The position numbers and the translations under genes were made by a program. A DNA stretch of 41,260 nucleotides, taken from NCBI GenBank assembly GCA_018819925.1, contig JAHJPG010000090.1:1-41260 (forward strand), given 5' to 3'. The stretch comes from Pseudomonadota bacterium. GTDB lineage: Bacteria > Desulfobacterota > Desulfarculia > Desulfarculales > Desulfarculaceae. The notes beneath the pieces are model-generated. The model was not told the DNA's origin, did not search any database, and was given only the letters and a program-made list of their open reading frames with translations. This document shows, piece by piece, positions 1 through 41,260 of this stretch; the first letter of the stretch is position 1; every line of letters starts with the position of its first letter.

Positions 1-14
1 CACAAGAAAGGACA

Positions 15-1157
15 TTGGAAATATTCCGAGCCATGGGCCGGGAGCTGGAGCGGGCCCTGCCCGATCCGAGCCCGGAGCAGATGGAGCGTCTGACCCACCT
101 TGCCGCCTGCTTGGCCGCCGAGGCCGGTATTTTGCCGCCGTCAGCACCGCCCCCCGAGTTGGAAATGCTCAACGAGGCCGCCGCCCTTTTGCAGGCGGTG
201 ATCAACGCCAACAGCCCCCCAAGGGAAATAGAGGGCCCCTTGCGGCGGCATGCACCCCTGCGGGAGCTTTTCGACAGCCTTTGGGCCATCAGGGAATCCG
301 CCTTGGCCCTGGCCAACGGCGATATTTCGGTGAAGATAACGGCCAAGGGCACCATGGCCGGGGCACTGAAAACCCTGCAAGCCCATTTCAATCATCTTAC
401 CTGGCAGACCCAGCGGGTGGCCGACGGCGACTTCACCCAGCGGGTGGACTTCATGGGCGAGTTCTCCCCGGCCTTCAACGCCATGGTCGAGCGCTTGGCC
501 AGCAGCGTGGAGGCCCTGCGGCAAAAGGAGGCCGAACTCACCGCCAAGAACCAGGAGTTGGAACTGGAAATCCAAAACCGCGGGCTCGCGGAGACGGCCC
601 TCAGGGAAAGCGAGGAGCGCTACCGGGAGATGGCCATAACCGACCATCTCACCGGCCTGTGCAACCGCCGCCATTTCTATGTGTTGGCGGAAAACGAAAT
701 CAAGCGCACCTTCCGCCACGGTCATGATCTCTCCTTGATAATGCTGGATTTGGACCATTTCAAGAAGGTCAACGACCAATATGGCCACGACTGCGGCGAC
801 AGGGTGCTGGCGGAGGTGAGCCGGGTGGTGACCAACCTTATCCGGTCGGTGGACATTTTCGCCCGCTACGGCGGCGAGGAGTTCATATTACTGCTGCCCG
901 AGACCCCAGGCCCCACGGCAGCCGAGATGGCCGAGCGGCTGCGCGAGGCCGTCGCCCGCGCCTGCGTGCCCGTGGGCCAGAATATGGTGAGCGTCACCGT
1001 CAGCATGGGTATCGCGGGCATGGGCGACAACCAGGACCTTCGCGATGCCCCCAAAGAACCGCTGGAGATGCTCATCAAGCAAGCGGACGAGGCGCTCTAC
1101 GCCTCCAAAGACGCCGGGCGCAACCGCGTCACCATCTACCCCCCTGCCGAAAACTAG
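15..1157 (+). CDS. GGDEF diguanylate cyclase with HAMP-like linker (5' end may be cut)
   Basis: Predicted to make c-di-GMP from two GTP. The C-terminal GGDEF domain carries the active-site signature GGEEF at residues 286-290, in the context RYGGEEF. The product-inhibition I-site RSVD lies just before it, so feedback inhibition is likely intact. Residues about 85-165 look like two consecutive HAMP-type segments (ANGDIS and ADGDFT motifs), followed by a coiled coil to about residue 205. No transmembrane segment is visible. The TTG at 15 follows GAAAGGA, but the frame stays open to the left window edge. The true protein may therefore be longer, possibly with a sensor or membrane part outside the window. 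An ATG at 33 is another option. Activating signal unknown. Domain call is firm; start is not. Confidence 0.9.
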   Translation: MEIFRAMGRELERALPDPSPEQMERLTHLAACLAAEAGILPPSAPPPELEMLNEAAALLQAVINANSPPREIEGPLRRHAPLRELFDSLWAIRESALALANGDISVKITAKGTMAGALKTLQAHFNHLTWQTQRVADGDFTQRVDFMGEFSPAFNAMVERLASSVEALRQKEAELTAKNQELELEIQNRGLAETALRESEERYREMAITDHLTGLCNRRHFYVLAENEIKRTFRHGHDLSLIMLDLDHFKKVNDQYGHDCGDRVLAEVSRVVTNLIRSVDIFARYGGEEFILLLPETPGPTAAEMAERLREAVARACVPVGQNMVSVTVSMGIAGMGDNQDLRDAPKEPLEMLIKQADEALYASKDAGRNRVTIYPPAEN

Positions 1158-1300
1158 CCCGACGGCGCGCCGCTATCCCAGTCCAAGTGCTGCCTGTACC
1201 ATTAATGACCTAAATCCTGTATAACAATTAGGAGATTAACATCCCGGCCCCGCCGCCCCCCGGCGGCGGAAGCCGTCACCTTTGAAAAAGGAGTCTTTAA

Positions 1301-1666
1301 ATGGAAAAAATATTGATCGTCGGTTGCAAAAAAGCCATGGACGATGTGTGCATTGGCTGTTCGCGCTGCCTGGTGGGTTTCAATCGCCGGGGCGGTGAAT
1401 TTGCCCGCTATCCCCAGGGTGAGGCCGAGGTGATGGGCCTCTTGAGCTGCGGCGACTGCCCCGGCGCGGCCATCGTTACCCGCCTGGCCCAGGTGAAGCT
1501 GTGGAACGCACCCATGGAGGAAAAGCCCACCAAGATTCACATCGGTCCCTGCCTGAGCGATCACTGCCCCCACGCCGACACCATCATCACCAAGATCAAG
1601 GCCAAGAGCGGCATTGAGGTGATCGAGGGCACCCACCACTACTTCCCGGAGGACATCTTTGCTTGA
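1301..1666 (+). CDS. CGGC-domain putative metal-binding protein
   Basis: A 121-residue cysteine-rich protein matching the CGGC family (PF08821), a predicted metal-binding family of anaerobes with no established reaction. Cysteines stand at 9, 17, 20 and 23 (CIGCSRC), at 50 and 53 (CGDC), and at 84 and 89 (CLSDHC), with histidines at 88 and 91. That is the usual set of paired thiols for the family. AAGGAG is well placed before the ATG at 1301. The stop overlaps the start of the next gene by 8 nt, so the two are probably translationally coupled. The partner has a DUF364 fold linked to heavy-metal chelation, which suggests a shared metal job. No function beyond that can be claimed. Confidence 0.85.
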   Translation: MEKILIVGCKKAMDDVCIGCSRCLVGFNRRGGEFARYPQGEAEVMGLLSCGDCPGAAIVTRLAQVKLWNAPMEEKPTKIHIGPCLSDHCPHADTIITKIKAKSGIEVIEGTHHYFPEDIFA

Positions 1667-2417
1667 GCCCGGAGCTCTGGCCCGCAAGCTGACCGCGGCC
1701 CTGGCCCCCAGGGCCGCGGGCCGCGCCGCCAAGGTGGTGGTGGGCCTGGTGTACACCGCGGCGATGCTGGAAGACGGCCGGGCCGGGGTGGCCTACACCT
1801 TCCGGGACCAAGCCCAGGGGGCCTGCGCGGCCTTTCGCGGCCTGCGCCCCCTGGCCGGGCAACCAGCCTCGGACCTGCTGGCCCTGGCCGCCTCCCGCGA
1901 TCCCATCGAGGCGGCGGTGGGCCTGGCCGTGGCCGGGGCCCTGCTCTGGCCCGGCCCGGCCCAGGCCCTGGAAGGCGACGTGCTTGACCACCTGGACCTG
2001 GGTCCCGAAGACAGCGTGGGCATGGTGGGCTACTTCGGGCCCCTGGTGCCCGAGGTGCGCCAACGCTGCGCCCGCCTGCACATCTTCGAGCGGGTGGATC
2101 TGCCCCAGGGCGGCCTTTTACCCCAGGAGCGGGCCGTGAATATTTTGCCGCGATGCCAGGTGGCCATGATCAGCGCCACAACCATGCTCAACCAAAGTCT
2201 GGAGCCGCTGTTGGCCGCCTGCGCCGGATGCCGCGAGGTGGTTCTGCTGGGGCCCAGCACTCCCCTTTGCCCGGAGGTCTTCGCCGGCACCCCGGTGACC
2301 ATGCTCTCCGGGATGGCGGTGCGCGACGCCCCGGCTCTGTTGCGGGTGGTGGCCGAAGCCGGAGGCACCCGGCAGTTCAGCCGCCTAGCGGACAAGAAGA
2401 ACCTTCGCCTGCCGTGA
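1659..2417 (+). CDS. DUF364-type (putative heavy-metal chelation) protein
   Basis: A 252-residue soluble protein resembling the DUF364 / DUF4213 family (PF04016), annotated in databases as a putative heavy-metal chelation domain. The recognisable core is the central VGYFGP segment, followed by an IFER strand and a late GPSTPL turn, as in other members. A DUF4213-like N-terminal half precedes it. I chose the TTG at 1659, which overlaps the end of the CGGC gene and follows GGAGGA. A later start is possible because the N-terminus is very Ala/Arg rich. Family members often sit near molybdenum, tungsten or iron-sulfur enzymes. Here the neighbours are the CGGC protein and a DUF362/ferredoxin protein. 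The biochemical role is unknown. Confidence 0.8.
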   Translation: MLEPGALARKLTAALAPRAAGRAAKVVVGLVYTAAMLEDGRAGVAYTFRDQAQGACAAFRGLRPLAGQPASDLLALAASRDPIEAAVGLAVAGALLWPGPAQALEGDVLDHLDLGPEDSVGMVGYFGPLVPEVRQRCARLHIFERVDLPQGGLLPQERAVNILPRCQVAMISATTMLNQSLEPLLAACAGCREVVLLGPSTPLCPEVFAGTPVTMLSGMAVRDAPALLRVVAEAGGTRQFSRLADKKNLRLP

Positions 2418-2579
2418 GGCCCGGGATATATCCGGATCACCCCTTCATACCCTTAAAACCCTGGACGGCGGGGCGGAGTTGGGGATAAGTTTAATCCTTA
2501 TTCATGGCCTATGATAACGGCCCCAACGGGCTCCGAAAAGGACAGCCCCGCACCTACGATCCGCAAGAAGGGTAGCCCC

Positions 2580-3650
2580 ATGTCCAAAGTAATGATCCAT
2601 CCCGCCAGCTACGAAAACTGCCAGAAGGCCGTGGACCGGGCCTTTGATCTGTTCCCCCTGGAGGTCGAAGGCAAAAAGGTCTTGGTGAAACCCAACGTGC
2701 TCAGGTTGGCCCAGCCCGGCGAGGCCATCCTCACCCACCCGGCGGTGCTCAAGGCGGTGGTGACCAAGCTCATGAGCATGAACACTGGGCAGATCATCGT
2801 GGGCGACAACCCCGGGGTTTTCACCTACGGAGCCAACGAGGCCGCCTTTGAGAAATCGGGCCTCATGGAGGCGGCCCAGGGCCACTACCAGAACATAGGA
2901 GCGGAATCCCGGGAAGTGCCTTTCAACCCCGAGTTCAAGGAGCGCCTCAGCGTGTCCAGGGCGGTGTTGGACGCGGATGTGGTCATCTCCCTGCCCAAGT
3001 TCAAGACCCACGGCCTCACCGTGGTCACCGGGGCCATCAAGAACAGCTTCGGCATCCTGCCCGGGGCGCAGAAGGCCCAACTCCACAAGCTGGCCGGCAA
3101 CCCCGCCCGCTTCAACGAGATGCTGGTGGACGTGTTTCGCCTGCGGGTGCCGGATTTGTTCATCGTGGACGCGGTGGTGGGCATGGAGGGCAACGGCCCG
3201 GCCTCGCCCGATCTCAGGGACATCGGCCTTGTCCTGGCTTCGGACAACGCGGTGGCCCTGGACGCGACCATGGCCCGTCTGATGGGCGTGGCCGATCCCG
3301 GCCAGCTTCGTTTCCTGGCCAAGGCCCGGGAGGCCGGGCTGGGAGAATTCAGCCAGGAAGCAATCGAACTCATAGGCGAGCTGATACCCATAGCCGATTT
3401 CAAACTGCCGCCCATGGGAGGAGAGGCCATCGCCCGCGCCCCCAAGATCCAGGAGTTCATCGAAAGCCGCACCCTGCTGCGCCCCCAGGCCGACCCCGAC
3501 AAATGCACCAGTTGCGGGGCCTGCGTGGACCAATGCCCTGCCGAGGCCTTGGCCTTCGACGAAGAGCTGCCCCGGGTGGACCCCGAGAAATGCATAGTGT
3601 GTTTTTGCTGCCAGGAAATGTGCCCGGAAAAGGCCATGCAACTGTTGTAG
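2580..3650 (+). CDS. DUF362 protein with C-terminal 2x[4Fe-4S] ferredoxin domain
   Basis: A 356-residue protein. Residues 1 to about 290 form a DUF362 domain (PF04015), with the typical KPNV motif near the N-terminus and the KFKTH ... GAIKN motif. The tail holds two complete CxxCxxCxxxCP clusters (CTSCGACVDQCP and CIVCFCCQEMCP), enough for two [4Fe-4S] centres. DUF362 proteins are common in anaerobes and are thought to take part in electron transfer or cofactor handling, but no reaction is proven. I prefer the ATG at 2580, after GAAGGGT, giving MSKVMIHP. An upstream in-frame ATG at 2511 would add 23 poorly structured residues. Probably cytoplasmic. Confidence 0.87.
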   Translation: MSKVMIHPASYENCQKAVDRAFDLFPLEVEGKKVLVKPNVLRLAQPGEAILTHPAVLKAVVTKLMSMNTGQIIVGDNPGVFTYGANEAAFEKSGLMEAAQGHYQNIGAESREVPFNPEFKERLSVSRAVLDADVVISLPKFKTHGLTVVTGAIKNSFGILPGAQKAQLHKLAGNPARFNEMLVDVFRLRVPDLFIVDAVVGMEGNGPASPDLRDIGLVLASDNAVALDATMARLMGVADPGQLRFLAKAREAGLGEFSQEAIELIGELIPIADFKLPPMGGEAIARAPKIQEFIESRTLLRPQADPDKCTSCGACVDQCPAEALAFDEELPRVDPEKCIVCFCCQEMCPEKAMQLL

Positions 3651-3676
3651 CCCCCCGCGATATAAAGGTGAGGGAA

Positions 3677-4183
3677 ATGACCAAAGACTGGAAGTATTAC
3701 CTGGGGCTCTCCCTGTTCTTCTACAGCTTGGTGCCCATAATCGTGGTGGCGGTATTACCGTTTTTAGGCATGGGCTTGGCGGAATCCGGAACGCTGGCCG
3801 TGGTTTTTCTTGTCTCGGGCGAGGTCTGCTTCTATGTCTCGGCCATGCTGCTGGGCAAGGAGTTCCTGGCCGCCATGAAGAAAAAAATCGCCTCCTGGTT
3901 CCGCCGCGAGGCCGGCCCTCTCAAGCCGGTGAGCCGTGGCCGGCACCGCGCCGGGGTGGTTCTTTTGGCCATCAGTTTTCTGCCCTATTACGCCGCCTTG
4001 ATCTACCTGCTCTTTTTCGCTCCCGAGAAAGCCACCATCCATTTCCTGGCCTGGTCCATGGTGGCCGGGGAGGTGCTGGGCATGATCAGCCTGTTCCTGT
4101 TGGGCGGCCAGTTTTGGGATCGCCTCAAGCAGCTGTTTCAGTGGCAGGGCGAGCAAAACGGCGGCGGCGCCCAAGCGGGGTGA
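3677..4183 (+). CDS. Small integral membrane protein with internal duplication
   Basis: A 168-residue hydrophobic protein with about four transmembrane helices. The two halves resemble each other. Each has a helix pair around a short loop, a GEV motif in the second helix, then LLG, an aromatic residue and a basic amphipathic end (LLGKEFLAAMKKK versus LLGGQFWDRLKQLF). This suggests tandem duplication of a two-helix unit. The unit resembles what databases call the transporter suffix domain, but I am not certain. The ATG at 3677 follows AGGTGAGGGAA and lies 26 nt after the DUF362 gene, so the two may be cotranscribed. Function unknown. Confidence 0.7.
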   Translation: MTKDWKYYLGLSLFFYSLVPIIVVAVLPFLGMGLAESGTLAVVFLVSGEVCFYVSAMLLGKEFLAAMKKKIASWFRREAGPLKPVSRGRHRAGVVLLAISFLPYYAALIYLLFFAPEKATIHFLAWSMVAGEVLGMISLFLLGGQFWDRLKQLFQWQGEQNGGGAQAG

Positions 4184-4251
4184 GGGCTGCCCGCGCCAGC
4201 CTGCCCGCAAGCTTGCCACCCGTATCGGGGCGGGCGGCGGGCAGCTGGTTT

Positions 4252-4284
4252 GGCCGGCGGTCAAACCACTGCAATCCGCCGGCC
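4252..4284 (+). terminator. GC-rich hairpin, possible transcription end
   Basis: A perfect 9-bp inverted repeat (GGCCGGCGG / CCGCCGGCC) with a 15-nt loop lies in the 274-nt gap between the small membrane protein and the sulfation cassette. It follows a second GC-rich repeat (GCTGCCCGC / GCGGGCAGC, about 4188-4255). There is no clear T-run afterwards, so termination is only suggested. The rest of the gap is non-coding as far as I can see and must hold the cassette's promoter, which I could not pin down. Confidence 0.35.
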
Positions 4285-4457
4285 TTATCACACAAGCCGC
4301 CGAGCTAAAACCTCAGGTCAGTGGATTAGTTGCCATCTCTCGTAAAAATGTTAGATTTGCTGGCGTGCCCAACCTTGAGTCTGGGCAAAAAAACATTTTA
4401 GGAACTGGTGGTTGCCGGCAGGCGTAGGCCACACCATAAAGGAAAAAATTCGCCACG

Positions 4458-6023
4458 ATGCACGCGCTGTTCTCCCGGCTCCCCCTGGCACTGCTTGGTG
4501 CGCTGATAGGTTTGCTCTCTCAACTCTTCTGGCTCGGCGGCCACGGCTGGGAAGAGGCCGCCGTGCGCATCCCCGCCGGAGTGGTTGGCGGCGGCGTAAT
4601 CTTTTGGCTCCTGGGAGAATTGTCGGCCTGGCTCCTTCGCTTTTCCGGCAAGGACCTGTGGGCCGGGGTGGCGCGCTTCTGGCCATTTTTGGGCCGCGCC
4701 TCGCTGTGGCGGGGCATGGCCGCCGCCTGGCTGGTGCTGTTGGCCGGCTTTGGTGTGGGGCTGTACGTCCACTCCACCCGCGCATGGCCCTACCCTATCG
4801 TCAAGCAAATTGAAGCCTGGTTTCGGGGCGAAGGCTTCACCACCTTCGAGCAAAAACTTGCTAACGACCTGGATATAGTACCCGCCCGGCACCTGGTGAC
4901 GGTGGACCTGAAGGCGCCGGGCGACCGCGTCTATAAAAGCCTGGAGGGGCTGCCCATCCGCTCGCGCCGCATAGCGCCCAAATATTTCCTCTCCCCGGAC
5001 GCGCCCAAGGCCTATCGGGTGATCTTCGGCACCTTCGACTTTGACGACAAGCGCTACGGCGCGGTGCTCCTGGACCCCCAGGGCAAGGTGAAGCACATCT
5101 GGAAGCCCAGCCAAGAGGACGTCCCCTGGGATCATCGCGACGATGCCAACGTGTTTCCCCATGGCTTCGACGTGGGCCGGGACGGCTCCATCTACGCCGC
5201 CTACGACAACGGAACATCCCTGACCAAATACGACTATTGCGGCAATATCGCATGGCGTTTGCAGGGCGGTTTTCATCACTCCATCACCCTAGGCGACGAC
5301 GGAACCCTGTGGGTCTGGGGCCCCACCTTGGACGACCCCAACCGCAACGACTGCCTGGTGCAAATCGACGACGCCACCGGCAAGATTCTCAAGGCCATCA
5401 CGCTGGAAAAAGTGATAAGCGCCAACCCGGAAATAGATATTTTCGGAATCCGCCAATTGGACGAGCACAATCGGTCAATTTGGGTCGAAGACGGCGGTGG
5501 CCAGTGGCACCCCAACGACATAGATCCCTTGCCCGCGGCCCTGGCCTCCAAATACCCTCAATTCAAGGCCGGCGATTTGTTGGTTTCCCTGCGCTCGGTG
5601 GACCTTGTCTTTGTCATGGACCCGGACACGCTCAAGGTCAAGTGGTGGCGCCAAGGACTGGTCAGGCGCCAGCACGACCCGGATTGGGGCCAAGATGGAA
5701 CCATCACCATTTTTAACAACAACATGCACCGCGATCATTCGAGCATCATCGGAATCGACCCCAAGACCTATAAAAGCAAGGTTCTGCTGGACGGCAAAAA
5801 GTATAATTTTTACACTCACATCCAGGGCAAGCACCAAATGCTGCCCGGCGGGGGTATATTGACAACCTCGCCGCAGCAGGGGCGGGTTTTCGAGGTGGAC
5901 CGCAAGGGCAAGGTGGTCTTTGAATTCCTCAACGTATATGACGACCAAAACCGCGCCTTAAGCATTTCCGAGGCCAAGAACTTGCCCCTGGATTATTTTA
6001 GGGAGTTGCCGAAATGCCAATAG
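4458..6023 (+). CDS. Membrane-anchored arylsulfotransferase (ASST)-like protein
   Basis: A 521-residue protein. Three predicted transmembrane helices (about 8-26, 38-60 and 86-106) are followed by a large beta-propeller-like domain of the arylsulfotransferase family (PF05935/PF14269). If the N-terminus is inside, that domain faces the periplasm. Bacterial ASSTs move a sulfuryl group from one phenol ester to another through a sulfo-histidine, without PAPS. Candidate catalytic histidines sit in the family-like strands HSITLGDDG (H274), RQHDPDWG (H406) and KHQMLPGGG (H459). Which one is the nucleophile needs an alignment. The gene starts the cassette and overlaps the next by 10 nt. The ATG at 4458 follows AAAGGAAAAAAT. 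Sulfate donor and acceptor are unknown. A sensor or binding role with the same fold is possible. Confidence 0.75.
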   Translation: MHALFSRLPLALLGALIGLLSQLFWLGGHGWEEAAVRIPAGVVGGGVIFWLLGELSAWLLRFSGKDLWAGVARFWPFLGRASLWRGMAAAWLVLLAGFGVGLYVHSTRAWPYPIVKQIEAWFRGEGFTTFEQKLANDLDIVPARHLVTVDLKAPGDRVYKSLEGLPIRSRRIAPKYFLSPDAPKAYRVIFGTFDFDDKRYGAVLLDPQGKVKHIWKPSQEDVPWDHRDDANVFPHGFDVGRDGSIYAAYDNGTSLTKYDYCGNIAWRLQGGFHHSITLGDDGTLWVWGPTLDDPNRNDCLVQIDDATGKILKAITLEKVISANPEIDIFGIRQLDEHNRSIWVEDGGGQWHPNDIDPLPAALASKYPQFKAGDLLVSLRSVDLVFVMDPDTLKVKWWRQGLVRRQHDPDWGQDGTITIFNNNMHRDHSSIIGIDPKTYKSKVLLDGKKYNFYTHIQGKHQMLPGGGILTTSPQQGRVFEVDRKGKVVFEFLNVYDDQNRALSISEAKNLPLDYFRELPKCQ

Positions 6024-6238
6024 CCTTGATAGCCATCGCCGCCCTGTTGGTGTTGTTCCCCGGCACCGCCCAGGCCTACGTGGGTCCCGGCTTGGGGTTG
6101 GGGGCCATCGGCGCCATCTTGGGGGTTATCTTCTCCATCCTGTTGGCCATACTCGCCTTCTTCTGGTACCCCATCAAACGGCTCTTTGGCATAGGCAAAA
6201 AAAAGCAGGAAAACCAGGAAGATGACATCCTGGACTGA
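6014..6238 (+). CDS. Small exported membrane peptide (YVGPG type) of the sulfation cassette
   Basis: A 74-residue protein. Residues 1-21 look like a cleavable signal peptide ending in AQA. A short YVGPGLGLGAIG stretch follows, then one strong transmembrane helix (about 33-54) and a basic, polar tail (KRLFGIGKKKQ). It overlaps the ASST-like gene by 10 nt and the sulfotransferase gene by 17 nt. All three are therefore likely translated together and made in linked amounts. Small proteins with a YVGPG motif occur beside sulfotransferase or phosphatase genes in other bacteria, as I recall, but no function is established. A membrane linker between the two large proteins is a reasonable guess. Confidence 0.75.
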   Translation: MPIALIAIAALLVLFPGTAQAYVGPGLGLGAIGAILGVIFSILLAILAFFWYPIKRLFGIGKKKQENQEDDILD

Positions 6239-7724
6239 TTGGGCCCTCCAGGCCCTGGCCTGCCTGCCGGGGGTGGTGGTTTTCGTGGAGTTGTTCCGAG
6301 CCCTGCCCATGATGGACAACCTGAACCACCTGAAAACAACCACCCAAAAAGTCATGGGGGTGGTCAGATCCTCCAAGACCTCGGACCACTGGAAAGAAAA
6401 GATTCTGCCTCACTACGCGGGGGTCATCCTGGCGGCCAGCCTGCGCAACGTCTTGTATCTGCTGATAATGGCTGCGGGCTTCGCCCTGGCCTTTTGCCTG
6501 GTGGGCATGTGGTTCCTGGGCGGCTTCGCCTCGGCGGCGGCCATGCTGTTGGAGCCCTCGGTGCAGATCATCGCCGCCCTGTTGGGCACGGCCTACGCCG
6601 TCGCCCGGGTCAAGCTGACCCCGGCCCAGGGCGCCGACGAACACCTGGGCTCCAAACTGCTGCACCACCTGGCTTTGGATAGCCGGCTGTTGCGCAAAGC
6701 GGCTTTCGACCTGGATTGCTCCATGTCCGCCGCCCGCAAGCTACCCCCGCCCCCGGGCCCCCCGGTGTTCATCACCGGCCTGGCCCGGGCCGGAACCACC
6801 ATCCTGTTGGAGGCGATCTACGCCAGCGGCCGCTTCGCCACCCTCACCTACCGGGACATGCCCTTTATAACCGCGCCCAACTTTTGGAAATCGGTTTCCT
6901 CGGGCCAGCGCCGCCACGCCCAAGCCAAGGAGAGGGCCCACAAGGACCGCCTGCTGGTCAACTACGACAGCCCGGAGGCCTTCGAGGAAATCTTCTGGAT
7001 GACCTTTGACCAGGGCAGCTACGTTAAGGAAAACTGCCTGGTCCCCCACAAGGTGCCCCGCGAGGTGCTGCTCAACTACCGCCGTTACGTGGCCAACATC
7101 ATCGCCAAGGATTCCAAGGATGCCCCGCTGCGCTACCTGGCCAAGAACAACAACAACTTGCTGCGCATTAGCGCGCTAAAAAGGGCCTTTCCCGAGGCGG
7201 TGATCCTGGTGCCTTTCCGCAACCCGCTGGACCATGCTAAATCCCTGATGGCGCAGCACCAGCGCTTTGTGAAAACGCATCAGGACGACCCCTTCTCCCT
7301 GAAATACATGAACTGGCTGGGCCACCACGAGTTCGGGGCCAACCTCAAGCCCTTCCGCGTGGGCAACGACGCCCTGCCCCACTGCCCCGAGGAGTTGGCC
7401 GACTTCTCCTATTGGGTCAGGTATTGGAGTTGCGTCTACGATTACGTGCTCAACCAGCACACCGCCGAGATCGTGCTTTTTGACTATGACCTCTTTTGCC
7501 GGAAGCCGGCCGCCTGCCTGGAAGAGTTGGCTCCCTTGCTGCGGTTGGACAAAGAGCAGTTGGAGCCCTTCTTCAGCAAGATAAAAAGCTCCACCCGGCA
7601 CGACCATCCCACGGTCGCCCCAGAGGTGTTGGCCCGGGCCAATGAAGTACACGTTGAGTTGCGGCAGAGGGCCATGGCCGGCGGGCAAAAGCCTTCGGCT
7701 CGTCCCCAAGCCTTGCCGTCATGA
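6222..7724 (+). CDS. Membrane-anchored PAPS-type sulfotransferase
   Basis: A 500-residue protein. The first 135 residues hold about three hydrophobic helices (near 7-27, 75-103 and 110-130) and form a membrane anchor. The rest is a Sulfotransfer_3-like domain (PF13469). The 5'-phosphosulfate-binding loop is ITGLARAGTT at residues 184-193. The 3'-phosphate-binding motif is RNPLDHAKS at 333-341, with the expected Arg and Ser. It should transfer sulfate from PAPS to a hydroxyl or amine of an unknown acceptor, on the cytoplasmic side where PAPS is made. The gene overlaps the small peptide gene, and cysC lies about 100 nt downstream. The fused anchor suggests a lipid, cell-wall or membrane-delivered acceptor. 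Family call is firm; substrate is open. Confidence 0.87.
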   Translation: MTSWTDWALQALACLPGVVVFVELFRALPMMDNLNHLKTTTQKVMGVVRSSKTSDHWKEKILPHYAGVILAASLRNVLYLLIMAAGFALAFCLVGMWFLGGFASAAAMLLEPSVQIIAALLGTAYAVARVKLTPAQGADEHLGSKLLHHLALDSRLLRKAAFDLDCSMSAARKLPPPPGPPVFITGLARAGTTILLEAIYASGRFATLTYRDMPFITAPNFWKSVSSGQRRHAQAKERAHKDRLLVNYDSPEAFEEIFWMTFDQGSYVKENCLVPHKVPREVLLNYRRYVANIIAKDSKDAPLRYLAKNNNNLLRISALKRAFPEAVILVPFRNPLDHAKSLMAQHQRFVKTHQDDPFSLKYMNWLGHHEFGANLKPFRVGNDALPHCPEELADFSYWVRYWSCVYDYVLNQHTAEIVLFDYDLFCRKPAACLEELAPLLRLDKEQLEPFFSKIKSSTRHDHPTVAPEVLARANEVHVELRQRAMAGGQKPSARPQALPS

Positions 7725-7826
7725 GACGATCGCGGCCAGGGAAATTGATCCGATAACCGAATCGCACGGACGAGATTGATCCAGGGCCAGGTTCAAGGCC
7801 CTTTAAACGCGGAACTTGGTGGACAA

Positions 7827-8423
7827 ATGATCAAGGAAGAATTGGCACCTGGCGCCTGTCCCGACATCCTTAACAAAACCATTTCCGCCCAAGGAGGCGT
7901 TATTTGGTTTTTCGGCATGCCTGGGAGCGGTAAATCCACCCTGGCCGGTTCCCTGAGGAAAATCCTCAAGGAGCACAAAAATTGGGTGTCCTACCTCGAC
8001 GGCGACCAAGTTCGCAAGCGCCTTAACAGCGACCTGGGCTTCAGCGAGGCCGACCGCATGGAGAATATTCGCCGGGCGGCGGAGATCGCCCGGCTCATGG
8101 CCGATGCGGGCTCCCTGGTCATCGTGTCTTTGATTACCCCGCTGGAGGCCAACCGCCGCATGGTCCGTGGCATCCTGAATGGCCATAATTATTGCGAATG
8201 TTTTGTCAAATGCTCGCTGGAAACATGCGAAGCGCGTGATCCCAAGGGACTATACCGGCGGGCCCGCCTGGGGGAGATTCCCAACATGACCGGTATAGAC
8301 TCGCCCTTTGATATATCCGAGGATTCGGAAATAATCGTCGACACCGAAAACCTGGATTATTCGGCCTGCATGGCGCACCTGCTGGAATCGCTGCATCAAC
8401 GGGGAGTCATCTCCATCGGGTGA
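7827..8423 (+). CDS. cysC: Adenylyl-sulfate (APS) kinase
   Basis: A 198-residue APS kinase, close to the usual length, that phosphorylates APS to PAPS. Visible motifs are the P-loop GMPGSGKST (30-38), LDGDQVRKRLN, GFSEADRMENIRR, and the family signature CEARDPKGLYRRAR followed by GIDSPFD. The loop usually reading ISP is LITP here, with Thr where E. coli has the phosphorylatable Ser. I chose the ATG at 7827. An in-frame TTG at 7776 would add 17 residues without family support. The gene follows the sulfotransferase by about 100 nt. Dissimilatory sulfate reducers use APS directly, so a dedicated kinase here most likely feeds PAPS to the sulfotransferase. Confidence 0.95.
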   Translation: MIKEELAPGACPDILNKTISAQGGVIWFFGMPGSGKSTLAGSLRKILKEHKNWVSYLDGDQVRKRLNSDLGFSEADRMENIRRAAEIARLMADAGSLVIVSLITPLEANRRMVRGILNGHNYCECFVKCSLETCEARDPKGLYRRARLGEIPNMTGIDSPFDISEDSEIIVDTENLDYSACMAHLLESLHQRGVISIG

Positions 8424-8426
8424 TAG

Positions 8427-8457
8427 CAATGGCCGCAATGGGGAATCCAGGCCATTG
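8427..8457. terminator. Hairpin between convergent cysC and carbonic anhydrase genes
   Basis: An 8-bp perfect inverted repeat (CAATGGCC / GGCCATTG) with a 15-nt loop lies in the 43-nt gap between two genes that run towards each other. Its position fits a two-way terminator, but neither side has a T-run. Confidence 0.35.
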
Positions 8458-8466
8458 AAGCCCGCC

Positions 8467-9219
8467 CTAAGGCGCCACCCTGGCCAGGATGGCAGCCACC
8501 TTGGCCTCTGACAGCCAAGTCACCTTGCCGTCCGACAGGTCGTACATGGCTCCGACCACTTTGACCTTGCCCTGCTTCACCAGTTTCACGGTGGATGGGC
8601 TTTCCCTGAACAGGGTTTCTATTCCCATCCAGACGTTTTCCTCGGTGGCATAGGGGACCACGGCCAACCCTTTCGCCCGGGGATGGTCGTGCATGGCCTT
8701 TTTCACCGCCGGGATGATGGGAGCCACCAGGGGGGGGATGTTCCGCTCCAGATCCAAGTGGGCGCCTTGGACCATTTTGGTCACCGCGATCACCGCCCCG
8801 CACTGAATGTGCCCCATGACTACCAGAATGGGGGTGTACACATGGGCGGTTCCATATTCGATGGACCCTATTTCGTCGGTTTTCATCACGTTGCCCGCCA
8901 CCCGGACCACGAACAAATCCATTATGCCGGCATCGAAAATCATCTCCACGGGGACGCGGGAGTCGGAGCAGGAAATAATGGTGGCGTAGGCGTGGCCGCC
9001 CTGATTCTCCTTGGCCGCTTGGGCCAGGCGCTGAGCGTCCTGGCGGGGATTCACGGGGTTGCCCGTGTAAAAACGCTCATTGCCCTGTTTGAGCTTGGTC
9101 AGCGCTTGTTGGGGAGAGGGCTTGCCAGCCCAACCATCCGCCCCCAGGGCCAGGGCCGGCGCCCAGGCGATGAAGATCAGCATTATCAGCCCGGCAAACA
9201 AGGGCGTACGGTGGTTCAT
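8467..9219 (-). CDS. Exported beta-class carbonic anhydrase
   Basis: A 250-residue protein with a signal peptide (about 1-26, ending ALALGA) followed by a beta-carbonic anhydrase domain that interconverts CO2 and bicarbonate. The zinc site is complete: C84 with D86 and R88 in CSDSRVP, and H137 with C140 in GHIQCGA. The signal peptide indicates a periplasmic enzyme, a location more often seen for alpha-class enzymes but known for some beta-class ones. The gene stands alone, pointing away from the gene-poor stretch upstream and convergent with cysC. A role in CO2/bicarbonate supply or pH balance at the cell surface is inferred. Confidence 0.92.
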   Translation of the reverse strand: MNHRTPLFAGLIMLIFIAWAPALALGADGWAGKPSPQQALTKLKQGNERFYTGNPVNPRQDAQRLAQAAKENQGGHAYATIISCSDSRVPVEMIFDAGIMDLFVVRVAGNVMKTDEIGSIEYGTAHVYTPILVVMGHIQCGAVIAVTKMVQGAHLDLERNIPPLVAPIIPAVKKAMHDHPRAKGLAVVPYATEENVWMGIETLFRESPSTVKLVKQGKVKVVGAMYDLSDGKVTWLSEAKVAAILARVAP

Positions 9220-9561
9220 TTTTCCTCCAATTAGGCCGAAACCGCCGCGTTTTTGCTCTTTTTGGCCTGCCGCCGCTTTCCACTCACTTTTCCGGCCCGA
9301 TTATCGGCAGCCGGAAGCGACTCAGCCCATGCCAAGGGGCGGCTTAATCCTGAAAGCAAGGCAGTAACCAACAGTTACTATATTTAGCACCTAGTATCCC
9401 ATTCGGCGCATTATTCGGTCAACCGTTCGCCGGGCTTCATTCGCTCATTGCTCGCCACCGTCCTCTCGGCATAACACCCCCTTGGGACGATCTGCCCTGA
9501 ATCCGCACCTCAGCCGCGCCAGAGGTGGTCCCCAGAAATCCGACAGCCACGATAAGTGAAG
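9220..9561. other. Gene-poor stretch upstream of the carbonic anhydrase
   Basis: About 340 nt without a convincing gene. It should contain the carbonic anhydrase promoter near its left side (the - strand has the RBS AGGA before 9219). A short inverted repeat GTAAC/GTTAC lies at about 9365-9380. The part next to the transposase remnant may be decayed insertion-sequence DNA. Short open frames here show no recognisable protein. Confidence 0.4.
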
Positions 9562-9738
9562 TCAAAAGGTGGCCCTATTCTTGTTGTCTCGCGCCAACTC
9601 GCGCTCATGGACCTCTGCCAATTGCCGGTTCCATCGCGGAGCGCGCTTGGAAGCTTCCACCAGCATGATCTGCAGATGCTTGATCCCTTTTTTAGAAATC
9701 GGGCCGCGCTGGTTCTTGCCGCCAAAACCTCCTTGGCG
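9562..9738 (-). pseudogene. IS110-family transposase, C-terminal remnant
   Basis: Reading the - strand from 9738 to the stop at 9562 gives a fragment with GPISKKGIKHLQ, then MLVEASKRAPRWN and ELARDNKNRATF. This matches the C-terminal Transposase_20 region of IS110/IS116-type transposases, where a GxITKxGxxxLR...LVEAA pattern and a late NRA motif are typical. Upstream, the frame is broken by a shift near 9738, and the expected SGG-containing segment appears only in part. Downstream, a stop cuts the usual ending. The catalytic N-terminal DEDD domain is absent. This is a dead remnant, not a mobile element. I found no ends of the insertion. Confidence 0.6.
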
Positions 9739-9968
9739 GCCCTACCAGCCTCAATCTCCTTCAAAATCTAGACACCCTGACTTTCGTTAAATCTGGTCCT
9801 GAGCATAGCACAGAGTCCTTCTTGCAGACCGTGGTCTGCCAGAAGTCTCCACCCGCCGCCGACCCTATTTTCAGGGAGGGTTACTGTGATTGGTGCTGCC
9901 GGTTTCAAGGCGCGGCGAACGTGTAGCATGCCCTTAAACGGGCCCCAAGCTGCCGATCAGGATAAAAT
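9739..9968. other. Gene-poor stretch after the transposase remnant
   Basis: About 230 nt with no gene I can support. It contains an inverted repeat around a CAGACC/GGTCTG core near 9825-9840 and the 3' flank of the molybdopterin-binding protein gene. Nothing else stands out. Confidence 0.4.
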
Positions 9969-11033
9969 TTATGGTTTCGATCGCGCGGCCTGCCTCTGCC
10001 TAGGCCCCCCCTTGCCAAAGGAGCAACGGGGAAAGTCGCATTCGTCGCATAGCCGGCAAAGTCCGCCGTGGCCCAGGGCCCATATCTGCGCCCGCGTGGG
10101 TCTCTCGCCTGCCATGAACCTGGGCAGCAGCAGGTCAAACACCGTGCGGTGGTTGTAGAAAACGCAGGCAGGCAGCCCCAGCACCGGCACCGATCCCAGC
10201 AGGGCATACAGAAACATGGCTCCGGGCAGCACCGGTGTCCCGTAAAACACCTGCCTGGCGCCCACCTTGCGTACCCCGAGGCGGGTGCGGTCGTCGGGGT
10301 CCACCGAAAGGCCGCCGGTGACCAACACCATGTCCGCGCCCCGGCCGGCGAATGCCGCGATGGCCTCGGCAATGCGGGCCGGGTCGTCGCCCACCTGCAC
10401 CTTATCCAGCAAGCTCGCGCCGTAAGCCGCCAGGCGCGGCCGCACCGCCAGGTCAAAGCCGTCCCTTACGCGGCCGCTAACGATCTCGCTTCCGGTGATA
10501 ACCGCCCCCACCTGCAAGGGCAGGAAGGGCTTGACCTCCAGTATGAGCCCCATCCGGGCGCAGATATTCTTAGCCCGCTCCAGGGCGCCCCGCGAAACCA
10601 CCAGCGGCACGATCTTGGCCGCCGCCACCAATTCGCCTTTTTGGCAGGGGGTGTTGGTATGCAGGGTGGAAACGGCCAAATCATTGACCGCATTGAGGCT
10701 GGCCAGGGCTTTGGCGTTCACCTTTAACAAGCCATTGCGGCCGGCGGTGAGATTCACCTTGCCTTCGGCGGCCTCGCCGATGACCAAGCCTTGGCCGCTC
10801 ATCATGCGGGCCAGCTGGGCGGCGGCGACATTCTCATGCAAGTCGTCGGCTCCCAGAGTCAACACATACAGGTTGCGCCGCCCCATGTCCTTTAGCAGGG
10901 GCAAGTCGTTTTCCCTTACCACATGCCCCTTTTTAAAGGCGGTCTCCTTCACCTGCCCCGGAATAATCCGGGTCAGGTCGTGGGAAAGAGCGCTGCCTAC
11001 GCATTGTTCGATAGACACTAATCTTTTCTGCAT
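9969..11033 (-). CDS. Molybdopterin-binding (MoaB/Mog-fold) protein with Cys-rich tail
   Basis: A 354-residue protein. A MoeA-like N-terminal part is followed by a MoaB/Mog molybdopterin-binding domain (PF00994, about residues 175-310), with ITGSEI at its start and the TGGLSVDPDD motif in the middle. The tail has four cysteines in CRLCDECDFPRC, which could bind a metal or thiolate. Proteins of this kind in anaerobes lie beside molybdenum hydroxylase genes and may help insert or mature the cofactor. Here the gene ends the long - strand run that contains such a hydroxylase, which supports that role. It is shorter than true MoeA and lacks its full domain set. The ATG at 11033 has only a weak RBS. 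Confidence 0.8.
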   Translation of the reverse strand: MQKRLVSIEQCVGSALSHDLTRIIPGQVKETAFKKGHVVRENDLPLLKDMGRRNLYVLTLGADDLHENVAAAQLARMMSGQGLVIGEAAEGKVNLTAGRNGLLKVNAKALASLNAVNDLAVSTLHTNTPCQKGELVAAAKIVPLVVSRGALERAKNICARMGLILEVKPFLPLQVGAVITGSEIVSGRVRDGFDLAVRPRLAAYGASLLDKVQVGDDPARIAEAIAAFAGRGADMVLVTGGLSVDPDDRTRLGVRKVGARQVFYGTPVLPGAMFLYALLGSVPVLGLPACVFYNHRTVFDLLLPRFMAGERPTRAQIWALGHGGLCRLCDECDFPRCSFGKGGPRQRQAARSKP

Positions 11034-11048
11034 GCTTCAAGACTTTCA

Positions 11049-11159
11049 TCATGACCGAGCCAAAGTGGCGGCCCGCTTCAACAGGTAATTTTTAAACTCT
11101 TCTTCATTGAGAATTTTGGCTACGATTGCGCTTAGTTCCGCCTTTACATCATCCGACAA
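11049..11159 (-). CDS. Possible 36-residue small protein
   Basis: A short - strand frame from TTG at 11159 to TGA at 11049, 15 nt ahead of the molybdopterin-binding protein gene. The translation (SDDVKAELSAIVAKIL, then NEEEFKNYLLKRAATLARS) is amphipathic and looks protein-like, with normal codon use. There is no clear RBS and the frame is closed just upstream. It could be a small gene, the end of a lost gene, or chance. The surrounding gap (11034-11311) holds nothing else I can name. Confidence 0.25.
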   Translation of the reverse strand: MSDDVKAELSAIVAKILNEEEFKNYLLKRAATLARS

Positions 11160-11311
11160 TAGTTGAGGTTGATCATGCCGTCAGGCTGGAGGGCCTAAAA
11201 TATCGCGGCTATACCCTCGCATGCCGCTGTCATCTGATAATGGCCGCTTGCGGCGGCGCTGTTGCCCTCAACCAGCAGTCATAGCGGCCCAGTTGACTTT
11301 ATCCGGCCTGT

Positions 11312-12136
11312 CTAGGGCTCAAGGCCCAACAGCTTGGCGGCGTTTTCTCCAAGGATTTTTCTTTTGCTGGGTTCAGCAATTTTCAGGTCCCTAACCGCGT
11401 GGATATTTTCTTTTATGGTGGGCACCGTAGGCCAGTCCGAGCCGTAAACCACCTTGTCCGCCAGCCGCTCCAATTCGGGAAAAAACTCCAGCAGCTTGTG
11501 CGGGGGCAGCCCCGAAACCTCCATGTAAAGGTTCGGGTGGAAGCGGGCCAGACCAAATGCCTTGTCATACCAAAAGGGCCGTCCGCAATGGCACATCAGC
11601 AAAGTCAGCTCGGGAAAATCCACCGCTACGTCATCCAGGAGAATAGGGTCCCCGTACTTCAACCTGGACCCGGCCAGCACCGACGAGCCGGTGTGCAGGG
11701 ATACAGGCACTCCCAGCTCCTGGGCCTTGGCGTAAATCGGGTAGAGCCTGGCGTCATTGGGATAATACTGTTGATAGGTGGGGTAAAGTTTCAGCCCCTT
11801 GAATCCGTGGCTTCTGACCAGATTCTCGAATTGCCCGGCCGGATTGACCATAGTGAGAGGATTGACGCTGGCAAAGGGGATCAGCCTCTCGCTGGCGGCG
11901 CAGAACCGGGCCACGTATTCATTGCTGGCGATCCCCGTGGTGATCGGAGCCAACTCCGCCAATATGACGGCATAGTCAATGCCGCTTTGGTCCATGAGCT
12001 CCAAAAAGGCCAAGGGATCGGTGTATGTTTTTTCCATCCACTCTTTGCGTTCACCCCACGCCTTTTGGACCAAACCTTCCAGACTCTGGGTCGGTTGCTC
12101 ATAGACTGAGGTGTGGACGTGAAAGTCAACAACCAT
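11312..12136 (-). CDS. Metal-dependent amidohydrolase (Amidohydro_2)
   Basis: A 274-residue TIM-barrel hydrolase or decarboxylase of the Amidohydro_2 family (PF04909; ACMSD and related). The metal-binding pattern is visible: D4-F-H6-V-H8 at the N-terminus, a strand FKGLKLYP, SLHTGSS with the next His, MCHCGRP, and the late YGSDWP aspartate. The family includes decarboxylases and hydrolases acting on ring-cleavage products, so it fits an aromatic or heterocycle pathway. It lies 15 nt downstream of the small zinc-ribbon gene and in line with the Mo-hydroxylase operon. The exact reaction is not predictable. The ATG at 12136 is clear. Confidence 0.88.
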   Translation of the reverse strand: MVVDFHVHTSVYEQPTQSLEGLVQKAWGERKEWMEKTYTDPLAFLELMDQSGIDYAVILAELAPITTGIASNEYVARFCAASERLIPFASVNPLTMVNPAGQFENLVRSHGFKGLKLYPTYQQYYPNDARLYPIYAKAQELGVPVSLHTGSSVLAGSRLKYGDPILLDDVAVDFPELTLLMCHCGRPFWYDKAFGLARFHPNLYMEVSGLPPHKLLEFFPELERLADKVVYGSDWPTVPTIKENIHAVRDLKIAEPSKRKILGENAAKLLGLEP

Positions 12137-12151
12137 GCCTGGCTCTTTTCT

Positions 12152-12394
12152 CTACGGGGTTGTCTTTTTCACCCTTGTCGCGATGCGGGCGCAGTCGTAA
12201 CCACAGCTTTGGCAAACGCCCGAATGATGTTGCTTGATCTGCACGCTGGCCGTGTTCATGTGGTTTCGGTAAAAATAATATCGGTTGCAAACCAGGCAAT
12301 AGCCGCGCAAGCGGCCGGCGGCGTAATCGCGGTCTTTTTGTTCAGATGCTTTGCTGCTTCCCATCTGCTTCAAGCTCCGTCCGGGTGTTGTCAT
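12152..12394 (-). CDS. Small zinc-ribbon-like protein
   Basis: An 80-residue hypothetical protein with paired cysteines at 33 and 36 (CLVC) and at 61 and 64 (CQSC), plus a fifth at 68. This spacing fits a zinc ribbon. The segment between them holds histidines and tyrosines (RYYFYRNH). I do not recognise a named family. The ATG at 12394 follows a GGGGGGA purine run at good distance, and the gene sits 15 nt before the amidohydrolase, so it is probably cotranscribed. It might be a DNA-binding or subunit-bridging protein, but nothing proves it. Confidence 0.55.
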   Translation of the reverse strand: MTTPGRSLKQMGSSKASEQKDRDYAAGRLRGYCLVCNRYYFYRNHMNTASVQIKQHHSGVCQSCGYDCARIATRVKKTTP

Positions 12395-12486
12395 TGAAAT
12401 CCCCCCATGCCTCGTAGCTCAAGGCATGACCCACTGCTGCAAGATAACCGCCTATTAATTATAGCCTGATGGCCCCCTCGCAGGGC

Positions 12487-12552
12487 GGAGCATCCGGCGC
12501 CATGGAACCGTGACTAACTTTGGGTTCCATGGTCCTGATTCGCCGGTGCTCC
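12487..12552. repeat. Long intergenic inverted repeat (22 paired bases)
   Basis: The left arm GGAGCA-t-CCGGCG-CCATGGAACC (12487-12509) pairs with GGTTCCATGG (12523-12532) and CGCCGG-TGCTCC (12541-12552). There is one bulged base on the left and an 8-nt bulge on the right; the loop is 13 nt. It stands between the ADP-forming CoA ligase and the zinc-ribbon gene in a 179-nt gap. No T-run follows on either strand, so it is more likely an mRNA processing or stabilising hairpin, or a mobile-repeat scar, than an intrinsic terminator. Confidence 0.6.
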
Positions 12553-12573
12553 ATCCTGTGGGCGGGCGTTGAC

Positions 12574-14760
12574 TCATTCTATAACCGGATCGGGCTGCAT
12601 ATCGTCTCTTGTCAGGGCATAGCGCCGGGCCGCCTCCAGGGACTTGACTGCAATGAGGGTGTTATCGAACACCGGCACCTTCAGGCCGTCCATTTCCCTG
12701 AGCCAGCGCTGTTTCACGGCCCCTCCAAGGGACACTACATAGATCGGTTTTTCAGGCTGCTGCTCCATGGCCGAGGCAAAGACCTCCTCAATGCCATCGA
12801 ATTCCGCATTGGCCAAGGCCAACAGGATCACCAGAACTGCGTCCACCCCAGGATCGTTGATCACCGCAAGCAGGCCCTCTTCGTGAGCCAAACGGTTGCC
12901 CGCGCCCATGGCCGCCCACAGGTCAAGGGGGTTGGCCGGCGGCTGCCACTCGGGCAAGAATTTCTCCAATCGCTGGTTGGTTTCGGGCGCGAACTGGGCC
13001 ACCACCTCGAAACCGCGCTCGAACAACTCGTCGGAGGACATGACGCCATTGGCTCCGCTGAAGGTCACGATGCCCACCCGGTTTCCCTGGGGCAGGGGCT
13101 GATACTGGAAAACCTTCATGTACTCCACGAACTCTTCCAGGTCATAGGCCCGGATCAGGCCGTACTGGCGCAGAGCGTGGTCAACCAGGGTGTCGTCCAG
13201 GGCCAGGGAGCCGGTGTGGGAAGCGGAGGCCTTGGCCCCGGCGCTGGTGCGGCCCGGCTTGAGCACGATGATGGGCATGTCCCGCTTGGCTTGGTTGGCT
13301 ACCGACAAAAACGCCCGCGGATCCTGCATACCCTCCAGGTGCATGGCCACGATCTTGGTGTTGTCGTCGTTCATGGCCCACTGCACGAAATCGGTTTCGT
13401 CCAGGTCTATCTTGTTGCCGAAAATTACGCTTTTGCCGATGCCGATGCGCTGCACGGTGCGTTTCATGACCTCGTCGGCCACCGCGCCGGCGAAAATGCC
13501 CGATTGGCCGCCCAGGGCGATGGAGCCGTCTTCCCAGTTTTCGAACAGGATGAAGCTGGCCACCAGGTTTTGGTCCATGTTGATGAAGCCGATGGAGTTG
13601 GGGCCCAGGCAGCGGGTGCCCGACTCCTTGATCAACTCGGACAAGATGGCCTGCTGCTTGGCGCCTTCCTCGCCGGCTTCGGCAAATCCCGCCGAGATGA
13701 TGCAGGCCGCCTTGACTCCCTTTTGCTCGCAATCCTTGAAAAGGGTGGGCACGAATTTGCCCGGCAGAAGGAAGAACACCAGGTCGATGTCTCCGGGAAC
13801 CGCCAATATGTTGGGGTAGGCTTTACGGCCCAGTATCTCGTCGGCGTTGGGGTTGATGGGGTAGACCTCGCCGTCAAAACCGTTGACGATGATGTTCTTG
13901 AACAACACATGGCCGGTTTTGGTGGGATCAGTGGAAGCGCCGATCACGGCGATGGAGCGGGGCTCAAGCACGGCGGTCATGTCGTTGACCGGGGCGGAGC
14001 GGACCTGCTGGCCAGCCACTGCTTCCTGTTCGGCGCGCAGGGTTATGAGCGCATCCAAAGCCACCAGTTGGCCGCCCTTAACCACCAGCGGATTTATGTC
14101 CAGCTCCTCGATCTGGTCATGGCAGGCCACGGCCAGCTCCGAGAGCAGGGCGATGACCCCCGCCAGGGCCTCCCGGTCCGCCGCCGGTTGGCCGCGGTAG
14201 CCGTCCAGCATGGCCGAACCTTTTATCTCCCGGGTCATGCCCAGGGCCTCCGACTGGTCGATGGGGGCCAAACGGAAGGTGATGTCCCCCAGCACCTCCA
14301 CGAAAACGCCGCCCAGGCCGAAGGCCACCACCGGCCCGAAGGGGGGACGGTTGGCCACACCCACGATGGTTTCCACACCGCCGCTAACCATTTCCTGAAC
14401 CAGCACCCCGTCCACCACGGCCTGGGGGTGGCTGGCCGCCGCCGCGTCCATGATCTGCTCAAAGGCCAGCCCCACCGCCTGGCCGTCGGCCAGCCCCACC
14501 TTGACGCAACCGGAGTCGGACTTATGGAGGATGTCGGCTGAGGCCACTTTGAGCACCACCGGCATGCCGAATTCCGCAGCCGCGGCGATCGCCGCTTCCC
14601 GGCTTTGGGCCAAAATCTCGCGGGGCGCCTCCAGGCCGGCCTTTGCCAACACCTGCTTGGCTTCGCTCTCGCTCAGCCGGGTCCTGCCCTTTTGCCTAAC
14701 CGCGGCGAGCAGGGCCTTGATCTCGCCTATGCTTTCATGTTGAAGCCTTGTCATGGTCAA
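12574..14760 (-). CDS. ADP-forming acyl-CoA ligase (fused alpha/beta subunits)
   Basis: A 728-residue NDP-forming acyl-CoA synthetase that turns acyl-CoA + ADP + phosphate into acid + CoA + ATP. Domain order is ATP-grasp first (about 1-240, with VLKVASADILHKSD), then CoA-binding (about 265-360, with IAVIGAST), then the two succinyl-CoA-ligase-like domains. This is a beta-alpha circular arrangement. The loop SASHTGSLA holds H515, the likely phospho-histidine. GPNSIGF matches the CoA-ligase core. It would harvest ATP at the end of the pathway, in keeping with the 2-oxoacid oxidoreductase upstream. I kept the TTG at 14760, 6 nt after GAAGGG. The ATG at 14754 is close behind. The acyl group is unknown. 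Confidence 0.92.
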   Translation of the reverse strand: MTMTRLQHESIGEIKALLAAVRQKGRTRLSESEAKQVLAKAGLEAPREILAQSREAAIAAAAEFGMPVVLKVASADILHKSDSGCVKVGLADGQAVGLAFEQIMDAAAASHPQAVVDGVLVQEMVSGGVETIVGVANRPPFGPVVAFGLGGVFVEVLGDITFRLAPIDQSEALGMTREIKGSAMLDGYRGQPAADREALAGVIALLSELAVACHDQIEELDINPLVVKGGQLVALDALITLRAEQEAVAGQQVRSAPVNDMTAVLEPRSIAVIGASTDPTKTGHVLFKNIIVNGFDGEVYPINPNADEILGRKAYPNILAVPGDIDLVFFLLPGKFVPTLFKDCEQKGVKAACIISAGFAEAGEEGAKQQAILSELIKESGTRCLGPNSIGFINMDQNLVASFILFENWEDGSIALGGQSGIFAGAVADEVMKRTVQRIGIGKSVIFGNKIDLDETDFVQWAMNDDNTKIVAMHLEGMQDPRAFLSVANQAKRDMPIIVLKPGRTSAGAKASASHTGSLALDDTLVDHALRQYGLIRAYDLEEFVEYMKVFQYQPLPQGNRVGIVTFSGANGVMSSDELFERGFEVVAQFAPETNQRLEKFLPEWQPPANPLDLWAAMGAGNRLAHEEGLLAVINDPGVDAVLVILLALANAEFDGIEEVFASAMEQQPEKPIYVVSLGGAVKQRWLREMDGLKVPVFDNTLIAVKSLEAARRYALTRDDMQPDPVIE

Positions 14761-14833
14761 AATATTCCCTTCACTTTTGGCGCAAACAACGGTGCGGACG
14801 GCATAACGGCCTGCTCAAAGCCGCGTGCGATCT

Positions 14834-15313
14834 TCACTCGTTTTTCATCGTTTCCGCGGCGGCCATCACCGAATCAATCACTTGCTTATAGCCGGTGCAG
14901 CGGCACAGGACTCCGGAGATGGCCTTCTTGGCCTCCTCCCGGGTAGGGCTGGGGTTTTCCTGCAAGAACTCGTGGGAGGTCAGCAGCATGCCCGGCGTGC
15001 AAAAACCGCACTGCAACCCGTGGTGCTCATGAAAGGCCTCCTGGATGGGATGCAGTTGGGCTCCTTGGGCCAAACCTTCGATAGTCGTCAACTCCGCCCC
15101 GTCGGCCTGAACGGCCAGCATGAGGCAGGAGCGCACCGCCTTGCCGTTTAACAGGATGGTGCAGGCTCCGCAGACGCCGTGCTCGCATCCCACATGGGTC
15201 CCCAGCAGCTCCAGGTCCTCCCGCAGGAAATCCACCAGAAGTTTGCGCGGCTCCACTTCGCCTTCGTATTCGACGCCGTTGACCTTGAGGTTTATACGCT
15301 GACGCTGGGCCAT
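14834..15313 (-). CDS. Molybdenum hydroxylase small [2Fe-2S] subunit
   Basis: A 159-residue electron-transfer subunit of the xanthine oxidase family (CoxS-like). The N-terminal plant-type [2Fe-2S] site is CEHGVCGAC with a later Cys in VRSC. The C-terminal helical [2Fe-2S] site has CGFCTPG and CRCTGY. Both clusters are complete. It passes electrons from the molybdenum centre to the FAD subunit. Only 2 nt separate it from the FAD subunit gene. It is the last hydroxylase subunit gene in transcription order, ahead of the ADP-forming ligase. Confidence 0.95.
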   Translation of the reverse strand: MAQRQRINLKVNGVEYEGEVEPRKLLVDFLREDLELLGTHVGCEHGVCGACTILLNGKAVRSCLMLAVQADGAELTTIEGLAQGAQLHPIQEAFHEHHGLQCGFCTPGMLLTSHEFLQENPSPTREEAKKAISGVLCRCTGYKQVIDSVMAAAETMKNE

Positions 15314-15315
15314 TT

Positions 15316-16191
15316 TCAGTTTCCTTTCCCGGTTCTGGCCAGAGCCTGGCGCAGGCTCCTGCTCACCATGATCTTGGCCATCTCTTGCCTGTATTCGGCG
15401 GAAGCGTGATAGTCGTCCTCGGCATCGGCGGCCTCCCCGGCCAACTCGCCGGCCCTTGAGATCAACTCCTCGCCGATCGCCTGGCCAGCCAACACCTCTT
15501 CGGCCTCCTCGGCCCGAAACGGGGTGGGGGCCACGCCTCCCAGGGCGATGCGCGCCTCCCGGCAGGTGCCGTCGCCGTTCATAAACAGCAGCGTGGCCAC
15601 CCCGATGATCGCGAAGTCGCCCACCCGGCGGCTGAGTTCCATGAAGGACCAGCCCGTGCCTTGGGGCAGGACGGGAACCTTCACTTCCACCAGCAGTTCG
15701 GTGGGCTCCAGGGAGGTGGTCAAAAAGGTCAGAAAGAACTCCCCGGGATCGATCCAGCGTTCACCGTCCGGGCCCACGGCCTTGACCCGGCCGTCCAGGG
15801 CGCAAAAGGCGGTGGGGATTTCGCCGGAGGGATCGGCGTGCACCAGGCTGCCCCCCACGGTGCCGCGGTTGCGGATGGCGGTGTGGCCCACGAAGGAGAT
15901 CGCCTGGCTCAACAGGGGGCATAGATCCCGGACCAAGGGCGAGCGCTCCACGGTCCTTTCGCGGGTGAGCCCACCGATGAGCAGGTGATCGTCCTGTTGT
16001 TTGATGTAGTCCAACTCATCGAGACCGTTGATGTCGATCAGCAGGCCGGGCCGGCCCAGGCGGAAGTTCATGATGGGCATGAGGCTCTGACCGCCCGCCA
16101 GGATTTTGGCCTCGTCCTCGTGGGTGGTAAGCAAACTGATGACTTCTTCCACGGTCTTGGGCGCGATATAATCGAATGCAGCTGGTTTCAT
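15316..16191 (-). CDS. Molybdenum hydroxylase FAD-binding medium subunit
   Basis: A 291-residue FAD subunit of the xanthine oxidase / CO dehydrogenase family (CoxM-like). FAD-binding motifs are visible as AGGQSLMPIMNFRLG near residues 32-46 and TVGGSLVHADPSGE near 111-124, followed by the CO_deh_flav_C domain. It lies between the small subunit (2-nt gap) and the CoxG-like gene (3-nt gap), so the set is tightly cotranscribed. The final electron acceptor is not evident; ferredoxin or NAD+ are both possible. There is no extra 4Fe-4S insert like that of 4-hydroxybenzoyl-CoA reductase. Confidence 0.94.
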   Translation of the reverse strand: MKPAAFDYIAPKTVEEVISLLTTHEDEAKILAGGQSLMPIMNFRLGRPGLLIDINGLDELDYIKQQDDHLLIGGLTRERTVERSPLVRDLCPLLSQAISFVGHTAIRNRGTVGGSLVHADPSGEIPTAFCALDGRVKAVGPDGERWIDPGEFFLTFLTTSLEPTELLVEVKVPVLPQGTGWSFMELSRRVGDFAIIGVATLLFMNGDGTCREARIALGGVAPTPFRAEEAEEVLAGQAIGEELISRAGELAGEAADAEDDYHASAEYRQEMAKIMVSRSLRQALARTGKGN

Positions 16192-16194
16192 GGT

Positions 16195-16650
16195 TTAACT
16201 CCCCGCTGAACCCGAAGCCTTGAGCTCCTTTTTCATTTTTTTGAAAAACTGGTTCAGCATCATCTTGGCTATCCCGCTGATCATCCGCTGGCCCACTCCG
16301 GCGATAAGGCCTCCGACCTGCACCTCGCCTTGGTAAGTGACTATGGTCTTATCGTTGGAACCGGTCAGTTGGATATCCGTGGTCCCCTTTACAAAGCCCG
16401 GGCTGCCGCTGCCCTCGCCGATCAGTTGATACCGGTTGGGCGGATCAGGGTCGGCTATTTCGAACTTTCCCGTATAGGTCCCTTTCACGGCTGCGATCCC
16501 TATCTTCATCAGGGCGTCGTATTTGCCCGGCCCGGTTTCACGAAGCTCTTGGCAACCCGGCATGGCCTGGGCCAGGCTTTCGGGGTTGGTGAACAAGTCC
16601 CAGACCTGCTGTTGCGTTCCGTTGAACTCGTATTTTCCTTTTAGTTGCAT
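16195..16650 (-). CDS. CoxG-like SRPBCC protein
   Basis: A 151-residue protein of the CoxG family (carbon monoxide dehydrogenase subunit G, PF06240), an SRPBCC/START-like fold with a hydrophobic cavity. Typical elements are the N-terminal KGKYEFNG strand, the PGCQEL motif and GxYTGKFEI. CoxG proteins are found with Mo-hydroxylases and are thought to recruit the enzyme to the membrane or aid its maturation. The C-terminal FFKKMKKELK stretch is basic and could touch the membrane. It sits between the medium and large subunit genes. Confidence 0.92.
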   Translation of the reverse strand: MQLKGKYEFNGTQQQVWDLFTNPESLAQAMPGCQELRETGPGKYDALMKIGIAAVKGTYTGKFEIADPDPPNRYQLIGEGSGSPGFVKGTTDIQLTGSNDKTIVTYQGEVQVGGLIAGVGQRMISGIAKMMLNQFFKKMKKELKASGSAGS

Positions 16651-16675
16651 GAAATTTTTCCCTCATGGAAACCCA

Positions 16676-19102
16676 TCAGGCCTGTTTGGCCTTGGCTTCC
16701 TTGATCAGATGCCAAATCTTGCTCGGCGTCAGTGGCAGTTCATTGATAACCACCCCCAGAGGAGCCAGTGCGTCGGCTATGGCGTTGGCCACGGCCACTG
16801 GCACGGATTCGCACGACGCCTCGCCGGCTCCCTTTGATCCCAAGGCCGTGAACGGCGACGGGGTCTCCACGTGCCCGATGTCGATGTCCGGAACCTCCAT
16901 GGAGGTCGGGCAGAGGTAATCCTGGAAAGAAGCGGTCAGGCATTGACCATTTTCGTCGTAGGCGAACTCCTCGTATAAGGCGCCGCCCAGGCCATGGGTG
17001 ATGCTGCCCATCACCTGGCCCTCCAAAATCATGGGGTTGAGAACCGTGCCGGAATCGTGCATGCTGGCCCATTTGTGGAACTTGATCTCGCAGGTTTCCG
17101 GGTCGATTTCCACCACGATGACCTCGCAACAGAAACCATATGTGTTGGACGAGTCCACCCGGTCCAATTCGTCCGGCGGCTTAGAGGTGGGCATGGTTAT
17201 CAGGCTGCTGGCGAACAGGCCTACGTCCATGCCCTCGGGCAGCGCGGTTTGATGCCAATGGGCGGTGCCGGCCACGTGCCTTACCGCGATGGATTTCTCC
17301 GGCTGGTCCTTGACGTGGAACTTCTGGTTTTCCAGCACCAACTCATCGGGGCTCACCTCCAGCAGGTGAGCGGCGATTTTAAACAGCTTGTCCTTCAGCT
17401 TGCGGGTCGCGTTGACCAGGGCGTTGGTGCCCACCGAAGCAAAGCGGCTGGAATAACTGCCGGTGGTTATGGTGTAGACGCGGTCGTGAGTGTCCACCAC
17501 GTTGCTCACCGTGATGCCATCGGGGTCGATGCCCAACTCGTCGGCCACGATCTGGGAGATCACGGTCTCGTGACCCTGGCCCTGGGGGTTGGTGCAGGCG
17601 ATGACATGCACCTGGCCGAGAGGGTCCATTTTTATCGTCATGGACTCGCCAGAGCCGGACTTGGGATGGCCCTTTGCCCTCTGCTCCGGAGTCAGGGCGG
17701 TGGTCACGTAGGCAATGTTGGTCACCGAGGGGTCGACGATGGTGGCGATGCCTATACCGATATAGCGGCCCTGTTGCCGAGCCTTTTCCTGCTCCTGGCG
17801 CCACTTGGGGTAGTCGACAATGTCCAGGGCTTTTTGGAAGGCCTTCTGGTAATTGCCGGCGTCATAGATACCGCCGGTGGCAGTGGTGTAAGGGAACTGG
17901 TCCGGCTGGATGAAGTTCTTGAAGCGAATTTCGGCCGGGTCCATGCCCAATTGGGCGGCCACCATGTCCACCAGGCGCTCCACCGAGAAGTAAAGCTCCT
18001 GGCAGGTGTAGCCCCGGTTGGGCGAGGTGAGGCACTTGTTGGTGCCCACCACCATCACCTCCCGGTCAAGGTGGCGAATCTGGTAGGCGCCGGTGTGGTT
18101 GCCGGTGCTGCGGTAGGCGCAGCCGGGCTCCGGGGCCCGGATGTAGCCGCCGGTGTTGTCCATGGCCTTGTCTTTGAGGGCCAGGATGGTCCCGTCCCTC
18201 TTTACCGCCGCCTCCATGTAGGTCACCCGGTCGGTCCCCGTGGCGCTGGCCAGCAGGTGCTCCCGCCGGTCCTCAATCCACTTGACGGTCATACCCGTCT
18301 TCTTGGAGGCCAGGGCTATAAGAGCGATGTAGGGGAACACTCCGGTCTTGGTGCCGAAGCCGCCACCGATGTCGGTGGGGACGATCCAGCGCATCTTGTT
18401 TTCCGGTATGCCCAGGGCCAGGGCCACCAGCGAATGGTTGACAAAGGGGCCCTGGTAGTTGTTGTAGATAACGAACTCTTGGTTGACCGGATTATAAGAG
18501 GCCACCACGGCGTAGGTTTCAATCGGGGTGGAGCCGTACTTGGGGAACAGGAACTTCCCCTTGACCAGCAGGTCGGCCTCTTCGAAAGCCTTGGCGGGCT
18601 CACCGTACTGCATGAGCCGGTGGGAGTAGATGTTGCTCCCGATATTATCGTGCAGCACCGGCGCGTCGGGTTCGGCCGCCTCCTCTATGTCCATGACCAC
18701 CGGCAGCGGCTCGTAATCCACCTGTATCAGATCAAGGGCGTCTTCGGCGATGTAGCGGCTGTCAGCCACCACCACCGCCACCGGCTCGCCCACGTAGCGG
18801 ACCTTGTCCACGGCGCAGCTGTAATACTTGGGGGGGATGGGCACGCCGCATGGGAACGGCTTGGACATCTCCTTGACGTCCTGTCCGGTCAGGATGCCGC
18901 GGACCCCGGGAAGTTTTTCCGCCTGGGTGGTGTCGATATTCTTGATCAAGGCATGGGGGTAGGGGCTCCTGATGATGGCCGCGTGCTTCATTTTGGGCAG
19001 TTGGATGTCGTCTACGAACTTCCCCTCCCCGATGAGCAGCCGCAGATCCTCTTTCCTTTTGTATCTCTTGCCCACCCATCTCCTTGCTTCAGGATCAGGC
19101 AT
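16676..19102 (-). CDS. Molybdenum hydroxylase large (Mo-cofactor) subunit
   Basis: An 808-residue molybdopterin subunit of the xanthine oxidase family (Ald_Xan_dh_C / MoCoBD domains). It hydroxylates a carbon with water as oxygen source. The catalytic base is E761 in the late KGAGEAS motif. The GGGFGTK molybdopterin motif is present in the first half. The substrate loop reads SPNRGYTCQ (R363, C367) where CO dehydrogenase has AYRCSFR. CO is therefore not the likely substrate, although the gene set looks cox-like. Neighbours suggest an organic acid, aromatic or N-heterocycle. Subunit order in transcription is L-G-M-S, then the ADP-forming ligase. The ATG at 19102 follows AAGGAGAA. Confidence 0.93.
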   Translation of the reverse strand: MPDPEARRWVGKRYKRKEDLRLLIGEGKFVDDIQLPKMKHAAIIRSPYPHALIKNIDTTQAEKLPGVRGILTGQDVKEMSKPFPCGVPIPPKYYSCAVDKVRYVGEPVAVVVADSRYIAEDALDLIQVDYEPLPVVMDIEEAAEPDAPVLHDNIGSNIYSHRLMQYGEPAKAFEEADLLVKGKFLFPKYGSTPIETYAVVASYNPVNQEFVIYNNYQGPFVNHSLVALALGIPENKMRWIVPTDIGGGFGTKTGVFPYIALIALASKKTGMTVKWIEDRREHLLASATGTDRVTYMEAAVKRDGTILALKDKAMDNTGGYIRAPEPGCAYRSTGNHTGAYQIRHLDREVMVVGTNKCLTSPNRGYTCQELYFSVERLVDMVAAQLGMDPAEIRFKNFIQPDQFPYTTATGGIYDAGNYQKAFQKALDIVDYPKWRQEQEKARQQGRYIGIGIATIVDPSVTNIAYVTTALTPEQRAKGHPKSGSGESMTIKMDPLGQVHVIACTNPQGQGHETVISQIVADELGIDPDGITVSNVVDTHDRVYTITTGSYSSRFASVGTNALVNATRKLKDKLFKIAAHLLEVSPDELVLENQKFHVKDQPEKSIAVRHVAGTAHWHQTALPEGMDVGLFASSLITMPTSKPPDELDRVDSSNTYGFCCEVIVVEIDPETCEIKFHKWASMHDSGTVLNPMILEGQVMGSITHGLGGALYEEFAYDENGQCLTASFQDYLCPTSMEVPDIDIGHVETPSPFTALGSKGAGEASCESVPVAVANAIADALAPLGVVINELPLTPSKIWHLIKEAKAKQA

Positions 19103-19137
19103 GAAAATTCTCCTTGTTGGATGTGTTGATCGGCTGG

Positions 19138-19830
19138 TTAAACTTTGAACCAGTCAATCACATTTACGTTGTATCCCAAGGTGATGCGACGCTCGGTCAC
19201 AGGGTCGAAAATCTCGGCCTCGAAACGATCGGCGTAAACGAACCCATTGGTCAGCAGTGGAGAGGTCCCGCAAAAAATCGGCACGTCAACGAGATCCAAC
19301 TTGCCTTGAGCCCTTACTTTTTCCAGCAACGCCTCCGGGCTGAGAAAAGTGGCCATGGTTGACTCTTGGTACAGCACCTTTTGTCCGTCTCCCAGCGCCC
19401 AACTTCTCAACTCTATTTGATCCCAGTGGTCCTTTATCTCCCGGTAGCTCCAAAACTTTTTGCCTATAACCGACGGACACACCAGCTTTGATTTGGCTAT
19501 GTCCAGTTTTTCCAGATCCCTATCGGTATGATCGCTTCCGGCGCCGACGTATATTTCATCTTGGTCAACGAGCAGGACAAACTCAATTTCGCCCGAGGTC
19601 TTGGGGCCCTGGACTTGAATCTCCCTTTCCAATGAAAGCCCCCAAGCCGGTTTGCTGAAATACATTGGCACCATGGGGGGCGGCTCGATTCCTTCCTTGG
19701 CCAGTTCCTCAATGTGCTGGCGAACCGCCACTTGATCTCGTCCTGTGTAACCGCAGATTAGGGCCCCTTTAAAATCTCGCTCGTGGCGAGAAACACCGCT
19801 GTTGTTCTCAATCGTAAAAACTGCATGCAT
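19138..19830 (-). CDS. DUF2848 family protein, possibly FAH-like hydrolase
   Basis: A 230-residue protein that I recognise as DUF2848, a family without proven function. The motif pattern follows the fumarylacetoacetate hydrolase fold: an E-I-E pair in a strand, then GSDHTDRD where FAH proteins have GNDVSARD, then AKSK and a late FCGTSPL turn followed by FEAEIFDP, like the FAH GTPxGVG...VEVEI ending. If so, it would bind a divalent metal and cleave a C-C bond in, or hydrate, an oxo-acid. This parallel is my own reading. The ATG at 19830 is chosen; a TTG at 19839 adds three residues. It lies 35 nt before the Mo-hydroxylase large subunit. Confidence 0.8.
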   Translation of the reverse strand: MHAVFTIENNSGVSRHERDFKGALICGYTGRDQVAVRQHIEELAKEGIEPPPMVPMYFSKPAWGLSLEREIQVQGPKTSGEIEFVLLVDQDEIYVGAGSDHTDRDLEKLDIAKSKLVCPSVIGKKFWSYREIKDHWDQIELRSWALGDGQKVLYQESTMATFLSPEALLEKVRAQGKLDLVDVPIFCGTSPLLTNGFVYADRFEAEIFDPVTERRITLGYNVNVIDWFKV

Positions 19831-19887
19831 AATTACCAACCACAGCTACAAGTTTGTATTGGTGGATTAACTATCGTGTGATCAAAC

Positions 19888-21516
19888 TTAAGCTTTTTCC
19901 TTTTCCCAGCGGCGCAGTTCTCTCCTGAGAATCTTGCCTGAAGATGTTTTGGGAAGCTCGACGATGAATTCGATCTCCCTGGGGTATTTGTATGGCGCGA
20001 TCAAATTCTTGACGTGCAGTTTAAGCTCTTCGGCCAGTTCGGGAGAGGGCTCATAACCTTTGTGCAACACCACCCAAGCCTTTACCTTTACTCCCATATC
20101 GTCGTCCGGCGAACCGGCCACACCTGACTCCAGTACAGCCGCGTGCTCCTGAAGGGCGGTCTCCACCTCTGCGGGAGAGATTCGGTATCCACGGCAAGTC
20201 ATAATGTCGTCGGAGCGGGATCCGTACCGGAAGTATCCATCTTCATCCATGGTGGCCAGATCCTTGGTGTCGTACCAGCCGTTGCCCAGAAAAACTTCCT
20301 CCATCTTGTCGGACATCTTGAAGTATTCCAGGAAAAGCCCCGGGTGGTCGGCCTTGATGGCCAGGTGTCCCATTTCACCTGGCGGCAGCAAATTGCCGTC
20401 ATTATCCACGATACCCACCTCGATGCCGGGCAGGGGCTTGCCCATGGAGCCGATGCGCACCTCGAGGTTGGTCTGGGTGGTGCAAAACTCATGCGCCTCG
20501 GTCTGGCCCATGCTGTCGATTATCTTCACACCGACGCGGCGCACCCATTCCCGCCAGGTTTCGGCCAGCAGGGGTTCCCCGGAGCTGAGGCAGTATTTCA
20601 AAGAACTGAGGTCGTAACGCTTTTCCGCGTCGGGAAGGGCCAGCATCATGCGATAAATGGTAGGAGTTCCCGCGAAGACCGTGATTTTGTTGTCCTGAAT
20701 GAATTGGAAGGCGCGCTCGGGATCAAAGCGGTCATCTGCGAATATCGCGGTGGAAACGCCCCAGCGGAAGGTGAAGAGAAAATTATGTCCCAGGGCGTAC
20801 ATCCAGGTGAGAGCCGTGGGCCCGCCGGTGATGTCGCCGCGCTCCAGCCCCATGGTGAACTTGCCTATGGGATCGCCGGCGCCAATGATGAAGCGATGTC
20901 CGTGAACCACCCCCTTGGGCGGTCCGGTGGTGCCCGAGGTGTAGAGGAAGTACGCTTGGTCGTCCTTTAGGGTCTCCACGTAGGGAGGCTCGCCCGGATT
21001 TTCCTCGATGAGCCTGGCATAGGACAGAGGGTCTTCCGGCGAGCCACCCACGGTGATGATGTGCTTCAAAGTAGGGCAATCGATGCGGATGTTTTCGATG
21101 GCCTGGACGTAGTCAGGCGTAACGATAACCGCCACCGATTCACTATTGTTGATGATGTGCTTAAGCTCGTACTCCCGCAGCATGGTGTTGGTGGGGATGG
21201 GCACCGCCCCGATTTTTTGCCCACCCATAAATGCAACCATGTATTCGGGGCAATTGGGTGTGCGAATCAGAAACCGGTCACCCTTGCGCATCCCCAGGCC
21301 GTGGAGGGCCTTGGCGAAGCTATCGGTTAATCCTTTAAGATCAAGATAAGTTATCTTATCGTCTTTATAATATATGGCGATGTCGTCCCCACGCCCGTGC
21401 TCAACCCAGTAATCCACCATTAAGCGGGCCATATTGAGCTTTTCGGGGATTTCAAGCTTGAAATGTCCCTGGGAATTCATCTTGTGATAAGTCCAGTCCA
21501 ACACTTTGTTTTCCAT
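19888..21516 (-). CDS. AMP-forming aryl/acyl-CoA ligase
   Basis: A 542-residue ANL-superfamily CoA ligase. Visible are the P-loop YTSGTTGPPKG, the SMGQTEAHEF core, the hinge YDTKDLATMDEDGYFRYGSR, the RISPAEVE motif and the C-terminal catalytic Lys in PKTSSGKILRRE. It activates a carboxylic acid with ATP to the acyl-CoA. Overall it resembles the benzoate/2-aminobenzoate-CoA ligase and medium-chain ligase branch, but the substrate pocket cannot be read by eye. The ATG at 21516 follows TAGGAG. The gene starts just after a strong hairpin that ends the symporter transcript, and it opens the Mo-hydroxylase block. It is probably the entry step for the imported acid. Confidence 0.9.
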   Translation of the reverse strand: MENKVLDWTYHKMNSQGHFKLEIPEKLNMARLMVDYWVEHGRGDDIAIYYKDDKITYLDLKGLTDSFAKALHGLGMRKGDRFLIRTPNCPEYMVAFMGGQKIGAVPIPTNTMLREYELKHIINNSESVAVIVTPDYVQAIENIRIDCPTLKHIITVGGSPEDPLSYARLIEENPGEPPYVETLKDDQAYFLYTSGTTGPPKGVVHGHRFIIGAGDPIGKFTMGLERGDITGGPTALTWMYALGHNFLFTFRWGVSTAIFADDRFDPERAFQFIQDNKITVFAGTPTIYRMMLALPDAEKRYDLSSLKYCLSSGEPLLAETWREWVRRVGVKIIDSMGQTEAHEFCTTQTNLEVRIGSMGKPLPGIEVGIVDNDGNLLPPGEMGHLAIKADHPGLFLEYFKMSDKMEEVFLGNGWYDTKDLATMDEDGYFRYGSRSDDIMTCRGYRISPAEVETALQEHAAVLESGVAGSPDDDMGVKVKAWVVLHKGYEPSPELAEELKLHVKNLIAPYKYPREIEFIVELPKTSSGKILRRELRRWEKEKA

Positions 21517-21554
21517 TTTTATCGTCTCCTACAGCATATATGCACATTGTCATA

Positions 21555-21598
21555 AAATTTGGACAGCCGTTCACCGCCATTGGTAAACGGCTGTCCAA
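21555..21598 (-). terminator. Intrinsic terminator after the symporter gene
   Basis: A perfect 13-bp stem (TTGGACAGCCGTT / AACGGCTGTCCAA) with a 14-nt loop lies just past the symporter stop. On the - strand it is followed by ATTTTA. This should end or weaken transcription between the regulator-to-symporter block and the ligase-to-hydroxylase block. Only about 40 nt remain before the ligase start. Confidence 0.75.
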
Positions 21599-21605
21599 AA
21601 CAAGC

Positions 21606-23093
21606 TCACACCTTTTTCGCCTCAGTCGCCGGCATGTAGTTGTGGCGATGCAGGTCTTCGACAAACTCCTGAATCTCCTTGGGAGGCGGTGCGGTCAAAA
21701 GCGAACCCACGACCATGAAAAGTATGGAAGCGGGTATGGATATCAGAACTTCTCCCAGGAAGGGCATTATCTTGGTGAAATGCACCACGACATAGACCCC
21801 CAGCCCGCCAACGCAAGACAGTAGGCCGCCCCACCGGTTGGCGCGCTTCCACCAAAGGCCGAACAGGATCGGCATGGAAAAAGCCGAGGCGGTGCCCCCC
21901 ACCAGCAGCGCCACCAGGAAGCCGATGCTCCGGGTCTCGCCAAGGGCCATGATGGTGGTGATGACGCCGACCAGGGCCATGACGACCTTGGAAAGAATGA
22001 TGACCTGGTTGTCGGTCATGTCTTTCTTAATGAATTTGCGCACGATGTTGTCGGAGAACTCCACTCCGGTGGCTAGCAACATGCCCCCTGTGGTGGACAT
22101 GATTGCCGCGAGGATGCCTGCCACCGCGCAGCCGCGGAGCAAAGGCGGCCACAACTTGTTCATGACCACGATATAGGTGCGGTCCACCTTTACCAGGTCA
22201 GGCACGATCAGGATGCACGCAGCGGCAACACCGATGTACCCAATGAGATGGAAGACCCAACAGAGAAATGAAGTGAGGGCAACGCCTCCGCGAACATGGG
22301 CCACGTTCTTTGCGGTGAAATGCCGCATAATGATGTGAGGTGAAGAAAAAGCGAAAAGAGCCACGGCAAAAAACATGCCCACGTATGTTGCGGTGGAGAG
22401 TTTGGGGTTGATGTCCAAGAAGTGCGGCTTGATGGCTAAAGCCTTGGGCATGAGGCCGTCCCACCCACCGAACACGTAGAAGGCGGTCAAAGACAGGCCA
22501 ACCATGAAAATCAGCATGATAACGCCTTGTAAAAAATCAGCCCAAGTCACCGATTTCATGCCAGCCAAGACGACGTAGATAATGTAAACACTTGCGATGA
22601 GCATCACTGCGTATTTGAAGTCGATGCCCAATATGTAGGAGCCGGCCAGGCCGCCGCCGATCAACTGGGGCACGATATACAGAGGGAACAGAATGATAAT
22701 GAAGATGCTGGTGGCCAGGCCGGTTCCGTGACCGTAGCGCTCCGAAAAGAAGCTGGCCAGGGTGAACTTTCCGCGAAGTTCACTGTATCTTCTCAAGGGG
22801 CCGCTATTCAACAAGGTGGACCATGCGTACCCAAAAGCCAAGGCTGATCCGATGCCAATGGTTGTGAATGACCATCCCATCTTGTATGAAAGGCCCAAGA
22901 ATCCAAGAAAGCTTGCTGCGCTGACGTTTGAGGAAAAGGTTGCGAAGCCGTTTACCCAAAAAGGTATGTTTTGCCCTGCACCCCAAAATTCCTTGGAGCC
23001 AGTCCCAGCTTTTTTGGAAAAATAGACTCCAATCCAGATGCAAAACAGGAAGTAAAGAACGGTAATGACAAGTTCAGTTACTTTAATATCCAC
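21606..23093 (-). CDS. Sodium:solute symporter (SSS family)
   Basis: A 495-residue inner-membrane protein with about 13 hydrophobic helices, matching the SSF/SSS family (PF00474). The early FATFSSNVSAASFLG segment is where family members bind sodium and substrate. The later GGMLLATG segment and the FGLWWKRANRWG motif are also typical. It most resembles the acetate/pantothenate/monocarboxylate branch. It should import the pathway's acid substrate with Na+. The start is GTG at 23093, after GGAG. It follows a 72-residue membrane protein by 37 nt, a common pairing in this family. A strong terminator follows. Confidence 0.92.
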   Translation of the reverse strand: MDIKVTELVITVLYFLFCIWIGVYFSKKAGTGSKEFWGAGQNIPFWVNGFATFSSNVSAASFLGFLGLSYKMGWSFTTIGIGSALAFGYAWSTLLNSGPLRRYSELRGKFTLASFFSERYGHGTGLATSIFIIILFPLYIVPQLIGGGLAGSYILGIDFKYAVMLIASVYIIYVVLAGMKSVTWADFLQGVIMLIFMVGLSLTAFYVFGGWDGLMPKALAIKPHFLDINPKLSTATYVGMFFAVALFAFSSPHIIMRHFTAKNVAHVRGGVALTSFLCWVFHLIGYIGVAAACILIVPDLVKVDRTYIVVMNKLWPPLLRGCAVAGILAAIMSTTGGMLLATGVEFSDNIVRKFIKKDMTDNQVIILSKVVMALVGVITTIMALGETRSIGFLVALLVGGTASAFSMPILFGLWWKRANRWGGLLSCVGGLGVYVVVHFTKIMPFLGEVLISIPASILFMVVGSLLTAPPPKEIQEFVEDLHRHNYMPATEAKKV

Positions 23094-23130
23094 AATTCAC
23101 GCTCCATATCTTTAGGAGATCATGTTAAAT

Positions 23131-23349
23131 TTAACCCTGCTCCTCCCACTTCTGCATGGCGACAATTGAGTAAAGGCAGACGCCAATACTAATGAGCCCC
23201 CCAATGGAAAACAGCCAAGTCGCCACCGGAATCCCAAGAAGCCATTTTGCTGGTGAATTGATAAACAAGAATGAAAACGCCACCCATGCTGCGATAACCA
23301 ATGACCAATGTAGACCTGGGTTTCTTAGTGAAGTATGATTGCTTGCCAT
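23131..23349 (-). CDS. Small two-helix partner of the symporter
   Basis: A 72-residue membrane protein with two helices (about 14-31 and 37-63) separated by a short loop PAKWLLGIP. Small DUF997/DUF3311/DUF4212-type proteins commonly precede SSS symporters and may aid assembly. This one fits by position and shape, though I cannot assign the exact family. The ATG at 23349 follows AGGGGAG. It is followed by the symporter after 37 nt. Confidence 0.75.
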   Translation of the reverse strand: MASNHTSLRNPGLHWSLVIAAWVAFSFLFINSPAKWLLGIPVATWLFSIGGLISIGVCLYSIVAMQKWEEQG

Positions 23350-23442
23350 AATTTCTCCCCTATTAATGTGTTGACAATTTTAACTCAGCAATATGCCGAC
23401 AGAATGGCTTCTATTCATGAAAAAATGATACTAAGAATCAGG

Positions 23443-23799
23443 CTACTCAAGTGTTGTATAAAAATGTGTTTCCAGGAGCATGCATCCTTTTTCGCTTGAG
23501 AAAGGACCATGTGGCGTAAAGGGAGGGCGGCATGCATAGGTGTACGACGAGTAAATTACCCCTTCAACTTTCAAATCTCCAAAAAACAAGTACACTTCTT
23601 CCCAATAGTCATGTTCAAAAGGATCTGTCGTAAAAGCGCCTGGAGCGAAGCGTAAAATGCGGGTTCTGGAGCCTTTTTTGTTGTCTTCGTCCAAGCTACC
23701 AGAAATTATTTTCTGGTCTATGCCTTCAGGATAACCCGCTGGCCTCTCCCACCCAGTGGATAGATCCAGCGTGGTGAATTCAATATGTTCTTTGATCAT
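23443..23799 (-). CDS. Cupin-domain protein
   Basis: A 118-residue single-domain cupin-like protein. Features are RILRFAPGAFT in the first motif region, FEHDYWEEVYLFFGDL with the His and Glu ligands of the cupin metal site, and PPFTPHGPF with the last His. This agrees with a metal-binding beta-barrel. Its job may be isomerisation, hydrolysis or ligand binding in the same pathway. The ATG at 23799 follows AAGGAG, and the gene lies 39 nt after the nitrilase-family gene. Codon use is AT-richer than in the housekeeping genes of the window. Confidence 0.8.
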   Translation of the reverse strand: MIKEHIEFTTLDLSTGWERPAGYPEGIDQKIISGSLDEDNKKGSRTRILRFAPGAFTTDPFEHDYWEEVYLFFGDLKVEGVIYSSYTYACRPPFTPHGPFSSEKGCMLLETHFYTTLE

Positions 23800-23838
23800 G
23801 GCGTTGCAACTCCTTGAATATAACTCAAGAGTGATTAA

Positions 23839-24615
23839 CTATTTAAATACGCGATCCGAAACGGCGGGGAATTCGGACCGGACTTGATCCACAGCCTTGG
23901 TGTCTATGTCCAGGGAGATGATTTGCTCACCTTCCCCTGCCCGGGCCAGCACCTTTCCCAACGGGCTCACCATCATGCTGTTGCCCGCCAGAGCGGTGCC
24001 TTGGTTGTTTCCCGCGCAGTTGCAGGAAATAAGATATGCCAAGTTTTCCAGGGCTCGCACTTGGTTGAATAAAACCCAAGCATCTAGGCGGATCTTGGGC
24101 CAGGCTGAGGGAATGAGGAATATCTGAGCCCCTTGGTCCAGCATGCGACGGTACAGTTCTGGAAAGCGCAGGTCGTAACAGGTGGAAAAGCCCATGCGTC
24201 CCCAAGGGGTCTTTATTACTGTCACATCTTTTCCAGGCGTAAGAAGCTGGCTTTCCTGCGATTGATATCCAAAAAGATGAATTTTTCTATAGGTACAGGC
24301 AATTTCACCGGAAGGATCTATTAGTACTGTGGTGTTAAATATTTTTTCATCCTTCTTCTCCACAAAACTTCCCATGAGGAGATAACATTTACGTTGAACC
24401 GCTTTTTCTCGGAAAGTGGTGACTAGGTCTCCCTCAAGGGATTCACTTTCTGATAAATACTTATCAAACGAAAAAAAACCAGATGGCCACAGTTCAGGAA
24501 GCAAAACCAAATCACTCTCCGGAACTCTATCAATCATATCTAAAGCATGAGCTACATTTCTTTGCTTAGAATGATTAGCTATCGCAAGCTGGATACACGA
24601 TATTTTCACTTGCAC
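23839..24615 (-). CDS. Nitrilase-superfamily amidase
   Basis: A 258-residue carbon-nitrogen hydrolase with the complete catalytic triad: E41 in LLPELW, K111 in YRKIHLFG and C146 in FSTCYDLRFPELYR. The pattern is closest to the omega-amidase / NIT2-like branch, which hydrolyses alpha-keto acid amides. That would produce a 2-oxoacid for the oxidoreductase encoded upstream, but the substrate is inferred. The start is GTG at 24615, or GTG at 24609, which has better RBS spacing. It lies 34 nt after the GntR regulator gene. Cytoplasmic. Confidence 0.9.
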   Translation of the reverse strand: MQVKISCIQLAIANHSKQRNVAHALDMIDRVPESDLVLLPELWPSGFFSFDKYLSESESLEGDLVTTFREKAVQRKCYLLMGSFVEKKDEKIFNTTVLIDPSGEIACTYRKIHLFGYQSQESQLLTPGKDVTVIKTPWGRMGFSTCYDLRFPELYRRMLDQGAQIFLIPSAWPKIRLDAWVLFNQVRALENLAYLISCNCAGNNQGTALAGNSMMVSPLGKVLARAGEGEQIISLDIDTKAVDQVRSEFPAVSDRVFK

Positions 24616-24649
24616 TCTCCCTTAAAAATATTTATTTGTCGCATCTCGC

Positions 24650-25318
24650 CTAATTTTTATCCATTATGCCAATTAGGGTTTCTTCTGTACTGTGCAAATG
24701 ATCCAACATGCCCTTTACTGCCATTTCTGGTTCATTTTTAAGTAGCCCTTCAACGATTTTATTATGTTCGGCGATGACCTCTTTAACACGACCAGGTTTT
24801 GATATCGCCTGCAACCCAAGTACGGATATTAAATCTCTTATGTTCTCCATGACGTTCATGAATATCTCATTACCGTGCCGATCTATTAGCATCATATGAA
24901 ACTGTTTATCAGCCTCTATGAATTTGTCGAAATCCTTTTTTTTGCCTTTACAGGCTGCGTCCATCGCTGCTATCAATGGAGCGATATCATCATCGTTTAA
25001 TATCCCGCACATTTGTTCAATTACAAATGGCTCTATAAGTCTTCTAACTTCAAACAAATCTCTAATTTGCTTCTTAGTAAATTTGTTTACTTGGAATCCA
25101 CGCCTTCCTAAGGACCGCAACAGTCCCTCTCCTGTAAGCTGCAACAGAGCCTCCCGGATTGGAGTCCTCGAAACTCCCAATGTCTGGGCTAGCTTGTTGG
25201 CAGAGTAAACTTCATCGTTTTGCATTTTCCCGCTAGTCAACAGATACTTTATTTTGTCGTAAGCGATTTTCTGAAGGGTTTTCGGCTGCCTAATTCTCTC
25301 TCCGCTTAACTGATCCAT
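24650..25318 (-). CDS. GntR-family regulator, FCD type
   Basis: A 222-residue transcription factor. The N-terminal winged helix includes LAQTLGVSRTPIREALLQL, the typical GntR recognition region. The C-terminal helical FCD domain (about 90-215) should bind an organic acid, often through a metal. I chose the ATG at 25318, which follows AAGGTAGCAGGT. An upstream ATG at 25357 would add 13 residues but has a weak RBS. It is the first gene of the - strand catabolic run, so it probably represses that run and its own promoter until the substrate appears. The matching promoter upstream of korDABC suggests it controls that operon too. Confidence 0.9.
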   Translation of the reverse strand: MDQLSGERIRQPKTLQKIAYDKIKYLLTSGKMQNDEVYSANKLAQTLGVSRTPIREALLQLTGEGLLRSLGRRGFQVNKFTKKQIRDLFEVRRLIEPFVIEQMCGILNDDDIAPLIAAMDAACKGKKKDFDKFIEADKQFHMMLIDRHGNEIFMNVMENIRDLISVLGLQAISKPGRVKEVIAEHNKIVEGLLKNEPEMAVKGMLDHLHSTEETLIGIMDKN

Positions 25319-25371
25319 ACCTGCTACCTTCGTACCGTTGGTGCCGTTAATAAACATTATTTGGGTATATG

Positions 25372-25381
25372 CCTAATTAGG
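25372..25381. promoter_or_regulatory. 10-bp palindrome upstream of the GntR gene
   Basis: The perfect palindrome CCTAATTAGG lies about 55 nt ahead of the chosen GntR start, within the transcribed leader. Its symmetry and place fit a dimer-binding operator, but no second copy was seen at the kor promoter. Confidence 0.3.
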
Positions 25382-25445
25382 ACGTGAAGCACAATTGGTT
25401 AGGGTCCAGCGTTGCAGGCCAGCCCCGCCAATTTTGGTTGCACAT

Positions 25446-25475
25446 TACATACATCATGTCACATGCAATTGTCAA
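25446..25475 (-). promoter_or_regulatory. Sigma70-type promoter of the GntR-led run
   Basis: On the - strand, TTGACA (25475-25470), an 18-nt spacer and TATGTA (25451-25446) form a good housekeeping-type promoter. The spacer contains TGCATGTGACATGATG. The same architecture occurs before korD, and the shared TGCATGT block at the same place suggests a common operator. Confidence 0.65.
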
Positions 25476-25582
25476 ATTTTTTGTGCTTCCGGTATATCAT
25501 ATTGATTTAATTCATTTTCCTAGCGCATAATGCCAGAAGAGTCGCTTGGCGAAGCGTTGGACTGTCCGGTGGCGGAGTCTAC

Positions 25583-26122
25583 CTAACCGCCTCTGCCCAG
25601 TTCCTGGCCCAAGTCGAAAGCCTGGATGTTCATTGTTAAAAACCGTGCAGAGACGTTGGCCTCCAAGGCTTTGATAATAGCGGACGGCTTAACCACTTGG
25701 GTCAGCGCTATTACCACCCCCAGCATGCATATATTGAATACAATAGGGTTGCCAATGCGCTCCATTGTCAGTTGATACATGGGCAGTTCTACCTGACGAG
25801 CATCGACCTTACGCTCGGTTTTTACTGAATGGCTATCGGTCAAAACCAAGCCACCCGGCCGCACGATGCCCACGTATTTATTGTAGGCCTCCTGGGTCAG
25901 GCTCACCAGAATGTTGGGCTGGGTGACCTTTGGAAAATTTATTTTTTCCTTCGAAATGATCACGTCACCCCGGGTTGCGCCGCCCCTGGCCTCCGGTCCG
26001 TATGTCTGAGACTGCACAGCGTAAAGGCCCTCGTACAACGCCGCCGCCGCCGCCAGGATGACCGAGGCAGTAATGACTCCCTGGCCACCCGAACCTGAAA
26101 ACACGAATCTTGCGCGTGCCAC
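25583..26122 (-). CDS. korC: 2-oxoacid:ferredoxin oxidoreductase, gamma subunit
   Basis: A 179-residue gamma subunit (POR domain, PF01558) with the N-terminal GSGGQGV glycine motif and the SQTYGPEARGG segment that is conserved in KorC/PorC-type proteins. It completes the four-part enzyme that oxidatively decarboxylates a 2-oxoacid to acyl-CoA with ferredoxin as acceptor. The start is GTG at 26122, after GAGGTGAA. It is the last gene of the korDABC set. The SQTYGPEARGG motif favours the 2-oxoglutarate-type (Kor) branch over pyruvate, but the true 2-oxoacid is uncertain. Confidence 0.92.
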   Translation of the reverse strand: MARARFVFSGSGGQGVITASVILAAAAALYEGLYAVQSQTYGPEARGGATRGDVIISKEKINFPKVTQPNILVSLTQEAYNKYVGIVRPGGLVLTDSHSVKTERKVDARQVELPMYQLTMERIGNPIVFNICMLGVVIALTQVVKPSAIIKALEANVSARFLTMNIQAFDLGQELGRGG

Positions 26123-26157
26123 GCTTCACCTCTTCTATAAAAATTAATCTGGTTTGA

Positions 26158-26958
26158 TTACGCGCTTGTTGCCCGTGCGACGATCGCTTCATACTCCTGG
26201 CAATACTCTGGGGCTTTTTTGTTCACAAAGACTCCACGCCCGATGATCTCCGGGTGCTCCTGCATGGCCTTGGAGCCTATAGAGGCCGTCTGCTCCTTGA
26301 ATAGCTGCAGCATCTCTAATGCGCCCCCCTGCTGGTTCTTGCGGCCGAAATAGGTGGGACATTGACTCATCACCTCCACCAACGAGAAGCCTTTATGCTC
26401 AATGGCTTGCTTGATAATCTTGGCCAACTCCCTGGCATGGTAGGTGGTGGAGCGTGCCACGAAGGTAGCCCCAGCCGCCTCGGCTATCTTGATCACATCG
26501 AAACTCCTGTCGATGTTGCGGTAGGGCGCGGTGGTGGCCAACACCCCCGCCCCAGACAAGGGTGAATATTGCCCGCCGGTCATGCCGTAGATGCGGTTGT
26601 TGAGCACCAGGGCGGTGATGTCTATGTTTCGCCGGGCCGCGTGGATGAAGTGGTTGCCTCCGATGGCCAGGGCGTCTCCGTCTCCCATGGGCACAATCAG
26701 GTTCAGTTCGGGACGGCTAAGCTTCACCCCGGTGGCGAACGCGAGAGCCCGGCCGTGTAGTGTGTGCAGAGTGTGGAAATCCAAATAGCCCGAGATGCGC
26801 GAGGAGCAGCCGATCCCCGAGACCATCACGATCTCGTTCTTACCGATGCCTAACGACTCCACGGCCCGCAACAGTGCGTTGAGCACCGTGCCGTGTCCGC
26901 AACCGGGGCACCACAGATGTGGAAAGAACCTCTCGCGAATGTAGTCCTTTGCGGCCAA
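26158..26958 (-). CDS. korB: 2-oxoacid:ferredoxin oxidoreductase, beta subunit (TPP-binding)
   Basis: A 266-residue beta subunit. The thiamine-diphosphate motif GDGDALAIGGNHF ... NNRIYGMTGGQ is complete. The N-terminal CPGCGHG and GIGCSSR cysteines fit the proximal [4Fe-4S] ligands seen in Kor/Por beta chains. Its length is typical for the separate-subunit form. Start is TTG at 26958, after AAGGGGAG, 3 nt beyond the end of korA. Together with KorA it forms the active site. Confidence 0.93.
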   Translation of the reverse strand: MAAKDYIRERFFPHLWCPGCGHGTVLNALLRAVESLGIGKNEIVMVSGIGCSSRISGYLDFHTLHTLHGRALAFATGVKLSRPELNLIVPMGDGDALAIGGNHFIHAARRNIDITALVLNNRIYGMTGGQYSPLSGAGVLATTAPYRNIDRSFDVIKIAEAAGATFVARSTTYHARELAKIIKQAIEHKGFSLVEVMSQCPTYFGRKNQQGGALEMLQLFKEQTASIGSKAMQEHPEIIGRGVFVNKKAPEYCQEYEAIVARATSA

Positions 26959-26961
26959 TTT

Positions 26962-28131
26962 CTAAACTCCCCTTCCTTGGATCAAGCGCAGAATATTGCG
27001 GATGTCGGTGGGCGTGATGAATTGGCCGTCTATACGGTTGGCTAGGGTGACCCGGTCGGGCTTGGCCACCGCCTGCTTCACTGCCCCCAGAATCTGGCCC
27101 ATGTTCATCTCCACCACCACCACGCGCTTGGCCTGGGCGCACTTTTCACGCACCAGTTCGGCAGGGAAAGGCCACAGGGTTTGCAACTCCAGTAGGCCGA
27201 TACGCTCGCCCCGGGAACGGCGATTCGCTACTACGTGGAGGGCCGATCGCGCCGAAGAGCCGTAGGAAATCATCACCACCTCAGCGTCGTCCAAGCAGTG
27301 CTCTTTGTAGTGGGTAATGGCGTTAATGTTATTCTCGATCTTGTCGGTAAGGTGTCTGAGCAGGCCATGCACCACCTGTGGGGAGTTAGTGGGAAAGCCC
27401 CACATGTCATGGAACAATCCGGTGACGTTGTATCGGTGTACTCCACCGAAGTCAGACATGGGCAGACGACCGTCCTCCCGGGGCAGATAGGGGTGATAGT
27501 CAACGCCTTGTTTTACTTCTGTTTTCAGTCGGTCCACCAGTGGTAGTTCGCCGGGCTTTGGCACAACGATCCTTTCGCGCATGTGGCCCAGCACCTCATC
27601 GAAGAGCAGGACCACAGGGGTGCGGTAGGTCTCCGCGATATTGAAGGCCTCCACGGTAATATGGAAGATGTCCTGGTGGTTGGAGGCGGTCAGAGCTACG
27701 ATGGCGTGGTCGCCGTGAGTGCCCCAACGAGCCTGGTTCACGTCCCCCTGGCTGGGTCCAGTGGGCAAGCCGGTGGAAGGACCGCCTCGCATGACGTTGA
27801 CTATCACACATGGAACCTCCGCCATAATTCCGTAGCCCAAACCTTCTTGCATCAAAGAAAACCCGGGCCCACTGGTGGCGGTCATAACCTTGTTGCCGGC
27901 AAGAGAGGCTCCGATGATGGCGCAGATGGAGGCAATTTCATCTTCCATCTGGATAAAGCAGCACCGGTTCTTGGGAAGGCGCACCGAGAGTAACTCGGCG
28001 ATCTCGCTGGAAGGTGTGATGGGATAACCCGCGAAAAAAGTCAGGCCGGCATAAAGGGCCCCCTCCACGCAAGCTTCGTTGCCTTGTACAAATTTATTGA
28101 CTCCCGCCACAGTTTTATTGACTCCCGCCAC
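26962..28131 (-). CDS. korA: 2-oxoacid:ferredoxin oxidoreductase, alpha subunit
   Basis: A 389-residue alpha subunit. The N-terminal GNEACVEGAL and FAGYPITPSSEI segments are hallmarks of Kor/Vor alpha chains. The pyrimidine-binding and C-terminal domains follow (VVVEMNMGQ near residue 345). The start is GTG at 28131, after AAGGAG. A perfect 21-bp tandem duplication spans the start, so the N-terminus reads MAGVNKTVAGVNK, a seven-residue repeat. The second GTG, at 28110, was probably the original start. The family core begins after the repeat, so activity should not suffer. Confidence 0.93.
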   Translation of the reverse strand: MAGVNKTVAGVNKFVQGNEACVEGALYAGLTFFAGYPITPSSEIAELLSVRLPKNRCCFIQMEDEIASICAIIGASLAGNKVMTATSGPGFSLMQEGLGYGIMAEVPCVIVNVMRGGPSTGLPTGPSQGDVNQARWGTHGDHAIVALTASNHQDIFHITVEAFNIAETYRTPVVLLFDEVLGHMRERIVVPKPGELPLVDRLKTEVKQGVDYHPYLPREDGRLPMSDFGGVHRYNVTGLFHDMWGFPTNSPQVVHGLLRHLTDKIENNINAITHYKEHCLDDAEVVMISYGSSARSALHVVANRRSRGERIGLLELQTLWPFPAELVREKCAQAKRVVVVEMNMGQILGAVKQAVAKPDRVTLANRIDGQFITPTDIRNILRLIQGRGV

Positions 28132-28134
28132 AGT
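28093..28134. repeat. 21-bp perfect tandem duplication at the korA start
   Basis: Two identical copies of a 21-bp unit (TTTATTGACTCCCGCCACAGT is shared; copies at 28093-28113 and 28114-28134) lie head to tail. Read on the - strand, each copy carries a GTG, so the duplication added seven codons in frame to korA. A shorter related stretch (TTTTTATTGA) at the korD stop may have aided slippage. Confidence 0.9.
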
Positions 28135-28143
28135 GGCTCCTTT

Positions 28144-28353
28144 TTATTGACCCGTTACCACCACTTCAATGGCAAGGTCCGGGCAGATAAATTCGCAGAG
28201 CTTACAGTTATTACACTGGTCCTGATTAACAACCTTAACCTTGCCTAAATCATCCAAGGCCAACACTTTTTGTGGACAAATCATGACGCATATCCCGCAT
28301 CCCTTGCACCACTGCACGTTGCAAAGATGCTTCACTTTTTGCTCTTGAGACAT
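28144..28353 (-). CDS. korD: 2x[4Fe-4S] ferredoxin subunit of the 2-oxoacid oxidoreductase
   Basis: A 69-residue delta-type subunit with two full CxxCxxCxxxCP clusters (CKGCGICVMICP and CNNCKLCEFICP). It carries electrons from the TPP site to free ferredoxin. It is first in the operon, 12 nt ahead of korA, the usual korDABC order. The ATG at 28353 follows GAAGGGAAATTA. A leader of about 300 nt with a strong hairpin precedes it. Confidence 0.92.
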   Translation of the reverse strand: MSQEQKVKHLCNVQWCKGCGICVMICPQKVLALDDLGKVKVVNQDQCNNCKLCEFICPDLAIEVVVTGQ

Positions 28354-28673
28354 TTAATTTCCCTTCTTCGCGAACGCCACTAAGGCGGGCACATCGGGAG
28401 CTTAAAACAAGCTGTAATATGTTTTTGATGTGTTCAGGGATTGGCGAACATTAAGTTGCCAGAAGACTATCTGCCAGAAGAAGAAAAATAGTGCCCGGCG
28501 ATGACAACCATCCAAAACCGAAGATTGCCAAGTAATAGTCATCACCGGGCACCCCCCCTTATAAATATTTTCATATATCAAGATTAATATTCACGGCACC
28601 AACTGCCTGTAAGTGACGTGCTTGCAGCGCTTGCTCTTAAACCATTTCCCGAAACAACCGGCTAATTGCATGC
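28354..28673 (-). other. Non-coding leader of korDABC
   Basis: About 320 nt between the promoter and korD without a convincing gene. Besides the long hairpin it holds an AT-rich stretch (about 28558-28595). No named riboswitch class could be recognised by eye. Confidence 0.5.
28478..28552 (-). terminator. Long hairpin with T-run in the korDABC leader (possible attenuator)
   Basis: On the - strand the arms GTGCCCGGTGATGAC and GTCATCGCCGGGCAC form an unbroken 15-bp stem with one G-U pair and a 32-nt loop, followed at once by TATTTTTCTTC. The + strand RNA would have a C-A mismatch, so the element is built for the - strand. It lies between the mapped promoter and korD, about 125 nt before the start codon. 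It could end transcription early or act as the expression platform of a leader regulator. Confidence 0.55.
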
Positions 28674-28703
28674 AACATATTACACATTACATGCATATGT
28701 CAA
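28674..28703 (-). promoter_or_regulatory. Sigma70-type promoter of korDABC
   Basis: On the - strand, TTGACA (28703-28698), an 18-nt spacer and TATGTT (28679-28674) form a clear promoter. The spacer begins TATGCATGTAATGTG. A TTGCATGCAA palindrome (28667-28676) covers the -10 region. The layout mirrors the promoter before the GntR gene. Confidence 0.65.
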
Positions 28704-28920
28704 CCGCTTTTTGCGCTTCGCTCCAATCCGGAAAATCCCTGCCACAAAGGGCAGTTGTGGGGAGGCGGCCGTCTGCGCTCCGGTTGTCCGCCTCAAAATT
28801 GATTTCATGGGAATAATGGCTATGGGGCGGGGCTTAGAGCCACTACATTAGAGCCACTACATAAGTCGCGGGTGGGTGAAGAAGACGATACCTGAAATTT
28901 GTGACCGGGGGTGACAGTAA
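28704..28920. repeat. Non-coding stretch with a 14-bp tandem repeat
   Basis: Between the kor promoter and the tRNA I see no supportable gene; the short open frames have no protein character. Two perfect copies of TTAGAGCCACTACA lie head to tail at 28834-28847 and 28848-28861. Their meaning is unclear. Confidence 0.5.
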
Positions 28921-28921
28921 A

Positions 28922-28947
28922 GAGGGCTAGCCAAACAGGCTAACCCC
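28922..28947 (-). terminator. Hairpin downstream of tRNA-Arg
   Basis: On the - strand GGGTTAGCC and GGCTAGCCC form a 9-bp stem with one G-U pair and a 5-nt loop, followed by TCTTTACTG. It begins about 10 nt after the tRNA 3' end, a natural place for a tRNA terminator, though the T-run is short. Confidence 0.5.
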
Positions 28948-28955
28948 TTATTTTT

Positions 28956-29032
28956 TGGTACGCCAGGAGGGACTCGAACCCCCGACCGGTGGCTTAGAAG
29001 GCCACTGCTCTATCCACCTGAGCTACTGGCGC
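28956..29032 (-). tRNA. tRNA-Arg (anticodon UCU)
   Basis: Read on the - strand, a full cloverleaf folds. The acceptor stem is GCGCCAG with CTGGCGT (one G-U end pair). The D arm is GCTC/GAGC. The anticodon stem GTGGC/GCCAC encloses the loop CTTCTAA with anticodon TCT. The T arm is GGGGG-TTCGAGT-CCCTC. The CCA end is encoded, giving 77 nt. It reads AGA codons, rare in such a GC-rich genome. Confidence 0.95.
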
Positions 29033-29079
29033 GCGTTTTGGCTATTCTAACCTCTAGACGCGCCCTGTAAAGCCCCAGC

Positions 29080-29108
29080 TTGCCAGGGGCCGGGCGGGGT
29101 GGGATAGT
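29080..29108 (+). promoter_or_regulatory. Likely promoter of alr
   Basis: TTGCCA, a 17-nt spacer and GATAGT lie 25 nt ahead of the alanine racemase start, with a strong AAGGAGG between. Both hexamers are near consensus. Confidence 0.5.
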
Positions 29109-29133
29109 AGAGCGCAAGGCATAAGGAGGAGCC

Positions 29134-30276
29134 ATGAGCCGGGTGGCGCCCAACCCCGATAATTTGGTGACCGTGGACCTGGAGGCCATCGCGGCCAACT
29201 TGGCCGCCCTGCGCGCCCTGTTGAGGCCGGGCATGGGGGTGGCCGGAGTGGTCAAAGCCGACGCCTACGGCCACGGGCTGGTGCCGGTGGCCCGCCGGCT
29301 CAAGGCGGAGGGGGCCGAGGCCCTGGCCGTGGCCCTGGTAAGCGAGGGAGTGCTTTTGCGCCGGGCCGGCGTTCAAGGCCCCATCCTGGTGCTCATGGGC
29401 CTGGGACCGGAGCAGGCTCAATTGGCCGTGGCCCACGGACTCAGCCCCTTTCTGGGGGTTTGGGAGGATTTCCAAGCCCTGAGCCAGACGGCCGGGGCCC
29501 TGGGAGCCGTGGCCTCCTGTCATCTCAAGATAGACACCGGCATGAGCCGCCTGGGCGCGGCCCCCAACGAAGCCCTGGGGCTTATGGAGAGGGCCGCCGC
29601 CCTGCCCGGCATCCGGGTGGAGGGCCTGGCCAGCCATTTGGCCACCAGCGGGGTGCCCGGCGACGTCCAGGCCCAGAAGCAGGCGGCCATTTTCCGCGAT
29701 CTTTTGGCCGAAGCCCGTAAGCGCGGCTTTGCCTTGCCCCAATCCAGCCTGGCCGGTAGCGGAGGGGTGCTGGCCCCGCCCGAGGCCGCCCACGGACAGC
29801 CGGGCCTGGCGCGCTTGGGCATCAGCCTCTACGGCGGGCTGCCCGACCCGGCCAGCCAGGGGGCGGCCCCCCTGCGCGGGGCCATGCGCTTCACCAGCCG
29901 CCTGGCCGCGGTGCGCCGCATTCCCGCCGGGACCGGGGTGTCCTACGGCCACACCTGGCGCGCCCCGTCCGACACCTGGCTGGGGGTGGTGGCCGCGGGC
30001 TACAGCGACGGCTATCCCCGCAGCGCCTCCAACCAGGCCCGGGTGCTCATCCAGGGCCGGCCCGCCTCCATGCGAGGCCGGATATGCATGAACGCCTTCA
30101 TGGTGGACCTCACCGGCTTCGACCCCCTGCCCTCACCCGGCGAGGAGGTGGTGCTTCTGGGGCGCTCTGGCTCCCAGGAGATCACCGCTGACCAGCTGGG
30201 CCACTGGGCGGGCACCATATCTTACGAGATCACCTGTTCCCTGGGCGCGGCCAACCGCCGCCGCCACCGCCCTTGA
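29134..30276 (+). CDS. alr: Alanine racemase
   Basis: A 380-residue PLP enzyme that interconverts L- and D-alanine for peptidoglycan. K41 in VVKADAYGHG binds PLP, and Y271 in GVSYGHTW is the second catalytic base. RICMNAFMVDL and the GYSDGYPR segment are also typical. Length is standard. The ATG at 29134 follows AAGGAGG and a plausible promoter. It runs away from the tRNA gene and marks the start of the + strand housekeeping block. Confidence 0.96.
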   Translation: MSRVAPNPDNLVTVDLEAIAANLAALRALLRPGMGVAGVVKADAYGHGLVPVARRLKAEGAEALAVALVSEGVLLRRAGVQGPILVLMGLGPEQAQLAVAHGLSPFLGVWEDFQALSQTAGALGAVASCHLKIDTGMSRLGAAPNEALGLMERAAALPGIRVEGLASHLATSGVPGDVQAQKQAAIFRDLLAEARKRGFALPQSSLAGSGGVLAPPEAAHGQPGLARLGISLYGGLPDPASQGAAPLRGAMRFTSRLAAVRRIPAGTGVSYGHTWRAPSDTWLGVVAAGYSDGYPRSASNQARVLIQGRPASMRGRICMNAFMVDLTGFDPLPSPGEEVVLLGRSGSQEITADQLGHWAGTISYEITCSLGAANRRRHRP

Positions 30277-30324
30277 CCACCCATATTCCTCGGGGTAGCT
30301 TAGGACTGCTTTTCTTACGGGAGG

Positions 30325-30590
30325 CTTAGGCCGGATATTTCACGAAGGTTGGGCGGTATTGAACAACTAAATCAGTGCTTATGGGGTTTTTATGAAAAAC
30401 ACATTGGCCTTATCCGGAAACTGTTTGCACCCGAGCCCGGCACAGCCAACCAACGGCAGGCAAGGCGTCTGGCAAGGGAGGACCGCAGGCGTAGCCAGTG
30501 CTACGTCGAGGCCCGAGCGCGGCCAGCAACGTAGTATGCCGATGGCTGGCGTAGCCGGACGCACGACCTTCGTGAAATATTCGGGCTAGG
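30325..30590. repeat. 266-bp element bounded by 25-bp inverted repeats
   Basis: The left end (30325-30349, ending TATTTCACGAAGGT) and the right end (30566-30590, beginning ACCTTCGTGAAATA) are inverted repeats matching at 22 of 25 positions, with 15 inner bases identical. The interior has no credible gene and holds several short GC-rich repeats around GGCGTAGCC. This is the shape of a MITE or other non-coding dispersed repeat. It fills the gap between alr and the small cysteine protein gene, and its right end abuts that gene's start. Confidence 0.65.
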
Positions 30591-30593
30591 TCC

Positions 30594-30767
30594 ATGGGCG
30601 ACAAAAACAAGGACCCCATCAAATCGCACCAACCCACCATGTGCGTGGTTTGCGCCTGGCGGGTGGATTGCAAAAAGAAATACAGCTATGAGCAGGGTTC
30701 GGTGATCAAGTGCCCAGACTACACCCGTGACCAGGCCCTGCCCGAGCCCGACGAGGCTGACAAATGA
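30594..30767 (+). CDS. 57-residue four-cysteine protein coupled to argS
   Basis: A small gene from ATG at 30594 to TGA at 30767. Cysteines at 17, 20, 26 and 40 (CVVC, C, KCPDY) suggest a zinc or iron-sulfur site. The stop overlaps the argS start in an ATGA arrangement, so the two are translationally coupled. The RBS (AGG, 4 nt before the ATG) lies in the end of the inverted-repeat element, which is odd and may mean the gene's original upstream region was replaced. I cannot name the family. A role near translation or arginine metabolism is only suggested by position. Confidence 0.75.
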   Translation: MGDKNKDPIKSHQPTMCVVCAWRVDCKKKYSYEQGSVIKCPDYTRDQALPEPDEADK

Positions 30768-32431
30768 AAAAGACCCTGGCCGCCCAACTCATCAAGGCCC
30801 TTGAAAGCGCCTGCGCCGCCGGCGATTTGCCGCCGGTGGAAGTGCCCGAGTTCGTGGTGGAAAAGACCAAGCAGGCCGAGCACGGCGACTTGGCCAGCAA
30901 TCTGGCCATGCAACTGGCCCGCCCCTGCCGCAGGAGCCCCCGCCAGATCGCCGAGGTTTTGCTGAAGCACCTGGGCCAGGGCAACGGGCTCATCCAGCGC
31001 ACCGAGATCGCCGGTCCGGGGTTCATAAACTTTTTCCTGAACCCGGCGGCCTGGCACTCGGTGCTGCCCCAAATCCTGGCCCAAGGGCCGGAATATGGCC
31101 GGGGCGGCTGGGGCGCGGGGGCCAAGGTGCTGGTGGAGTTCGTCAGCGCCAACCCCACCGGCCCGCTGCACGTGGGCCACGGCCGGGGAGCGGCCCTGGG
31201 CGACGCCCTGGCCAGGGTGCTGGCCTTCAGCGGCTTCGACGCCCAGCGGGAGTATTACCTCAACGACGCGGGCAACCAGATGGCCACCCTGGGGCGCAGC
31301 GTGCTGGTGCGGGCCCGCCAGCTCAGGGGCTCTGACGAGCCCTTCCCGGACAACCACTATAAGGGCGATTACATCAAGGATCTGGCCGCCGAGCTAATGG
31401 CCACGCCCCAGGGCGAGGGCCTATTGGACCTGCCCCAGGACCAGGCAATGGCCCTGGCCTCCAAGTGGGCGGGCCAAAAGATACTGGACGGCATCAAGGA
31501 CGACCTGGCCGCCTTCAGTGTGAACATCGAGAGCTACTTCAGCGAAAACAGCCTGGTGGCCGGCGGCGCGGTGGAGCGGACCTTCGCCGCCCTGTGGGAG
31601 CGGAACCTGCTCTACGAGGCCGAGGGCGCCCTGTGGTTCAAGGCCACCGAGTTCGGTGACGAGAAAGACAGGGTGGTCAAGCGCTCCAACGGCGAGATCA
31701 CCTACTTCGCCAGCGACATCGCCTACCACCTGGACAAGTTCCGCCGGGGCTACGCCAGCCTGGTGGACGTGTGGGGGGCGGACCACCACGGCTACGTGCC
31801 CCGGCTAAAGGCCTCCCTGGCCGGAATGGGGCGCCCGCCCGAGGACCTCACCGTGGTGCTGGTGCAGATGGTCAACCTGCTCAGAAACGGCGAGCCGGTG
31901 GCCATGTCCACCCGGGGCGGCGAGTTCGTGACCCTGCGCGAGGTGGTGGACGAGGTGGGCGGCGACAGCGCCCGTTTCATCTTCCTGACCCGGCGCTCCG
32001 ACGCCCAACTGGACTTCGACCTGGAAGTGGCCAAGGCCCAATCCCTGGACAACCCTGTGTTCTACGTGCAGTACGCCCACACCCGGGTCAAGGCCATTTT
32101 GCGCAAGGCCGAGGCCGAGGGAGTGCCCCTGCCCGATCCGGCGGCCACCGCCCTGGATTGCCTGGCACACGCCGCCGAGGTGGATCTGGCCAAGCGCCTG
32201 AGCGAGTTCCCCGAGCTGGTGGAAGGCGCGGCCCGGGCCCTGGAGCCCCACCGCATCACCTACTACCTCCACGATCTGGCCGGGGCCTTCCACTCCTATT
32301 ACAACGCCTCCCATGTGCTGGTGGACGATCCCGGCCTTAGCGCGGCCCGCCTGGTTTTGATCTTGGCCGTGGGCCAGGTCTTGGCCAACGGCCTGGGCTT
32401 GTTGGGCGTAAGCGCGCCGGAGAAGATGTAG
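30764..32431 (+). CDS. argS: Arginyl-tRNA synthetase
   Basis: A 555-residue class I synthetase that charges tRNA-Arg. The HIGH signature appears as HVGH (136-139) in ANPTGPLHVGHGRGA. The KMSK-like loop is AMSTRGGEF. The N-terminal additional domain (1 to about 100) and the DALR anticodon-binding domain at the C-terminus (HDLAGAFHSYYNA) are both present. Length is typical. The gene overlaps the small cysteine protein by 4 nt and is followed after 5 nt by the SPOR protein gene. Confidence 0.97.
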   Translation: MKKTLAAQLIKALESACAAGDLPPVEVPEFVVEKTKQAEHGDLASNLAMQLARPCRRSPRQIAEVLLKHLGQGNGLIQRTEIAGPGFINFFLNPAAWHSVLPQILAQGPEYGRGGWGAGAKVLVEFVSANPTGPLHVGHGRGAALGDALARVLAFSGFDAQREYYLNDAGNQMATLGRSVLVRARQLRGSDEPFPDNHYKGDYIKDLAAELMATPQGEGLLDLPQDQAMALASKWAGQKILDGIKDDLAAFSVNIESYFSENSLVAGGAVERTFAALWERNLLYEAEGALWFKATEFGDEKDRVVKRSNGEITYFASDIAYHLDKFRRGYASLVDVWGADHHGYVPRLKASLAGMGRPPEDLTVVLVQMVNLLRNGEPVAMSTRGGEFVTLREVVDEVGGDSARFIFLTRRSDAQLDFDLEVAKAQSLDNPVFYVQYAHTRVKAILRKAEAEGVPLPDPAATALDCLAHAAEVDLAKRLSEFPELVEGAARALEPHRITYYLHDLAGAFHSYYNASHVLVDDPGLSAARLVLILAVGQVLANGLGLLGVSAPEKM

Positions 32432-32436
32432 GGCCC

Positions 32437-33096
32437 ATGGCCGTCTCGCGCCCCAGCCGCCAACCTCGGCAACGGGCCCCCAAGGAGCCCTCCCGGGCGC
32501 CAAGGCGGATGTTGGGATGGCTGTTCGCCGCATTTTTAATCTGCTGGGCCTTTGTGCTGGGAGTATTGGTGGGCCAGGGCTCCCTGGCCACTCCCGAACA
32601 GGTGGCCTGGGTCAAGCAGGCCCTGGGCCTGGAGCGCCTGCTGGGCTCTGAGCCCCCCCCGCCACCCCAGCGCCTCACCGATCCCCAGCTTTCCTTCTAT
32701 GACCGGGTGAAGGAGCAGCGCCAGCCCCCCGCCCCGGCCCCGGCCAAGCCGTCGGCGCCGCCACCGGCTTCCACCGCTCCGGCGGCTCCCGCCGCGCCGG
32801 CTCCGGAGCCGGCTCCCGCTCCGGCGGCTCCGCCCTCTCCGGCCCCGGCGGCGGCGCAAAAGCGCTTCACTGTGCAGGTGGCCTCCTTTTCCGACAAGGA
32901 CCAGGCCCTTAATCTGGTGCGCCGCCTGCAAGATAGCGGCTACCCCGCCTACACCCTCATGGTGGACGTGGAGGGGGCGGGCCGCCGCTACCGGGTGCGG
33001 GTGGGGCCATATGCCCAATTGGACGCCGCCCAAGGATCGGCCAGCCGCATCCGTTTGCAGCACAAGCTGGCAGCCTACGTCACCCGCCGGGAGTAA
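32437..33096 (+). CDS. SPOR-domain cell-division/envelope protein
   Basis: A 219-residue bitopic inner-membrane protein. A basic cytoplasmic N-terminus (1-26) is followed by one helix (about 27-46), a long Pro/Ala-rich periplasmic linker (about 70-145) and a C-terminal SPOR domain (146-219, beginning KRFTVQVASFSD). SPOR domains bind denuded septal peptidoglycan and bring proteins to the division site. The ATG at 32437 lies 5 nt after argS, a placement I have seen for SPOR genes in related bacteria. Confidence 0.9.
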   Translation: MAVSRPSRQPRQRAPKEPSRAPRRMLGWLFAAFLICWAFVLGVLVGQGSLATPEQVAWVKQALGLERLLGSEPPPPPQRLTDPQLSFYDRVKEQRQPPAPAPAKPSAPPPASTAPAAPAAPAPEPAPAPAAPPSPAPAAAQKRFTVQVASFSDKDQALNLVRRLQDSGYPAYTLMVDVEGAGRRYRVRVGPYAQLDAAQGSASRIRLQHKLAAYVTRRE

Positions 33097-33186
33097 TCTT
33101 TAGCCAGAGGGTCTTGCCGCCGCCGTCCGGGTGTGGCACCATTGCCTCAGGCACCAATTGTCACCTTTAACCAGGGTAACGCGCCC

Positions 33187-34056
33187 ATGAAACCACGGTC
33201 ACTTGGCTTCCTGGCCGCCGTAGCCACCCTAGCGGCCTTATTTCTGGCGGCGGGGACGGCCGCCCTGGCCGCCCCGGACTACTCCCGCCTGCCGTCCCAA
33301 TACGCCAAGCTGCCCCACAAGGTCACCAACAAATTGGGCATGAATTTCGTGCTCATTCCACCGGGCGCCTTCAATATGGGCAGCCCCGAGAGCGAGCCGG
33401 GGCACCAGCGGCGCGAGGTGCCGCACCAGGTGAACATCACCAGGCCATTTTATATGCAGACCACCGAGGTGACCCTCAAACAGTGGCAAGCGGTCATGGG
33501 TCACCGCTGGATGACCACCAAACGCCCCGGCGGGCCCGACTGCCCCGTGACCCAGGTTTCCTGGTTCCAGGCCGAACAGTTCATTTACAAGCTCAACCAC
33601 CATGGCAAAGCCACCTACCGCCTGCCCACCGAGGCCGAGTGGGAATACGCCGCCCGGGCCGGCGGCTCCGGCTCCTATCCCTGGGGCGAGGGCATCGACT
33701 GCAACCGGGCCATGTACGCCAACAACAGCCTGAAAAACCACGACTGCCAGAAATACTACCGATCACGGGGGCTGCCGGCGGACGGCCCGGCCCCGGTGAA
33801 GAGCTTCCCGCCCAACGCCTGGGGCCTCTACGACATGGCCGGCAACGTGTGGGAGTGGGTATCCGACTGGCTGGCGCCCTACCCCGCCGGGCCGGTGAAC
33901 GATCCCAAGGGTCCGGTGAACGGTGAGTGGCGGGTGCGCCGAGGGGGCAGTTGGTTCGGAGTGCCCCACTATTTGCGCTCGGCCAACCGCAACTTCGCCC
34001 ACCCGGCCTCCAAGTACAGCACCCTGGGTTTCCGGCTGGTCAAGGAGATCAAGTAA
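33187..34056 (+). CDS. Exported FGE-sulfatase-fold protein lacking the catalytic cysteines
   Basis: A 289-residue protein with a signal peptide (about 1-28, ending AALAA) and an FGE-sulfatase domain (PF03781, about 42-285). Core motifs are MNFVLIPPGAFNMGS, PVTQVSW, RLPTEAEWEYAARAG, GLYDMAGNVWEWVSD and RRGGSWF. True formylglycine-generating enzymes have two cysteines soon after the RGGS motif. Here the segment is GVPHYLRSANR, with none. It should therefore not make formylglycine. It is more likely a binding or structural relative in the periplasm. The ATG at 33187 is chosen because it starts the signal peptide. Confidence 0.88.
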   Translation: MKPRSLGFLAAVATLAALFLAAGTAALAAPDYSRLPSQYAKLPHKVTNKLGMNFVLIPPGAFNMGSPESEPGHQRREVPHQVNITRPFYMQTTEVTLKQWQAVMGHRWMTTKRPGGPDCPVTQVSWFQAEQFIYKLNHHGKATYRLPTEAEWEYAARAGGSGSYPWGEGIDCNRAMYANNSLKNHDCQKYYRSRGLPADGPAPVKSFPPNAWGLYDMAGNVWEWVSDWLAPYPAGPVNDPKGPVNGEWRVRRGGSWFGVPHYLRSANRNFAHPASKYSTLGFRLVKEIK

Positions 34057-34200
34057 AAAAGAGGCCCCGCCGCGGGCACAAGCTTTTGGCGTAAAGATTG
34101 GCGGACCACCTGGAACGGCTTGTGTGCCGGGCAATCATGGCCCAGTCCCGATGCTCCTGTGCGGCCCACACCTAAGCGGTGAGAAAAGAAACGCTACGCC

Positions 34201-35094
34201 ATGCTCAAGCAAGTGCATTTCCTGCTTACCTATCTGTGTAACTTCGAATGCGATCACTGCTTTCTTTTTTGCAGCCCCCGCTCAACCGGCACCTTTACCC
34301 TCGCCCAGGTCAAACTGGCGCTTGCTCAGGCCCAAAAGGCAGGCACTGTGGAGTGGGTTTACTACGAAGGTGGGGAGCCACTATTGTTCTTCCCGCTTTT
34401 GATCGAATCAATAAAAGCCGCCCGTCAAAGGGGCTTCAATGTGGGCATTGTGACCAATGCCTATCAGTCCACCTCGATAGAGGACTCGGCGCTTTGGCTA
34501 ACGCCCCTGACGGATGCCGGAATTGACTATCTCAGCATCAGCGATGACGCTTTTCATTCGGACCAGGAATCCAGCCCGGCCAAGATGGCCCTGGACGCCG
34601 CCCAGGGCCTGGGCATGGGGTCCGGGGCCATTTGCATCAACCAGCCCACGATTATGCCGCCGGGCGAAGGCCAGGAAAGAGGCGCCCCGGTGGTCGGCGG
34701 CGGGGCGATGTTCAGGGGCAGGGCAGTGGAAAAGCTGACCAAGGGACTTCCCCTTAGGGATTGGCAAGAGCTTACAAGCTGCCCACACGAAGACTTGGCC
34801 GATCCCAGCAGGGTGCATATCGACCCCATGGGCAACGTGCATCTTTGCCAGGGACTGACCATGGGTAACGTGTGGCGAACTCCCTTGGACGTTTTGGTCC
34901 AGGGCTATCGCCCCCTTGAGCATCCCGTGTGCGGACCGCTGCTCAGTGGCGGCCCCGCCCAATTGGCAAGGGAATATCAACTGCCCCATGAAGCCGCCTA
35001 TGTGGACGAGTGCCACCTATGCTTCCTGGCCCGCAAGGCCTTATTGCAGAGGTTTCCCGAGTATCTTGCCCCCACGCAGGTGTACGGTTTATAA
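34201..35094 (+). CDS. Radical SAM protein
   Basis: A 297-residue radical SAM enzyme. The [4Fe-4S] motif CNFECDHC (C13, C17, C20) binds the cluster that cleaves S-adenosylmethionine. YYEGGEPLL matches the glycine-rich SAM site. Further cysteines in TSCPHED, VHLCQGL and DECHLCF resemble a short SPASM-like region and may hold an auxiliary cluster. Substrate unknown. Such proteins often modify peptides or proteins, but no small precursor gene is visible next to it. The gene starts with ATG at 34201, 144 nt after the FGE-fold gene. Confidence 0.85.
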   Translation: MLKQVHFLLTYLCNFECDHCFLFCSPRSTGTFTLAQVKLALAQAQKAGTVEWVYYEGGEPLLFFPLLIESIKAARQRGFNVGIVTNAYQSTSIEDSALWLTPLTDAGIDYLSISDDAFHSDQESSPAKMALDAAQGLGMGSGAICINQPTIMPPGEGQERGAPVVGGGAMFRGRAVEKLTKGLPLRDWQELTSCPHEDLADPSRVHIDPMGNVHLCQGLTMGNVWRTPLDVLVQGYRPLEHPVCGPLLSGGPAQLAREYQLPHEAAYVDECHLCFLARKALLQRFPEYLAPTQVYGL

Positions 35095-35136
35095 ACTCCC
35101 CCGAGACTTGGCGCTCTAAAAACTTCAGGCATGTCT

Positions 35137-35165
35137 TTGACCACCCACCACCGCCACGCTAGAAT
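35137..35165 (+). promoter_or_regulatory. Strong sigma70-type promoter
   Basis: TTGACC, a 17-nt spacer and TAGAAT lie 31 nt ahead of the acetyltransferase gene. Both hexamers are one base off consensus. It should drive the acetyltransferase and pmbA. Confidence 0.65.
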
Positions 35166-35195
35166 AACAGGTCCTTTCACCCTGGAGCTGCAGGC

Positions 35196-35648
35196 ATGAT
35201 CCGCAAGGCGCGACAACAGGATGTCCGTTTCATCCACAAGCTCTTGGCCCATTACGGCGGCCAGGGAGAATTGCTGGCCCGGCCCCTGACCGACCTTTAC
35301 GAGTTCCTCAGGGACTTTGTGATCGCCGAGGACACAGAGGGCCAGGCGGTGGGCGCCTGCGCCCTGCACCTTTGCTGGGAAGACTTATGCGAGATACGCA
35401 GCCTGGCGGTGCTTCCCGAACGCGGGGGCGAAGGCTGGGGCACCAAGTTGGTGGAGGCCTGCTGCTCCGAGGCGGTGACTCTGGGATTCAACAAGATATT
35501 CGCCCTCACCTACCGTCCCTCCTTTTTCGCCCGCTTCGATTTTAAGCAAGTGGACAAGCAGATGTTGCCCAACAAGATTTGGGCCGACTGCATAAACTGC
35601 GTGAAGTTTCCCGACTGCGACGAGATCGCCATGCTGCTGGAGCTTTAG
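35196..35648 (+). CDS. GNAT acetyltransferase, N-acetylglutamate synthase-like
   Basis: A 150-residue GNAT-fold enzyme. The acetyl-CoA loop region is GGEGWGTKLVEA, and the C-terminal WADCINCVKFPDCDE stretch is typical of short ArgA-like N-acetylglutamate synthases. These make N-acetylglutamate, the first arginine-pathway intermediate. The cysteines in that tail are part of the family signature. The argJ gene begins near the end of this window, which fits. A different amine acceptor cannot be excluded. The ATG at 35196 follows a good promoter. Confidence 0.82.
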   Translation: MIRKARQQDVRFIHKLLAHYGGQGELLARPLTDLYEFLRDFVIAEDTEGQAVGACALHLCWEDLCEIRSLAVLPERGGEGWGTKLVEACCSEAVTLGFNKIFALTYRPSFFARFDFKQVDKQMLPNKIWADCINCVKFPDCDEIAMLLEL

Positions 35649-35650
35649 AA

Positions 35651-36988
35651 GTGGATTTGGATCGTCAGATTGAGCTGGCCCGGATCGCCCTCAAGGCAAG
35701 CGGGGCCCAGCAGTGGGAGATCGCGGCGGTTCACAGCGACCGGGTGTCCATCGGGGTGCGCGGCCAAGAGGTGGACAAGTTCCAACAGTCCACCTCCAGC
35801 GGCCTGGCCATCCGGGTGGTGCGCGAGGACCGCCTGGGCTTCGCCTACGTCATCGGCGGCGACCCCCAAGGCATCGAACGGGCGGTGGGAGAGGCCCTGG
35901 CCTCGGCCCAGGCCAGCGACCCGGAACCGGGCTTCAGCCTGGCCGGGCCGGTGGAAGCCCCGCCTTCGGTGGAGGTCTTCGATCCCGAGCTGGCCGCCGA
36001 CCCGGTGGAGGCCAAGGTGGCCCGGGCCAAGCAGCTGGCCGCCGCCGCCCTGGAGGCCGACCCCCGGGTGGTGCATGTGCAGCCGGCGGAATTTTCCTCG
36101 GCGGTGAGCACGCTGCGCCTGCTGACCTCCCATGGCCTGGATTTCATTCACCGTGGCACCACCGCCTCGGCCGGAGCCCTGGCCATGGCCGCCCAGGACG
36201 GTGAGCAGGAGATGGGCTGGGAAAGCCACAGCGCCCGCTTTCTGGCGGAGATTGATCCCCAAGCCCTGGGCCGTGAGGCAGGCAGGCGGGCGGCGGCTTT
36301 TTTGGGGGCGCGGCCGGTGGGCGACGGCCGCTACGACGTGGTCTTGGACAACTCGGTGGCCACCCAGTTCCTGGACCTGTTGGCCGCTTCCCTGCAAGGC
36401 GACTCCCTGCTCAAGGGACGCTCGCTGCTGGGGGGCAAACAAGGCAGCCAGATCGTCAGCCCCCAGGTGAGCCTGGTGGACGAGGGCACCCTGCCCCGGG
36501 GCCTGGGCAGCGGGTCCCTGGACGACGAGGGAGTGGCCATGAGCCGCAAGGTTCTGGTGGAAGCCGGAGTGCTCAGGGGCTTCGTCTTCGACCGCCTTTG
36601 GGGGGCCCGGGCCGGCCAGGACAGCACCGGCAACGGCATGCGCGCCTCCCTCAAGGCCCCGCCGGGGGTGGGTTTCTCCAACCTCTACCTGGAACCGGGT
36701 TCGGCCGGTCCCCAGGAGTTGGAGAGCCGCCTGGAGCGCGGCCTGGTGATAAGCGAGATCATGGGCGGGCACACCGCCGATCCGGTGAGCGGCGAATTCA
36801 GCTTTGGGGCTGCGGGCTTCCTGGTGGAAAAAGGCCGGCGGGTGCGCCCGGTGAAGTCCATCGCCATAGCCGGGCAGGTGTTGCGGTTGTTCCAGGCGGT
36901 GGCCGAGGTGGGTTCGGACCTGAGGTTTTTCGGCCGGCAGGGCTCTCCCAGCCTGCTCATAAGCCACATGTCGGTCAGCGGCCCGTAA
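35651..36988 (+). CDS. pmbA: TldE/PmbA-type metalloprotease subunit
   Basis: A 445-residue PmbA/TldE family protein (PF01523). Typical parts are the N-terminal strand with QEVDKFQQSTSSGLAIRVV, the central PQVSLVDEGTLPRGLGS segment, and the C-terminal EIMGGHTADPVSGEFSFGA motif. TldE partners TldD to degrade or mature peptides; the metal-binding HExxxH of TldD is not present here, as expected for TldE. No tldD is visible in the window. I chose GTG at 35651, 2 nt after the acetyltransferase stop and 8 nt after GGAG. Confidence 0.92.
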   Translation: MDLDRQIELARIALKASGAQQWEIAAVHSDRVSIGVRGQEVDKFQQSTSSGLAIRVVREDRLGFAYVIGGDPQGIERAVGEALASAQASDPEPGFSLAGPVEAPPSVEVFDPELAADPVEAKVARAKQLAAAALEADPRVVHVQPAEFSSAVSTLRLLTSHGLDFIHRGTTASAGALAMAAQDGEQEMGWESHSARFLAEIDPQALGREAGRRAAAFLGARPVGDGRYDVVLDNSVATQFLDLLAASLQGDSLLKGRSLLGGKQGSQIVSPQVSLVDEGTLPRGLGSGSLDDEGVAMSRKVLVEAGVLRGFVFDRLWGARAGQDSTGNGMRASLKAPPGVGFSNLYLEPGSAGPQELESRLERGLVISEIMGGHTADPVSGEFSFGAAGFLVEKGRRVRPVKSIAIAGQVLRLFQAVAEVGSDLRFFGRQGSPSLLISHMSVSGP

Positions 36989-37048
36989 CATTATGATAAT
37001 AAAAACTATTTGTGTTTTTTGCAAGATTGTGGCAGCCCACTTGTGGGG

Positions 37049-37077
37049 TTGACTATAGCCCTGGGGCATGTTAAATG
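37049..37077 (+). promoter_or_regulatory. Possible promoter of the M23 peptidase gene
   Basis: TTGACT, a 16-17-nt spacer and TTAAAT/TAAATG lie about 75 nt ahead of the peptidase start, in an AT-rich gap. Confidence 0.45.
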
Positions 37078-37151
37078 TGCTCAGATTAAAATTGGAGTGA
37101 GCGTACTAGGGGCGGCATCGCCTCGGAAGCAGCCGAGTTCAAAGGTATGGC

Positions 37152-38063
37152 GTGGCTAAAAAACTGACGGTAATGATTTTTCCCGAAGAGGGGGCTGACC
37201 GGGTCAAACGGCTTTGCTTTCCTCGTTTCCTTATCCCCTTTTTCATAATCGCCTTGCTTGGGTCCATGGGCTTGGCCGGCTATTGGTTCGCCCGCTATCA
37301 GGGCGCGGTGGGCCATACGCCCGACCTCAAGGCCTATGAGAACCTCAACAACCGCCAATTGGCCCAGATCGCGGCCTTTGCCCAACGGCAGGAGGAGTTC
37401 GGCAGCCAGTTGGCCCGCATCAAGGGCTTCAACGAACGCCTGCGGGTGCTGGCCAACCTGGACAAGCCGTCCCGCCAGGACGATATTTTTGGCGTGGGCG
37501 GCCGCGATGGGGCCACCAGCGGCCCGGGCGTGCGCCTGTCCGCCACCAGCGCCGAACGCCGCCTCCAGGTGCTGCAACGCGACCTGGACCGCCTGAACAC
37601 CGAAGGCGAGACCGAGCGCCTGTTGCAGCAGCACCTGGCCAAGTTCCTCAAGAGCAGGCGCTCCATCCTGGCCTCCACCCCCGCCCTGTGGCCTGTGCGT
37701 GGCTGGGTTACTTCGGGCTTCGGCACGCGCATCTCACCCTTTGGCCAGGGCCGCCATTTCCACTCCGGGCTGGACATCTCCACCCGGCGCGGCACCCCCA
37801 TCATCGCCCCGGCCGCCGGGGTGGTCACTTTTGCCGGCCGCGATGGCGGCTATGGACGCATGTTGGCCATCAACCACGGCCACGGCATCGTCACACGCTA
37901 CGCCCACCTGGACAAGATCAAGACGAAACTGGGGCAAAAGGTGGAGCGGGGGCAGACCATCGCCACGGTGGGCAACACCGGGCGCTCCACCGGTCCCCAT
38001 CTTCACTATGAGGTTCTCCTGTCGGGAGTGCCCACCAATCCCATGTATTACATACTGGATTGA
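37152..38063 (+). CDS. M23 (LytM-type) peptidoglycan peptidase
   Basis: A 303-residue protein. A short cytoplasmic part with one transmembrane helix (about 25-47) is followed by a coiled-coil region (about 65-175) and an M23 domain (about 190-300). Zinc ligands are complete: H204 and D208 in HSGLD, and H285 in HLH (H283 being the catalytic one). It should cut peptide cross-links in the periplasm, or activate amidases if inactive. Start is GTG at 37152, giving MAKKLT; an ATG at 37147 runs into a stop. A strong terminator follows. Confidence 0.93.
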   Translation: MAKKLTVMIFPEEGADRVKRLCFPRFLIPFFIIALLGSMGLAGYWFARYQGAVGHTPDLKAYENLNNRQLAQIAAFAQRQEEFGSQLARIKGFNERLRVLANLDKPSRQDDIFGVGGRDGATSGPGVRLSATSAERRLQVLQRDLDRLNTEGETERLLQQHLAKFLKSRRSILASTPALWPVRGWVTSGFGTRISPFGQGRHFHSGLDISTRRGTPIIAPAAGVVTFAGRDGGYGRMLAINHGHGIVTRYAHLDKIKTKLGQKVERGQTIATVGNTGRSTGPHLHYEVLLSGVPTNPMYYILD

Positions 38064-38090
38064 CAAGCATAACATGTAGTTATCTGCTAT

Positions 38091-38126
38091 CCCGGCGCAA
38101 CGGCCTGCGCCGGGATTTGCTTTTTT
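38091..38126 (+). terminator. Strong intrinsic terminator upstream of secA
   Basis: A perfect 9-bp GC-rich stem (CCCGGCGCA / TGCGCCGGG) with a 6-nt loop is followed by ATTTGCTTTTTT. It ends the M23 transcript. Only 25 nt remain before the secA start, too few for a full promoter, so it may also control read-through into secA. Confidence 0.9.
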
Positions 38127-38151
38127 GGCGCCAGGGGCCACAATAAGGACC

Positions 38152-40767
<2,616 letters not shown>

Positions 40768-40769
40768 GG

Positions 40770-40800
40770 ACGGCTTCGCCCCTGGCCGTCTGATCTCCAT
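40770..40800 (+). terminator. Weak hairpin after secA
   Basis: GACGGC and GCCGTC form a 6-bp stem with a 10-nt loop, followed after a few bases by ATTTT. It may end the secA transcript. The rest of the 210-nt gap to argJ has further GC-rich repeats (for example GGTCGG / CCGACC at about 40919-40962) but no gene I can support. Confidence 0.35.
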
Positions 40801-40977
40801 TTTCCGGCGGGGGCGGCTTTTTGGGCTCCCCGGCACTGGCGCGCAGCCGCCGGATCAAAGTACATTACGGTTACAGCCCCCAGGGCTGGGCGGCCAACCC
40901 GGCGGGTGGTATATGTGGGGTCGGGGATGGCGGGGCGCCTTCCCTGGTGCTGAAAACCGACCTTGGAGAGCTGGAAA

Positions 40978-41260
40978 ATGCAAGAGCTTCCCGAGTTGGG
41001 CGACGCTCCCCTTAAGCAGGGGCGCGAGGTGAACGAGGTGGTGGCCGGATTTAGGGCCGCCGCCGCCCCCTGCGGCCTGCGCAAGGACGGCCGGGCCGAC
41101 CTGGCCCTCATCGCGGCCGATTCCCCGGTTGCCGCGGCCGGGGTCTTCACCACCAACAAGCTGGCCGCCGCCCCGGTGCAACTCTGCCGCCGGCACGTGG
41201 CCTCGGGCACCGCCCGGGCCATCTTGGCCAACAGCGGCGGGGCCAACGCGGCCACCGGGG
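40978..41260 (+). CDS. argJ: ArgJ glutamate N-acetyltransferase, N-terminal part (cut by window end)
   Basis: The first 94 codons of ArgJ, which moves the acetyl group from N-acetylornithine to glutamate and often also makes N-acetylglutamate. Recognisable are GFRAAAAPCGLRKDGRADLALI, as separate family strands GFRAA and GLRK, then AAGVFTTNKLAAAPV and the NSGGANAATG segment (NSGNAN in most relatives). The self-cleavage site would lie beyond the window. The ATG at 40978 follows GGAGAG. It runs off the right edge. Confidence 0.9.
   Translation, partial: MQELPELGDAPLKQGREVNEVVAGFRAAAAPCGLRKDGRADLALIAADSPVAAAGVFTTNKLAAAPVQLCRRHVASGTARAILANSGGANAATG

Follow-up and report, generated by a model that had tools for sequence, protein, structure and literature searches.

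The locus and its genes

The window, meaning the whole 41,260-nucleotide stretch of DNA analyzed here, lies within a 4.03 Mb draft genome (G000) that is 96% complete and has Desulfarculaceae MAGs as its closest named relatives. An aprA match in this genome (842 bits; cut-off 642) is consistent with a sulfate reducer as host, as the first-pass annotation had supposed.

Four genes occupy positions 4458 to 8423 of the forward strand. The first (4458-6023) encodes an ASST-type sulfotransferase of 521 residues, in which three N-terminal transmembrane helices precede a propeller predicted to be periplasmic. It is followed by the gene for a 74-residue membrane peptide (6014-6238) with a probable signal peptide ending in AQA, a Y-x-G-P-G motif, one transmembrane helix and a basic C-terminal tail. 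The third (6222-7724) encodes a 500-residue PAPS-type sulfotransferase (ST), which alignment and an HMM divide into an N-terminal membrane domain with three transmembrane segments and a basic loop between the first two (6222-6626), and a catalytic domain predicted to be cytosolic (6627-7724). The fourth encodes an APS kinase. The ASST and peptide genes overlap by 10 nt and the peptide and ST genes by 17 nt. No overlap is present at the APS kinase gene: the listed open reading frame opens at TTG 7776, and relatives of 198 residues begin at the position of ATG 7828, so the gene likely spans 7828-8423 and starts 103 nt after the ST stop. These four families, with membrane anchors on three of the four proteins, had been proposed on first pass. 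The open reading frames and family matches bear this out, and hydrophobic segments are predicted in the ASST (three), the peptide (two, one of them the probable signal peptide) and residues 1-125 of the ST (three). Promoter and terminator scans gave no useful signal. Convergent with the APS kinase, the reverse strand at 8467-9219 encodes a member of the carbonic anhydrase family (PF00484) whose N terminus is signal-like; such a gene was not seen beside the other cassettes searched.

Conservation of the core gene set

A search with the ST as the only query found relatives in Desulfarculaceae, Bacteroidota, Gammaproteobacteria and, on annotated plasmids, Alphaproteobacteria, and most of these loci also carry the ASST and the peptide. 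The ASST, the peptide and the ST share 33 loci spread over four major lineages (Desulfobacterota, Bacteroidota, Alpha- and Gammaproteobacteria), so their grouping is not due to chance. Cultured carriers of the cassette include Halioglobus japonicus, Hydrotalea and Rhodobacter sp. CZR27. The conserved unit is the ASST, the peptide, a three-helix membrane protein and the ST, with the APS kinase optional. The earlier idea of a four-gene cassette thus stands for its core, which is kept as a set across Desulfobacterota and other phyla, and falls for the kinase. A lack of co-occurrence in other genomes, which the first pass had named as a refuting outcome, was not seen for the core. Gene order is ASST, peptide, membrane protein, ST in most lineages, and membrane protein, ST, ASST, peptide in Gammaproteobacteria. 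Public annotation at four alphaproteobacterial loci (L031, L032, L035 and L037) reads 'arylsulfotransferase family protein - hypothetical - hypothetical - sulfotransferase'.

To measure co-occurrence, an ST profile (A1) and an ASST profile (A3) were applied independently of each other to one set of genomes sampled evenly from large groups, at E-value cut-offs of 1e-20 and 1e-15, which divergent copies may escape. The ST was found in 28 of 942 genomes, the ASST in 25 and both in 23. By group, the ST, the ASST and both were present in 18, 14 and 14 genomes of Pseudomonadota (n = 398), in 5, 4 and 4 of Bacteroidota (n = 247), and in 5, 7 and 5 of Desulfobacterota (n = 297). The corresponding hypergeometric p values of 1e-22, 3e-8 and 1e-9 are indicative, because related genomes are not independent. 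Among the genomes with an ST and no ASST, the G600 set lies at a contig edge and G519 (Bacteroidota) matches an ST fragment only; G961, G677 and G923 are apparent true exceptions, and the ST locus of G318 also has no ASST. Two Desulfobacterota (G148 and G305) have the ASST and no cassette-type ST. The pairing of ST with ASST is not obligatory.

Some of these loci have unusual arrangements. In G961 (L078:6272-7776) and G318 (L081:3063-4507), the ST and the peptide are divergently transcribed and no ASST was found nearby. The G600 set (L093:529-4047), in which a heparinase II/III-like protein (PF07940) comes after the ST in a glycan-type cluster, is interrupted at the start of the contig by a transposase-like fragment. 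In G677 (L079:6594-10021), an ST of the cassette family is accompanied by a YIDPNAGS peptide, encoded divergently, and has a carbamoyltransferase close by; the place of the ASST is taken by a 672-residue member of the sulfatase (alkaline phosphatase) superfamily (PF00884). This is perhaps a parallel system, and it hints that YxxPxxG peptides go with several kinds of extracytoplasmic enzyme.

Each sampled genome has a single ST locus. ASST copies can be more numerous, with two in G640 (in tandem), G672, G872 and G513, and four in G054 (Desulfobacterota; L028:9050-11987, L119 and L122), where two tandem copies stand beside the only ST set. Pairwise distances of the ST, the ASST and the peptide correlate (r = 0.81, 0.86 and 0.73), and shared ancestry alone could give such values. 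The trees agree broadly except in the deeper order of the ASST tree, which suggests that some ASSTs may have been swapped. A phage or viral origin of the cassette was rejected, since no relatives were found among phages or viral contigs.

The ASST and the PAPS sulfotransferase

The ASST matches PF14269 (E = 4.9e-33, 115 bits; cut-off 27) and PF05935 (E = 1.7e-9, 37.6 bits; cut-off 24.2). In a structure search with its AlphaFold2 model (pLDDT 78), the best match was Cpz4 (9kf6, Z = 26.3). The top eight rows, at Z = 24-26, were all Cpz4 or E. coli ASST (3ets, Z = 24.8), and the next, unrelated propeller scored 21.8. The nearest true ASST by sequence is also Cpz4. The putative catalytic residues H273/H274, H351, N353, R379 and H406 are invariant in 33/33 loci, and Q405 and N421 are also kept in every row of that alignment. 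The active site of E. coli ASST contains His252, His356, Asn358, Arg374, Thr501 and the sulfated His436 (PMC13426309). H351-x-N353 has the same H-x-N spacing as the E. coli enzyme, whose numbering was mapped by motif and not by superposition, and R379 and H406 align with Cpz4. Profile, modeled fold and the candidate catalytic cluster all place the protein in the ASST class. The donors of that class are aryl sulfates and not PAPS (PMC13426309), and an aryl sulfate is the putative donor here.

The catalytic domain of the ST matches PF13469 (E = 3.7e-13). Its 5'-phosphosulfate loop reads GLARAGTT (R189, G191 and T193), and R333 and S341, eight residues apart, form the 3'-phosphate pair; these residues are present in 33/33 loci. 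R238, H240, D242, E256, K308, H368 and E370 are likewise invariant. Foldseek searches with the AlphaFold2 model (pLDDT 82) placed STF1, STF9, PAP-bound TPST1/2 and heparan sulfotransferases among the top rows. Loss of PAPS binding had been named on first pass as fatal to the cassette idea; both motifs are intact and the fold resembles that of PAP-bound sulfotransferases. By motifs and modeled fold, the protein is a predicted PAPS-dependent sulfotransferase.

Small membrane proteins and predicted topology

No Pfam or NCBIfam family was found for the 74-residue peptide of the window. Its residues Y22, G24, G26 and P53 are present in 33/33 loci and P25 in 32/33. In Bacteroidota, Gammaproteobacteria and most Alphaproteobacteria, the counterpart of residues 1-135 of the window ST is a protein in its own right, about 117-130 residues long and with three membrane segments. 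Desulfobacterota and two plasmid sets (L033 and L036) have this domain fused to the ST. The HMM of this membrane protein recognizes nothing in a divergent subgroup (L037, L082-L085 and L092), where an open reading frame of about 230-250 residues takes its place in several loci.

Topology was predicted from hydropathy and charge only. The ASST is predicted to have a short basic N terminus inside, one helix (three in Desulfarculaceae) and the propeller outside. The peptide is predicted to place a signal peptide or free N terminus and the YxGPG loop outside, followed by one helix and a basic tail inside. For the three-helix protein, the N terminus is predicted outside, a basic loop (+6 to +12) inside, then two helices and the C terminus inside, which would also put the fused ST inside. 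In the tested lineages with a separate ST gene, the ST itself lacks any membrane segment. The ST is thus predicted to be cytosolic, where PAPS is found, and the ASST to be periplasmic, on the opposite side of the membrane.

APS kinase is recruited to the core in two lineages

The kinase of the window matches PF01583 (E = 1.6e-52), NF003013 (204 bits; cut-off 163) and TIGR00455 (190 bits; cut-off 139). By family, kinase and ST are a predicted maker and user of PAPS, in agreement with the first-pass annotation. Within the Desulfarculaceae genus, strong APS kinase matches occur in the six cassette genomes and not in the two others. The gene follows the ST in 4/6 and lies elsewhere in the genome in the other two. 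In Bacteroidota, it lies upstream of the ASST, overlapping or abutting it, at L010, L015, L018 and L020, and about 2 kb downstream of the ST at L014. No APS kinase was seen adjoining the proteobacterial sets. Recruitment on different sides of the core in two lineages supports the link to PAPS. The kinase is nevertheless not diagnostic, since the family is present in 17/20 Desulfarculaceae genomes, most of them without the cassette. It was accordingly rejected as a cassette marker, and on the same count the kinase alone does not imply sulfation of a cell product, as the earlier argument had it. The PAPS reductase profile PF01507, used as a probe of assimilatory use, gave mostly weak matches in the genus, and all 14 controls also matched. 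G000 has a second APS kinase family gene outside the window (G000:C18:9349-9789, E = 2e-42).

Comparison with known sulfation systems

The closest precedent is caprazamycin biosynthesis, where the PAPS enzyme Cpz8 sulfates a small phenolic carrier and the ASST Cpz4 hands the sulfuryl group on (PMC6731281, PMC4257720). The caprazamycin cluster, with its type III PKS carrier, and the A-90289 cluster (LipE/LipB) combine a PAPS sulfotransferase with an ASST, as do the 33 loci. The cassette differs in that its enzymes are membrane-anchored, on predicted opposite sides, and are accompanied by two conserved small membrane proteins. It also differs in having Gram-negative hosts and no dedicated type III PKS. 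PF02797 scored below the family cut-off in 13/16 cassette genomes, including that of the window, and above it in 3/16, which makes a PKS product unlikely as a general carrier.

Other systems share single elements. The AssT of E. coli CFT073, which occurs with DsbL/DsbI, has the same propeller fold (Z = 24.2-24.8), predicted periplasmic placement, the H-x-N motif and the other active-site residue types. We know of no PAPS sulfotransferase or YxGPG peptide in its operon. That operon carries Dsb proteins (PMC13426309). Mycobacterial Stf3, which resembles the cassette ST in general fold, is a PAPS sulfotransferase that modifies a membrane quinone derivative and has a PAPS operon in its vicinity (PMC7081687); no ASST partner is described, and the sulfated quinone is seen as an end metabolite. 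Capsule PAPS sulfotransferases of Vibrio sp. KMM 8419 and Cobetia marina also serve envelope sulfation in glycan clusters, with direct sulfation from PAPS presumed, and a search of the two papers did not turn up the word 'arylsulfotransferase' (PMC11641403, PMC11766843). The Roseobacter aminolipid gene SalA was dropped as a match because its paper does not mention a sulfotransferase. The literature search found no paper describing the cassette set; most subscription journals lay outside its scope, so this is weak evidence of absence. The first-pass statement of knowing no described system with this exact set agrees with the literature searched; the pairing of PAPS sulfotransferase and ASST as such has a precedent in caprazamycin. 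Additional to that precedent are the predicted anchoring on opposite sides of the membrane and the two small membrane proteins.

A proposed trans-membrane sulfuryl relay

PAPS is a cytosolic cofactor. The first pass gave no reason for a PAPS-dependent and a PAPS-independent enzyme to be neighbors. The match to Cpz4 and the predicted topology suggest that the ST and the ASST work one after the other, each on its own side of the membrane, and on balance we lean towards a trans-membrane sulfuryl relay, in which the ST loads a carrier from PAPS and the ASST passes the sulfuryl group to envelope acceptors. The APS kinase, assigned by family, would make PAPS in the cytosol. The membrane-anchored ST, with its conserved motifs and sulfotransferase fold, would transfer the sulfuryl group on the predicted cytosolic side to a lipophilic, phenol-like membrane carrier. 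At a guess, this could be a hydroquinone, a plausible candidate because quinols are the membrane phenols common to these lineages and a PAPS sulfotransferase occurs in the sulfomenaquinone cluster (PMC7081687). We infer that this carrier, once sulfated, would pass through the membrane or be offered at the other face, perhaps with help from the three-helix protein and the YxGPG peptide. The periplasmic ASST, judged by its fold and residues, would then load the sulfuryl group onto H406 and deliver it to envelope acceptors. Extending the caprazamycin logic across the membrane in this way would account for the joint travel of ST and ASST, for the two small membrane proteins and for one ST with several ASSTs, as expected of one donor-maker with several users. 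The analysis identified neither a carrier for the relay nor a gene to make one, and no flippase either. At L010 (7107-8591), an aromatic amino acid lyase (PF00221, E = 8e-182) is encoded on the other strand just downstream of the cassette. It is possibly a phenol source or just local synteny, and such a lyase was seen only beside the related L010 and L014 sets.

The genomic setting bears on the acceptors. L018, L089, L094, L033 and L034 have glycan-type neighbors (glycosyltransferase, O-antigen polymerase/ligase-type, Wzz, flippase or carbamoyltransferase genes), and the acceptors there would most likely be glycans or glycolipids. At L034 (3767-11005, plasmid pSC52_6), within an exopolysaccharide cluster, two weakly ASST-like proteins annotated as hypothetical flank the ST, and a three-helix membrane protein is present. 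No glycan cluster was recognized alongside the window cassette, and the L031 and L035-L037 sets also lie outside recognizable ones. The acceptors probably differ between sets.

The polysaccharide clusters, with their glycosyltransferases, Wzx/Wzy/Wzz-type genes or carbamoyltransferase, would also suit two separate sulfations of one envelope product. In that case the ST would sulfate a lipid-linked precursor from PAPS in the cytosol, and the ASST would later add or move sulfate elsewhere on it outside, drawing on environmental aryl sulfates, much as E. coli ASST is proposed to use urinary phenolic sulfates (PMC13426309). We hold this to be unlikely: the sets outside recognizable glycan clusters do not fit it, and it leaves unexplained both the near-constant pairing of this ASST clade with the ST and the genomes where one ST stands with up to four ASSTs. 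Somewhat less likely still is that the ST product is itself the end product, a membrane sulfolipid such as a sulfated quinol, from which the ASST strips or recycles the sulfuryl group outside. Stf3 in the sulfomenaquinone cluster (PMC7081687) offers a parallel, as does the L079 set with its sulfatase-superfamily protein, but relatives of the ASST work as transferases through a covalent intermediate on histidine (PMC13426309), and several ASSTs per ST suit distribution better than removal. The divergence of the ASST, with identity between phyla down to about 20%, could even mean that the propeller is a non-catalytic receptor or scaffold in a simple PAPS sulfotransferase system. The invariance of the candidate catalytic H, H, N, R and H in 33/33 loci, despite the divergence of most other residues, makes that highly improbable.

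The relay might also be cast more broadly. A membrane-soluble aryl sulfate, for instance a quinol sulfate, could be a general lipid-linked sulfuryl donor that brings activated sulfate through the cytoplasmic membrane, much as undecaprenyl-linked intermediates do for sugars, with the peptide and the three-helix protein providing passage and several ASSTs fed from the same pool; we regard this wider version as speculative and rather doubtful.

Known Gram-negative ASSTs are periplasmic and need a donor other than cytosolic PAPS. A 2026 review puts the poor understanding of what bacterial ASSTs do physiologically down to their unknown natural substrates (PMC13426309). If the relay is true, the cassette would supply the missing natural sulfate donor of the family. 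By coupling ASSTs with an enzyme that uses PAPS, and doing so in distant bacteria, it opens the feeding of ASSTs to genetic testing. It also provides a probable context for two families of conserved small membrane proteins, one of which has no Pfam or NCBIfam entry, and suggests a general route for sulfating molecules outside the cytosol.
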